From an uncultured Lachnospiraceae bacterium (GTDB lineage: Bacteria > Bacillota > Clostridia > Lachnospirales > Lachnospiraceae), in the NCBI GenBank assembly GCA_947600145.1, contig CANQGA010000006.1, forward strand, positions 1 through 39,666: 39,666 nt of DNA, written 5' to 3'. The position numbers and the translations under genes were made by a program. The first letter of the stretch is position 1. Every line of letters starts with the position of its first letter. The notes under the pieces are model-generated. The model searched no databases, was not told the DNA's origin, and saw only the letters and a list, made by a program, of their open reading frames with translations. Positions 1 through 39,666 of the stretch are shown piece after piece.

Positions 1-1
1 G

Positions 2-214
2 CGGAAGATCCTCTTCCTGGAGCTGGGCGTGGGCTACAACACCCCGGTGATCATCAAGTATCCGTTCTGGCAGATGACGGCATCCAATCCGGCGGCCATG
101 TACGCCTGCGTAAATTACGGGGAGGCGTACTGTCCGGAGGAGATCGCGGACAGGAGCGTCTGCGTCGACGGGGATATCGGGGAAGCGCTGAATGAGATCC
201 GCGGATATCAATAG
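2..214 (+). CDS. Sir2-like NAD-dependent deacylase, C-terminal fragment
   Basis: Only the last 70 codons are in the window; the reading frame is open from the left edge to the TAG at 212-214. The readable part begins RKILFLELGVGYNTPVIIKYPF, and the hydrophobic strand followed by GVGYNTP and then a YPF motif resembles the end of Sir2-family proteins, where this region closes the Rossmann fold and contacts NAD. The catalytic His and zinc cysteines would lie upstream, outside the window, so activity cannot be judged. It is followed by 116 bp of AT-rich sequence with a promoter for the next gene, so it is probably the last gene of its own transcript. The family call rests on this short tail only. 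Confidence 0.6.
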   Translation, partial: RKILFLELGVGYNTPVIIKYPFWQMTASNPAAMYACVNYGEAYCPEEIADRSVCVDGDIGEALNEIRGYQ

Positions 215-241
215 ACAATACAATATATGATCCATATCAAA

Positions 242-260
242 ATATATATTTTACTTATGG
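242..260 (+). promoter_or_regulatory. 19-bp element shared with the isocitrate dehydrogenase promoter
   Basis: The sequence ATATATATTTTACTTATGG is identical to positions 4588-4606 in front of the dehydrogenase gene. It lies at about -44 to -26 relative to the predicted start site in both places. It contains ATAT-N7-TTAT (244-258), one mismatch from ATAA-N7-TTAT, the motif described for the citrate-responsive LysR regulator CcpC of Bacillus. Use as a shared operator is an inference; part of the identity may simply be a common -35 region. Confidence 0.5.
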
Positions 261-279
261 CTGCCCTCAGTTATATAAT
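251..279 (+). promoter_or_regulatory. Aconitase gene promoter
   Basis: TTACTT (251-256), a 17-bp spacer, then a perfect TATAAT (274-279). The weak -35 box lies inside the 19-bp shared element, as expected for a regulated vegetative promoter. Confidence 0.55.
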
Positions 280-330
280 TAAAAAAATGCACATTATCTC
301 AGGCAATCAGGCAAAGGAGGGTATTTTCTC

Positions 331-2307
331 ATGGCAATGAATCTGTCAAAAAAGATCCTGGCGGCCCACCTGGCGCAGCCGTCGGACATGGTTCCGGGGG
401 AGGAGATCTATCTGAAGGTAGACCAGACCCTGACCCATGATATCAACGCGGTCATGACCTATCTGGCGTTCGAGCAGATCGGTCTTGACAGGACCCAGGT
501 GGAGACCAGCGTAAGCTATCTGGACCACAATCTGCTGTACATGGATTTCAAGACGCCGGACGACCATATCTATCTTCAGTCCATCGCGAAGAAGTACGGC
601 GTCTATGTGTCGCGCCCCGGCAACGGCATCTGCCACGCGGTGCATGTGGCCCGTTTCGGCGTACCCGGCAAGCTTTCCATGGGCGGCGACAGCCATACGC
701 CTCACGGCGGCTCCATCGGCATGATGTGCATCGGCGTGGGCGGCATGGATGTGGCGACCGCCATGACCGGCGTGCCCATGCGCCTGAAAATGCCGCAGAT
801 CATCAAGGTGAATCTGACCGGGCATCTCCGCCCCGGCTGCAGCGCCAAGGACGTGATCCTGGAGATGCTGCGCCGCAATACCGTGAAGGGCGGTCTCGGG
901 AAGATCTATGAGTATGTGGGGCCGGGCGCCGCGGAGCTGGAGGTCGAAGACCGGGTGACCATCACCAACATGGGCGCCGAGCTGGGCGCTACCACTTCCA
1001 TTTTCCCGGCGGACGAACAGGTCCGCAGATTCATGCGCGCCGTGGGGAGAGAGGATCAGTACATAGAGCTTCTGCCGGACGAAGGCGCGGAATATGACGG
1101 CGAGATCGAGATCGATCTGAGCGGGCTGGAGCCGCTGATCGCCTGCCCGCACCAGCCGGACAATGTCTGCAAAGTCAGCGAGGCGGAGCAGAAGGCGGTC
1201 CAGCAGGTGCTGATCGGCGGCTGCACCAACGGTTCTTACAAGGATATCGCCAAGGCGGCCCTGGTTCTTAAAGGACGTCATGTCCATGAAAATGTCAGCT
1301 GTACCTGCATCGTGGATTCCAGGCAGATCTACAGGCAGCTTTTGAAGGACGGCTATATCGATATGATGCTGGAGGCCGGAGTCCGTTTCCTGGAGCTGGC
1401 CTGCGGCCCCTGCTGCGCCATCGGCCAGACGCCTGCCACCAACGGCGTGGCGGTCCGCACGACCAACCGCAATTTCCGCGGCCGTTCCGGCAACCCCAAC
1501 GCCCTGGTCTATCTGGTAAGCCCGGAGACCGCGGCGGCATGCGCCGTTACCGACCGGTTTGCCACGGCGGAAGAGGTCATGGGAGAAGATGTGAAGATCC
1601 TGGACACCATCCATACGCCGGAGGTGTTTTTGGAGGATAACGACGCCCTGCTGATCGCCCCGATCGAGGACGCGGGGGAGAGGGCGGACGTGGAAGTCGT
1701 CAAAGGTCCGAATATCGCGTTCCTGCCGGTGCCGGATGCGCCTGAACAGCATCTGGAGTGCCGCGTCAGCTTGAAGGCGGGGGATAACATTTCCACCGAC
1801 GATATCACGCCGGCCAGCGCCGAGTTTTCCAGCATGCGGTCCAATATTCCGCTGATGAGCCAGTACTGCTATCACCGCTACGATCCGTCGTTCGCGGAGA
1901 GGGCGAGGGAGCTGGGCAAGAGTATCATCATCGGCGGCGAGAATTACGGCCAGGGTTCTTCCCGCGAGCACGCGGCCATCAACCCGATGTATCTGGGCGT
2001 GAAGGCGGTCATCGCCAAGAGCATGGCCCGCATCCACAAAGGCAACCTGGTGAACCACGGCGTGATCCCGATGACCTTCGCGGATCCGGATGACTATGAT
2101 AAGATCGACCAGATGGATGAGATCGTGATCGACGGTCTCCGCGACCAGATGGCCGCGCGGGAGGTCGCGATTACGGACAAGACAAAGAAGCTCACGTTTA
2201 AGGCGAAGCTGGATCTCTCCGACGATGAGCTGGAGGTGCTTTTGTGCGGCGGCCAGCTGCGGTATCTGAAAAATGAGCTGAAGCAGAGGGGCGTCATCGC
2301 CGAATGA
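331..2307 (+). CDS. acnA: Aconitate hydratase (compact, Aquifex-type)
   Basis: Aconitase interconverts citrate and isocitrate in the cytoplasm with a [4Fe-4S] cluster. At 658 residues it has the size of the compact Aquifex/clostridial type rather than the ~900-residue AcnA. The three cluster ligands are visible as C298 in GGCTNGS and C358/C361 in LACGPCCAIG. The C-terminal swivel domain starts near residue 465, with the family signature IIGGENYGQGSSREHA. The start is fixed by AAAGGAGGG (313-321) nine bases before the ATG. The downstream kinase, transporter and isocitrate dehydrogenase make a citrate-to-2-oxoglutarate role likely. A homoaconitase or isopropylmalate isomerase would also carry the ligands, but those are usually split or shorter, and the neighbouring dehydrogenase favours aconitase. 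The symbol is by function; acn would serve equally. Confidence 0.93.
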   Translation: MAMNLSKKILAAHLAQPSDMVPGEEIYLKVDQTLTHDINAVMTYLAFEQIGLDRTQVETSVSYLDHNLLYMDFKTPDDHIYLQSIAKKYGVYVSRPGNGICHAVHVARFGVPGKLSMGGDSHTPHGGSIGMMCIGVGGMDVATAMTGVPMRLKMPQIIKVNLTGHLRPGCSAKDVILEMLRRNTVKGGLGKIYEYVGPGAAELEVEDRVTITNMGAELGATTSIFPADEQVRRFMRAVGREDQYIELLPDEGAEYDGEIEIDLSGLEPLIACPHQPDNVCKVSEAEQKAVQQVLIGGCTNGSYKDIAKAALVLKGRHVHENVSCTCIVDSRQIYRQLLKDGYIDMMLEAGVRFLELACGPCCAIGQTPATNGVAVRTTNRNFRGRSGNPNALVYLVSPETAAACAVTDRFATAEEVMGEDVKILDTIHTPEVFLEDNDALLIAPIEDAGERADVEVVKGPNIAFLPVPDAPEQHLECRVSLKAGDNISTDDITPASAEFSSMRSNIPLMSQYCYHRYDPSFAERARELGKSIIIGGENYGQGSSREHAAINPMYLGVKAVIAKSMARIHKGNLVNHGVIPMTFADPDDYDKIDQMDEIVIDGLRDQMAAREVAITDKTKKLTFKAKLDLSDDELEVLLCGGQLRYLKNELKQRGVIAE

Positions 2308-3557
2308 GCGGCGGAATGGAGACATCGATGAATCAGGAACTGAGGAAGGACGCGTTTGATATCGCGCGTGCCGCGGTCAGCGCGGCCGGCCCCGACGCCG
2401 CGGTGGAAAGGGCCCTTAAGAACTGTACGATGACCGGACGAGTGGTCCTCGCCGCGGTGGGGAAAGCGGCCTGGCAGATGGCCTGCGCGGCCGTGCGGCT
2501 GCTGCCTCAGCCGCCTGCGGAGGGGATCGTGGTCACCAAATACGGGCACGTGAAGGGAGATATTCCCGGCGTGACCTGTTATGAAGCGGGCCATCCGGTG
2601 CCGGATGAGAACAGCTTCGCCGCGACGCGCGCGGTTCTGTCGGCGACGGAACATCTGACCGGACAGGACACCGTACTGTTCCTTCTGTCCGGCGGCGGAA
2701 GCGCGCTGTTTGAGGATCCTCTCATCCCGGCGGCGGAGCTGAAGGATATTACCCGGCAGCTGCTGGCATGCGGCGCGGACATCGTGGAAATGAACACCGT
2801 GCGCAAACGGCTGTCCGCGGTAAAAGGCGGCCGCTTTGCGCAGTGGTGCAGCCCGGCCGGGGTGGAGGCGGTGATCCTTTCCGACATTCTGGGAGATCCG
2901 CTGGATATGATCGCGTCCGGCCCGGCCGCGCCGGATCCAGCGACGGCGGCGCAGGCGCAGGCTGTCGCGGAAAAGTATCGGCTGAACTTAAGCGCCGCCG
3001 CGCGGGCCTGTCTGGCAAAGGAGACGCCGAAGGAGCTGTCCAACGTCCATACGCAGGTGATCGGCAGCGTCCGGGAGCTGTGCGCGGCGGCGGCCCGGCA
3101 GTGCCGCGCGCTGGGTTATGAACCGATTCTCCTCACTGACCGGCTGGACTGCGAGGCGAGGGAGGCCGGGAGATTCCTGGCGGATATCCTGCGCACACAC
3201 GCGGGGTCCGGCAGGAAGCTGGCCTATATCGCGGGCGGCGAGACGGTAGTACACCTGACCGGAAATGGTCTCGGCGGCCGGAACCAGGAGCTGGCGCTGG
3301 CAGCCGCGCCGGGCATCGCGGGCCTTAACGCCTGCGTGTTCAGCGTGGGGAGCGACGGAACGGACGGCCCTACCGACGCCGCCGGCGGCATCGTGGACGG
3401 TGATACGCTGACCGAACTGAAGGCGCGGGATATCGATATTTTTGAGACGCTGCAGAACAACGACGCCTACCACGCCCTAAAGGCGGCGGACGGACTGATC
3501 GTTACCGGACCTACCGGCACCAATGTCAACGACGTGGCGGTGGCGCTGCTGGGTTAG
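2304..3557 (+). CDS. MOFRL-family glycerate 2-kinase
   Basis: Predicted cytoplasmic kinase of the GckA/TtuD (MOFRL) family, which makes 2-phosphoglycerate from D-glycerate and ATP. At 417 residues it fits the family. Visible signatures are the early KAAWQMA segment, VVTKYGHVKG, the glycine-rich FLLSGGGSALFEDP, the VRKRLSAVKGGRFA stretch, and a C-terminal MOFRL domain with GGETVVHLTGNGLGGRNQELAL and SVGSDGTDGPTDAAGG. The longest frame overlaps the aconitase stop in an ATGA, implying translational coupling. A later ATG at 2328 (giving MNQELRKDAF) sits behind ATGGAG and matches the usual family N-terminus better, so the true start may be there. Placement in a citrate/isocitrate cluster is unusual for this enzyme; the substrate is inferred from family only. 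Confidence 0.88.
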   Translation: MSGGMETSMNQELRKDAFDIARAAVSAAGPDAAVERALKNCTMTGRVVLAAVGKAAWQMACAAVRLLPQPPAEGIVVTKYGHVKGDIPGVTCYEAGHPVPDENSFAATRAVLSATEHLTGQDTVLFLLSGGGSALFEDPLIPAAELKDITRQLLACGADIVEMNTVRKRLSAVKGGRFAQWCSPAGVEAVILSDILGDPLDMIASGPAAPDPATAAQAQAVAEKYRLNLSAAARACLAKETPKELSNVHTQVIGSVRELCAAAARQCRALGYEPILLTDRLDCEAREAGRFLADILRTHAGSGRKLAYIAGGETVVHLTGNGLGGRNQELALAAAPGIAGLNACVFSVGSDGTDGPTDAAGGIVDGDTLTELKARDIDIFETLQNNDAYHALKAADGLIVTGPTGTNVNDVAVALLG

Positions 3558-3584
3558 GGCATTTGCCCGCGCGGAAGGAGACCT

Positions 3585-4505
3585 ATGAACCTGAACGAAT
3601 TATTTGAACTGCAGTTTATGATGTTTATCCTGATGGGAGTCGGATTCTTTCTGAGGAAGAGGAACATCCTGACCGTTGAAGGCAAGCGGATGCTGACGGA
3701 TCTTGTCATCGACGTGATCCTGCCCTGCAATATCGTCAACGCGTTTTCCATCGAATTCAATCATGACCTTCTGATGGCCGGACTGCAGGTGCTTCTGATC
3801 TCTCTGGTGCTGCAGCTGTTCTGCACGCTGGTCAGCGCCTTCTGCTATAAGAAAGTTCCGAAGCGGCAGAGGATGATCCTGCAGTACGGCACGGTCTGCT
3901 CCAACGCCGGTTTTTTAGGCAATCCCATCGCCGAGGGACTCTACGGTTCCCTGGGGCTTCTGTACGCGTCCATCTATCTGATCCCCCAGCGGATCGTCAT
4001 GTGGTCGGCGGGCGTGTCCTATTTCACCGAATCGCCGGATAAGAAGGAAGTGTTTAAGAAGGTCGTCACCCACCCGTGCATCATCGCCGTATTTATCGGC
4101 ATGTTCCTGATGCTGACCCAGATCCAGCTGCCTGGCGTGATAAGCCGCAGCGTGAAGAGCCTGGGCAGCTGCAACACGGCGATGACCATGATCCTGATCG
4201 GCCTGATCCTGGCCGACGCCGGATTTAAGAACATGGTCAACAGGATCACGGTGGTCTTCTCCGTGATCCGGCTGCTGGCGATCCCGCTGGCCGTGATGGC
4301 CGGCTGTTATCTGTTTCACGTGGATTCCACGGCGGCGGGCCTCTCCGTTGTCCTGGCGGCCATGCCGGCCGGTTCCACCACGGCGCTTCTGGCCGCCAAA
4401 TATCACGGCGACGAGGTATTCGCTTCCCAGTGCGTGGTGCTGACGACGATCCTGTCGATGGCGCTTCTGCCGGTGTGGTGCGTCGTGCTGGGCTGGGTGT
4501 TCTGA
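3585..4505 (+). CDS. AEC-family (auxin efflux carrier type) transporter
   Basis: A 306-residue, very hydrophobic protein with roughly eight to ten membrane segments arranged in two halves, as in the AEC family. The N-terminal half carries the family pattern with ILMGVGFFLRKRNILT and VIDVILPCNIVNAF; a proline in a broken helix of this kind is typical. The C-terminal half ends in VVLAAMPAGSTTALLAAKYHGD, also typical. AEC members in Firmicutes include malate and other organic-anion permeases, so movement of a di- or tricarboxylate or hydroxyacid would suit the neighbours, but the substrate is not readable from sequence. GGAAGGAG precedes the ATG and the gene lies 27 bp after the kinase, so they are probably cotranscribed. 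Confidence 0.85.
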   Translation: MNLNELFELQFMMFILMGVGFFLRKRNILTVEGKRMLTDLVIDVILPCNIVNAFSIEFNHDLLMAGLQVLLISLVLQLFCTLVSAFCYKKVPKRQRMILQYGTVCSNAGFLGNPIAEGLYGSLGLLYASIYLIPQRIVMWSAGVSYFTESPDKKEVFKKVVTHPCIIAVFIGMFLMLTQIQLPGVISRSVKSLGSCNTAMTMILIGLILADAGFKNMVNRITVVFSVIRLLAIPLAVMAGCYLFHVDSTAAGLSVVLAAMPAGSTTALLAAKYHGDEVFASQCVVLTTILSMALLPVWCVVLGWVF

Positions 4506-4587
4506 CGCGGCACGGGCCGGGGCGATATGCTCAGGAATCTTCTGCGCGGCAAGACGATAGACAAAATCATATAAAATACATAGCAAT

Positions 4588-4606
4588 ATATATATTTTAC
4601 TTATGG
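4588..4606 (+). promoter_or_regulatory. Second copy of the 19-bp acn/icd element
   Basis: Identical to 242-260 over all 19 bases and at the same distance (13 versus 14 bp) from the -10 box. The flanking sequence differs, so this is not a long recent duplication of the whole promoter. It is a candidate common operator for the two enzymes. Confidence 0.5.
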
Positions 4607-4624
4607 AAATAACTGCGCTATACT
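4597..4624 (+). promoter_or_regulatory. Isocitrate dehydrogenase promoter
   Basis: TTACTT (4597-4602), a 16-bp spacer and TATACT (4619-4624). It indicates that this gene is transcribed separately from the three genes upstream, although readthrough cannot be excluded because no terminator is visible after 4505. Confidence 0.5.
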
Positions 4625-4667
4625 ATTTTTACAAAAGAAGAACGGAACTATAAGGAGGGTATTTCAG

Positions 4668-5846
4668 ATGAGCGTGGACAGAGAAAATGAGATCAGGGCG
4701 GCGCAGGAAAAGTTCGGGGAACTGATCCGGTCGGAGTTCGACCGCATCGAGCGGATGAAAGCGGATCAGGAGATCACGGATTTTGACAAACTGGATAAGA
4801 TCGTCATCGGCGTCATGCCCGGCGACGGCATCGGCCCGATCATCATGAAGCAGGCCCTGCGGGTCCTGAATAACCTGCTGGCGCCGGAGATCGAAAGCGG
4901 CCGCATCGAGCTGCGCCATATCGAGGGCATGACCATCGAGAACCGCGCGGCGAAGCTGCAGAGCCTTCCGGACGACGTCTTTGAGGAGATCAAAAAGTGC
5001 AACGTCCTGATCAAGGGGCCCATGGTCACGCCGAGGGCCGGCGAGCCCTGGCCCAACCTGGTCAGCGCCAACAGCCTGCTGCGCCGGGGACTGGAGCTGT
5101 TCGCCGCGGTCCGTCCGATCCGCATCCCGGAGAAGGGCATCGACTGGACTTTCTTCCGTGAGAACATCGAAGGCGAGTACATCTGGGGCAACAAGGGCAT
5201 TCAGGTCAACGACGATCTGGCTGTGGATTTCAAGGTCCAGACCAGCCAGGGCAGCGAGCGCATCGCCAGAATGGCCTTTGACTACGCGAGAAAGAACGGC
5301 AAGAAGAACGTGACTATCGTCACCAAGGCCAATATCGTGAAGCTGGCCGACGGCAATTTCATCAAGGCGGTCCGCAAGGTGGGCGAGGAGTATCCGGAGA
5401 TCGAGATCCAGGAGAGACTGGTGGACGCCATGGCTGCCAAGATGCTGGATCCGCAGTTCAACGCGGGGATCGAGGTCATCGTTCTGCCCAACCTTTACGG
5501 CGATATCGTCACCGATGTGGCGGCGGAGCACCAGGGCGGTCTGGGCACCGCTTCCTCCTCCAACCTGGGCAATAAATACGCGATGTTTGAGGCGATCCAC
5601 GGCACGGCTCCGTATCTGATGAGCCATGGCCGCGGCGAGTACGCGGATCCCTGCTCCCTGATCCGGGCGGCGGGTATGCTGATGGCCCACATCGGCTGCG
5701 CGGACCGGAAAGCGGTCCTGGATCAGGCGCTGGATATCTGTACGGTCACCGAGCGTAAGAGAGTGGTCACCACCGATACGGACGGCGCCAGCGCGGCGGA
5801 ATTCACCGATTATCTGCTGGAGACCATCGACAGCCTGAAGAAATGA
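4668..5846 (+). CDS. icd: Isocitrate/isopropylmalate-family dehydrogenase, probable isocitrate dehydrogenase
   Basis: A 392-residue beta-decarboxylating dehydrogenase of the IDH/IMDH family. It shows GVMPGDGIGPIIMKQALRVL near residue 50, the substrate-loop region with FFRENIEGEYIWGNKG, the KNVTIVTKANIVK segment with the catalytic lysine, and the C-terminal NLYGDIVTDVAAEHQGGLGTASSSNLG with metal-binding aspartates, followed by AIHGTAPYLMSHG. Isopropylmalate or tartrate dehydrogenase is possible on family grounds. However, aconitase at the head of the cluster and the shared 19-bp promoter element argue for isocitrate to 2-oxoglutarate. The N-terminal ~45 residues form a charged extension before the Rossmann-like core. 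The AAGGAGGGTATTT block at 4652-4664 is identical to that before aconitase. Cofactor preference (NAD or NADP) was not determined. Confidence 0.85.
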   Translation: MSVDRENEIRAAQEKFGELIRSEFDRIERMKADQEITDFDKLDKIVIGVMPGDGIGPIIMKQALRVLNNLLAPEIESGRIELRHIEGMTIENRAAKLQSLPDDVFEEIKKCNVLIKGPMVTPRAGEPWPNLVSANSLLRRGLELFAAVRPIRIPEKGIDWTFFRENIEGEYIWGNKGIQVNDDLAVDFKVQTSQGSERIARMAFDYARKNGKKNVTIVTKANIVKLADGNFIKAVRKVGEEYPEIEIQERLVDAMAAKMLDPQFNAGIEVIVLPNLYGDIVTDVAAEHQGGLGTASSSNLGNKYAMFEAIHGTAPYLMSHGRGEYADPCSLIRAAGMLMAHIGCADRKAVLDQALDICTVTERKRVVTTDTDGASAAEFTDYLLETIDSLKK

Positions 5847-5854
5847 CCGTGTTC

Positions 5855-5883
5855 TTGACATTTCCGGGCTGAATCACTATAAT
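5855..5883 (+). promoter_or_regulatory. Perfect consensus vegetative promoter for the degV gene
   Basis: TTGACA (5855-5860), exactly 17 bp, then TATAAT (5878-5883). Both hexamers match consensus at all six positions. The predicted RNA start near 5890 gives a leader of about 79 nt. Confidence 0.8.
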
Positions 5884-5968
5884 TGACCTCAGAAAATGAT
5901 CCGGGACGCAGGCCGCTGCCGTTGTACCCCGCGACTGTACGCGAACGGAGAAAGATGAGGTTAAGGTT

Positions 5969-6811
5969 ATGAGGATACGGATCACGGCAGACAGCACCTG
6001 CGATCTGACGCCGGAGCTGGTCAGTAAGTATGGGATCACGATTACGCCCCTGACGGTAAACTGTGCGGGGACAAGCTATAAGGACGGGGCGGATATCTCC
6101 CCGGATGAGCTCTATGCGAAGATCAGCGCCAGCGGGCAGCTCGGCTCCACGGCGGCGGTGAACGTCCAGGAATACCTGGATGTGTTCGGGCAGCTTCTTG
6201 AGGAATGCGACGCCATCGTCCATTTCACGATCAGCGCGGAGATGTCCTCCTGTTATCAGAACGCGTGTCTGGCCGCGGAGGAGCTGGGCAATGTCTATGT
6301 GGTGGACAGCCGGAACCTGTCGACCGGGATCGGCCATCTGGTGCTGGATGCCTGCGATATGGCGGCGGCCGGAATGGACGCGGAGGAGATCAAGAGGACG
6401 CTGGACGCCCGGAAGGAGAAGCTGGACGTGAGCTTTCTGGTCAGCACGCTGGATTATCTGCGCAAGGGCGGGCGCTGTACCGCGCTTGCCGCGCTTGGCG
6501 CCAATATCCTGAAGCTCCACCCCTGCATCTATGTGAAGGACGGCGTCATGGGCGTGGGAAGAAAGTACCGCGGCGCCATGGGGCGCTGCCTGACCGCGTA
6601 TGTGAAGGATCAGCTGGGGGATCTTTCCACAGTGGATACGAGAAGGATCTTTATCACGGATTCCGGCATCGACCAGGAGATCCGGGACGCGGTGGAGAAG
6701 GCGGTGCGGGATCTGGCGCCGTTTGAGGAGATCTTCCACACGCGGGCCGGCTGCACGGTGTCCTGCCATTGCGGGCCCGGGACGCTGGGGATCCTGTTCT
6801 ATCGGAAATGA
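5969..6811 (+). CDS. DegV family protein (fatty-acid binding)
   Basis: DegV proteins bind a fatty acid between two alpha/beta domains; some act as FakB subunits that present fatty acid to the kinase FakA. At 280 residues the length is normal. The N-terminus RIRITADSTCDLTPELVSKYGI and the following loop SGQLGSTAAVNVQEYLDVF are typical, as are ISAEMSSCYQNA, VVDSRNLSTGIGHLV and LVSTLDYLRKGGRC. No signal peptide is present, so it acts in the cytoplasm. The gene is monocistronic by appearance: a strong promoter lies 86 bp upstream and a hairpin follows at 6828. No FakA-like gene is in the window, so a FakB role is not shown. Confidence 0.9.
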   Translation: MRIRITADSTCDLTPELVSKYGITITPLTVNCAGTSYKDGADISPDELYAKISASGQLGSTAAVNVQEYLDVFGQLLEECDAIVHFTISAEMSSCYQNACLAAEELGNVYVVDSRNLSTGIGHLVLDACDMAAAGMDAEEIKRTLDARKEKLDVSFLVSTLDYLRKGGRCTALAALGANILKLHPCIYVKDGVMGVGRKYRGAMGRCLTAYVKDQLGDLSTVDTRRIFITDSGIDQEIRDAVEKAVRDLAPFEEIFHTRAGCTVSCHCGPGTLGILFYRK

Positions 6812-6827
6812 ATACGGAATGAGAAAG

Positions 6828-6852
6828 CAGGCGGTTCGGAATGAGCCGCCTG
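6828..6852 (+). terminator. Hairpin after degV, possible weak terminator
   Basis: A 10-bp stem (6828-6837 with 6843-6852, one G-T pair) and a 5-nt loop, followed by only three T residues. It could stop degV transcripts or sit in the leader of the LysR gene 23 bp further on. Confidence 0.5.
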
Positions 6853-6875
6853 TTTGAGGATACGGAGGTGTTTCC

Positions 6876-7796
6876 ATGGATTTTCGCGAACTGACCTACA
6901 TAACTGCGGTGGCCGACTGCGGCAGCATCACGGCGGCAGCCCGGAAGCTCTATATCTCCCAGCCGTCGTTAAGCTACATCGTCTCCAAGGTCGAGCAGGA
7001 TATGGGCGTGAAGCTCTTCGAGCGGAAGAATTATCCGCTTACCCTGACCTACGCCGGGGAGAAGTATGTGGAGACGGCCCGCAGGATCCTGGCGCTTTCC
7101 GGAAACCTGAGGCGTGAGCTTACGGATATCGGCGGAGGCGAGAAGGGACGCGTCGGGATCGGGATCCCCACGGAGCGCGCCGGTTATATGCTGCCGGAAG
7201 CGCTCATGCGGTTCCGGGAAAAGTTTCCCGGGATCGACGTGCGGCTTTATGAGGCGAACTCGGATGACCTTCTGGAGCTTCTGATGAAGGACGAGATCAA
7301 TTTCTACATTATTCCCAGGAGCCGGGCCGATCTGCCGGAAGGCGTGAAGACGGAGCTGATCTACCGGGAGAAGCTGTATCTGGTGGCCGGGCCGGGCGTG
7401 ATCACGCCTGACAGGATGAAGGAGGCCGTCCGCCGGATCGTGAGTCTGGGGAAGCTGAAAGAGGAGACGTTCATTCTGCTTAAGAAAGGGCACGCCATCC
7501 GCAAGAAGGCGGACGCGCTCCTGAAGCGGCACAAGATCACGCCGGAGCGCGTCATGGAGGTATCCAGCTGCATCTCGGCGGTCCAGCTGGCGAACGCCGG
7601 GCTCGGCGTAACTGTCGTGCCGGAGCGCGCGGTGGAAGTACTCGGCGGTCCGGAGAAGTTCTGCTGCTATCAGTACGCGGATGAGCCGGACGTCTGGGAT
7701 GTGAACGCGGTCTATAAGGAAGACGCTTATCTGGACCGCTCGGAGCGGTATCTGATCGAACTGCTCAAGGAGCTCTTCCGCGGAGAAAACGGCTGA
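6876..7796 (+). CDS. LysR family transcriptional regulator
   Basis: A 306-residue LysR-type regulator. The winged helix-turn-helix is at residues ~1-60, with the recognition pattern GSITAAARKLYISQPSLSYIVSKVEQDMG and then LFERKNYPLTLTYAGE. The effector domain starts with KGRVGIGIPTERAGYMLPEAL. The start is fixed by GGAGGTGTTTCC immediately before the ATG. It is not divergent from an obvious target, which leaves its regulon open. Because the aconitase and isocitrate dehydrogenase promoters 2-6.6 kb upstream share a motif close to the CcpC consensus, a CcpC-like role is a testable idea, not an assignment. The gene converges with the AraC gene, 17 bp separating the two stops. Confidence 0.92.
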   Translation: MDFRELTYITAVADCGSITAAARKLYISQPSLSYIVSKVEQDMGVKLFERKNYPLTLTYAGEKYVETARRILALSGNLRRELTDIGGGEKGRVGIGIPTERAGYMLPEALMRFREKFPGIDVRLYEANSDDLLELLMKDEINFYIIPRSRADLPEGVKTELIYREKLYLVAGPGVITPDRMKEAVRRIVSLGKLKEETFILLKKGHAIRKKADALLKRHKITPERVMEVSSCISAVQLANAGLGVTVVPERAVEVLGGPEKFCCYQYADEPDVWDVNAVYKEDAYLDRSERYLIELLKELFRGENG

Positions 7797-7813
7797 CCTG
7801 CCGCCCGGGTCCT

Positions 7814-8863
7814 TCAGGTACCGCCTGCGGCGACGGCCGCGGAGCGGTTTTTCTGCCGGTATCTGGCCGGTGTCATTCCGAAATTTTTCTTGAAAGCCCG
7901 GATGAAATTTTCCGGGTTTTCGTATCCCAGCGTTTCGCTGATCTGATTCACGCTCATATCCGAATTGATCAGATAATCCTCCGCCGCCTGGAAACGCATC
8001 CGCCGCACCAGCTCTGAGAAGGTGCAGCCCAGATGCTCCTTGAGATACTTGGAGCAGTAGGGAACCGTATAGTGCAGGTGCCTGGCCAGGTCGGACAGGG
8101 TGATCGTGGAGAAGTTCTGCCTTATCATGTTGAGAAGCTCCAGATCAAGAAGTTTCGCCCTCGGGGGGGTGCTTTGGACACGGATCTGAGGATAGAGATT
8201 CATCCGGGCGAAAAAGGAAAGCAGCTGGGCGCCCAGAACCTGGTTCGACGTCTGGCCGAACCCTACCATCAGCTGGAACATGAACATGGCCATCAGCCGC
8301 AGCGAACGGTCGTCTCCGGTGTGGATAAGCAGATACTGCTCATGGTTGTCGTTATAGAGGCTGTCCAGCAGAAAATGGCTGACGGTCGTGTCCCCGTCCA
8401 GCAGCTGGGCGCAGCAGCCTGAAAAGATCGCCGGATGGATGGAGAAGTAGAAGACCAGGCTGTCCGGGAGAAACTCATAGTCATGGCGCGCTCCCGGGGG
8501 AAGCAGGCAGAAATCGCCTTCTTTCAGGTATTCCAGCTGGTTGTTGATCACATTGGTGCAGGCGCCGGAGAGGATATAGCAGGCCTCGTAGTAATCGTGG
8601 CTGTGAATGACGGAGGGAAGGCCCGGATGGCGCGTGACGATGATCTGGGCGTCCTCCGGGATATGAACTTCGGAAGTCCTGTTGATAAAACCGATATAGT
8701 TCGTCCAGGTGAGCAGGGGAACGCTGCCGTTCTCCCCTTCCTTCATGCCCTCGAAGATCCAGTCGGACACGTTCGTGAAATGGGTCCGGTTCAGCTGTTC
8801 TATCATTATTTGCTCCAGAAATCGGTCTTTTCGTACGTATGTCGGCTCCTGCTTGTAGTCCAT
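7814..8863 (-). CDS. AraC family regulator with cupin sensor domain
   Basis: A 349-residue regulator of the AraC type. Residues ~75-170 form a cupin-like sensing domain (PGLPSVIHSHDYYEACYILSG, then EGDFCLLPPGARHDYEF). The last ~100 residues carry two helix-turn-helix motifs: ITLSDLARHLHYTVPYCSKYLKEHLG, then MSVNQISETLGYENPENFIRAFKKNFGMTPARYR. It is transcribed divergently from the sugar transporter genes across a 281-bp gap. That is the classic position for a local activator responding to the imported sugar or its breakdown product. Its ligand cannot be read from sequence. Confidence 0.92.
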   Translation of the reverse strand: MDYKQEPTYVRKDRFLEQIMIEQLNRTHFTNVSDWIFEGMKEGENGSVPLLTWTNYIGFINRTSEVHIPEDAQIIVTRHPGLPSVIHSHDYYEACYILSGACTNVINNQLEYLKEGDFCLLPPGARHDYEFLPDSLVFYFSIHPAIFSGCCAQLLDGDTTVSHFLLDSLYNDNHEQYLLIHTGDDRSLRLMAMFMFQLMVGFGQTSNQVLGAQLLSFFARMNLYPQIRVQSTPPRAKLLDLELLNMIRQNFSTITLSDLARHLHYTVPYCSKYLKEHLGCTFSELVRRMRFQAAEDYLINSDMSVNQISETLGYENPENFIRAFKKNFGMTPARYRQKNRSAAVAAGGT

Positions 8864-8913
8864 GACAATCCTGTCCTTTTTTCATATGGTAAATTTGTGA
8901 TCAGTTTCTATTA

Positions 8914-8942
8914 AGTATATCATGATTTGCGGTGAATGTTAA
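8914..8942 (-). promoter_or_regulatory. Promoter of the AraC gene
   Basis: On the minus strand TTAACA, a 17-bp spacer and TATACT, placed about 50 bp before the ATG. Both hexamers are close to consensus, so the regulator is probably made constitutively or is mildly autoregulated. Confidence 0.6.
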
Positions 8943-9039
8943 TAAAAATATTGTGTGAAAACGAGAAAGATGTTCCGAAAATTGTATATTTATCACATAA
9001 AAATTAAAAAGTGATAGATGCATTGCTTAAACGAGGTCA

Positions 9040-9068
9040 TATGCGCATAAGGTATCATTTGTTATACT
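9040..9068 (+). promoter_or_regulatory. Probable activator-dependent promoter of the sugar locus
   Basis: TATACT (9063-9068) is a good -10 box, while the hexamer 17 bp upstream (TATGCG) is far from TTGACA. A poor -35 fits dependence on the divergent AraC activator. The AT-rich stretch 8941-9020 is the likely regulator-binding region; no clean paired half-sites were recognised. Confidence 0.4.
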
Positions 9069-9144
9069 TATTATCCAGAAATACCAAGTTGAGTAGGGCG
9101 AAAGCCTGAAAAAACATAAAAAATCACAAGGAGGTATGAGAGCA

Positions 9145-10083
9145 ATGGCAAAAAAAAGCCCAGCTACAGTACAGAATAAGCGAAAACTCTCATGGAACCT
9201 GATCTGGAAGCAGCGGTATCTTTTTTTCATGTCCTTACCGTTCGTTGTCTGGATCATTATTTTTAAGTACATACCCTTGTGGGGATGGACGATGGCCTTC
9301 CAGGAGGTCAAGCCGGCGACCTTCGCGACGCCGATCTGGCAGAGACAGTTCACCGGTCTGAAGAACTTCACGGACGCGTTCAACGACCGTATCTTCATGC
9401 AGACCATGATCAACACCCTGGGAATCAGCGTCCTGCAGATCGGCCTGGGTACGATCATCGCTATCCTGTTTGCCGTATTTCTGAACGAACTGGTATTTAC
9501 CAAATTTAAGAAGGTCACGCAGACTGTGTCCTATCTGCCCCACTTCGTATCCTGGGTTATCATCGCCAGCATTGCGAAGAACATCTTTAACGACGGCGGC
9601 CTGTTTGACACGCTGACCCACACCAATCTTCACCTGATGAGCACCAACTCGCCTCTGATCTGGTTCGTCATCGTCGTGATCGACTGCTGGAAGGAGATGG
9701 GCTGGAACGCCATCATCTACCTGTCCGCCATGGCGGGCATCGACACCGGCCTTTACGAGGCGGCCCAGATGGACGGAGCAAACCGGTTCCAGAAGATGTG
9801 GCACATCACCCTGCCGGGTATCCGCCCGACCATCATCGTCCTGCTGATCATGAGCATCGGCGGCGCGCTGAACGTCGGCATGGAGCGGCAGATGCTTCTG
9901 AGCAACCCGCTGGTCCAGGACCACACCATGGTTCTTTCCTGGTTCTCCTACATCAGAGGTATCGGAAGCAGCAACTACGGTCTCGGTACTGCCATCGGCG
10001 TATTCCAGTCCCTTGTCAGCGTTACGCTTCTGCTGATCGCCAATAAGCTGGCCGGTATGGTCGGTGAAGACAAATTGATTTAG
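9145..10083 (+). CDS. Sugar ABC transporter permease (LplB/YtcP-type CUT1)
   Basis: Inner-membrane permease of a carbohydrate importer, 312 residues with six predicted membrane segments. The cytoplasmic coupling motif is EAAQMDGANRFQKMWHITLP near residue 205, which docks onto the ATPase. The positively charged N-terminus (KRKLSWNLIWKQRYLF) before the first helix is typical of the LplB subgroup. An in-frame ATG at 9136 lies one base after AAGGAGG (9128-9134) and so is too close; the ATG at 9145 has the right spacing and is taken as the start. It is the first gene of the transporter operon. No ATPase gene is nearby, as is common for this subgroup, which borrows a shared MsmX-type ATPase. Confidence 0.93.
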   Translation: MAKKSPATVQNKRKLSWNLIWKQRYLFFMSLPFVVWIIIFKYIPLWGWTMAFQEVKPATFATPIWQRQFTGLKNFTDAFNDRIFMQTMINTLGISVLQIGLGTIIAILFAVFLNELVFTKFKKVTQTVSYLPHFVSWVIIASIAKNIFNDGGLFDTLTHTNLHLMSTNSPLIWFVIVVIDCWKEMGWNAIIYLSAMAGIDTGLYEAAQMDGANRFQKMWHITLPGIRPTIIVLLIMSIGGALNVGMERQMLLSNPLVQDHTMVLSWFSYIRGIGSSNYGLGTAIGVFQSLVSVTLLLIANKLAGMVGEDKLI

Positions 10084-10095
10084 GAGGTGGCATAG

Positions 10096-10962
10096 ATGAA
10101 GAATCTGCATAAAACATGGTTTGATTATCTGCTGATAGTGCTTTTTGTCTTCATCCTGATCATCACGCTGTATCCGTTCATCAACGTGCTGGCGATCTCG
10201 TTCAACGACGCGACGGATACGATGAAGAACATTAATTTCATCATTCCGCGGAAGTTCACGCTCACCAACTACAAGTACGTGTTCGAAGAGGGCGGGATCG
10301 TGATGCCGCTGTTCATCTCCATCGCCAAGACGGTCATCGGTACGCTGCTGGGCGTTATCTGCACCGCGATGCTGGCCTACACCCTGAGCCGTCAGGATTT
10401 CGTCGCACACAAGCTGTTCACGATGATCTTCGTTGTGACCATGTACGTCGGCGGCGGTATGATCCCCGAGTACCTGCTGATCATGCGTACCCTGCACCTG
10501 GGCAATAACTTCCTGGTCTACATCCTGCCCGGTCTGGTCTGGGTCTACAACATGATCCTGGTCCGCTCCTTCATCGACGGACTGCCCCTGGCCCTTCAGG
10601 AGGCGGCCCGCATCGACGGCGCCAACGACTTCCAGATCTGGTATCAGGTGGTGATGCCACTCTGCACCCCGGTTCTGGCGACCATCGCCCTGTACTACGC
10701 GGTAGGCCAGTGGAACTCCTTCATGGACACCTACCTGTACGCCAAGGATTTAAAGACCCTGCAGTTTAAGCTGTATGAGATCATGTCCCAGGCGACGATG
10801 CAGCTGGATACCCATAACGTCAACAATGCGAACCAGGCGGTCACCCCGATGGCGATCCGTATGGCGGTCACCGTCGTGGCTACGGTCCCGATCATCATCG
10901 TGTATCCGTTCGTACAGAAGTATTTCGTCGGCGGCATGACGCTGGGCGCCGTGAAGAACTAA
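10096..10962 (+). CDS. Carbohydrate ABC transporter permease (LplC-type CUT1)
   Basis: Second permease of the importer, 288 residues with six predicted membrane segments, pairing with the product of the preceding gene 12 bp upstream. The EAA coupling loop is visible as EAARIDGANDFQIWYQVVMP around residue 169. The N-terminus (TWFDYLLIVLFVFILIITLYPF) and the late segment IYPFVQKYFVGGMTLGAVKN are characteristic of the LplC/YtcP-like partner. The ribosome site is TAGGAGGTG, overlapping the preceding stop. The operon order permease-permease-binding protein is the common one for oligosaccharide importers in Lachnospiraceae. Confidence 0.94.
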   Translation: MKNLHKTWFDYLLIVLFVFILIITLYPFINVLAISFNDATDTMKNINFIIPRKFTLTNYKYVFEEGGIVMPLFISIAKTVIGTLLGVICTAMLAYTLSRQDFVAHKLFTMIFVVTMYVGGGMIPEYLLIMRTLHLGNNFLVYILPGLVWVYNMILVRSFIDGLPLALQEAARIDGANDFQIWYQVVMPLCTPVLATIALYYAVGQWNSFMDTYLYAKDLKTLQFKLYEIMSQATMQLDTHNVNNANQAVTPMAIRMAVTVVATVPIIIVYPFVQKYFVGGMTLGAVKN

Positions 10963-11043
10963 TTTGTGTTGATTTTGATATATTGTCCTGCGGAAGCGGG
11001 ATCATATATACATATTTTTAATCCATTCAAGGAGGAATGATTT

Positions 11044-12762
11044 ATGAAAATGCGCAAAGTATTAGCACTGTTCATGGTCGCTTCCATGACTGCGGGACTT
11101 CTGGCCGGCTGCGGCGGCGGTTCCGGAAGCGGATCCGGCAGCGGCACGACCACGACGGCTGCGGCAGGCGGCAGCGGCGAGACAGCGGCGGCAGGCGGCG
11201 AGGCGGCAGCCGATGACAAGAGCCCCATTACCTTTGAGTTTTACAACGCGGACGGCAGGAACGACGTCTGGGATAACCCGGTCGGCAACGCGATCACCGA
11301 AGCGACAGGCGTTACCTTAAAGATCAGCTACCCGGTATCTTCCACCGGCGACCCCGGCGAGGACATCGCCCTGATGATCGCCAACGACGATTATCCGGAT
11401 CTGATCTATTCCAAGCAGGCGGTTACCAACCTGTATGAGGCCGGCGCCCTGATCGACATGAGCGACCTGATCGACCAGTACGGACCCAACATCAAGAAGA
11501 TGTACGGCGACGAGTATGACAAGCTGAGATGGGGTTCCGGCGACGACGGTATCTACCAGCTGTCCTATGCAGGCGTCCGCGCGCAGACCTTAAGCTCCGG
11601 CGGTACCTGCCAGATCCAGTTCGCTGTTCTGAAGGAGAACGACTACAAGTACCCGACCACCCTGGACGAGTATGAGAAGATGATCAAGGATTATCTGGCG
11701 GCTCATCCGACGACGCCCGACGGTCTTGAGATGATCGGTATCAGCCAGGTGGCTTCCGACTGGCACTGGATGATCACCCTTGGCAACCCGGCCGGCTTCA
11801 TCGCCGACGCGCAGCCGGACAACGGCCAGTGGCTGGTTGATGAGAACAACAACGTTACCTACAAGCATGCGAGCGACGACGAGAAGGAATACTTCCGCTG
11901 GCTGAGCCGTATGTACGACGAGGGCATCCTGGATCCGCAGTTCGCGACCCAGACCGAGGAAGATTACATCGCAAAGCTGGGCACCGGCCGCGTTGTAGCT
12001 ATCACAGACGCCAACTGGCACTATGGTCCTGCTGAGCAGGTTCTGAAGGCGGACGGCAAGGTCGAGCAGACCTACTGCGGCCTGCCGGTAACCTTAAGAG
12101 CTGACCAGAAGGCTCCGTCCCTGTTATATCAGGGCCTGCAGGTAGGCTACGGCCTGGGCATCACCAAGAGCTGCCAGGATCCGGTCCGTGCCGTTAAGTT
12201 CCTTGACTACCTGTGCTCCGATGAGGGCGCGAGACTTTACAAGTGGGGCATCGAGGGCGTGAACTATGAGATCGACGACGAAGGCAACTGGTATCGTACT
12301 CCCGAGGAGATCGCCGCTTCCCAGTCTGATCCCGACTACTCCAAGAAGACCGGTATCGGCAACTACACCGGATTCCCGATCTACGGCGACGGCGCTGTGG
12401 ATGAGAACGGCAAGCCGTATACCCCGAATACCCGCGAGTCTGTAGCCGCTGAGTACAACGAGGCTCAGAAGGCTGCCTGCGAGGCCTGGGGCGTAGAGCT
12501 TCTGGTCGACATCTTCCCGCAGGCTGACGAGTTTGAGACTCCCGCGTACTCCCCGCTGTGGGCATACGCGACTCCGCAGGAGATCGTAGATCTGCAGAAC
12601 AAGCTGGATGAGATCGCATGGCCGGGTATCGTTAAGTGCATCACCGAGCCGCTTGACAACTTCGACGCCAACTGGGAGACCATGGTTGAGACGCTGAAGG
12701 CCAACGGCCTGGATGAGGCGAACGAGAAGGAGACCGCGTTCCTTGCTTCCAAGCTGCAGTAA
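11044..12762 (+). CDS. Extracellular solute-binding lipoprotein of the sugar importer
   Basis: Substrate-binding protein anchored outside the membrane. A signal peptide of about 22 residues ends in a lipobox, LLAGC, with C23 the lipidated residue. A low-complexity Gly/Ser/Thr/Ala linker to about residue 60 follows. The mature part (about 500 residues) belongs to the long LplA/YtcQ-like binding-protein group, with NPVGNAITEATGVTLKI near its start and hinge-type segments such as YLCSDEGARLYKWGIEG. The length of 572 suggests an oligosaccharide rather than a monosaccharide ligand. It follows the permeases by 81 bp and has a strong GGAGGAATG ribosome site, fitting its need for excess over the permeases. 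A terminator follows at 12814. Confidence 0.93.
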   Translation: MKMRKVLALFMVASMTAGLLAGCGGGSGSGSGSGTTTTAAAGGSGETAAAGGEAAADDKSPITFEFYNADGRNDVWDNPVGNAITEATGVTLKISYPVSSTGDPGEDIALMIANDDYPDLIYSKQAVTNLYEAGALIDMSDLIDQYGPNIKKMYGDEYDKLRWGSGDDGIYQLSYAGVRAQTLSSGGTCQIQFAVLKENDYKYPTTLDEYEKMIKDYLAAHPTTPDGLEMIGISQVASDWHWMITLGNPAGFIADAQPDNGQWLVDENNNVTYKHASDDEKEYFRWLSRMYDEGILDPQFATQTEEDYIAKLGTGRVVAITDANWHYGPAEQVLKADGKVEQTYCGLPVTLRADQKAPSLLYQGLQVGYGLGITKSCQDPVRAVKFLDYLCSDEGARLYKWGIEGVNYEIDDEGNWYRTPEEIAASQSDPDYSKKTGIGNYTGFPIYGDGAVDENGKPYTPNTRESVAAEYNEAQKAACEAWGVELLVDIFPQADEFETPAYSPLWAYATPQEIVDLQNKLDEIAWPGIVKCITEPLDNFDANWETMVETLKANGLDEANEKETAFLASKLQ

Positions 12763-12813
12763 TTCACGGCCTCATGTTCGGACAGCATCTGTAATCATAT
12801 AAGGGAAGACCTT

Positions 12814-12848
12814 GGGGCCTGATATCATAATGGTGTCAGGCCCCTTTT
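12814..12848 (+). terminator. Intrinsic terminator after the binding-protein gene
   Basis: A 14-bp stem (12814-12827 with 12831-12844; two G-T pairs) with a 3-nt loop, followed by TTTTGTT. It separates the transporter transcript from the glycosidase genes, although partial readthrough is possible. Confidence 0.85.
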
Positions 12849-12877
12849 GTTAACGTTTTATCGTTTTTCACGGCACA

Positions 12878-12886
12878 TGGTATGAT
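12878..12886 (+). promoter_or_regulatory. Extended -10 promoter of the glycosidase operon
   Basis: TGG followed by TATGAT gives an extended -10 element; the -35 region (TTATCG, 12858-12863) is weak. It lies just past the terminator, giving the glycosidases their own start. Confidence 0.45.
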
Positions 12887-12938
12887 TGTGATTGATAAGA
12901 CACGGAAAGAATCCGTATGAGAGAGGAGAACTGTGGTG

Positions 12939-15851
12939 ATGAAGAAAAATACACCGTTCTGGGACGCGTCCTTACCGATCGAGAAGCGTCTGGACTGGCT
13001 TCTTGCCGAGATGACGATCGAGGAGAAATTGAGCTGCCTGGCGTCCAGCGTTCCGGATCTGGAGAGGCTTGGGATCCCCGGCATGAATGTGGGCGGCGAG
13101 GCCGCTCACGGCGTGGAAGCGAGGAATGACCAGAACGACCTGAAGATCCCGGAGCCGACCACATCTTTCGTCCAGCCCATCGGCATGAGCGCTACATGGG
13201 ATCCGGAGATGATCAAAAAGGCCGGCGAGGTCACCGGAATCGAGACGCGGGTGATCTACCACCGCCATCCGGACCGGGGCCTTAGCCGTTGGGCACCGAC
13301 CATCGATCTGGAGCGGGATCCCCGCTGGGGCAGGAATGAGGAGGGCTACGGCGAAGACCCGGTTCTGACCGGAGCTATGGCGTCCGCCTATATTCAGGGC
13401 ATGCAGGGCGACGATCCGAAGTATCTGCGCATCGCGTCTACGCTTAAGCATTTCTACGCCAACAATGTGGAAGAAGGCCGCGGATGGAAGAATTCTTCCA
13501 TCGATCCCCGCAATGAGTATGAGCTTTATCTGGAGCCGTTCCGCCGCGCGATCGAGGACGGCGGCGCCGAGGCCATTATGACGGCCTACAATAAGATCAA
13601 CGGAACTCCCGGAATCCTTAACCATGAGGTGCAGGACATCTTAAAGGACCAGTACGGCTTAAAGCACGCGGTCAGCGACGGCGGCGCCATGAGCATGGTG
13701 GCGGAGGCCCATCACTATTACGGAACCCACGCGGAGACGGTGGCGAACGCGATCCGGGCCGGCGTGGACGCCATGTCCGAGAATAAGGCCGGCGTGACCG
13801 CCGCAGCGATGGAGGCCTGGGAGCTGGGGATTCTGACCGAGGAGGAAGTGGACCGCGCTGTCCGCAATACATTCCGCACCAAGCTTCGTCTGGGTATCTA
13901 CGATGAGCCTGTGCGCAATCCCTACGACAAGGTGACCGAGGCCGATATTTGCTCGAAAGAGAGCGAAGAGATCTGCCGTCAGGTATCGCGGGAGGCTGTG
14001 GTTCTTCTGAAGAATGAGAACGGCGCGCTTCCGCTGGACGCGGCGATGCCGGCGAAGGATCTGGCCATTATCGGACCGCTTGCGGACGCCTGGTATCAGG
14101 ACTGGTACGGCGGCGAGCCGCCGTTTAAGAAGACGTTAAAGGACGGTGTGGCGGAGATCCTGGGAGAGGGAAGCGCCTGCGCCGACGGCTGGGACCGGGT
14201 GGTATTTAAGTACGGTGATAAGGCGGTAGCGATCGCCGATGACGGAACCCTCACGCTTTCGGATACGCCGGATGTGTTCGTGAAGGAGGCCTGGGACGGC
14301 GGTTATTTCGCGCTGCGCAGCGTCCGCACCGGGAAGCTCTGGAACCTGCGGATGCCTATGGGGCCCGGCGACGCGGCGGAAACGGGCAGGATCGCGGCGG
14401 AGAAGGATCAGGCGTTTGACTGGTTTGTGCTGGAGATCTTCCATCTGTTTGAAGAAGCGCGGGAAGACGGCGGAATGGTAACCATTACAGACCGCTTCGG
14501 AGCGCCCCTGACCGTGGATGCGGCCGGAGCTGTCCGTTCCGTGCGCGGCGCGGAGCCTGCGAAGTTTGTCATGGAAGTGGTCTCTTCCGGCATCGAGGAG
14601 GCGAAGAAGGCCGCGGCCGCGGCGAAGAAGGTGGTGCTGGCCCTTGGCTGTCACTCCCTGATCGACTGCAAGGAGACCCTGGACCGTGAGTCCATCGCGT
14701 TCCCGGCTCCGCAGCAGAAGCTGTTTGACGCGGTGACGTCGGTAAAACCCGATGCGGTGGTGGCTTTATTTACCAACTTCCCCTACGCGATGGGCAAAAT
14801 CCATGAGAAAGCGCCGGCGATCCTGATGAGCGCCACGGGCGCCCAGGATATGGGCTGCGCCATGGCGGAAACGCTGTTCGGCCTGAGCGCCCCGGCGGGA
14901 CGCCTGAACCAGACCTGGTATCAGGACGACAGCCAGCTGCCGGATATCAATGATTATGATATCATCAAGGGCGGGAGGACTTACCGGTATTTTGAGGGCG
15001 AGGTGCTGTATCCCTTCGGCTACGGCCTGACTTACGCGGAGTTCGCGTATTCTGACCTGAGCGTAAGCCTTGTGAATTTCAAGGATCTGAAGATCTCACT
15101 GAAGATTGCGAACACCGGAAAATGTATGAGCGACGAAGTGGTGCAGATCTACGGTTCCGCTCCGGCGTCCAGAGTGAAGAAGCCGCTTCGGCAGCTGCTG
15201 GCGTTTCGGCGCGTGAAGGCTGTTAAGCCCGGCGAAAGCCGCCAGGTGGAATTCACGGTGCCGGTGGAGGAGCTGCGCTTCTACGACACGGTCAGCGGGA
15301 CGCTGATGGTGGAGGAAGGACGTTATCGGATCTTCGCCGGACCGTCCAGCGCGGATCAGAGGCTGACGGCGGAAGCGGATGTTCCGGGCATGCGTCCGGG
15401 CAGGCGCGATCTGACGAAGAAGATCCGCGCCGACCACTACGATGATTATGAAAATATGCTGCTGACCGAAGGACAGTTCTCCTATAAGGCGGTGACACAG
15501 GCAGACCCGGCGCGGGAGGGCGCGCTGCGCTACGGCGACTGTGTGCTGGGAGACGATCCGAAGGCGTTCGTTCTGCATCTGAAGAGCGGCGCGGGCTGCA
15601 GTGTGAAGGTGCTGGTGGACGGAGAGCCTGCGGCAGCCTGGGAAGGCAATACAAAGGACTACCGTCAGGGCGGGTTCCCGGCCATGGATGAGAAGGGCCG
15701 GAGAGAAGCCGCTCTGCAGGCGAAGACCTGGCCGGTTGCGTATACGGACGTCGTGATGCCGATCACTGGCCGGATCGCTGAAAAAGATTGCCATACGGTG
15801 GAAATTCGGGTGGCGGGTGACGTCCTTTTGTGTTATTATTATGTTCGATAG
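12939..15851 (+). CDS. Glycoside hydrolase family 3 beta-glycosidase, multidomain
   Basis: Cytoplasmic GH3 enzyme (no signal peptide), 970 residues, likely a beta-glucosidase or beta-xylosidase acting on imported oligosaccharides. The N-terminal barrel carries RWAPTIDLERDPRWGRNEEGYGEDP and STLKHFYANN, with the nucleophile D247 in VSDGGAM. The GH3 C-terminal domain appears interrupted: after the segment ending near residue 400 there are ~145 residues (about 400-545, beginning ADGWDRVVFKYGDKAV) that read like a beta-trefoil or fascin-like fold. The domain then resumes with VVLALGCHSLIDCKETLDRE. A fibronectin-III-like domain follows near 700-805, and a last ~150 residues resemble a CBM6-type beta-sandwich. 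The start at 12939 is chosen by AGGAG at 12924-12928; GTG codons at 12933 and 12936 are too near it. Confidence 0.9.
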   Translation: MKKNTPFWDASLPIEKRLDWLLAEMTIEEKLSCLASSVPDLERLGIPGMNVGGEAAHGVEARNDQNDLKIPEPTTSFVQPIGMSATWDPEMIKKAGEVTGIETRVIYHRHPDRGLSRWAPTIDLERDPRWGRNEEGYGEDPVLTGAMASAYIQGMQGDDPKYLRIASTLKHFYANNVEEGRGWKNSSIDPRNEYELYLEPFRRAIEDGGAEAIMTAYNKINGTPGILNHEVQDILKDQYGLKHAVSDGGAMSMVAEAHHYYGTHAETVANAIRAGVDAMSENKAGVTAAAMEAWELGILTEEEVDRAVRNTFRTKLRLGIYDEPVRNPYDKVTEADICSKESEEICRQVSREAVVLLKNENGALPLDAAMPAKDLAIIGPLADAWYQDWYGGEPPFKKTLKDGVAEILGEGSACADGWDRVVFKYGDKAVAIADDGTLTLSDTPDVFVKEAWDGGYFALRSVRTGKLWNLRMPMGPGDAAETGRIAAEKDQAFDWFVLEIFHLFEEAREDGGMVTITDRFGAPLTVDAAGAVRSVRGAEPAKFVMEVVSSGIEEAKKAAAAAKKVVLALGCHSLIDCKETLDRESIAFPAPQQKLFDAVTSVKPDAVVALFTNFPYAMGKIHEKAPAILMSATGAQDMGCAMAETLFGLSAPAGRLNQTWYQDDSQLPDINDYDIIKGGRTYRYFEGEVLYPFGYGLTYAEFAYSDLSVSLVNFKDLKISLKIANTGKCMSDEVVQIYGSAPASRVKKPLRQLLAFRRVKAVKPGESRQVEFTVPVEELRFYDTVSGTLMVEEGRYRIFAGPSSADQRLTAEADVPGMRPGRRDLTKKIRADHYDDYENMLLTEGQFSYKAVTQADPAREGALRYGDCVLGDDPKAFVLHLKSGAGCSVKVLVDGEPAAAWEGNTKDYRQGGFPAMDEKGRREAALQAKTWPVAYTDVVMPITGRIAEKDCHTVEIRVAGDVLLCYYYVR

Positions 15852-15917
15852 CAGTATGCACGGCAGCTGAGAATGAGCGGGCGAGACTGCGAATGTGTGA
15901 AAAGGAGATCGGTAAGT

Positions 15918-18260
15918 ATGAAATTCCACAATGGTTGCTGGCTTATGAAGGAGGGCGTGTCGTGGTTTGGGCCGCAGCACGTCTATGAGACCCATATCGC
16001 GGAGAAGGAGGTGCGCCTGGTGGCGCCGACCTCGCGGATCCGGGGCAAAGGCGATACACTGGGAGGGATCAATCTGACGCTGCGGATCACTTCGCCGGCG
16101 CCGGAGGTCCTTCGTATCCAGACGTATCACCATAAAGGCGTACAGAAGAAAGCGCCTGAGTTTGACCTGCAGAATAATGAGGAGAAGGCGCTTTGTGTGG
16201 CTGAGCAGGGGAATCTCCTGACAGTCGGAAGCGGCAGCTTAAAGCTTGTTATTGATCGGGAGAACTGGTCTATGACGTTTTTGAGGGAAGGTGAAGTCAT
16301 CACGAAGGCCGGGCAGCGCGACCTGGGTTATGTGAAGACCAACTGGACCGGCATGGCCTACGATAAGGGCGGGGACGCCTGGATGTGCCAGCAGCTGGGG
16401 CTTTCGGTGGATGAGAATATCTACGGCATGGGCGAGCGGTTCACGCCGTTCGTGAAGAACGGCCAGTCGGTCTCCATCTGGAATGAGGACGGCGGCACCA
16501 GCACGGAGCAGGCGTACAAGAACATTCCGTTCTACCTGTCCAGCAAGGGCTACGGCGTATTTGTCAACCATCCGGAGAGGGTGGAATTTGAGGTGGCCAC
16601 GGAGCAGGCCAGCAGGCTGGCGTTCGCGGTGGAAGGCGAGAGCCTGGATTATTATTTCTTCAACGGCCCGACGATGAAGGAAGTCCTTGAGCGGTACACG
16701 GATCTGACCGGCAAGCCGTCTCTGCCGCCCCAGTGGACCTTCGGATTGTGGCTGTCCACGTCGTTTACGACCAATTACGATGAGCAGACGGTGATGAGCT
16801 TCATCGACGGCATGCATGAGAGAGGGATCCCGCTGTCGGTGTTCCATTTCGACTGCTGCTGGATGAAGGAGTTCCACTGGACGGATTTTCTGTGGGACAG
16901 CCGGGTATTCCCGGACCCGAAGGGGATGATCGCCAGGATCAAGGAGAAAGGCGTGAAGATCTGCGTCTGGATCAATTCCTACGTGGGTCAGGAATCGGCC
17001 CTTTTCGACGAGGGCGCGGAGAAAGGCTATTTCTTAAAGCGGCCCAACGGCGACGTGTGGCAGTGGGATATGTGGCAGCCGGGACTGGCGATCATTGATT
17101 TCACCAATCCGGAGGCGTGCCGCTGGTACCAGGAGAAGCTTTCGGAGCTTCTGGACATGGGCGTGGACTGCTTCAAGACCGATTTCGGCGAGCGGATCCC
17201 GACGGACTGCGTCTACTATAACGGCGCGGATCCGGTGAAGATGCACAATTTCTATACGTATCTGTACAATAAGACCGTGTTTGACCTGCTGGAGCGGAAG
17301 AAAGGCCACGGCGAGGCGGTGCTGTTCGCACGGTCGGCGACGGCGGGCGGGCAGAAATTCCCGGTCCACTGGGGCGGCGACTGCTGGTCCGATTACGAGT
17401 CCATGGCGGAGAGCCTGCGGGGCGGCCTGTCGCTGACCAGCAGCGGATTCGGATTCTGGAGCCATGATATCGGAGGCTTCGAGAATACGTCGACGCCGGA
17501 TGTGTACAAGCGCTGGGCGGCCTTCGGCCTTCTGTCCTCCCACAGCCGGCTCCACGGCAGCGGCTCCTACCGGGTGCCGTGGCTGTATGACGAGGAGGCC
17601 GTGGATGTGGTGCGGTTCTTTACGGATCTGAAGCACAGCCTGGTGCCGTATCTGTACAGCAGCGCGGTGAACACATCCCGGACCGGAGTGCCGATGATGC
17701 GTAGCATGGCGATGGAATTTACGGACGACCCCAACTGCCGGTATCTGGACAAACAGTACATGCTGGGAGACAGCCTGCTGGTGGCGCCGATCTTCAACGA
17801 TCAGGGGATCGCTCAGTACTATCTGCCCGCGGGGAAATGGACCAACTATCTGACCGGCGAGACCGCGGAAGGCGGCGTATGGCGGAAGGAGAAGCACGGT
17901 TACCTGTCGATCCCGCTGTGGGTGAAGGCGGGAAGCGTGATCCCGGTCGGAAAGCATTATGAGCGGGCGGAATATGAGTTCGCCGGCAATCTGGAATTTA
18001 AGGTGTACGGGCCGTTTGAGAATGTCGAATTTTGCGTTATGCAGAAGGGCGCGGAAACGGCGCGCTTAAAGCTTGCGCTGGAAAACGGAAGGCTTGCGGG
18101 AAGCGTCACCGGGGCGAAGGGATGCACGGTCCGCCTGGTGGGCGGCGCGGCTTGCGGCGCGCTTGCGGCGGACAGCGTTCAGGCGGTCGATGGCGTGACG
18201 GCGGCGGCTGACGGCGGCGATACGGTGCTGTACATTGAGAAGGATGAAGTGGTGTTCTGA
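15918..18260 (+). CDS. yicI: GH31 alpha-xylosidase, YicI type
   Basis: Retaining exo-alpha-xylosidase that removes xylose from the non-reducing end of xyloglucan oligosaccharides and isoprimeverose. The 780 residues match E. coli YicI in length and motifs: nucleophile D422 in KTDFGERIPTD, followed by NGADPVKMHNFYTYLYN, and acid/base D488 in WGGDCWSDYESMAESLRGG. The two aspartates are 66 residues apart, as in YicI (D416/D482). GFGFWSHDIGGFE and HSRLHGSGSYRVPW are also diagnostic. It has no signal peptide and so is intracellular. AAAAGGAGATC before the ATG at 15918 sets the start; the longer frame from 15873 has no ribosome site. It lies 66 bp after the first GH3 gene and is probably cotranscribed. 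Plain alpha-glucosidase is less likely given the YicI signature. Confidence 0.93.
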   Translation: MKFHNGCWLMKEGVSWFGPQHVYETHIAEKEVRLVAPTSRIRGKGDTLGGINLTLRITSPAPEVLRIQTYHHKGVQKKAPEFDLQNNEEKALCVAEQGNLLTVGSGSLKLVIDRENWSMTFLREGEVITKAGQRDLGYVKTNWTGMAYDKGGDAWMCQQLGLSVDENIYGMGERFTPFVKNGQSVSIWNEDGGTSTEQAYKNIPFYLSSKGYGVFVNHPERVEFEVATEQASRLAFAVEGESLDYYFFNGPTMKEVLERYTDLTGKPSLPPQWTFGLWLSTSFTTNYDEQTVMSFIDGMHERGIPLSVFHFDCCWMKEFHWTDFLWDSRVFPDPKGMIARIKEKGVKICVWINSYVGQESALFDEGAEKGYFLKRPNGDVWQWDMWQPGLAIIDFTNPEACRWYQEKLSELLDMGVDCFKTDFGERIPTDCVYYNGADPVKMHNFYTYLYNKTVFDLLERKKGHGEAVLFARSATAGGQKFPVHWGGDCWSDYESMAESLRGGLSLTSSGFGFWSHDIGGFENTSTPDVYKRWAAFGLLSSHSRLHGSGSYRVPWLYDEEAVDVVRFFTDLKHSLVPYLYSSAVNTSRTGVPMMRSMAMEFTDDPNCRYLDKQYMLGDSLLVAPIFNDQGIAQYYLPAGKWTNYLTGETAEGGVWRKEKHGYLSIPLWVKAGSVIPVGKHYERAEYEFAGNLEFKVYGPFENVEFCVMQKGAETARLKLALENGRLAGSVTGAKGCTVRLVGGAACGALAADSVQAVDGVTAAADGGDTVLYIEKDEVVF

Positions 18261-18362
18261 AATTCAGAACCTGCGGCCTGCAGGCGGGCCGGACGTAAAA
18301 CAAAAGATGTGACAGAAGCCGGAAGGCAGAAGAATAATTAAGAACAACAGGAGGTAACAGAA

Positions 18363-20996
18363 ATGGCAAAGTTTCATGCATCGACGTCCTCCGCGGTAAG
18401 CGAGCGCGAGGTCAGGAACATGGAGAGGGCGCGGAAGGTAGCTTCCCAGGGCATGGTGCTTCTGGAGAACGCGGGAGCGCTGCCGCTTAAGGCGGGGACG
18501 AAGAAGGTAGCCCTTTTCGGAAACGGCGGGCGGCTCACGATCAAAGGCGGTACCGGTTCCGGCGACGTGAACAGCCGGGAAGTGGTGAACGTGGAGCAGG
18601 GGCTTGAGGCTGCCGGACTGACGGTCACGACCAAAAACTGGCTTGACCGGTATGATCAGGTGGTCGAGGCGGCGCGCAAGGAGTATTTCGCCAATTTCGC
18701 GAAGAAGATCGCGGAGGAAGGCGGTTCCGCGGTGATGGAGCTGTTCAACAACCCGTTCAAGGAGCCGTCGATCGTTCCGGTGACGCAGGCGGATATGGAC
18801 GCGTCGGAGACGGACACCGCCGTCTATATCGTGTCCCGCAATTCCGGCGAGGGCAAGGACAGGGCGCCGGTCCGCGGAGATTTTGAACTGTTTGAGGCGG
18901 AAGAAGACGCGATCCGCGCGCTGACCTCCCATTATCAGAACGTGATCGTGGTGCTGAACGTGGGCGGCGTACTGGACACCCGCTTCCTTCGCGGCACAAA
19001 GGGGATCGGCGCGATCCTTCTGATGAGCCAGGCGGGAAATATCGGCGGCTACGCGCTGGCGGACGTGCTTCTGGGCAAGGTGACGCCCAGCGGACATCTG
19101 ACGACCACATGGGCGGAGCAGTATTCGGATTATCCGGGTGCGATGAATTTCAGCCATGTGAACGGCGATGTGAACGATGAGTATTACAAAGAAGGAATCT
19201 ACGTCGGGTACCGGTATTTCGATACGTTTGGCGTAGCCCCGGCCTATCCGTTCGGTTATGGAAGATCGTATACGGATTTTGCCATAGAATGCAAATCTGT
19301 AACCGCAGACGGCAATCAGGTTACTATTACTGCAGAGGTTACAAATACCGGAAGCGTCTATTCCGGTAAGGAAGTGGTGCAGGTCTACTATTCGGCCCCG
19401 CAGGGCGTTCTGGAGAAACCCTATCAGGAGCTGGCGGCCTACGCGAAGACGAAGCTTCTGGCCCCGGGAGAGAAGCAGACGCTGACCCTCGGTTTTCAGG
19501 TGACGGAGATGGCCTCCTACAGCGAGGCGAAGGCAGCCTATGTGCTGGAGCCGGGTACCTACTATGTGCGTGTGGGCGGGCATTCCCGGGCGACGAAGGT
19601 GGCGGCGGCCCTCGTCCTTGAAAAAGAAGTGGTGACAGAGAAGCTGGCCAACTATCTGAAGCCGGATGTGGAGATGGAAATGCTTTCTTCCGCCGGCGCG
19701 AAGCCCTATACCTACGAAGGTGAGGAAGCGGAGAAGGCGGCAGCCCCGAAGCTGGCGGTCGACGCGGAGAAGCTTCCCTGCTTCACAGCGGTCTACAGCC
19801 CCGTCGGCGCGGGCGCGCAGCCGGAGCCGGATACCAATGGACACAAGATCACGATGGATGAGGTGAAGGCCGGAACCTACACGCTGGACGAGCTGGTGAA
19901 CCAGCTGACGGTGGAGGAGATGGCGACCCTGTGCGTCGGCACGGCGAGAGGCGGCTTCGGCAGTGAATCCATTATCGGCGCCGCGTCGGCGGCATGCCCG
20001 GGCGCGGCAGGGGATACGACTTCCCTGATGCTTCCGGACCGCAATATCCGCAACATGATCCTGGCCGACGGCCCGGCGGGACTGCGCCTGTCCACCCATT
20101 TCATCGTGGACCGCGACGGCAATCAGATCCCGGGCACCGGGGACGCGCCGATCTCCGGGATGGAAATGCTGACCGCGGGGATGCCGAAGCCGGAGATCCC
20201 GGACGACGCCGTCCATTATTATCAGTACTGCACGGCGATCCCGATCGCCACGCTGCTGGCCCAGACCTGGGATGTGGACGCCATCGCGGAGGCCGGCGAC
20301 ATCGTGGGCGAGGAGATGGAGGAGCTGGGCGTGACCCTGTGGCTGGCCCCCGGCATGAACATCCACCGCAACCCGCTGTGCGGCCGTAATTTCGAGTATT
20401 ATTCCGAGGATCCGCTGGTCGCCGGAATGTGCGCGGCTGCGGACACGCTGGGCGTGCAGAAGCATCCGGGCGTGGGCACGACGATTAAGCATTTCGCCTT
20501 CAATAACCAGGAGGACAACCGGATGCACACCAACGCCCATGTGAGCGAGCGGGCAGCCCGCGAGATCTATCTGAAGGGCTTTGAGATCGCCGTGAAGCGT
20601 TCCCAGCCCATGTCGATCATGACCTCCTATAACCTGGTCAACGGCCTCCATACCGCCAACAGCTACGAGCTTCTGACGGCGATCGCCCGCCAGGAGTGGG
20701 GCTTTAAGGGCTTCGTGATGACCGACTGGGGCACCACGGGATCCATCGAGATGGAGCCGGGCAAGACGTTTAAGTACGGCTGCTCCAACGCGGCCGGCTG
20801 CGTGAAGGCGGGCAACGACCTGACCATGCCGGGCAGCCAGAACGATGTGGATGAGATCGTGAAGTCCGTAGGAGCGGCGGAAGGGGAAGTGGAATACCCG
20901 CTGACGCTGGGCGAGCTCCGCGCGGCGGCGAAGAGGATCCTTAACATCGTCATGGTGAGTTCGGTCTACGAGGGCTCGAAGCCTTATACTGCCTGA
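18363..20996 (+). CDS. GH3 beta-glucosidase with inverted domain order
   Basis: An 877-residue cytoplasmic GH3 enzyme whose modules run in the reverse of the usual order. It begins with the alpha/beta sandwich domain (GMVLLENAGALPLKAG, residues ~30-310, ending PFGYGRSYTDF). A fibronectin-III-like domain follows (~315-420), and the catalytic barrel comes last: DGPAGLRLSTHF, WLAPGMNIHRNPLCGRNFEYYSEDP, GTTIKHFAFNNQEDNR, and nucleophile D788 in VMTDWG. This arrangement is known from rumen beta-glucosidases such as those of Butyrivibrio and Ruminococcus. CAGGAGGTAAC before the ATG marks the start. It is the last gene of the glycosidase operon and is followed by a strong terminator. Likely job: trimming glucose from the backbone after alpha-xylosidase. 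Confidence 0.93.
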   Translation: MAKFHASTSSAVSEREVRNMERARKVASQGMVLLENAGALPLKAGTKKVALFGNGGRLTIKGGTGSGDVNSREVVNVEQGLEAAGLTVTTKNWLDRYDQVVEAARKEYFANFAKKIAEEGGSAVMELFNNPFKEPSIVPVTQADMDASETDTAVYIVSRNSGEGKDRAPVRGDFELFEAEEDAIRALTSHYQNVIVVLNVGGVLDTRFLRGTKGIGAILLMSQAGNIGGYALADVLLGKVTPSGHLTTTWAEQYSDYPGAMNFSHVNGDVNDEYYKEGIYVGYRYFDTFGVAPAYPFGYGRSYTDFAIECKSVTADGNQVTITAEVTNTGSVYSGKEVVQVYYSAPQGVLEKPYQELAAYAKTKLLAPGEKQTLTLGFQVTEMASYSEAKAAYVLEPGTYYVRVGGHSRATKVAAALVLEKEVVTEKLANYLKPDVEMEMLSSAGAKPYTYEGEEAEKAAAPKLAVDAEKLPCFTAVYSPVGAGAQPEPDTNGHKITMDEVKAGTYTLDELVNQLTVEEMATLCVGTARGGFGSESIIGAASAACPGAAGDTTSLMLPDRNIRNMILADGPAGLRLSTHFIVDRDGNQIPGTGDAPISGMEMLTAGMPKPEIPDDAVHYYQYCTAIPIATLLAQTWDVDAIAEAGDIVGEEMEELGVTLWLAPGMNIHRNPLCGRNFEYYSEDPLVAGMCAAADTLGVQKHPGVGTTIKHFAFNNQEDNRMHTNAHVSERAAREIYLKGFEIAVKRSQPMSIMTSYNLVNGLHTANSYELLTAIARQEWGFKGFVMTDWGTTGSIEMEPGKTFKYGCSNAAGCVKAGNDLTMPGSQNDVDEIVKSVGAAEGEVEYPLTLGELRAAAKRILNIVMVSSVYEGSKPYTA

Positions 20997-21079
20997 AGGG
21001 CGGTCCTCCGCCCGGAAGAGGGCGCTGACGGCGGGCGCGCCAGGCCCGCGCCGCGATAAAAATGTGCATAATTATGCAG

Positions 21080-21123
21080 ACGGCCCCATTTGCCGCACAG
21101 ATCGGCAAATGGGGCCGTTTTTT
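21080..21123 (+). terminator. Strong intrinsic terminator ending the glycosidase operon
   Basis: A perfect 16-bp stem (21080-21095 with 21103-21118), a 7-nt loop and a run of six T (21118-21123). It insulates spo0A from the upstream operon. Confidence 0.95.
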
Positions 21124-21133
21124 GCCCTAAACT

Positions 21134-21140
21134 TGTCGAA
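21134..21140 (+). promoter_or_regulatory. 0A box upstream of spo0A
   Basis: TGTCGAA matches the Spo0A-binding core exactly. It lies 19 bp upstream of the -35 hexamer, where a bound Spo0A~P could autoregulate its own gene. Confidence 0.65.
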
Positions 21141-21158
21141 ACTTGCGATAGAATCCAT

Positions 21159-21187
21159 TTGCACCGATATTTCCGCACGTTTATAAT
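21159..21187 (+). promoter_or_regulatory. spo0A vegetative promoter
   Basis: TTGCAC (21159-21164), a 17-bp spacer and a perfect TATAAT (21182-21187). The predicted start near 21194 gives a leader of about 63 nt. No sigma-H-type promoter was recognised here. Confidence 0.7.
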
Positions 21188-21199
21188 CGAACTATCACC

Positions 21200-21229
21200 G
21201 TAACTGTCCCCGTATATATTTACAGTTAC
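21200..21229 (+). repeat. Inverted repeat in the spo0A leader
   Basis: Perfect 8-bp arms GTAACTGT (21200-21207) and ACAGTTAC (21222-21229) separated by 14 nt, beginning a few bases after the predicted transcript start. It could be a leader hairpin or an operator. Confidence 0.6.
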
Positions 21230-21256
21230 AGACGAACATTAGAAGGAGGACAAATC

Positions 21257-22069
21257 ATGACACCAACTCTAAACGTAGCAATCGCTGAGGATAACCCGAA
21301 GACACTGAATCTCCTGAATCAGATGCTGGCTGATGAGGACGGCATCCAGATCGTAGGAAAAGCAGAGACAGGCGATGAAGCCTATGAGATGATCGTCTCC
21401 ACCAAACCGGACGTCGTCCTCTTGGACGTGATCATGCCCGGTATGGATGGTCTGACGGTCATGGAGAAGGTGAAAAACGAAGAAAAATTAGCGAAGAAAC
21501 CGTCATTTATCATGGTATCCGCGGCCGGCAGCGAGAACGTGACCGAGGACGCGTTCCGTCTGGGCGCCAACTATTTCATCATGAAGCCGTTTACCCGCGA
21601 GGTGGTCGTGGACAAGGTCCGCCGTCTTGCCGGCTACGCGGCCAGGCCCAAGGGGATGTCCCTGCCCCACTCGCGCAAGATCCGTCCCTACGAGAACCAG
21701 GTGGAGTACATGGAGCAGAACCTGGAAAACGACGTGACCCAGATCCTGCATGAGATCGGCGTTCCCGCCCATATCAAGGGATATCAGTATCTGAGGGACG
21801 CGATCATTTCCTCCGTCTGCGATCAGGATATGCTGGCGTCGGTGACGAAGGTGCTTTATCCCAATATCGCCAAGAAACACCAGACTACGCCCAGCCGTGT
21901 CGAGCGCGCGATCCGTCATGCCATCGAGGTGGCGTGGAGCAGGGGCAAAATGGACACGATCAACGAAATATTCGGCTATACGGTCAGCAACGGCAAAGGA
22001 AAGCCGACCAATTCTGAGTTTATCGCATTACTGTCCGACAAGATCCGTCTGGATTATAAGCGGATGTAA
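21257..22069 (+). CDS. spo0A: Stage 0 sporulation protein A, master response regulator
   Basis: Spo0A, when phosphorylated, binds 0A boxes and launches endospore formation. The protein is 270 residues, the normal length. The receiver domain starts [16 protein letters not shown], with phospho-acceptor D57 in [13 protein letters not shown] and the conserved lysine in [11 protein letters not shown]. The C-terminal DNA-binding domain carries the diagnostic [18 protein letters not shown] and [20 protein letters not shown] recognition region. AGAAGGAGG before the ATG sets the start. The gene stands alone between a terminator and the glycogen synthase gene; spoIVB, often upstream in Clostridia, is not present. 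Its presence is the main evidence that the organism belongs to the endospore-forming Firmicutes. Confidence 0.98.
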
Positions 22070-22075
22070 TTCATG

Positions 22076-22110
22076 ACAGCAGAAAGTCCGCCCGGCGCGC
22101 TTTCTGCTGT
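22076..22110 (+). terminator. Hairpin after spo0A, no U-tract
   Basis: A perfect 11-bp stem (22076-22086 with 22100-22110) with a GC-rich 13-nt loop, seven bases after the spo0A stop. No T run follows, so it may act as an mRNA 3' stabiliser or an inefficient terminator. Confidence 0.45.
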
Positions 22111-22175
22111 GGAAATTCTGGAAAACTTCACATAAAACTTCTAAGAATGTACTTCCTAATTCGGGAAAAGTATTG

Positions 22176-22181
22176 TATACT
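22176..22181 (+). promoter_or_regulatory. Probable -10 box of the glycogen synthase gene
   Basis: TATACT, 51 bp before the start codon. The hexamer 17 bp upstream (TTCCTA, 22153-22158) is a weak -35. Confidence 0.4.
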
Positions 22182-22226
22182 ATATCTGCAGGGGGTATGT
22201 CTGCACAACCGGAGGAGGGTTCATTC

Positions 22227-23669
22227 ATGAAGAAGATCTTATTTGTTGCGTCTGAGGCGGTACCGTTTATCAAAACCGGGGGACTGGCCGATGTAGCCGG
22301 CTCGCTTCCCAAATGCTTCGACAAAGAGTATTATGACGTCCGCGTCATGCTTCCCAAATATATGTGCATGAAGCAGGAATGGAAGGATAAGCTGAGCTAT
22401 ATCGACCATTTTTATATGGATTATCTGGGTCAGAGCCGCTATGTCGGCATTCTGACGTGTGAATACGAAGGCGTCAGGTTCTATTTTATCGACAATGAGT
22501 GGTATTTTAACGGAAGCACCCTATACGGCGACTGGCTGTACGATCTGGAGAAGTTTTCCTTCTTCTGCAACGCCGCGCTCTCGGCGCTTCCGGTGATCGG
22601 CTTCCGGCCTGACCTGATCCACTGCCACGACTGGCAGACCGGCCTGATCCCGGTATACCTGAAGGACAGGTTCGCGGGCGGCGAGTTCTTCCGCGGCATC
22701 AAGAGCGTCATCACGATCCACAACCTGAAGTTCCAGGGCGTCTGGGACGTGGATACGATCAAGAGGCTGACCGGCCTGTCCGACTACTATTTCACTCCGG
22801 ATAAGCTGGAGGCGTATAAGAACGGCAATCTGCTGAAGGGCGGAATCGTCTACGCCGACGCCATTACCACAGTCAGCAACACCTACGCCGAGGAGATCAA
22901 GATGCCGTTCTACGGCGAGAACCTGGACGGCCTGATGCGCGCCCGGGCCAACAGCCTGCGCGGCATCGTCAACGGCATCGATTATGATGAATTCAACCCG
23001 GAGACCGACGAGTACATCGCGGCCCGCTATAACGCCCAGACCTTCCGCAAGGAGAAAGTCAAGAACAAGAAGGCCCTGCAGAAGGAGCTGGGGCTTGCCG
23101 AGGACGAGAAGCTTATGATGATCGGCGTCGTCTCCCGGCTGACCGACCAGAAGGGCTTTGACCTGATCCAGTACGTGATGGACGATCTGTGCCATGACGC
23201 GGTACAGCTGGTAGTCCTGGGCACCGGCGAGGAGCGCTATGAGAATATGTTCCGTCATTTTGCCTGGAAGTATCCGGACAAGGTGTCGGCCAACATCTAC
23301 TATTCGAATCCGCTGTCCCACAAGATCTACGCGTCCTGCGACGCGTTCCTGATGCCGTCGCTGTTCGAGCCGTGCGGATTGAGCCAGCTGATGTCGCTGC
23401 GCTACGGGACGCTGCCGATCGTCCGGGAGACCGGAGGACTGAAGGATACGGTGCAGCCCTATAACGAGTATGAGGGGACCGGAACCGGCTTCTCCTTCGC
23501 CAATTATAACGCCCATGAGATGCTGGGCACGATCCGCTACGCGGAGAAGATCTATTATGACAGGAAGCGCGAGTGGAACAAGATGGTGGACCGGGCCATG
23601 GCCCAGGACTTCTCATGGCACGCGTCGGCGTTAAAGTACCAGGAGCTGTACGACTGGCTGATCGGATAG
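22227..23669 (+). CDS. glgA: Glycogen synthase (ADP-glucose type, GT5)
   Basis: Transfers glucose from ADP-glucose to the growing alpha-1,4-glucan; cytoplasmic. The 480 residues fit the GT5 family. The N-terminus KKILFVASEAVPFIKTGGLADVAGSLPK includes the KTGGL ADP-glucose site. Further along are IHCHDWQTGLIPVYL, TIHNLKFQGVW, NGIDYDEFNPETD and the C-terminal FEPCGLSQLMSLRYGTLPIVRETGGLKDTV nucleotide site. GGAGGAGGG at 22211-22219 selects the ATG at 22227 over an upstream in-frame ATG at 22173. The usual glgC/glgD/glgB partners are not adjacent, so it is an isolated glg gene here. Storage-glucan synthesis next to spo0A suits the known link between carbon reserve and sporulation, but that is context only. 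Confidence 0.96.
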   Translation: MKKILFVASEAVPFIKTGGLADVAGSLPKCFDKEYYDVRVMLPKYMCMKQEWKDKLSYIDHFYMDYLGQSRYVGILTCEYEGVRFYFIDNEWYFNGSTLYGDWLYDLEKFSFFCNAALSALPVIGFRPDLIHCHDWQTGLIPVYLKDRFAGGEFFRGIKSVITIHNLKFQGVWDVDTIKRLTGLSDYYFTPDKLEAYKNGNLLKGGIVYADAITTVSNTYAEEIKMPFYGENLDGLMRARANSLRGIVNGIDYDEFNPETDEYIAARYNAQTFRKEKVKNKKALQKELGLAEDEKLMMIGVVSRLTDQKGFDLIQYVMDDLCHDAVQLVVLGTGEERYENMFRHFAWKYPDKVSANIYYSNPLSHKIYASCDAFLMPSLFEPCGLSQLMSLRYGTLPIVRETGGLKDTVQPYNEYEGTGTGFSFANYNAHEMLGTIRYAEKIYYDRKREWNKMVDRAMAQDFSWHASALKYQELYDWLIG

Positions 23670-23712
23670 ATCCGGGCCGGGAAGAAGAGCACTGAAGGAC
23701 AGACGGGATGAG

Positions 23713-23737
23713 CGGGGGCGGCATGTGTCCGCCCCCG
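23713..23737 (+). repeat. GC-rich hairpin between glgA and the YuiD-like gene
   Basis: Perfect 9-bp arms (23713-23721 and 23729-23737) around a 7-nt loop, with no T run on either strand. Possible attenuator or RNA processing site. Confidence 0.5.
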
Positions 23738-23764
23738 ATGAGACATAAGAGAGATGGTGGAGTT

Positions 23765-24223
23765 ATGACTGTGTGGCAGCAGCTTTTAAGCAACCAGATC
23801 CTGATCAGCGCTGTGATCGGCTGGACGGTGGCCCAGGTACTGAAGACATTGATCGATATGGGGTTTAACAGATCCTTCCGGCCGGAACGGCTGGTGGGTT
23901 CCGGCGGTATGCCCAGTTCCCATTCGGCCACGGTCTGCGCCCTGACGGTAGCCTCAGGTCTGAAATACGGCCTGTCTTCCTTTGAGTTCGCGGTCAGCTT
24001 CGTGGTGGCCAGCGTCGTGATGTACGACGCCATCGGCGTCCGGCAGGAGACCGGCAAGCAGGCCAAGCTGCTGAACCTGATCGTGCAGCAGGACTGGTTT
24101 AAGCTGGACAACCAGGAGGTAGAGAAGCGCCTGAAGGAATTTGTCGGACATACTCCGCTGCAGGTGTTCGCGGGGGCGCTGCTGGGAATCCTGACGGCGG
24201 TACTGGTGAACGCGGCATATTGA
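23765..24223 (+). CDS. Divergent PAP2 family membrane protein (YuiD-like)
   Basis: A small membrane protein of 152 residues related to YuiD of Bacillus (divergent PAP2, formerly DUF212). The signature SGGMPSSHSATVCALTVASGL is clear and is a degenerate form of the acid-phosphatase PAP2 motif; VMYDAIGVRQETGKQAKLLN is a second family hallmark. Four or so hydrophobic helices are visible (IGWTVAQVLKTLI, FAVSFVVASVVMY, a C-terminal AGALLGILTAVLV). A phosphatase function is not established for this group. The ATG at 23765 follows a GGTGG-containing site; an upstream in-frame start at 23708 would add 19 non-conserved residues that overlap the hairpin. Confidence 0.9.
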   Translation: MTVWQQLLSNQILISAVIGWTVAQVLKTLIDMGFNRSFRPERLVGSGGMPSSHSATVCALTVASGLKYGLSSFEFAVSFVVASVVMYDAIGVRQETGKQAKLLNLIVQQDWFKLDNQEVEKRLKEFVGHTPLQVFAGALLGILTAVLVNAAY

Positions 24224-24345
24224 CCGTGCGCCTGCGGTCCGGATGCGGACCGGAAGCGCTCGGGGACAGGCTGAGACGGGGAGGCCTGTCAGAGTCCGCG
24301 GTGGGACCGCCGCGGCGGAACGGTTCAGAAAGAGGGATCCGGTTC

Positions 24346-25377
24346 ATGAAAGACGGACATACGGAGCGGAATGAGCGGCACGGGAAAGAGTGCCTTAACG
24401 ATAGATGGAAACGACGTCTGAAGAGGGGGGCGGCTGCGGTTCTTGCGGCTGCCTGTGTGGTGGGCGCGGCCGGCTGCGGCGCGGGCTTTCCGTTTGCGGC
24501 GGAGGAAGAGGTATCCGGCGGATATACGAAACCGCAGGCCATGATCCTTGTGGCTACGGAGAGAAACCGCTACGAAGAGGTATATACGGACCGGCTGTGG
24601 GGCGTTGTTTTGGAGGACGGGAGGACGTTTGAGACCTATCTTCTGGATCAGGTAAAGGAGTTCCTCACGAATCTGAAGACCATGAATCTTCTGGCGGAAC
24701 GGCAAAGCATTGTCCTGACGAGCGCGGAGCAGAGCCGGATCAGTGCCCTGGCCGAGAGATATTATGAGGGGCTCACGGAGGCGGACAGGGAATATATCGG
24801 CGCGGATGAGAAAGATGCCGAGGCTCTGTACCGGGATTATTATCTGGCCAACAAGGCGGTCGGCGCCCTGACGGAAGGCATCGATCTGGAAGTCAGCGAC
24901 AGCGAAGCCAAGGTGATCTCGATCCAGATGATCCAGATCTCGAGCAAAGAAGCGGCGGAGGCGGTCTACCGAAGGGTCAGCCAGGACGGAAGCGATTTCC
25001 CAGCTATTGCCAGGGAGACCAGCGAGGGGGAACAGACCGAGCTTCAGCCCGGCCGCGGCGAGTTGCCGGAGGCGGTGGAGAACGCCGCGTTCGCGCTGGC
25101 TCCGGGGGAGATAAGCCCGCTGATCGAGAGCGGAGGATGGTATTATATTGTCCGGTGCGTCAGCGATTACGAGGAGGAAGCTACGGCATTGAGAAAGACC
25201 CGAATCTGCGAGGAGCGCAAGAATCAGGTCTTTCGTCAGATCTATGAACAGTTCGGAACGGAGGATGAGCCGGTCGTTTTCTCGGATGATTTCTGGCCGG
25301 AGATTCGCTTCGGCGGGGACGACGGTTCTACCACTACGGATTTCTTCACTCTATATCAGGAAGAATTCGGAAGCTAG
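24346..25377 (+). CDS. Parvulin-like peptidyl-prolyl isomerase lipoprotein
   Basis: Probable membrane-anchored extracytoplasmic folding factor, 343 residues. After a charged N-terminus (RWKRRLKRG) comes a hydrophobic stretch ending in a lipobox, VGAAGC, with C44 as the lipidated residue. The middle is helical and SurA/PrsA-like. Residues ~195-290 read as a parvulin domain: VISIQMIQISSKEAAEAVYRR, then FPAIARETSEGE, GELPEAVENAAFALAPGEISPLIESGGWYYIVR, the typical parvulin ending. The start at 24346 follows AGAGGG (24330-24335); the open frame continues upstream to a TTG at 24220 overlapping the preceding stop, which seems unlikely. Its 3' end overlaps the convergent aminopeptidase gene by 27 bp. 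Whether it has isomerase activity is unknown. Confidence 0.78.
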   Translation: MKDGHTERNERHGKECLNDRWKRRLKRGAAAVLAAACVVGAAGCGAGFPFAAEEEVSGGYTKPQAMILVATERNRYEEVYTDRLWGVVLEDGRTFETYLLDQVKEFLTNLKTMNLLAERQSIVLTSAEQSRISALAERYYEGLTEADREYIGADEKDAEALYRDYYLANKAVGALTEGIDLEVSDSEAKVISIQMIQISSKEAAEAVYRRVSQDGSDFPAIARETSEGEQTELQPGRGELPEAVENAAFALAPGEISPLIESGGWYYIVRCVSDYEEEATALRKTRICEERKNQVFRQIYEQFGTEDEPVVFSDDFWPEIRFGGDDGSTTTDFFTLYQEEFGS

Positions 25378-26646
25378 CCGGTTGAGGGCAGTCTGGTCTG
25401 CGCAGGCCATCAGCTCTCTCGCGGAATGCATGGCCAGGATCGGCACGCCGATATCCACGGTCTTCACGGACAGCTCCGCGGACGAGATGGCTCCCAGTGT
25501 GGAGCCTCCTCTCATGTCTGAGCGGTTGGAGAATTTCCGGTAAGGGATCTCCCTGCTGCGGCAGATGCCTTCGATCACGCCGATGCAGGAAGAATCGGTG
25601 GCGTAGGACTGGCGGGAGCACATTTTCAGCACCACGCCGTCGCCCATGCAGATCTTATTCTTGATATCACATTTCTCAGGATGGTTGGGATGGATGGCGT
25701 GAGCTACGTCCATGGACAGCAAAAATCCGTCCATCACCGCGTTCAGATAGGTCTCACGGTCATATCCAAGGGCAAGGAACAGTTTCTCCAGGATGCGTTC
25801 GGTTACGGCTGAAAACGCGCCCTGCTTGGTGCGGCTTCCGATCTCTTCATTGTCGTAGAGCAGGATCATATTGATGCCGTTCTCACGCGTGCCGGAGGTG
25901 ATTCCGCGCAGGCAGGCCAGAACGCTGGTCAGGTTGTCGAGCCTGGGGGCGCTTAAGAATTCTCCGTTCAGGCCGCAGACCGCGCCGGGATCCGCGTTGT
26001 AGACGCTGATCTCATAGTCCAGGATATCTTCCGGGGCGCAGCCGGCTTCCTCGGCCAGTCGGTTCAGGAAGAAATGATCCCGGTCCAGGGCGTCGGTCAC
26101 CGCGGCCATGAGAGGCAGCATGTCGACCTGTGGATTCAGCTTCATACCGTCATTGGCCTCCCGGTTCATATGGATCGCCAGATTGGGGATCGTAAGCAAA
26201 GGTTCCCTGAAGTCGACAAAGCGGGTCTCCGGCTGCATCGGATGCGCGCCCGCCGTGCTTAAGCGGCCCGCCATGGACAGAGGGCGGTCAAGCCACGTGC
26301 TCAGGATCGGCGAGCCATAGACCTCCACGTTCAGTTTGGCGTAGCGCTCCGAGGCAAGCTCGGGGGACGGTTTTAAGCGCAGGCACGGCCAGTCCGTGTG
26401 GGCCGCCTCCAGCCGGAGGGAGGGGCGGTCAGTCAGAGCTTCACCGACCGTGAAGGCCGCCAGCGTCGAGTCAAACAGCGGCAGGAAGTAAGCGCGGCCC
26501 GGCTGCAGTTCCCAGCGGTCTGTCAGCGCCAGGCGCGAAAAGCCCGCGGCGGAGAGGACGCGTTCCGCCTCCAGCACGCAGTGGAACGGTGAGACGCCGG
26601 CGTCTAAAAGGCTGATCAGCTGTTTCGTATCTTCGGAAATGTTCAT
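25351..26646 (-). CDS. M18 family aminopeptidase
   Basis: Cytoplasmic zinc aminopeptidase that removes N-terminal acidic or neutral residues from peptides; 431 residues, normal for M18 (ApeB/DAP type). The metal and catalytic residues are visible: H83 and D85 in AAHTDWPCLR, D237 in SAPRLDNLTS, the EE pair (267/268) in LLYDNEEIGS, and a late MDVAHAIHPNHPEK motif supplying further ligands. The C-terminal GGSTLGAISSAELSVKTVDIGVPILAMHS is also standard. On the minus strand AAGGAG lies seven bases before the ATG at 26646, so the in-frame ATG at 26667 is not used. It is the only housekeeping gene on the minus strand in this part and converges with the parvulin-like gene. Confidence 0.95.
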   Translation of the reverse strand: MNISEDTKQLISLLDAGVSPFHCVLEAERVLSAAGFSRLALTDRWELQPGRAYFLPLFDSTLAAFTVGEALTDRPSLRLEAAHTDWPCLRLKPSPELASERYAKLNVEVYGSPILSTWLDRPLSMAGRLSTAGAHPMQPETRFVDFREPLLTIPNLAIHMNREANDGMKLNPQVDMLPLMAAVTDALDRDHFFLNRLAEEAGCAPEDILDYEISVYNADPGAVCGLNGEFLSAPRLDNLTSVLACLRGITSGTRENGINMILLYDNEEIGSRTKQGAFSAVTERILEKLFLALGYDRETYLNAVMDGFLLSMDVAHAIHPNHPEKCDIKNKICMGDGVVLKMCSRQSYATDSSCIGVIEGICRSREIPYRKFSNRSDMRGGSTLGAISSAELSVKTVDIGVPILAMHSARELMACADQTALNRLASEFFLI

Positions 26647-26695
26647 AATATGCTCCTTAATGGTCATCGAACCGATTTTTTATAAAGGCGGAATC

Positions 26696-26724
26696 AGTAT
26701 ATCACATTTGAGAAAAAAGAGAAA
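26696..26724 (-). promoter_or_regulatory. Probable promoter of the M18 aminopeptidase gene
   Basis: On the minus strand, TATACT about 50 bp upstream of the ATG, with TTTCTC 17 bp further up as a weak -35. It is back to back with the promoter at 26757. Confidence 0.4.
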
Positions 26725-26756
26725 GTATAACGTGCAGGTTTTGACAGAAGTTTAGG

Positions 26757-26785
26757 TTGAAATAAAGCGAAGATTAAGATAGAAT
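26757..26785 (+). promoter_or_regulatory. Promoter of the DUF5721-like/tdk transcript
   Basis: TTGAAA, 17 bp, TAGAAT. The same hexamer pair with the same spacing is found before efp at 31204. Confidence 0.65.
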
Positions 26786-26808
26786 AAATGTAATGATGGG
26801 GGAGACAC

Positions 26809-27306
26809 ATGATCGCGCTCAGGATCGAGGATAAGAAAAAGTTCACATCGGAGCTGTTTGTCGGCGAACTGTTCGACCGCTTTTTCCTGCGGGAGGCGGT
26901 GGTCGTCACGTTCAACACGTTTACCGTTGACGGCAGGATCCGCCAGGGATACTTTACGGAGGAGGAGCTGGAGCAGGGACGGATCGAGGAGTATTCCCTG
27001 TGGTCCGCGGTGAAGCCGTTCTGCTTCTCTCTGATCAAAGGGAAGAAGCTGCCGGAGAGCTTTCGGATCGTTCTGCAGTATCCGGCCGCCGCCATAGAGA
27101 GATTCCTTGCGGACAACGGCGTGGCCATGCGGGCGGAGCAGGTGAAGGGACTGTATCTGAACGTGCGTTATGAAGAGGGGCAGCTTCAGTGCGTTACCGG
27201 CACGGCGGTGAACTATTTTACGATGGACAAGAGCCTGGAGAGAGCCTGGGACGCGGCGGTGGAGAAGTTTTTCAGGGCGCGGCAGATCCCGTTTGTGACG
27301 GAATGA
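26809..27306 (+). CDS. DUF5721 family protein
   Basis: A 165-residue protein of unknown function, which I recognise as the DUF5721 group common in Lachnospiraceae. It begins MIALRIEDKKKFTSELFVGELFDRFFL and has a mixed alpha/beta composition with repeated aromatic residues (VTFNTFTVDGRIRQGYF, EYSLWSAVKPFCFSLIKGKKLPESF). There is no signal peptide, membrane segment or catalytic motif that I can name. GGGGGAGA precedes the ATG. It is followed 47 bp later by tdk and probably shares its transcript, which suggests no more than a housekeeping setting. The family call is from memory of the N-terminal and central motifs. Confidence 0.75.
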   Translation: MIALRIEDKKKFTSELFVGELFDRFFLREAVVVTFNTFTVDGRIRQGYFTEEELEQGRIEEYSLWSAVKPFCFSLIKGKKLPESFRIVLQYPAAAIERFLADNGVAMRAEQVKGLYLNVRYEEGQLQCVTGTAVNYFTMDKSLERAWDAAVEKFFRARQIPFVTE

Positions 27307-27353
27307 GGGAGCGCTCCGCCGCGGAATTCAGAGGAAAGAGAAGGAGAATCAGG

Positions 27354-27959
27354 ATGGCCAAATTATATTTCCGGTACGGAGCCATGGGCAGTTCCAAGAC
27401 GGCGAACGCCCTGATGGTGGAATACAATTATTATGAGAGAGGCAAGAAGGCGCTTCTGGTGAAGCCGAAGCTGGACAGCCGGGACGGCGATTACACGATC
27501 CGGTCGCGGATCGGCCTGGCCAAGGAAGGGATCCTTCTCGAACAGCTGACGGAGATGAGCGATGAGGAGCTTCGCGGATACGACTGCGTCATTGTGGACG
27601 AGGCCCAGTTTGCCACGAAAGCGCAGGTGGAATTCATGGTCCATATCGTGGACGATCTGGAGGTACCGGTGATCTGCTACGGACTGCGGACAGATTTCCG
27701 GAGGGAGTTCTTCGAGGGCAGCCTGTGGCTGATGGCCTGGGCGGATAAGATCGAGGAGATCAAGACGGTCTGCTGGTGCGGCAAGGCGGCTACCTGCAAC
27801 GCCCGTATCGGGGAGGACGGCCATATGGTCCGGGAAGGCGAGCAGGTGATGATGGGAGGCAACGACCGCTACATTTCCCTGTGCCGCAGGCACCATATGC
27901 TGGGCGATCTGGGGCCGGGGCGGAAGGCCGCGCCGGCGGATGTTCTGACCGGAGAGTGA
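27354..27959 (+). CDS. tdk: Thymidine kinase (type II, TK1-like)
   Basis: Phosphorylates thymidine with ATP in the pyrimidine salvage pathway. The 201 residues fit the TK1-like family. The P-loop GAMGSSKT is at residues 9-16, the Walker B/DEAQF motif at VIVDEAQF, the lasso region at LRTDFRREFFEGS, and the structural zinc site at CWCGKAATCNAR with the closing CRRHH. The N-terminal start AKLYFRYGAMGS replaces the more usual MGKLYFRYGAM and is normal in Clostridia. AAGGAGAATC is just upstream of the ATG at 27354; the frame stays open to 27189 inside the preceding gene, but without a ribosome site. nrdR follows, so the two dNTP-supply functions sit side by side. Confidence 0.96.
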   Translation: MAKLYFRYGAMGSSKTANALMVEYNYYERGKKALLVKPKLDSRDGDYTIRSRIGLAKEGILLEQLTEMSDEELRGYDCVIVDEAQFATKAQVEFMVHIVDDLEVPVICYGLRTDFRREFFEGSLWLMAWADKIEEIKTVCWCGKAATCNARIGEDGHMVREGEQVMMGGNDRYISLCRRHHMLGDLGPGRKAAPADVLTGE

Positions 27960-28028
27960 ACGGAGCAGAAACAGACAGGCAGATGCGCGGTGTCTGCCGA
28001 ATCTATAACATATTGAAGGAGACAGCAT

Positions 28029-28481
28029 ATGAAGTGTCCATACTGCAATGAAGACAACACGAAGGTGATCGACTCCCGGCCGGCGGAGGAGAATTCCGCG
28101 ATCCGCCGCAGGCGTCAGTGCGAGAGCTGCGGCAAGCGCTTTACCACTTACGAGAAGCTGGAGACCATGCCGCTGATGGTCGTCAAGAAGGACGGTACCC
28201 GCGAGGTGTACGACCGCGCGAAGATCGAGGCGGGCATCCTGCGGTCCTGCCATAAGCGTCCGGTGTCGCCGCAGCAGATCGACGCCCTGATCGACGAGGT
28301 AGAGTCCAGCGTGTTCAATCTGGAGGAGAAGGAAGTGGCCACATCGGTCATCGGCGAGCTGGTCATGGCCGGCCTAAAGGAGCTGGATGAGGTCGCCTAT
28401 GTCCGTTTCGCGTCCGTTTACCGGGAATTCAAGGACGTGAATACATTTATCGACGAGATCGGGAAGCTGCTGAAGAAGTAG
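28029..28481 (+). CDS. nrdR: Transcriptional repressor NrdR
   Basis: Zinc-ribbon/ATP-cone repressor of ribonucleotide reductase genes, 150 residues as usual. The zinc ligands C3, C6, C31 and C34 are in place (MKCPYCNEDN and CESCGKRF), followed by the ATP-cone domain VKKDGTREVYDRAKIEAGILRSC, which senses dATP/ATP. The C-terminus VAYVRFASVYREFKDVNTFIDEIGKL is diagnostic. The ribosome site GAAGGAG lies shortly before the ATG. Next to tdk, the context is nucleotide supply. No ribonucleotide reductase gene or obvious paired NrdR boxes are present in the window. Confidence 0.98.
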   Translation: MKCPYCNEDNTKVIDSRPAEENSAIRRRRQCESCGKRFTTYEKLETMPLMVVKKDGTREVYDRAKIEAGILRSCHKRPVSPQQIDALIDEVESSVFNLEEKEVATSVIGELVMAGLKELDEVAYVRFASVYREFKDVNTFIDEIGKLLKK

Positions 28482-28582
28482 CGCTTTGACCGGCGTTCCG
28501 CGCGGCGGCCGGGCTTATGCGGGCGCGCCGGCGGATGACGGATAAGGAAGGCGCCTTGACCGGCGAGATCCGCGGAGGCAGT

Positions 28583-29095
28583 ATGCTTGAGAGGTTTTAT
28601 CCGGACAGATGGGTGGATTCCGCTTATGGGATCCCGTATGAGGATCTATATGAACAGGGCATCCGGGGGATTATCTTTGACATTGATAATACCCTGGTTC
28701 CCCATGGAGCCCCGGCAGATCAGAGGGCTCTTGCTCTTTTCGGACGTTTCCGCCGGATGGGCATGAAGACCTGCCTGCTGTCCAACAATAAGGAGCCGCG
28801 GGTGAAGCCGTTCGCGGAGCAGGTGGACTCTCTTTATATCCATAAGGCCGGGAAACCCGGCGTGAAAGGGTATGAGCGGGCGATGGAACTGATGGGGACG
28901 GATCGGAAGACGACGGTGTTCGTGGGCGACCAGATCTTTACGGATGTGTACGGGGCCAACCGGGCCGGCATCCGGACATATCTGACGAAGCCTATCGATC
29001 CCCGCGAGGAGATCCAGATCGTGCTGAAACGGTATCTGGAGAAGGCAGTGCTGTTCTTTTACCGGAGAAGGTCAGAGCGCGAGAACGGAGACTGA
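28583..29095 (+). CDS. yqeG: YqeG family HAD IIIA-type phosphatase
   Basis: A 170-residue HAD-superfamily protein of the YqeG group. Motif I is GIIFDIDNTLVPHG with the two catalytic aspartates, motif II is TCLLSNNKE, motif III involves HKAGKPGVKGYERAM, and motif IV is TVFVGDQIFTDVYGAN. The N-terminus MLERFYPDRWVDSAYGIPYEDL is typical of the family, which is why the ATG at 28583 behind GGAGG (28574-28578) is preferred. The open frame extends upstream to 28517 but that part has no family resemblance. In Bacillus yqeG sits next to yqeH and aroE; here aroE follows 62 bp later, which agrees. The physiological substrate is uncertain (phosphatidylglycerophosphate phosphatase activity is known for related proteins). 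Confidence 0.93.
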   Translation: MLERFYPDRWVDSAYGIPYEDLYEQGIRGIIFDIDNTLVPHGAPADQRALALFGRFRRMGMKTCLLSNNKEPRVKPFAEQVDSLYIHKAGKPGVKGYERAMELMGTDRKTTVFVGDQIFTDVYGANRAGIRTYLTKPIDPREEIQIVLKRYLEKAVLFFYRRRSERENGD

Positions 29096-29157
29096 CGGCG
29101 GATGCGGCCTGCCCGCGGGGCCGGCACAGGCGCGGGAGAGAGCGGAGGTAGATACAT

Positions 29158-30102
29158 ATGGCGACCGGCAATGCGAAGGTCTGCGGCGTGATCGGGAACC
29201 CGGTGGGACATTCCCTGTCGCCGCTGATGCACAATGAGATCGCGAAGGCCATGGGACTGGATTATATCTATGTGCCGTGTCCGGTGGCGGAGGACGCGGT
29301 CGGCGACGCGGTGCGCGGCGCGTATGCGCTGGGCTTTGCGGGGCTGAACGTGACGGTGCCCTATAAGCAGCGCGTGATCCCGTTCCTGGCTGAGACGGAC
29401 GAGTCTGTGCGGTGTATCGGCGCGTGCAACACGCTGGTGCGGCTGCCGGACAGTAAAATTGAAGGTTATAGAGGTTACAAAGGGTACAACACGGACGCCG
29501 AGGGCCTGTTCCGCGCGATGCGGGATCAGGGCATGGAGATCCGGGGCCGGGACTGCCTGCTGATCGGCGCGGGCGGCGCGGCGCGGGCGGCAGCTTATCT
29601 GCTGATCCGGGAAGGCGCGGCGTCTGTTACGGTCCTGAACCGGAGTCAGGATAAGGCGGAGGCACTGGCCGCGGATATGAGAAGGATGGCGGCGGAGAAA
29701 AGCACCGCACCGCCGGGGAGCGGTATGCCGCCGGAAGGGCTGAGCGGGAGTATAACCGCGGTGAGCGCGCTCCCGCCTGAGCGGTGGCGCAAGCTGCCGG
29801 GGGATTCGTATCTGGCGGTCCAGACCACAAGCGTGGGAATGTATCCGCACGTAGACGCCTCGCCCATTGAGGACAGGGATTTCTATAAGAAGATCGCCCA
29901 GGCGGTGGACGTCATTTACACGCCGTCCAGAACGCGTTTTATGGAATTTACGGAAGCGGCCGGGGGCCGCGTCTGCGGCGGTCTGGATATGCTGATCTAT
30001 CAGGGAGTGGCGGCGCTGGAGCTGTGGAATCCCGGCGTGAAGGTACCGCGGGAGGTCGTGGACAGAGTCAGGAAGATCATGGAGGAACAGCTGCATGGAT
30101 GA
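29158..30102 (+). CDS. aroE: Shikimate dehydrogenase
   Basis: Reduces 3-dehydroshikimate to shikimate with NADPH in chorismate synthesis. The N-terminus VCGVIGNPVGHSLSPLMHNEIAKAMGLDYIYV contains the substrate-binding SLS motif. GLNVTVPYKQRVIPFL carries the catalytic lysine of NVTxPxK, and GYNTDAEG the aspartate. The dinucleotide fold begins LLIGAGGAARAAAYLLIREGAASVTVLNRS. At 314 residues it is slightly longer than usual (~280), mainly from a proline- and glycine-rich loop near residues 180-205. The ribosome site is GCGGAGG. It overlaps aroK by 8 bp and heads an aroE-aroK-aroQ run, so the steps from dehydroquinate to shikimate 3-phosphate are encoded together. Confidence 0.96.
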   Translation: MATGNAKVCGVIGNPVGHSLSPLMHNEIAKAMGLDYIYVPCPVAEDAVGDAVRGAYALGFAGLNVTVPYKQRVIPFLAETDESVRCIGACNTLVRLPDSKIEGYRGYKGYNTDAEGLFRAMRDQGMEIRGRDCLLIGAGGAARAAAYLLIREGAASVTVLNRSQDKAEALAADMRRMAAEKSTAPPGSGMPPEGLSGSITAVSALPPERWRKLPGDSYLAVQTTSVGMYPHVDASPIEDRDFYKKIAQAVDVIYTPSRTRFMEFTEAAGGRVCGGLDMLIYQGVAALELWNPGVKVPREVVDRVRKIMEEQLHG

Positions 30103-30763
30103 GGCAGACGTAATGCAAGCGGGCGGCGAAAGCCCGGTCCGGCGCGCTGACGCGCCGGAAGCCTCCACGGATACCGCGGTGAAGAGGGAACCCCACATCA
30201 TCCTGATCGGGTTCATGGGCGCGGGCAAATCCACCGTCGGCCGGTGGCTTTCCCGCAAGCTTTCCCGGCAGCTGCTGGACACGGACGCGATGATCGAGGC
30301 GCGGGCCGGCATGACGATCAGCGAGATCTTCGCGTCGCAGGGCGAGGAGGCGTTCCGCGCCGCGGAGACGGAGGTGCTCGCGGGGCTGGCGCAGCGACGG
30401 ACGCCGGTGATCGTTTCCACGGGCGGCGGGATGCCGATGCGCCCGGAGAACCGCGAAGCTCTGCGGAAACTGGGCTTTGTGGTCTGGCTGCGGGTACGGC
30501 CGGAGACTGTGTGCGCGCGGCTGGCCGGCGATACGACGCGGCCTCTTCTGGCCGGGGATGACCGGCAGCAGAAGGCGGAGACTCTTCTGGCGCAGCGCGG
30601 CCCCATTTACGGAGAGACGGCGCACCTGATCGTGGACGCGGATGACCGCAGACCGGAGGCGGTCGCGGATGAGATCCTGAACGGATTACATAAAGGAGGC
30701 AGTTACAGCGATGAAACTTTTGGTGATCAACGGTCCCAATCTGAATTTCCTGGGTATCCGTGA
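30095..30763 (+). CDS. aroK: Shikimate kinase
   Basis: Phosphorylates shikimate at O3 with ATP. The core from HIILIGFMGAGKSTVGRWLS (P-loop GFMGAGKST) through LLDTDAMIEARAGMTISEIF, the shikimate-binding GEEAFRAAE and STGGGMP motifs, and the lid arginine in TTRPLL is complete. The protein is 222 residues, longer than the usual ~170, with a non-conserved N-terminal extension of about 33 residues and a C-terminal tail of about 22. The tail is encoded by DNA that also carries the aroQ ribosome site and first 17 codons: the two genes overlap by 53 bp in different frames. Its start overlaps the end of aroE by 8 bp. A start at the internal ATG at 30113 is possible. Confidence 0.94.
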   Translation: MDEADVMQAGGESPVRRADAPEASTDTAVKREPHIILIGFMGAGKSTVGRWLSRKLSRQLLDTDAMIEARAGMTISEIFASQGEEAFRAAETEVLAGLAQRRTPVIVSTGGGMPMRPENREALRKLGFVVWLRVRPETVCARLAGDTTRPLLAGDDRQQKAETLLAQRGPIYGETAHLIVDADDRRPEAVADEILNGLHKGGSYSDETFGDQRSQSEFPGYP

Positions 30764-31142
30764 GAAGGGAATCTACGGGACGGAGGACTACGAATACCTG
30801 GTGACCATGCTTGAGAACAAGGCGAAGGCGGAAGGCCACGAGATCGAGATCTTCCAGAGCAACTGCGAAGGAGCCATTATCGATAAGATCCAGGAGGCCT
30901 ACCACACGAAGGCGGACGGGATCATTATCAACCCGGGCGCGTTCACCCATTACAGCTACGCGGTCCGCGACGCGCTGGCGTCGGTGGAGATCCCGAAGAT
31001 CGAGGTCCATATTTCCAATGTCCACAAGCGGGAGGAATTCCGCCACACCTCGGTGACGGCGCCGGCATGCACCGGGCAGATCGTGGGACTCGGACTGAAG
31101 GGCTATGCGCTGGCAATGGATTATCTGACCGGGAAAGCGTAG
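30711..31142 (+). CDS. aroQ: 3-Dehydroquinate dehydratase, type II
   Basis: Converts 3-dehydroquinate to 3-dehydroshikimate; type II enzymes form dodecamers. The 143 residues match. The motifs are LLVINGPNLNFLGIREKGIYG (with the catalytic tyrosine), FQSNCEGAIIDKIQEA, IINPGAFTHYSYAVRDAL, and VHISNVHKREEFRHTSV with the catalytic histidine and arginine. The ribosome site AAAGGAGG (30692-30699) lies inside the aroK reading frame, so translation of the two is likely interlocked. The order aroE-aroK-aroQ followed by efp resembles that seen in other Clostridia. Confidence 0.97.
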   Translation: MKLLVINGPNLNFLGIREKGIYGTEDYEYLVTMLENKAKAEGHEIEIFQSNCEGAIIDKIQEAYHTKADGIIINPGAFTHYSYAVRDALASVEIPKIEVHISNVHKREEFRHTSVTAPACTGQIVGLGLKGYALAMDYLTGKA

Positions 31143-31203
31143 CCGCGCGGCGGGATTTTCCGCGCGCAGTGCGCATTTATTTCCCGTAATTTGCAAAAAG
31201 TGG

Positions 31204-31232
31204 TTGAAAGTACGGCATATTTAGTATAGAAT
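31204..31232 (+). promoter_or_regulatory. efp promoter
   Basis: TTGAAA (31204-31209), 17 bp, TAGAAT (31227-31232), 56 bp before the efp start codon. Confidence 0.7.
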
Positions 31233-31287
31233 GAAATGGATCAAACACCGCAAAGCATAGTCAGTATTTGAAGGAGGAGCTACATTT

Positions 31288-31845
31288 ATGATATCAGCAG
31301 GTGATTTTAGGAACGGCGTGACACTGGAGATCGACGGGAACGTATACCAGATTCTGGAGTTCCAGCATGTAAAGCCCGGCAAGGGCGCGGCGTTCGTCCG
31401 CACGAAGATCAAGAACGTGATCAGCGGCGGCGTGGTTGAGAAGACGTTCCGTCCGACCGAGAAGTTCCCGGCGGCCAGGATCGACCGCGTGGACATGCAG
31501 TACCTGTATCAGGACGGAGATTTATACAATTTCATGGATACGAATACCTACGAGCAGATCGCTCTGAGCAGCGAGCTGATCGGCGACGCGCTTAAGTTCG
31601 TCAAGGAGAACGAGATGTGCAAGGTCTGCTCCTACAACGGCAAGGTGTTCTCCGTAGAGCCGCCGCTGTTCGTAGAGCTGGAGATCACGGACACCGAGCC
31701 CGGCTTCAAGGGCGATACCGCTACCGGCGCTTCCAAGCCCGCTGTCGTGGAGACCGGCGCGACCGTATTTGTGCCGCTGTTCGTCAGCACCGGCGACAAG
31801 ATCAAGATCGACACCCGTACCGGAGAGTATCTGTCCAGAGCGTAA
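31288..31845 (+). CDS. efp: Elongation factor P
   Basis: Relieves ribosome stalling at polyproline stretches. The 185 residues and three beta-barrel domains are standard. The N-terminus [40 protein letters not shown] has the loop PGKGAAF with K32 at the position that receives a modification in many species. The C-terminal [31 protein letters not shown] is diagnostic. GAAGGAGG precedes the ATG at the proper spacing. It has its own promoter and terminator, so it is a single-gene transcript after the aro genes. No modification gene (epmA/epmB, earP or ymfI type) is in the window. Confidence 0.99.
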
Positions 31846-31867
31846 GGCGGACAGAAACGGATCCCTG

Positions 31868-31898
31868 CCCCTTCGGCCAGACCGGCCGGAGGGGTTTT
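31868..31898 (+). terminator. Intrinsic terminator of efp
   Basis: An 11-bp stem (31868-31878 with 31884-31894, one G-T pair), 5-nt loop, and TTTT followed by CTGTTGT. Confidence 0.88.
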
Positions 31899-31985
31899 CT
31901 GTTGTCGTCTTTCCGTATCAGACCGCCGTTCCGGTCTATCATACGGATGCCGGCAAAAAGCCGGAAACTACACGCTCTTTTTAGG

Positions 31986-32014
31986 TTGCTTTTTCTCTCA
32001 TTTTCCTGTATAAT
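31986..32014 (+). promoter_or_regulatory. argS promoter
   Basis: TTGCTT (31986-31991), 17 bp, TATAAT (32009-32014). The leader would be only about 45 nt, too short for a T-box, so argS appears to lack T-box control. Confidence 0.7.
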
Positions 32015-32064
32015 AAAATGCCAATTACGACGACAGACACATATATAGTAAGGAGAGTTTGGCT

Positions 32065-33894
32065 GTGAAGAAGATACTTGATCTGATTGCGGAACAGATG
32101 CGGGCGGCGTTTGAGGGCTGCGGATACGCTGCGGATTACGGGAAGGTGACGCTTTCCAACCGGCCGGATCTGTGTGAATACCAGTGCAACGGCGCTATGG
32201 CGGCGGCGAAAGCGTACCATAAGAAGCCCATCGATATCGCGAACGATGTGGTGGCTGCGCTGAAAGGGCAGACGCCGCGCGGAGAGGCCGCGGACAATGC
32301 TGCGCTTCCCATGTTCGAATCCGTCGAGGCCGTGATGCCGGGATTCATCAATCTGAAACTCAGCGGCGAATATCTGGCCGCCTATCTGGACGGTATGCGC
32401 GGAGAGGACAAGCTGGGCGCGGAGGAGACCGGCGGCGGTAAGACGATCATCGTGGATTACGGCGGGGCCAATGTGGCCAAGCCCCTGCATGTGGGACATC
32501 TGCGGACTGCCATTATCGGCGAATGCATCAAGCGGATGGGAAATTATCTGGGTTATCATATGATCGGCGACGTTCATCTGGGCGACTGGGGCCTGCAGAT
32601 GGGCCTGATCATTGAGGAGCTGCGTGACAGGAAGCCGGAGCTGCCGTATTTTGATGAGGCATATGCAGGGGAATACCCGCAGGAGGCGCCTTTTACGATC
32701 AGCGAGCTGGAGCAGATCTATCCGGCTGCCAGCGCCAGGTCAAAGGAAGATGAGGCATTTAAGGCAAGGGCGCAGGAGGCCACGTTTAAGCTGCAGAACG
32801 GATACGCGCCTTTTACGGCGATCTGGCGTCATATCATGAACGTGTCTCTGGCGGACCTTAAGAAGAATTACGCCAATCTGAACGTGACTTTCGACCTGTG
32901 GAAAGGCGAGAGCGACGCCCAGCCGTATATCCCGGGGCTGATCGAGGATCTGCAGAAGCGAGGGCTGGCCTATGAGAGCGAGGGCGCTCTGGTAGTGGAT
33001 ATCGCGCTGCCGGATGATCCGAAGGAGCTTCCGCCCTGCATCATCCGCAAGTCCGACGGCGCGGCGCTCTACGCGACCTCTGATCTGGGGACGATCATCG
33101 AGAGAGAGCGGGACTACGCGCCGGAGGAATATATTTACATCACGGACAAGCGCCAGGAGCTGCATTTCATCCAGGTCTTCCGTGTGGCGAAGAAAGCCGG
33201 TTATGTGAAGCCGGAGACGAAGATGACCCATATGATGTGCGGCACCATGAACGGCAGGGACGGAAAGCCCTTCAAGACCCGCGCCGGCGGCGTCATGCGG
33301 CTGGAGAACCTGATCCGCGAGATTGGCGAGGCGGTCTACGACCGGATCATGGAGAACCGGACCATGGATGAGGAGGAGGCCCGGAGGGCATCGCAGATCA
33401 TCGGGCTGGCGGCGCTGAAATACGGCGACCTGTCCAACCAGGTGTCAAAGGATTACGTGTTCGACATCGACCGGTTTACGTCGTTTGAGGGCAATACGGG
33501 GCCGTATATCCTGTATACCATTGTCCGGATCAAGTCGATCCTGGCGAGATATGAGCAGGAACAGGCAGAAAACGGAGAGAATATGTCCGCGGCGAAAATC
33601 GGCGCGGCAGGCATACGTCCGGCCGGCTCCGCGGAGGAGAAGTCCCTGATGCTCAAGCTGTCCGCCTACAATGATGTGGTGGAGGCCGCCTTTGCGGAGA
33701 AGGCCCCCCACAAGCTGTGCCAGTTTATTTACGAGCTGTCCGACGCCTTCGGAAGCTTCTACAATACAACGATGATCCTGAAGGAAGAAGATCAGGAGAA
33801 GAAGGCCGGCTATATCCGGCTGATCTGCCTGGTGAAGGATGTGCTCGAAAGCTGCATCCATCTGCTGGGCTTCGACGCGCCGGAACGGATGTGA
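32065..33894 (+). CDS. argS: Arginyl-tRNA synthetase
   Basis: Class I synthetase charging tRNA-Arg. The HIGH signature is seen as HVGHLRTAIIGE after GGANVAKPL, the arginine-binding region follows at GDVHLGDWGLQMGLI, and the second signature is degenerate (GKPFKTRAGG), as common in ArgRS. The C-terminal anticodon-binding helical bundle ends with HLLGFDAPERM. The length of 609 is somewhat over the usual ~560. The start is a GTG at 32065 nine bases after AAGGAG (32050-32055); a TTG at 32059 is too close to it. It is flanked downstream by a long palindrome. Confidence 0.97.
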   Translation: MKKILDLIAEQMRAAFEGCGYAADYGKVTLSNRPDLCEYQCNGAMAAAKAYHKKPIDIANDVVAALKGQTPRGEAADNAALPMFESVEAVMPGFINLKLSGEYLAAYLDGMRGEDKLGAEETGGGKTIIVDYGGANVAKPLHVGHLRTAIIGECIKRMGNYLGYHMIGDVHLGDWGLQMGLIIEELRDRKPELPYFDEAYAGEYPQEAPFTISELEQIYPAASARSKEDEAFKARAQEATFKLQNGYAPFTAIWRHIMNVSLADLKKNYANLNVTFDLWKGESDAQPYIPGLIEDLQKRGLAYESEGALVVDIALPDDPKELPPCIIRKSDGAALYATSDLGTIIERERDYAPEEYIYITDKRQELHFIQVFRVAKKAGYVKPETKMTHMMCGTMNGRDGKPFKTRAGGVMRLENLIREIGEAVYDRIMENRTMDEEEARRASQIIGLAALKYGDLSNQVSKDYVFDIDRFTSFEGNTGPYILYTIVRIKSILARYEQEQAENGENMSAAKIGAAGIRPAGSAEEKSLMLKLSAYNDVVEAAFAEKAPHKLCQFIYELSDAFGSFYNTTMILKEEDQEKKAGYIRLICLVKDVLESCIHLLGFDAPERM

Positions 33895-33907
33895 AGCAAC
33901 AGCTCAC

Positions 33908-33971
33908 CCGCCGGTAAGGGGGCCGGCAGATTTATGCTTGCATAAGGATCTGCCGGCCCCCTTACCGGCGG
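33908..33971. repeat. 64-nt near-perfect palindrome between argS and the SNF2 gene
   Basis: Left arm 33908-33931 and right arm 33948-33971 are perfectly complementary over 24 bp. The 16-nt centre itself contains TTATGC and GCATAA arms around TT. It starts 14 bp after the argS stop. There is no T-run on either side, so it is not an ordinary terminator. Single-stranded it would form one long GC-rich hairpin with a two-base bulge. Confidence 0.9.
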
Positions 33972-34015
33972 AGGGAGCGCAAGAACATGAGCAAAACGGA
34001 GCTGCGAAGCAGCGG

Positions 34016-34044
34016 AGAGCCCCGCAGGGGCGGTTTTGCGAATG
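34016..34044 (+). repeat. 29-bp direct repeat, copy 1
   Basis: Identical to 34076-34104. It contains a small GCCCC-GCA-GGGGC hairpin followed by GGTTTTGC. The two copies are spaced 60 bp start to start, in front of the SNF2 gene. Confidence 0.9.
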
Positions 34045-34075
34045 TACTTGCGCGGGTGAGCGCGGCGGGCCGCAA

Positions 34076-34104
34076 AGAGCCCCGCAGGGGCGGTTTTGCG
34101 AATG
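34076..34104 (+). repeat. 29-bp direct repeat, copy 2
   Basis: Second identical copy, ending 13 bp before the SNF2 start codon and thus reaching into the ribosome-site region (GGGAGG follows at once). The copies look like dispersed intergenic repeat units, but no further copy was found in this window. Confidence 0.9.
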
Positions 34105-34117
34105 CGGGAGGTAATCC

Positions 34118-37100
34118 ATGCGAATCGAAAGCATGCAGACCAGAACATTCTGGAAAGGCGAGACCGGCGTGGAAGGCGTCGTGGAAGACCTGGGCTTTAA
34201 ATACCGGGTGCGTCTGGAAGTCAAGGGCAGCGAGATCTACAGCTGCTCTTGTTCATGTGGACGCGGATCCGTCTATTCCCGCCCCTGCGTCCATGAGAAG
34301 GCGCTTTTAAAGTATTTTCTGGACCGTGCGGAGGAGAATCCGGCACGCCCTGTCTCCACCTCCCTGCAGGTACGCAGCATGATCCGCGAGTACACGAACC
34401 GGGAGGTGGCCCGCATCGCGGAGCGGCAGAAGGAGACGCCGGTGGAGCTGATCCCGCGGCTTCTGATCCGCCGCCAGGATATTCGCGTGGAATTTCGCGT
34501 GGGCCGCGGCCGCGGGTATGTGGTGAAGGATCTGGTAGAGTTTTCCGCGGCCATGGAGAGGGGCGCCTTCGTGGAGTACGGCAAGGGGCTGGCGTTTTAC
34601 CACAGCCGCGGCGCGTTCGCGGAGGATTCCCGAAAGCTTCTGGACATGGTGCTGGAGCTGTCGGATTCCTACCGGGAGCATTATCTGGAATTTAAGAAAA
34701 ATCTGTATACGCCGGTTCCGCCGATCCGGGAACTGAATCTGAGCCGCGTCCGGCGGGACCGTTTCTTCGAGCTTATGGCGGGCCGCGGGCTGGAGGCGGA
34801 GGACGACCAGGGGCGGAAACGCGACCTTCTGGTCTGCCGCGGTGAGCCGGAGCTTTCCGTATGTGTCCGCAGGGCCGGGGCCCGCGGGATCCGGGTGTCC
34901 CTGGACCGGGATGTCGTTACATTCAGCGGGGAAAAGCATCTCTATGTGATGAAGGGAAACCGGCTGTATATCTGCGGCGAGGATTTCAGCCGGGAAATGG
35001 AAGTGTTTTTCACGCAGATGACGCAGGGGATCCAGGCCCCCTATGAGGTGACGGTCAATGAGAAGGACGTGCCGCTGTTCTATGAGCGGGTCCTGCGCAG
35101 GCTGGAGGAGTTCGGGCTTCTGAAGAGTGAGGGCGTGGAGCTGGAGAGTTACCGCCCGGAGGCGCTGAAGGCCAGTTTCCTGCTGGAAAGCCCGGGGCCG
35201 AACCAGGTCGTGCTGCGTCCGAAACTCAGCTATGGATCCTATTCGTTCCATCCGGTGGAGGACGAGCATGTGCCGTCTGTGATCGTCCGCGACGTGCCCG
35301 GGGAATTCCGCGTCAGCCAGGTGCTTACGAAATATTTCCGGTATCGGGATCCGGAAACCAACGATCTGGTGATCCGCGATGATGAAACGGCGCTGTTCCG
35401 TTTTCTGTCCGAGGGGATCGCGGAGCTCGGACAGCTGGGAGAGGTGCTTCTGGCCGACGGAATGGAGAACCTGAAGGTGCTGCCGCCGAGAAATGTATCC
35501 GTCGGGATCCGGGCGTCCGACGGCTGGCTTACGCTGAATGTGGACGCGGGGGATCTAAGCGGCGCGCAGCTGGGAGAGATCCTGAAGGCGTACCGTGAGA
35601 AAAAGCCATATTACCGGCTGAAAGGCGGGGAGTTTCTGACGCTTTCGGATGACGGCCTTCTGACGGTGGCGCGCATGATGGATTATGCCGCCGCGCAGGA
35701 TGGAAAGGACGGGAAGGATAACGCGCCGGGGATCGTTTTTAGGGTGCCCCAGTACCGCGCTCTCTATCTGGACAGCCTGTACCGGGAGAGGCATGATATC
35801 CGGCTGGAGAGAGATTCTCATTTTAAAGCGATCGTGCGCGGGATGAAATCGGTGGAGGACAGCGATTTTGAGGTGCCTGAGACCTTCGCAGGTGTGCTGC
35901 GGGGCTACCAGAAGATCGGTTTTCGCTGGCTTCGGACGCTGGATTTCTTCGGCTTCGGCGGGATCCTGGCGGACGATATGGGACTGGGAAAGACCGTGCA
36001 GGTCATCAGCGTGATCTACGATGAGGCACGGAAAATAAAATGCGGCGGAGCGGGAAAATGTGATTCGGAGGAGAACGCCGAAGGGGAGGCGGACGCCTCG
36101 GAAAAGCCTGCGGAACCGGCCGTATCCCTGATCGTATGTCCGGCGTCGCTGATCTATAACTGGGAGTGTGAATTTATGAAATTTGCGCCGTCCCTGCGGG
36201 TGCTTCTGATCACCGGCAGCGCGGCGGAGCGTGAGGAAAAGCTTCGAACTGCCGCGGATCACGATGTGGTGATCACGTCCTACGATCTGCTGAAGCGCGA
36301 TCTGTCTCTCTATGAGGGGATCCATTTCCGCTTCCAGGTCATCGACGAGGCCCAGTATATCAAGAATCCGTCCACCCAGAGCGCCAGGGCCGTGAAAGTG
36401 GTCCAGGCGCGGACCCGCTACGCGCTGACCGGAACGCCGGTCGAAAACCGGCTGAGCGAGCTGTGGAGCATCTTCGATTTCCTGATGCCGGGATTTCTCT
36501 ATTCCTATCAGCGTTTTAAGGAGCGGTTCGAATCGCCGATCGTGCGGGAAGGAGACGAGGACGCGGTCGGGATGCTGCGGCGGATGACGGGACCGTTTAT
36601 CCTGCGCAGACTGAAACGCGATGTGCTGACGGAATTGCCGGAGAAGCTGGAGACCGTGGTCTATTCGCAGATGGAGGGGGAGCAGAAGGAGCTGTATGCG
36701 GCCCGGGCTCTGCAGCTTAAGGAGACGCTGGAAGGCTGTGAAAATAAGATCCAGATCCTGGCGGCTTTGACCCGGCTCAGACAGATCTGCTGCGATCCCA
36801 GGCTGATCTATGATAATTACAGCGGCGGCTCGGCCAAGCTGGAGACCTGTATGGAGCTTCTGAATTCCGGCGTGGAGGCCGGATACCGGATCCTTCTGTT
36901 CTCGCAGTTTACGTCAATGCTGGAACTGATCCGCCGGCGGCTTGACGAAGCGGGGATCGCCAGCCTGCTTCTGGTCGGCGAGACCTCGAAGGAAGAGCGG
37001 CAGCAGCGTGTAAGCGCGTTCCAGCGGGGCGAGGCGCCCATCTTCCTGATCTCACTGAAGGCCGGCGGTACCGGACTGAACCTGACAAAGGCGGATATGG

Positions 37101-37339
37101 TGATCCATTATGATCCGTGGTGGAATGTGGCGGCGCAGAACCAGGCTACCGACCGCGCCCACCGCATCGGCCAGGAGAAGACGGTCACGGTGATCCAGCT
37201 GATCACGCGCGGGACCATTGAGGAGAATATCCTGAAGCTCCAGCAGGCGAAGGCGTCGCTGGCCGATCAGGTGGTGACCGACGAAAATGTTTCGCTGGGG
37301 AGCCTGAGCTTCGAGGAGATCGCGGGGCTGCTGGAGTAG
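34118..37339 (+). CDS. SNF2-family helicase with SWIM zinc finger
   Basis: A 1073-residue DNA-dependent ATPase of the bacterial SNF2/Rad54-like group. Residues ~41-65 form a SWIM zinc finger (CSCSCG, then CVHEKALL; ligands among C43/C45/C47, C57 and H59). Residues ~70-560 correspond to the SNF2-associated region. The ATPase core begins with RGYQKIGFRWLRTL. It has Walker A in DDMGLGKT (~619-626), the DEAQ box in VIDEAQYIKNP (~743), TGTPVENRLSELWSIFDF, then the second lobe LLFSQFTSMLELIRRRLDEAG, LISLKAGGTGLNLTKAD and the arginine-finger motif QNQATDRAHRIGQ. A low-complexity Glu/Ala insertion lies after motif I. Such proteins may act in transcription recycling or repair like RapA. No methylase or nuclease neighbour points to a defence system here. 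Confidence 0.95.
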   Translation: MRIESMQTRTFWKGETGVEGVVEDLGFKYRVRLEVKGSEIYSCSCSCGRGSVYSRPCVHEKALLKYFLDRAEENPARPVSTSLQVRSMIREYTNREVARIAERQKETPVELIPRLLIRRQDIRVEFRVGRGRGYVVKDLVEFSAAMERGAFVEYGKGLAFYHSRGAFAEDSRKLLDMVLELSDSYREHYLEFKKNLYTPVPPIRELNLSRVRRDRFFELMAGRGLEAEDDQGRKRDLLVCRGEPELSVCVRRAGARGIRVSLDRDVVTFSGEKHLYVMKGNRLYICGEDFSREMEVFFTQMTQGIQAPYEVTVNEKDVPLFYERVLRRLEEFGLLKSEGVELESYRPEALKASFLLESPGPNQVVLRPKLSYGSYSFHPVEDEHVPSVIVRDVPGEFRVSQVLTKYFRYRDPETNDLVIRDDETALFRFLSEGIAELGQLGEVLLADGMENLKVLPPRNVSVGIRASDGWLTLNVDAGDLSGAQLGEILKAYREKKPYYRLKGGEFLTLSDDGLLTVARMMDYAAAQDGKDGKDNAPGIVFRVPQYRALYLDSLYRERHDIRLERDSHFKAIVRGMKSVEDSDFEVPETFAGVLRGYQKIGFRWLRTLDFFGFGGILADDMGLGKTVQVISVIYDEARKIKCGGAGKCDSEENAEGEADASEKPAEPAVSLIVCPASLIYNWECEFMKFAPSLRVLLITGSAAEREEKLRTAADHDVVITSYDLLKRDLSLYEGIHFRFQVIDEAQYIKNPSTQSARAVKVVQARTRYALTGTPVENRLSELWSIFDFLMPGFLYSYQRFKERFESPIVREGDEDAVGMLRRMTGPFILRRLKRDVLTELPEKLETVVYSQMEGEQKELYAARALQLKETLEGCENKIQILAALTRLRQICCDPRLIYDNYSGGSAKLETCMELLNSGVEAGYRILLFSQFTSMLELIRRRLDEAGIASLLLVGETSKEERQQRVSAFQRGEAPIFLISLKAGGTGLNLTKADMVIHYDPWWNVAAQNQATDRAHRIGQEKTVTVIQLITRGTIEENILKLQQAKASLADQVVTDENVSLGSLSFEEIAGLLE

Positions 37340-37346
37340 GGGAGAT

Positions 37347-37616
37347 GCGATGCGTGAAGTACGCGGGCGGAAGAGGTTCCTTCCGCGCTCATGGTTCCGG
37401 AGGGAAGAGGATCTAAGACAAAAACGACCGGTGCGGGGGCACTGTCAAATTCGCGGGAATTTCTGAAGAAATTCCCGCTCAGGTTGACACTGCGGCCATG
37501 ACTTGTGGTCATGGCCGCAGACCCCCGCACCGGTCATTTTATGTCTAAGATCCTCTAACCCTCCTGCACAAATCGCGCGGAAGGAACCTCTTCCGCCCGC
37601 TGTGCTTCGCATGCGC
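37347..37616. repeat. Giant imperfect palindrome A (about 270 nt)
   Basis: Outer arms 37363-37388 and 37575-37600 are perfectly complementary over 26 bp, and pairing continues outward with small bulges to about 37347/37616. Inner arms pair in blocks around 37401-37420 with 37541-37560, and perfectly over 14 bp at 37426-37439 with 37522-37535. The apex carries two separate hairpins: 37453-37463 with 37468-37478 (11 bp, loop TGAA) and 37490-37502 with 37508-37520 (13 bp, loop TTGTG). GGGGAG occurs on both flanks (37339-37344 and 37617-37622). Starts eight bases after the SNF2 stop; no credible gene lies inside. Confidence 0.88.
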
Positions 37617-37646
37617 GGGGAGGCAGGAGGAGTTATACATAGGCTT

Positions 37647-37870
37647 CGGAACACCCAGCACAGGACCCGCACTTCTTCTGCGGTGAATTTTGGGAGCGGT
37701 GAAACATCTTAGTGAACAGCGATTTGCGTTATCACGAAAAATGAACTTGTTCGAGCGAAGCGAGTTGTTCATTTTTCGTGATGCCATTAGCAGGTCGCTG
37801 TGAACTTAGATGTTTCCCGCGAACAGATCCTGAACCGCAGAAGAAGTGCGGGTCCTGTGCGTTTCTTCCG
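37647..37870. repeat. Giant imperfect palindrome B (about 224 nt)
   Basis: Outer arms 37658-37684 and 37834-37860 pair perfectly over 27 bp; CGGAA (37647-37651) and TTCCG (37866-37870) extend the base. Middle blocks pair at 37701-37722 with 37795-37815, with a few mismatches. The apex stem 37731-37746 with 37767-37782 is a perfect 16 bp capping a 20-nt loop containing GAGCGAAGCGAG. It lies 30 bp after palindrome A; the arms do not share sequence with A. The remaining gap, 37871-38034, holds the promoter and leader of the next gene. Confidence 0.88.
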
Positions 37871-37929
37871 CGATCCCCTTCCCGCTATACACTTTCAGCA
37901 AAAAATCCCCCTTCGCCGTGCGAAATCAT

Positions 37930-37958
37930 TTGCCAGCCGGACTTTTCTGCGGTAAAAT
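37930..37958 (+). promoter_or_regulatory. Promoter of the PPOX-family gene
   Basis: TTGCCA (37930-37935), 17 bp, TAAAAT (37953-37958). The ~70-nt leader has a GC-rich hairpin near 37971-38006 (GGCC...GGCC with inner CCCCG/CGGGG pairing). Confidence 0.55.
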
Positions 37959-38034
37959 ATGCAATAGACAGGCCTGTCCCCGAGGCGGTGCCGCGGGGGC
38001 GGCCCCTAAGATCTGTGAGCGAGGAGGATATATC

Positions 38035-38427
38035 ATGAACGAAGTCTACGAATTCCTGAAGAAATGCGGAGTTTACTATCTGGCGACCGCCGAGGGCGAT
38101 CAGCCCCGCGTCCGGCCGTTCGGGACGGTCGATCTCTTTGAGGGACGGCTTTATATCCAGACCGGGAAAGTGAAACCGGTGGCCTGTCAGATGAAGGCCA
38201 ATCCGAAGGTGGAGATTTCCGGCATGGCCGACGGCAAATGGATCCGCGTGGCGGCAGAAGCTGTCCTGGATGAGCGGATCGAGGCCCAGAAGCATATGCT
38301 GGACGCCTATCCGTCCCTGCAGGCCATGTACCAGCCCGGCGACGGCAACACGGAGGTTTATTATCTGAAGAACGTGACGGCGCAGATCTGCTCGTTCACG
38401 GAACCGGTGAAGGAGTATCGTTTCTGA
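38035..38427 (+). CDS. Pyridoxamine 5'-phosphate oxidase-like flavoprotein
   Basis: A 130-residue split-barrel protein of the PNPOx-like FMN-binding superfamily. The N-terminus MNEVYEFLKKCGVYYLATAEGDQPRVRPFGTVDLFEGRLYIQTGK is characteristic, with the RPFG segment and the following strand forming the flavin site. VACQMKANPKVEISGMADGKWIRVAAEAV continues the barrel. Small members of this type are common in gut Clostridia and mostly uncharacterised; true pyridoxamine oxidase (PdxH) is longer and has extra substrate residues. GAGGAGG at 38021-38027 marks the start. The gene stands alone, after the palindromes and before xylB. Confidence 0.88.
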   Translation: MNEVYEFLKKCGVYYLATAEGDQPRVRPFGTVDLFEGRLYIQTGKVKPVACQMKANPKVEISGMADGKWIRVAAEAVLDERIEAQKHMLDAYPSLQAMYQPGDGNTEVYYLKNVTAQICSFTEPVKEYRF

Positions 38428-38491
38428 GAAGATCATTTCCGGGAGGAGGTTCCCGGTCAGAGCGCATTGGCCGGCCCCTGTCAGAGATGAT

Positions 38492-38521
38492 GGAAAATTT
38501 ATCCGCAACTTACAATTTTCC
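38492..38521 (+). promoter_or_regulatory. Inverted repeat upstream of xylB
   Basis: Perfect 8-bp arms GGAAAATT (38492-38499) and AATTTTCC (38514-38521) with a 14-nt spacer, ending 25 bp before the -10 box. A second small dyad, ATTAT-N8-ATAAT (38526-38543), lies between. Candidate operators for a xylose regulator, by position only. Confidence 0.45.
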
Positions 38522-38545
38522 CTTTATTATCTGACGGAATAATGG

Positions 38546-38551
38546 TATAAT
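38546..38551 (+). promoter_or_regulatory. -10 box of the xylB promoter
   Basis: A perfect TATAAT about 100 bp before the xylB start; the hexamer 17 bp upstream (TTTATT) is a poor -35, suggesting regulated expression. Confidence 0.5.
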
Positions 38552-38650
38552 TTTGCATGACAGGACATGGGCGCGGCGGAGAGGAACGGATGCCTGTCCG
38601 GGAAAAGGACGGCGTACCGCGAAGCCATAACGACCGCAAGGAGGGTCAAC

Positions 38651-39666
38651 ATGTATTACCTGATAGGGATCGACGTGGGAACGTCGGCGACGAAGACGGT
38701 TTTGTTTGATGAGAAGGGCACGATCATGGCGTCGGCCTCGGCCGATTATCCGCTGTATCAGCCCCATAACGGCTGGGCGGAGCAGAAGCCGGAGGACTGG
38801 CGGGACGCGGTGCTTGGGACGCTCAAGCAGGTGACGGTTCAGGCCGGCGTGGCGGCCGCGGATATCAGGGGGATCGGCATCTCCGGGCAGATGCACGGCC
38901 TGGTGATGCTGGACGAGGCCGGAGAGGTGATCCGCCCGTCCATTATCTGGTGCGACCAGAGAACCGGCGCTGAGGTGGAGGATATGCTGAAGCTGATGCC
39001 TCGGGAAGAGTGGATCGAGATCACGGCCAATCCGCCGCTGACCGGCTGGACGGCGGCCAAGATCCTTTGGGTCCGCAAGAATGAGCCGGACAACTACGCG
39101 AGGTGCCGCCATATCCTTCTGCCAAAGGATTATATCCGCTATATCCTGACCGGGGAGTTCGCCACGGAGGTGTCGGACGCCAGCGGCATGCAGCTTCTGG
39201 ATGTGCCGGAGCGGTGCTGGTCGGACGAAGTGCTCAGGAAGCTGCAGATTCCGAGAGAGTGGCTGGGCAGGGTCTATGAGTCCTGCGAGGTGACGGGACA
39301 TCTTCTGCCTGAGATCGCGAAGGCTACCGGCCTTACCGCGGATACCGTGGTGGTCGGCGGAGCCGGGGACAACGCGGCGGCTGCCGTGGGAACCGGCGTC
39401 GTGAAGGACGGAACCGCGTTTACCACCATCGGCACGTCGGGCGTGGTATTCGCCCATTCCAGTCAGGTGACCATCGACCCCAAGGGCCGTGTCCACACCT
39501 GCTGCTGCGCGGTGCCGGGCGCCTGGCATGTCATGGGCGTAACGCAGGGCGCCGGACTGTCGCTCAAATGGTTCAAGGATCAGTTCTGCCAGGATTACGT
39601 GGCGGCCGCCGATGAGATGCGGGTGGACGTTTACGACCTGATCAATCACGATATCAGGAATATCCC
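38651..39666 (+). CDS. xylB: Xylulokinase, N-terminal part (runs off the window)
   Basis: FGGY-family kinase that phosphorylates D-xylulose to xylulose 5-phosphate. The first 338 codons are present with no stop before the window edge. The N-terminus MYYLIGIDVGTSATKTVLFDEKG holds the phosphate-binding loop. Xylulokinase hallmarks follow: ISGQMHGLVMLD, SIIWCDQRTG, LPKDYIRYILTGEFATEVSDASGMQLLDV with the catalytic aspartate, VGGAGDNAAAAVGTG, and TIGTSGVVF of the ATP site. AAGGAGGG (38638-38645) precedes the ATG. It would process the xylose that the YicI-like alpha-xylosidase releases, although the two genes are 20 kb apart. No xylA is visible; it may lie beyond the right edge. Confidence 0.95.
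   Translation, partial: MYYLIGIDVGTSATKTVLFDEKGTIMASASADYPLYQPHNGWAEQKPEDWRDAVLGTLKQVTVQAGVAAADIRGIGISGQMHGLVMLDEAGEVIRPSIIWCDQRTGAEVEDMLKLMPREEWIEITANPPLTGWTAAKILWVRKNEPDNYARCRHILLPKDYIRYILTGEFATEVSDASGMQLLDVPERCWSDEVLRKLQIPREWLGRVYESCEVTGHLLPEIAKATGLTADTVVVGGAGDNAAAAVGTGVVKDGTAFTTIGTSGVVFAHSSQVTIDPKGRVHTCCCAVPGAWHVMGVTQGAGLSLKWFKDQFCQDYVAAADEMRVDVYDLINHDIRNI

Follow-up and report, generated by a model that had tools for sequence, protein, structure and literature searches.

Paired Y-Headed Hairpins Downstream of a SNF2 Gene: A Putative Two-Hairpin Interspersed DNA Element of Lachnospiraceae

A branched palindrome of about 270 nt lies directly downstream of a SNF2 helicase gene in an uncultured Lachnospiraceae bacterium. 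The question raised by this locus is what kind of sequence it represents. The initial annotation considered a transposase-less, MITE-like mobile unit or, alternatively, a structured RNA. The window analyzed here is the whole stretch of 39,666 nucleotides of contig CANQGA010000006.1. The best reading is a non-autonomous mobile DNA element that resembles REPINs and is far larger than REPs. With a probability of about one half, the palindrome forms the left hairpin in a non-autonomous element of two hairpins, which is interspersed in Lachnospiraceae genomes and moved or converted in trans.

Layout of the element and its family in the genus

The palindrome at 37347–37616 is real, based on the repeat search and on folds far outside those of shuffles. 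Its 26-bp perfect outer arms and inner paired blocks were found again, and its apex consists of two hairpins of 12 bp and 13 bp by the repeat search, where 11 bp and 13 bp had been reported (Table 1). The palindrome is the left half of an element of approximately 545 bp, at about 37340–37885. A second, related palindrome, which the initial annotation missed, belongs to the same element and starts 57 bp beyond the left outer stem. This two-hairpin element is bordered on the left by the SNF2 stop codon and on the right by the 5′ region of a gene resembling those for pyridoxamine-phosphate oxidase. The core of the left hairpin contains an internal loop CTCATGG/CAAATCGC, the block TCTAAG/CTAAGA, and a Y-shaped head. 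By eye, the right hairpin (type B) is an inverted relative of type A, with which it shares the block GGGAAxAGnnTCTAAG.

Table 1. Coordinates of the element in the window, its neighboring genes, and Rpn-like genes beside related hairpins.
Feature	Position	Strand	Remarks
Upstream gene, SNF2 helicase family	34118–37339	+	PF08455, PF00176, PF00271; stop codon 37337–37339
GGGGAG, two copies	37339–37344; 37617–37622		second copy between the hairpins, inside the element
Left outer foot tag	37351–37365	+	TGCGTGAAGTACGCG, degenerate form of TCGCGRRAGRTACGCG; outer-end consensus; 11 bp 3′ of the SNF2 stop codon
Left hairpin, outer stem arm	37363–37388	+	26 bp perfect, pairs with 37575–37600
Left hairpin, longer form of outer arms	37363–37404/37559–37600		42 nt, 86% complementary (repeat search)
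Left hairpin, inner paired blocks	37406–37424/37538–37556; 37421–37439/37522–37540		repeat search
Conserved core, left (A1-type) hairpin	37385–37578	+	A1 alignment, covariation, model score 210 bits
Apical hairpin 1	37453–37478	+	arms 37453–37464/37467–37478, 12 bp; conserved ATTC and TCAG flanks
Apical hairpin 2	37490–37520	+	arms 37490–37502/37508–37520, 13 bp
Outer stem arm, 3′ side	37575–37600	+	repeat search and sequence
Inner foot GCTGTGCTTCGC	37599–37610	+	foot comparison by eye
Spacer between both hairpins	37611–37657		contains the second GGGGAG
Right (B-type) hairpin	37658–37860	+	repeat search, DNA fold, comparison with A
Right hairpin, outer arms	37658–37684/37834–37860		27 bp perfect
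Right hairpin, middle arms	37701–37727/37790–37816		
Right hairpin, apex	37731–37746/37767–37782		
Right outer foot tag	37858–37873	−	degenerate, TCGCGGAAGAAACGCA on the − strand
Downstream gene, pyridoxamine 5′-phosphate oxidase-like	38035–38427	+	PF01243
Rpn-like nuclease or putative transposase genes	L116:1048–2079 (G021:C11); L220:4671–5714; L256:160–1170; L277:450–1322; L338:755–1180; L340:870–1184; L345:863–1438		

The GGGGAG on both sides of the palindrome had been suggested as a target-site duplication. This suggestion is to be abandoned: the composite element itself contains the second copy, and among 39 pairs of elements in the genus, the self-complementary tag is the sole source of a duplication signal. 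The list for copy identity contains 37 pairs (L118, L124, and L232 dropped, a start in L054 corrected, the window added), and spacers and stop codons in the genus were counted in 36 pairs, with L177 dropped additionally.

Relatives were found by DNA search in 10 of 99 genomes including its own, all belonging to one genus; the match in G007 is of 35 bases only. At least seven A-type loci are present in its own genome. Among the 26 genomes of the genus, 9–10 are carriers, and the DNA search and the tag pattern found no copy in 16–17. Three hairpin types can be distinguished, A1 (the left hairpin of the window), A2, and B, and they are combined as A1+A2, A1+B, and A2+B. All hairpins are built alike, with a polar tag at the outer foot, a stem that pairs almost perfectly and varies in sequence from copy to copy, and the conserved Y-shaped head. 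The consensus of the outer-end tag is TCGCGRRAGRTACGCG, extending outward to about TGYGCACATRG. An exact pattern for a part of the tag is seen at 41 sites in 9 of the 26 genomes, and its reversed control at none in all 26. The tag sites read in sequence are hairpin arms or their remnants, with the genes around them named only in part.

All 16 A-A loci of the genus are convergent with their tags outward. Same-direction exceptions are a pair of A1 hairpins in G021 (L116), separated by 1.3 kb, and two hairpins in G276 (L301). Elements of the genus have terminal inverted repeats (TIRs) of 24–25 bp. In named genome records, a core-derived pattern has 57 matches. Of these, 56 belong to uncultured Lachnospiraceae, isolates named Lapin (rabbit, by name), and the remaining one belongs to Bythopirellula.

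In some hairpins, the outer foot is repeated in tandem every 11–13 bp or so (ACGCGAAAGAT and similar), as slippage at the base of the hairpin might produce (L049 at about 862–907, L179, L050 at about 781–936, and L120:3690–3765). Of 25 spacers measuring 100 bp or more, 7 also contain tandem repeats (L059, L061, L062, L068, L080, L098, and L192), compared with 2 of 50 matched flanks. Several copies are located at contig ends (L046, L051, G012:C19:1–209, and G021:C122:1–160). The palindromes may thus break short-read assemblies, and copy numbers from MAGs may be underestimates.

Distribution in Lachnospiraceae and position relative to genes

A covariance model of the core (R1, 195 model positions) matched 17 of 299 Lachnospiraceae genomes. 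Fourteen of them score at least 46 bits and represent 13 genera, the own genus and 12 others. The other three (G105, G195, and G216) score below 36 bits and are treated as noise, since the only further match in a sample of 398 genomes of the phylum reaches 31 bits. In 392 genomes of the order, no match was found beyond Lachnospiraceae. Because filters are stricter in such large samples, some weak copies may have escaped detection. A deeper search of eight carriers yielded 6 to 26 matches each, a few of which are weak or the opposite strand of the same palindrome. The other strand of the window palindrome itself scores 52 bits; therefore, matches near 50 bits are the least certain.

The strict head motif ATTC..CTGRWG..TCAG is present in 33 of 75 matches from other genera, against a rate of 0.0003 in shuffled ones. 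At the scanned loci of other genera, 13 pairs have their hairpins no more than 1 kb apart, and 12 of these are convergent. Judged by eye, the left foot (TTACGC) and the right foot (GCTGG) of G315 and G109 are similar to TACGCG and CGCTGTG in the own genus. Searches of phages and plasmids gave no match to the element, and the genus pattern had none in viral contigs. A looser pattern gave three matches in viral contigs, without support from the model, and a phage or plasmid origin was rejected.

The hairpins commonly follow a stop codon closely. For 63 copies from five other genomes, 61 5′ sides were called; a gene ends at the hairpin in 43 of them, and 41 of these 43 stop codons are within 45 bp. 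On the 3′ side of the same copies, 7 of 23 gene ends are that near. In the genus, the ends adjoining a stop codon are 22 of 31 for A2, 8 of 23 for A1, and 6 of 17 for B among those called; the gene calls in both counts are the longest ORFs and noisy, and some sides scored as pointing away are probably wrong.

Conservation of the fold and of the stem arms

The sequence at 37330–37630 folds as RNA with −200 kcal/mol on each strand (z = −15 and −21), and none of 100 shuffles was as good. With DNA parameters, the left hairpin reaches −122.6 kcal/mol (z = −20; none of 200 shuffles as good), and z for the right hairpin is −13.6. In 50 A cores, 58 pairs are predicted and 98.4% of the cells are paired. 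Two-sided changes are seen at 26 of the 58 pairs. None of 500 shuffles was as good on four of five measures, including the covariation score; the fifth, further pair types, is unexceptional, with 270 of 500 shuffles as good.

As to the initial annotation's idea of a structured RNA, compensatory change is strong, but neither a strand preference of G-U over A-C nor an Rfam family at gathering score in the window was found. In the outer arms of 113 copies in six groups, there are 167 G-T against 154 A-C mismatches on the core strand, and in the copies of the genus only, 25 against 37. The exception is G148, with 56 G-T against 12 A-C. In the core, 12 G-T and 8 A-C mismatches remain when one loop-closing pair, T-G in 45 of 50 copies, is left out. 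Covariation is present, and the wobble tolerance of one strand typical of RNA is not seen overall, apart from G148. Within a pair, the right hairpin is on the strand opposite to the left hairpin. The Rfam search of the window gave nothing at gathering score; sub-threshold matches are weak, and those at the hairpins are to models of long-hairpin microRNAs.

An RNA under selection should prefer G-U. The pairing is kept without such a preference, which favors DNA over RNA as the conserved molecule, or else the arms are corrected against each other. Unpaired blocks are also conserved: CTCATGG opposite CAAATCGC, the A-A mismatch in TCTAAG/CTAAGA, and ATTC and TCAG around apical hairpin 1. Pure correction between arms would erase such blocks.

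The relationship between the arms can be seen in G315. In its 22 copies, the arms within a copy agree at 2043 of 2138 aligned positions. Stem arms are up to 176 bases long. Between copies, 210 pairs of arms measuring 40 bases or more were compared, and 25 gave an alignment with an E-value no higher than 0.001, with 71–95% identity and mostly over short stretches. The within-copy value is favored by the choice of the best local alignment, but the contrast is still large. Agreement inside each copy together with divergence from other copies indicates that the arms co-evolve or are renewed as pairs.

Movement, rival explanations, and a candidate enzyme

Two copies in G021 are 99.3% identical over 682 bp in unrelated flanks. 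Their outer tags differ, and conversion of older copies is thus a possible origin. Two copies in G014 are 95.6% identical over 633 bp with the ends GCACAT...ATGTGC, also in unrelated flanks. The palindrome is not bound to the SNF2 gene: many extra copies are found elsewhere, and in G008 the matching SNF2 gene end has no hairpin in the 4 kb around it (L122). Another element site, with conserved flanks, is common to six species, and much of the present distribution may therefore be vertical. In G018, the flanks of this six-species site are on different contigs (G018:C1:46218 and G018:C100:2135; L366 and L121); both breaks are inside an A2 hairpin and away from contig ends, which could represent a rearrangement through the hairpin or a misassembly.

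The GidB-ParA locus differs among species of the genus. G012 has no hairpin, and its intergenic sequence has diverged too far for the empty-site junction to be placed to the exact base. G018 has one decayed hairpin of 51 bits, and G011 has a decayed short hairpin and an inverted A1. G000 and G021 have an A2-B pair. G008 has a hairpin and an acetyltransferase, G014 has two hairpins enclosing an EamA-like and a tRNA-binding protein, and G003 has a hairpin and an EamA-like protein up to the contig end. In the cargo region of G014 (L118:6561–6677, G014:C8), there is also a separate dispersed repeat of approximately 115 bp, about 82–85% identical at many sites in the genus. The GidB-ParA intergenic region contains sites that we take to be parS-like (L368:896–911, and L371:1387–1402 and 1556–1571); degenerate ones in G021 are inside the spacer between both hairpins.

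With dispersed near-identical copies, TIRs, and site differences between species, the proposal of a transposase-less mobile unit has largely stood, and mobility is well supported. The structure, the family, its polarity, and pairing at the level of DNA can be regarded as shown. Gene conversion between old copies is a possible alternative source of the near-identity.

The strongest rival is a bidirectional terminator or insulator, that is, an old, vertically inherited 3′-end element which is maintained by the host, homogenized by gene conversion, and not transposing. It accounts for stop codons at 0–45 bp from the 5′ side, for the preferred orientation relative to the upstream gene, for the site common to six species, and for the A-tract before and the T-tract after a GC-rich stem in many copies. 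T-tracts are missing in other copies (L056, L088, and L119), however, and a terminator requires neither a palindrome of 200–550 nt nor outward tags nor convergent pairs; the genomes of the genus in which no copy was found also speak against it. A terminator scan gave 3 sites compared with a mean of 1.2 in shuffles, considering loops of 3–8 only, which are too small to capture the head. On balance, this explanation is unlikely. In favor of an RNA or a 3′-UTR element are the strong covariation of the Y-shaped fold, the orientation matching the upstream gene, and the G-T excess in G148. The mismatch counts in the genus, in all groups, and in the core, the opposite strand of the right hairpin, and the lack of an Rfam match at gathering score in the window argue the other way, and we regard an RNA as very improbable.

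An ordinary MITE of a DDE transposase, with TIRs, a target duplication, and an incidentally palindromic interior, is quite improbable, if less so than an RNA. The TIRs of the genus fit it, as do three copies in G109 with another TIR, CAGGATAAAC..., each flanked by 9-bp repeats that agree at 8 of 9 positions. Other copies in the comparison end differently from this TIR, as would be seen after capture of a hairpin by a MITE. A search of the G109 genome with the TIR pattern gave the three hairpin copies and two remnants, without a transposon. The remnants (L282:5400–5460 and L283:4460–4580) lack the conserved head. The 39 pairs of the genus show no duplication, and the strong conservation of the head is unexpected for the interior of a MITE.

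For the REPIN-like mobile element, the following course is inferred. An enzyme acting in trans would recognize the extruded DNA hairpin by the foot tag and the Y head, and would move or convert the element. During movement or replication, one arm might be recopied from the other by template switching or fold-back copying, and the stems would stay near perfect for this reason. The placement after stop codons could mean that terminator regions are targeted, or that insertions are tolerated there. Transcription termination in both directions may be a side effect.

Y1 transposase genes (PF01797) are absent in six of nine carriers of the genus (G000, G003, G008, G012, G018, and G021) and in two of nine carriers of other genera (G210 and G191), and none was found in the genome of the window. 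A broken Y1 fragment in G001 is about 3 kb from a B hairpin. Around RAYT-like genes in other carriers (8 places), no model match was found within about 2 kb; at three of these places, some other strongly folded stretch is nearby. Y1 genes do not track the elements, and Y1/RAYT as the mobilizer is rejected for the genus. By eye, the RAYT-like Y1 genes (L376, L377, and L379; L378 and L380) are seemingly in the same two chromosomal contexts across Lachnospiraceae genera.

Rpn-like genes adjoin hairpins at seven places in four genera: two in G021, two in G060, one in G217, and the remainder in G109, where a second gene of a related type (L277) is included. In G021 (L116), one such gene is between the two same-direction A1 hairpins. 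Members of this cluster match one another and several match the Rpn family below its cut-off, which only one neighbor, L277, passes. A second recurrent cluster of neighbors consists of AraC-type regulators, and other clusters are mostly unnamed. The Rpn family of recombination-promoting nucleases is a candidate for the enzyme. RpnA of Escherichia coli is described as a nuclease without sequence specificity, whose cuts leave priming sites, with joining by primer-template switching being possible (PMC5350276). Such priming would fit recopied arms. The placement of the neighbors may be chance, and this lead leaves the odds of the readings unchanged.

A bolder version can be formulated: a new class of mobile DNA, in which Y-headed hairpins are recognized and copied as folded DNA, renew their own stems at each move through fold-back or template-switch synthesis, land in one orientation after stop codons, and form convergent, gene-carrying pairs, with an enzyme still to be named, possibly an Rpn-family nuclease. 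We consider this version doubtful, somewhat more so than the terminator or insulator.

Relation to known systems and significance

Among the REP, REPIN, MITE, and Rpn papers found by text search, no title describes such elements in Lachnospiraceae. The closest resemblance is to REP/REPIN/BIME with TnpA-REP (RAYT), which likewise are palindromes dispersed between genes, tagged at one foot and having a stem interrupted by a bulge or mismatch. They are often inverted pairs with a short linker, as found here, and mostly 3′ of coding regions. REPs are given as 20–50 nt with a GTAG or CGTC tag (PMC3733652, PMC8266576). The present hairpins measure 200–550 nt, their tag is GCGGRAGRTACGC-like, and they have a Y head; they thus differ in size and tag. 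They also differ in the 6–26 matches per deeply searched genome, in the window's genome having no Y1 gene, and in showing no G-T excess. Prokaryotic MITEs are similarly short, mostly non-coding, and multi-copy, and share terminal inverted repeats with the present elements. The latter are distinct in their conserved Y head; no target duplication was seen in the 39 pairs of the genus, and a parent transposon is not known.

The ends of IS200/IS605 and the attC sites of integrons are folded-DNA recombination sites; attC has the core site GTTRRRY and is used with an integrase. Similar to these, a folded strand with unpaired bases is the likely recognition unit here, and variable genes are beside or between hairpins at one locus. 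In contrast, the present elements have no linked tyrosine recombinase or Y1 gene, and their stems are far longer and in inverted arrangement. Foldback elements and parvovirus ends have long self-complementary or Y/T-shaped terminal hairpins. The likeness, long self-complementary ends and a Y apex over a long stem, is in shape only, and no replication protein was found here. Rpn/YhgA-like (Transposase_31) nucleases share the position beside hairpins and a priming activity that would fit recopied arms; RpnA lacks sequence specificity, however, and most neighbors here are below the family cut-offs. A role of unpaired bases in folded-DNA sites is treated in one of the REP papers (PMC8266576).

These elements bear on how palindromes persist and how gene content varies in the family. 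In bacteria, instability is expected of long near-perfect palindromes. Removal of such palindromic structures is mentioned in one report (PMC3733652). Here, at least 13 genera of a single family nevertheless retain long palindromes, with several to dozens in each genome and with arms that agree inside a copy but vary from copy to copy. The copying, repair, and spread of natural palindromes thereby become directly testable in culturable relatives, and this may expose a hairpin-processing enzyme not known so far. In some species, genes are located beside or between the hairpins, and the elements may thus shape gene content at fixed sites, one of which adjoins a ParA-type partition gene.
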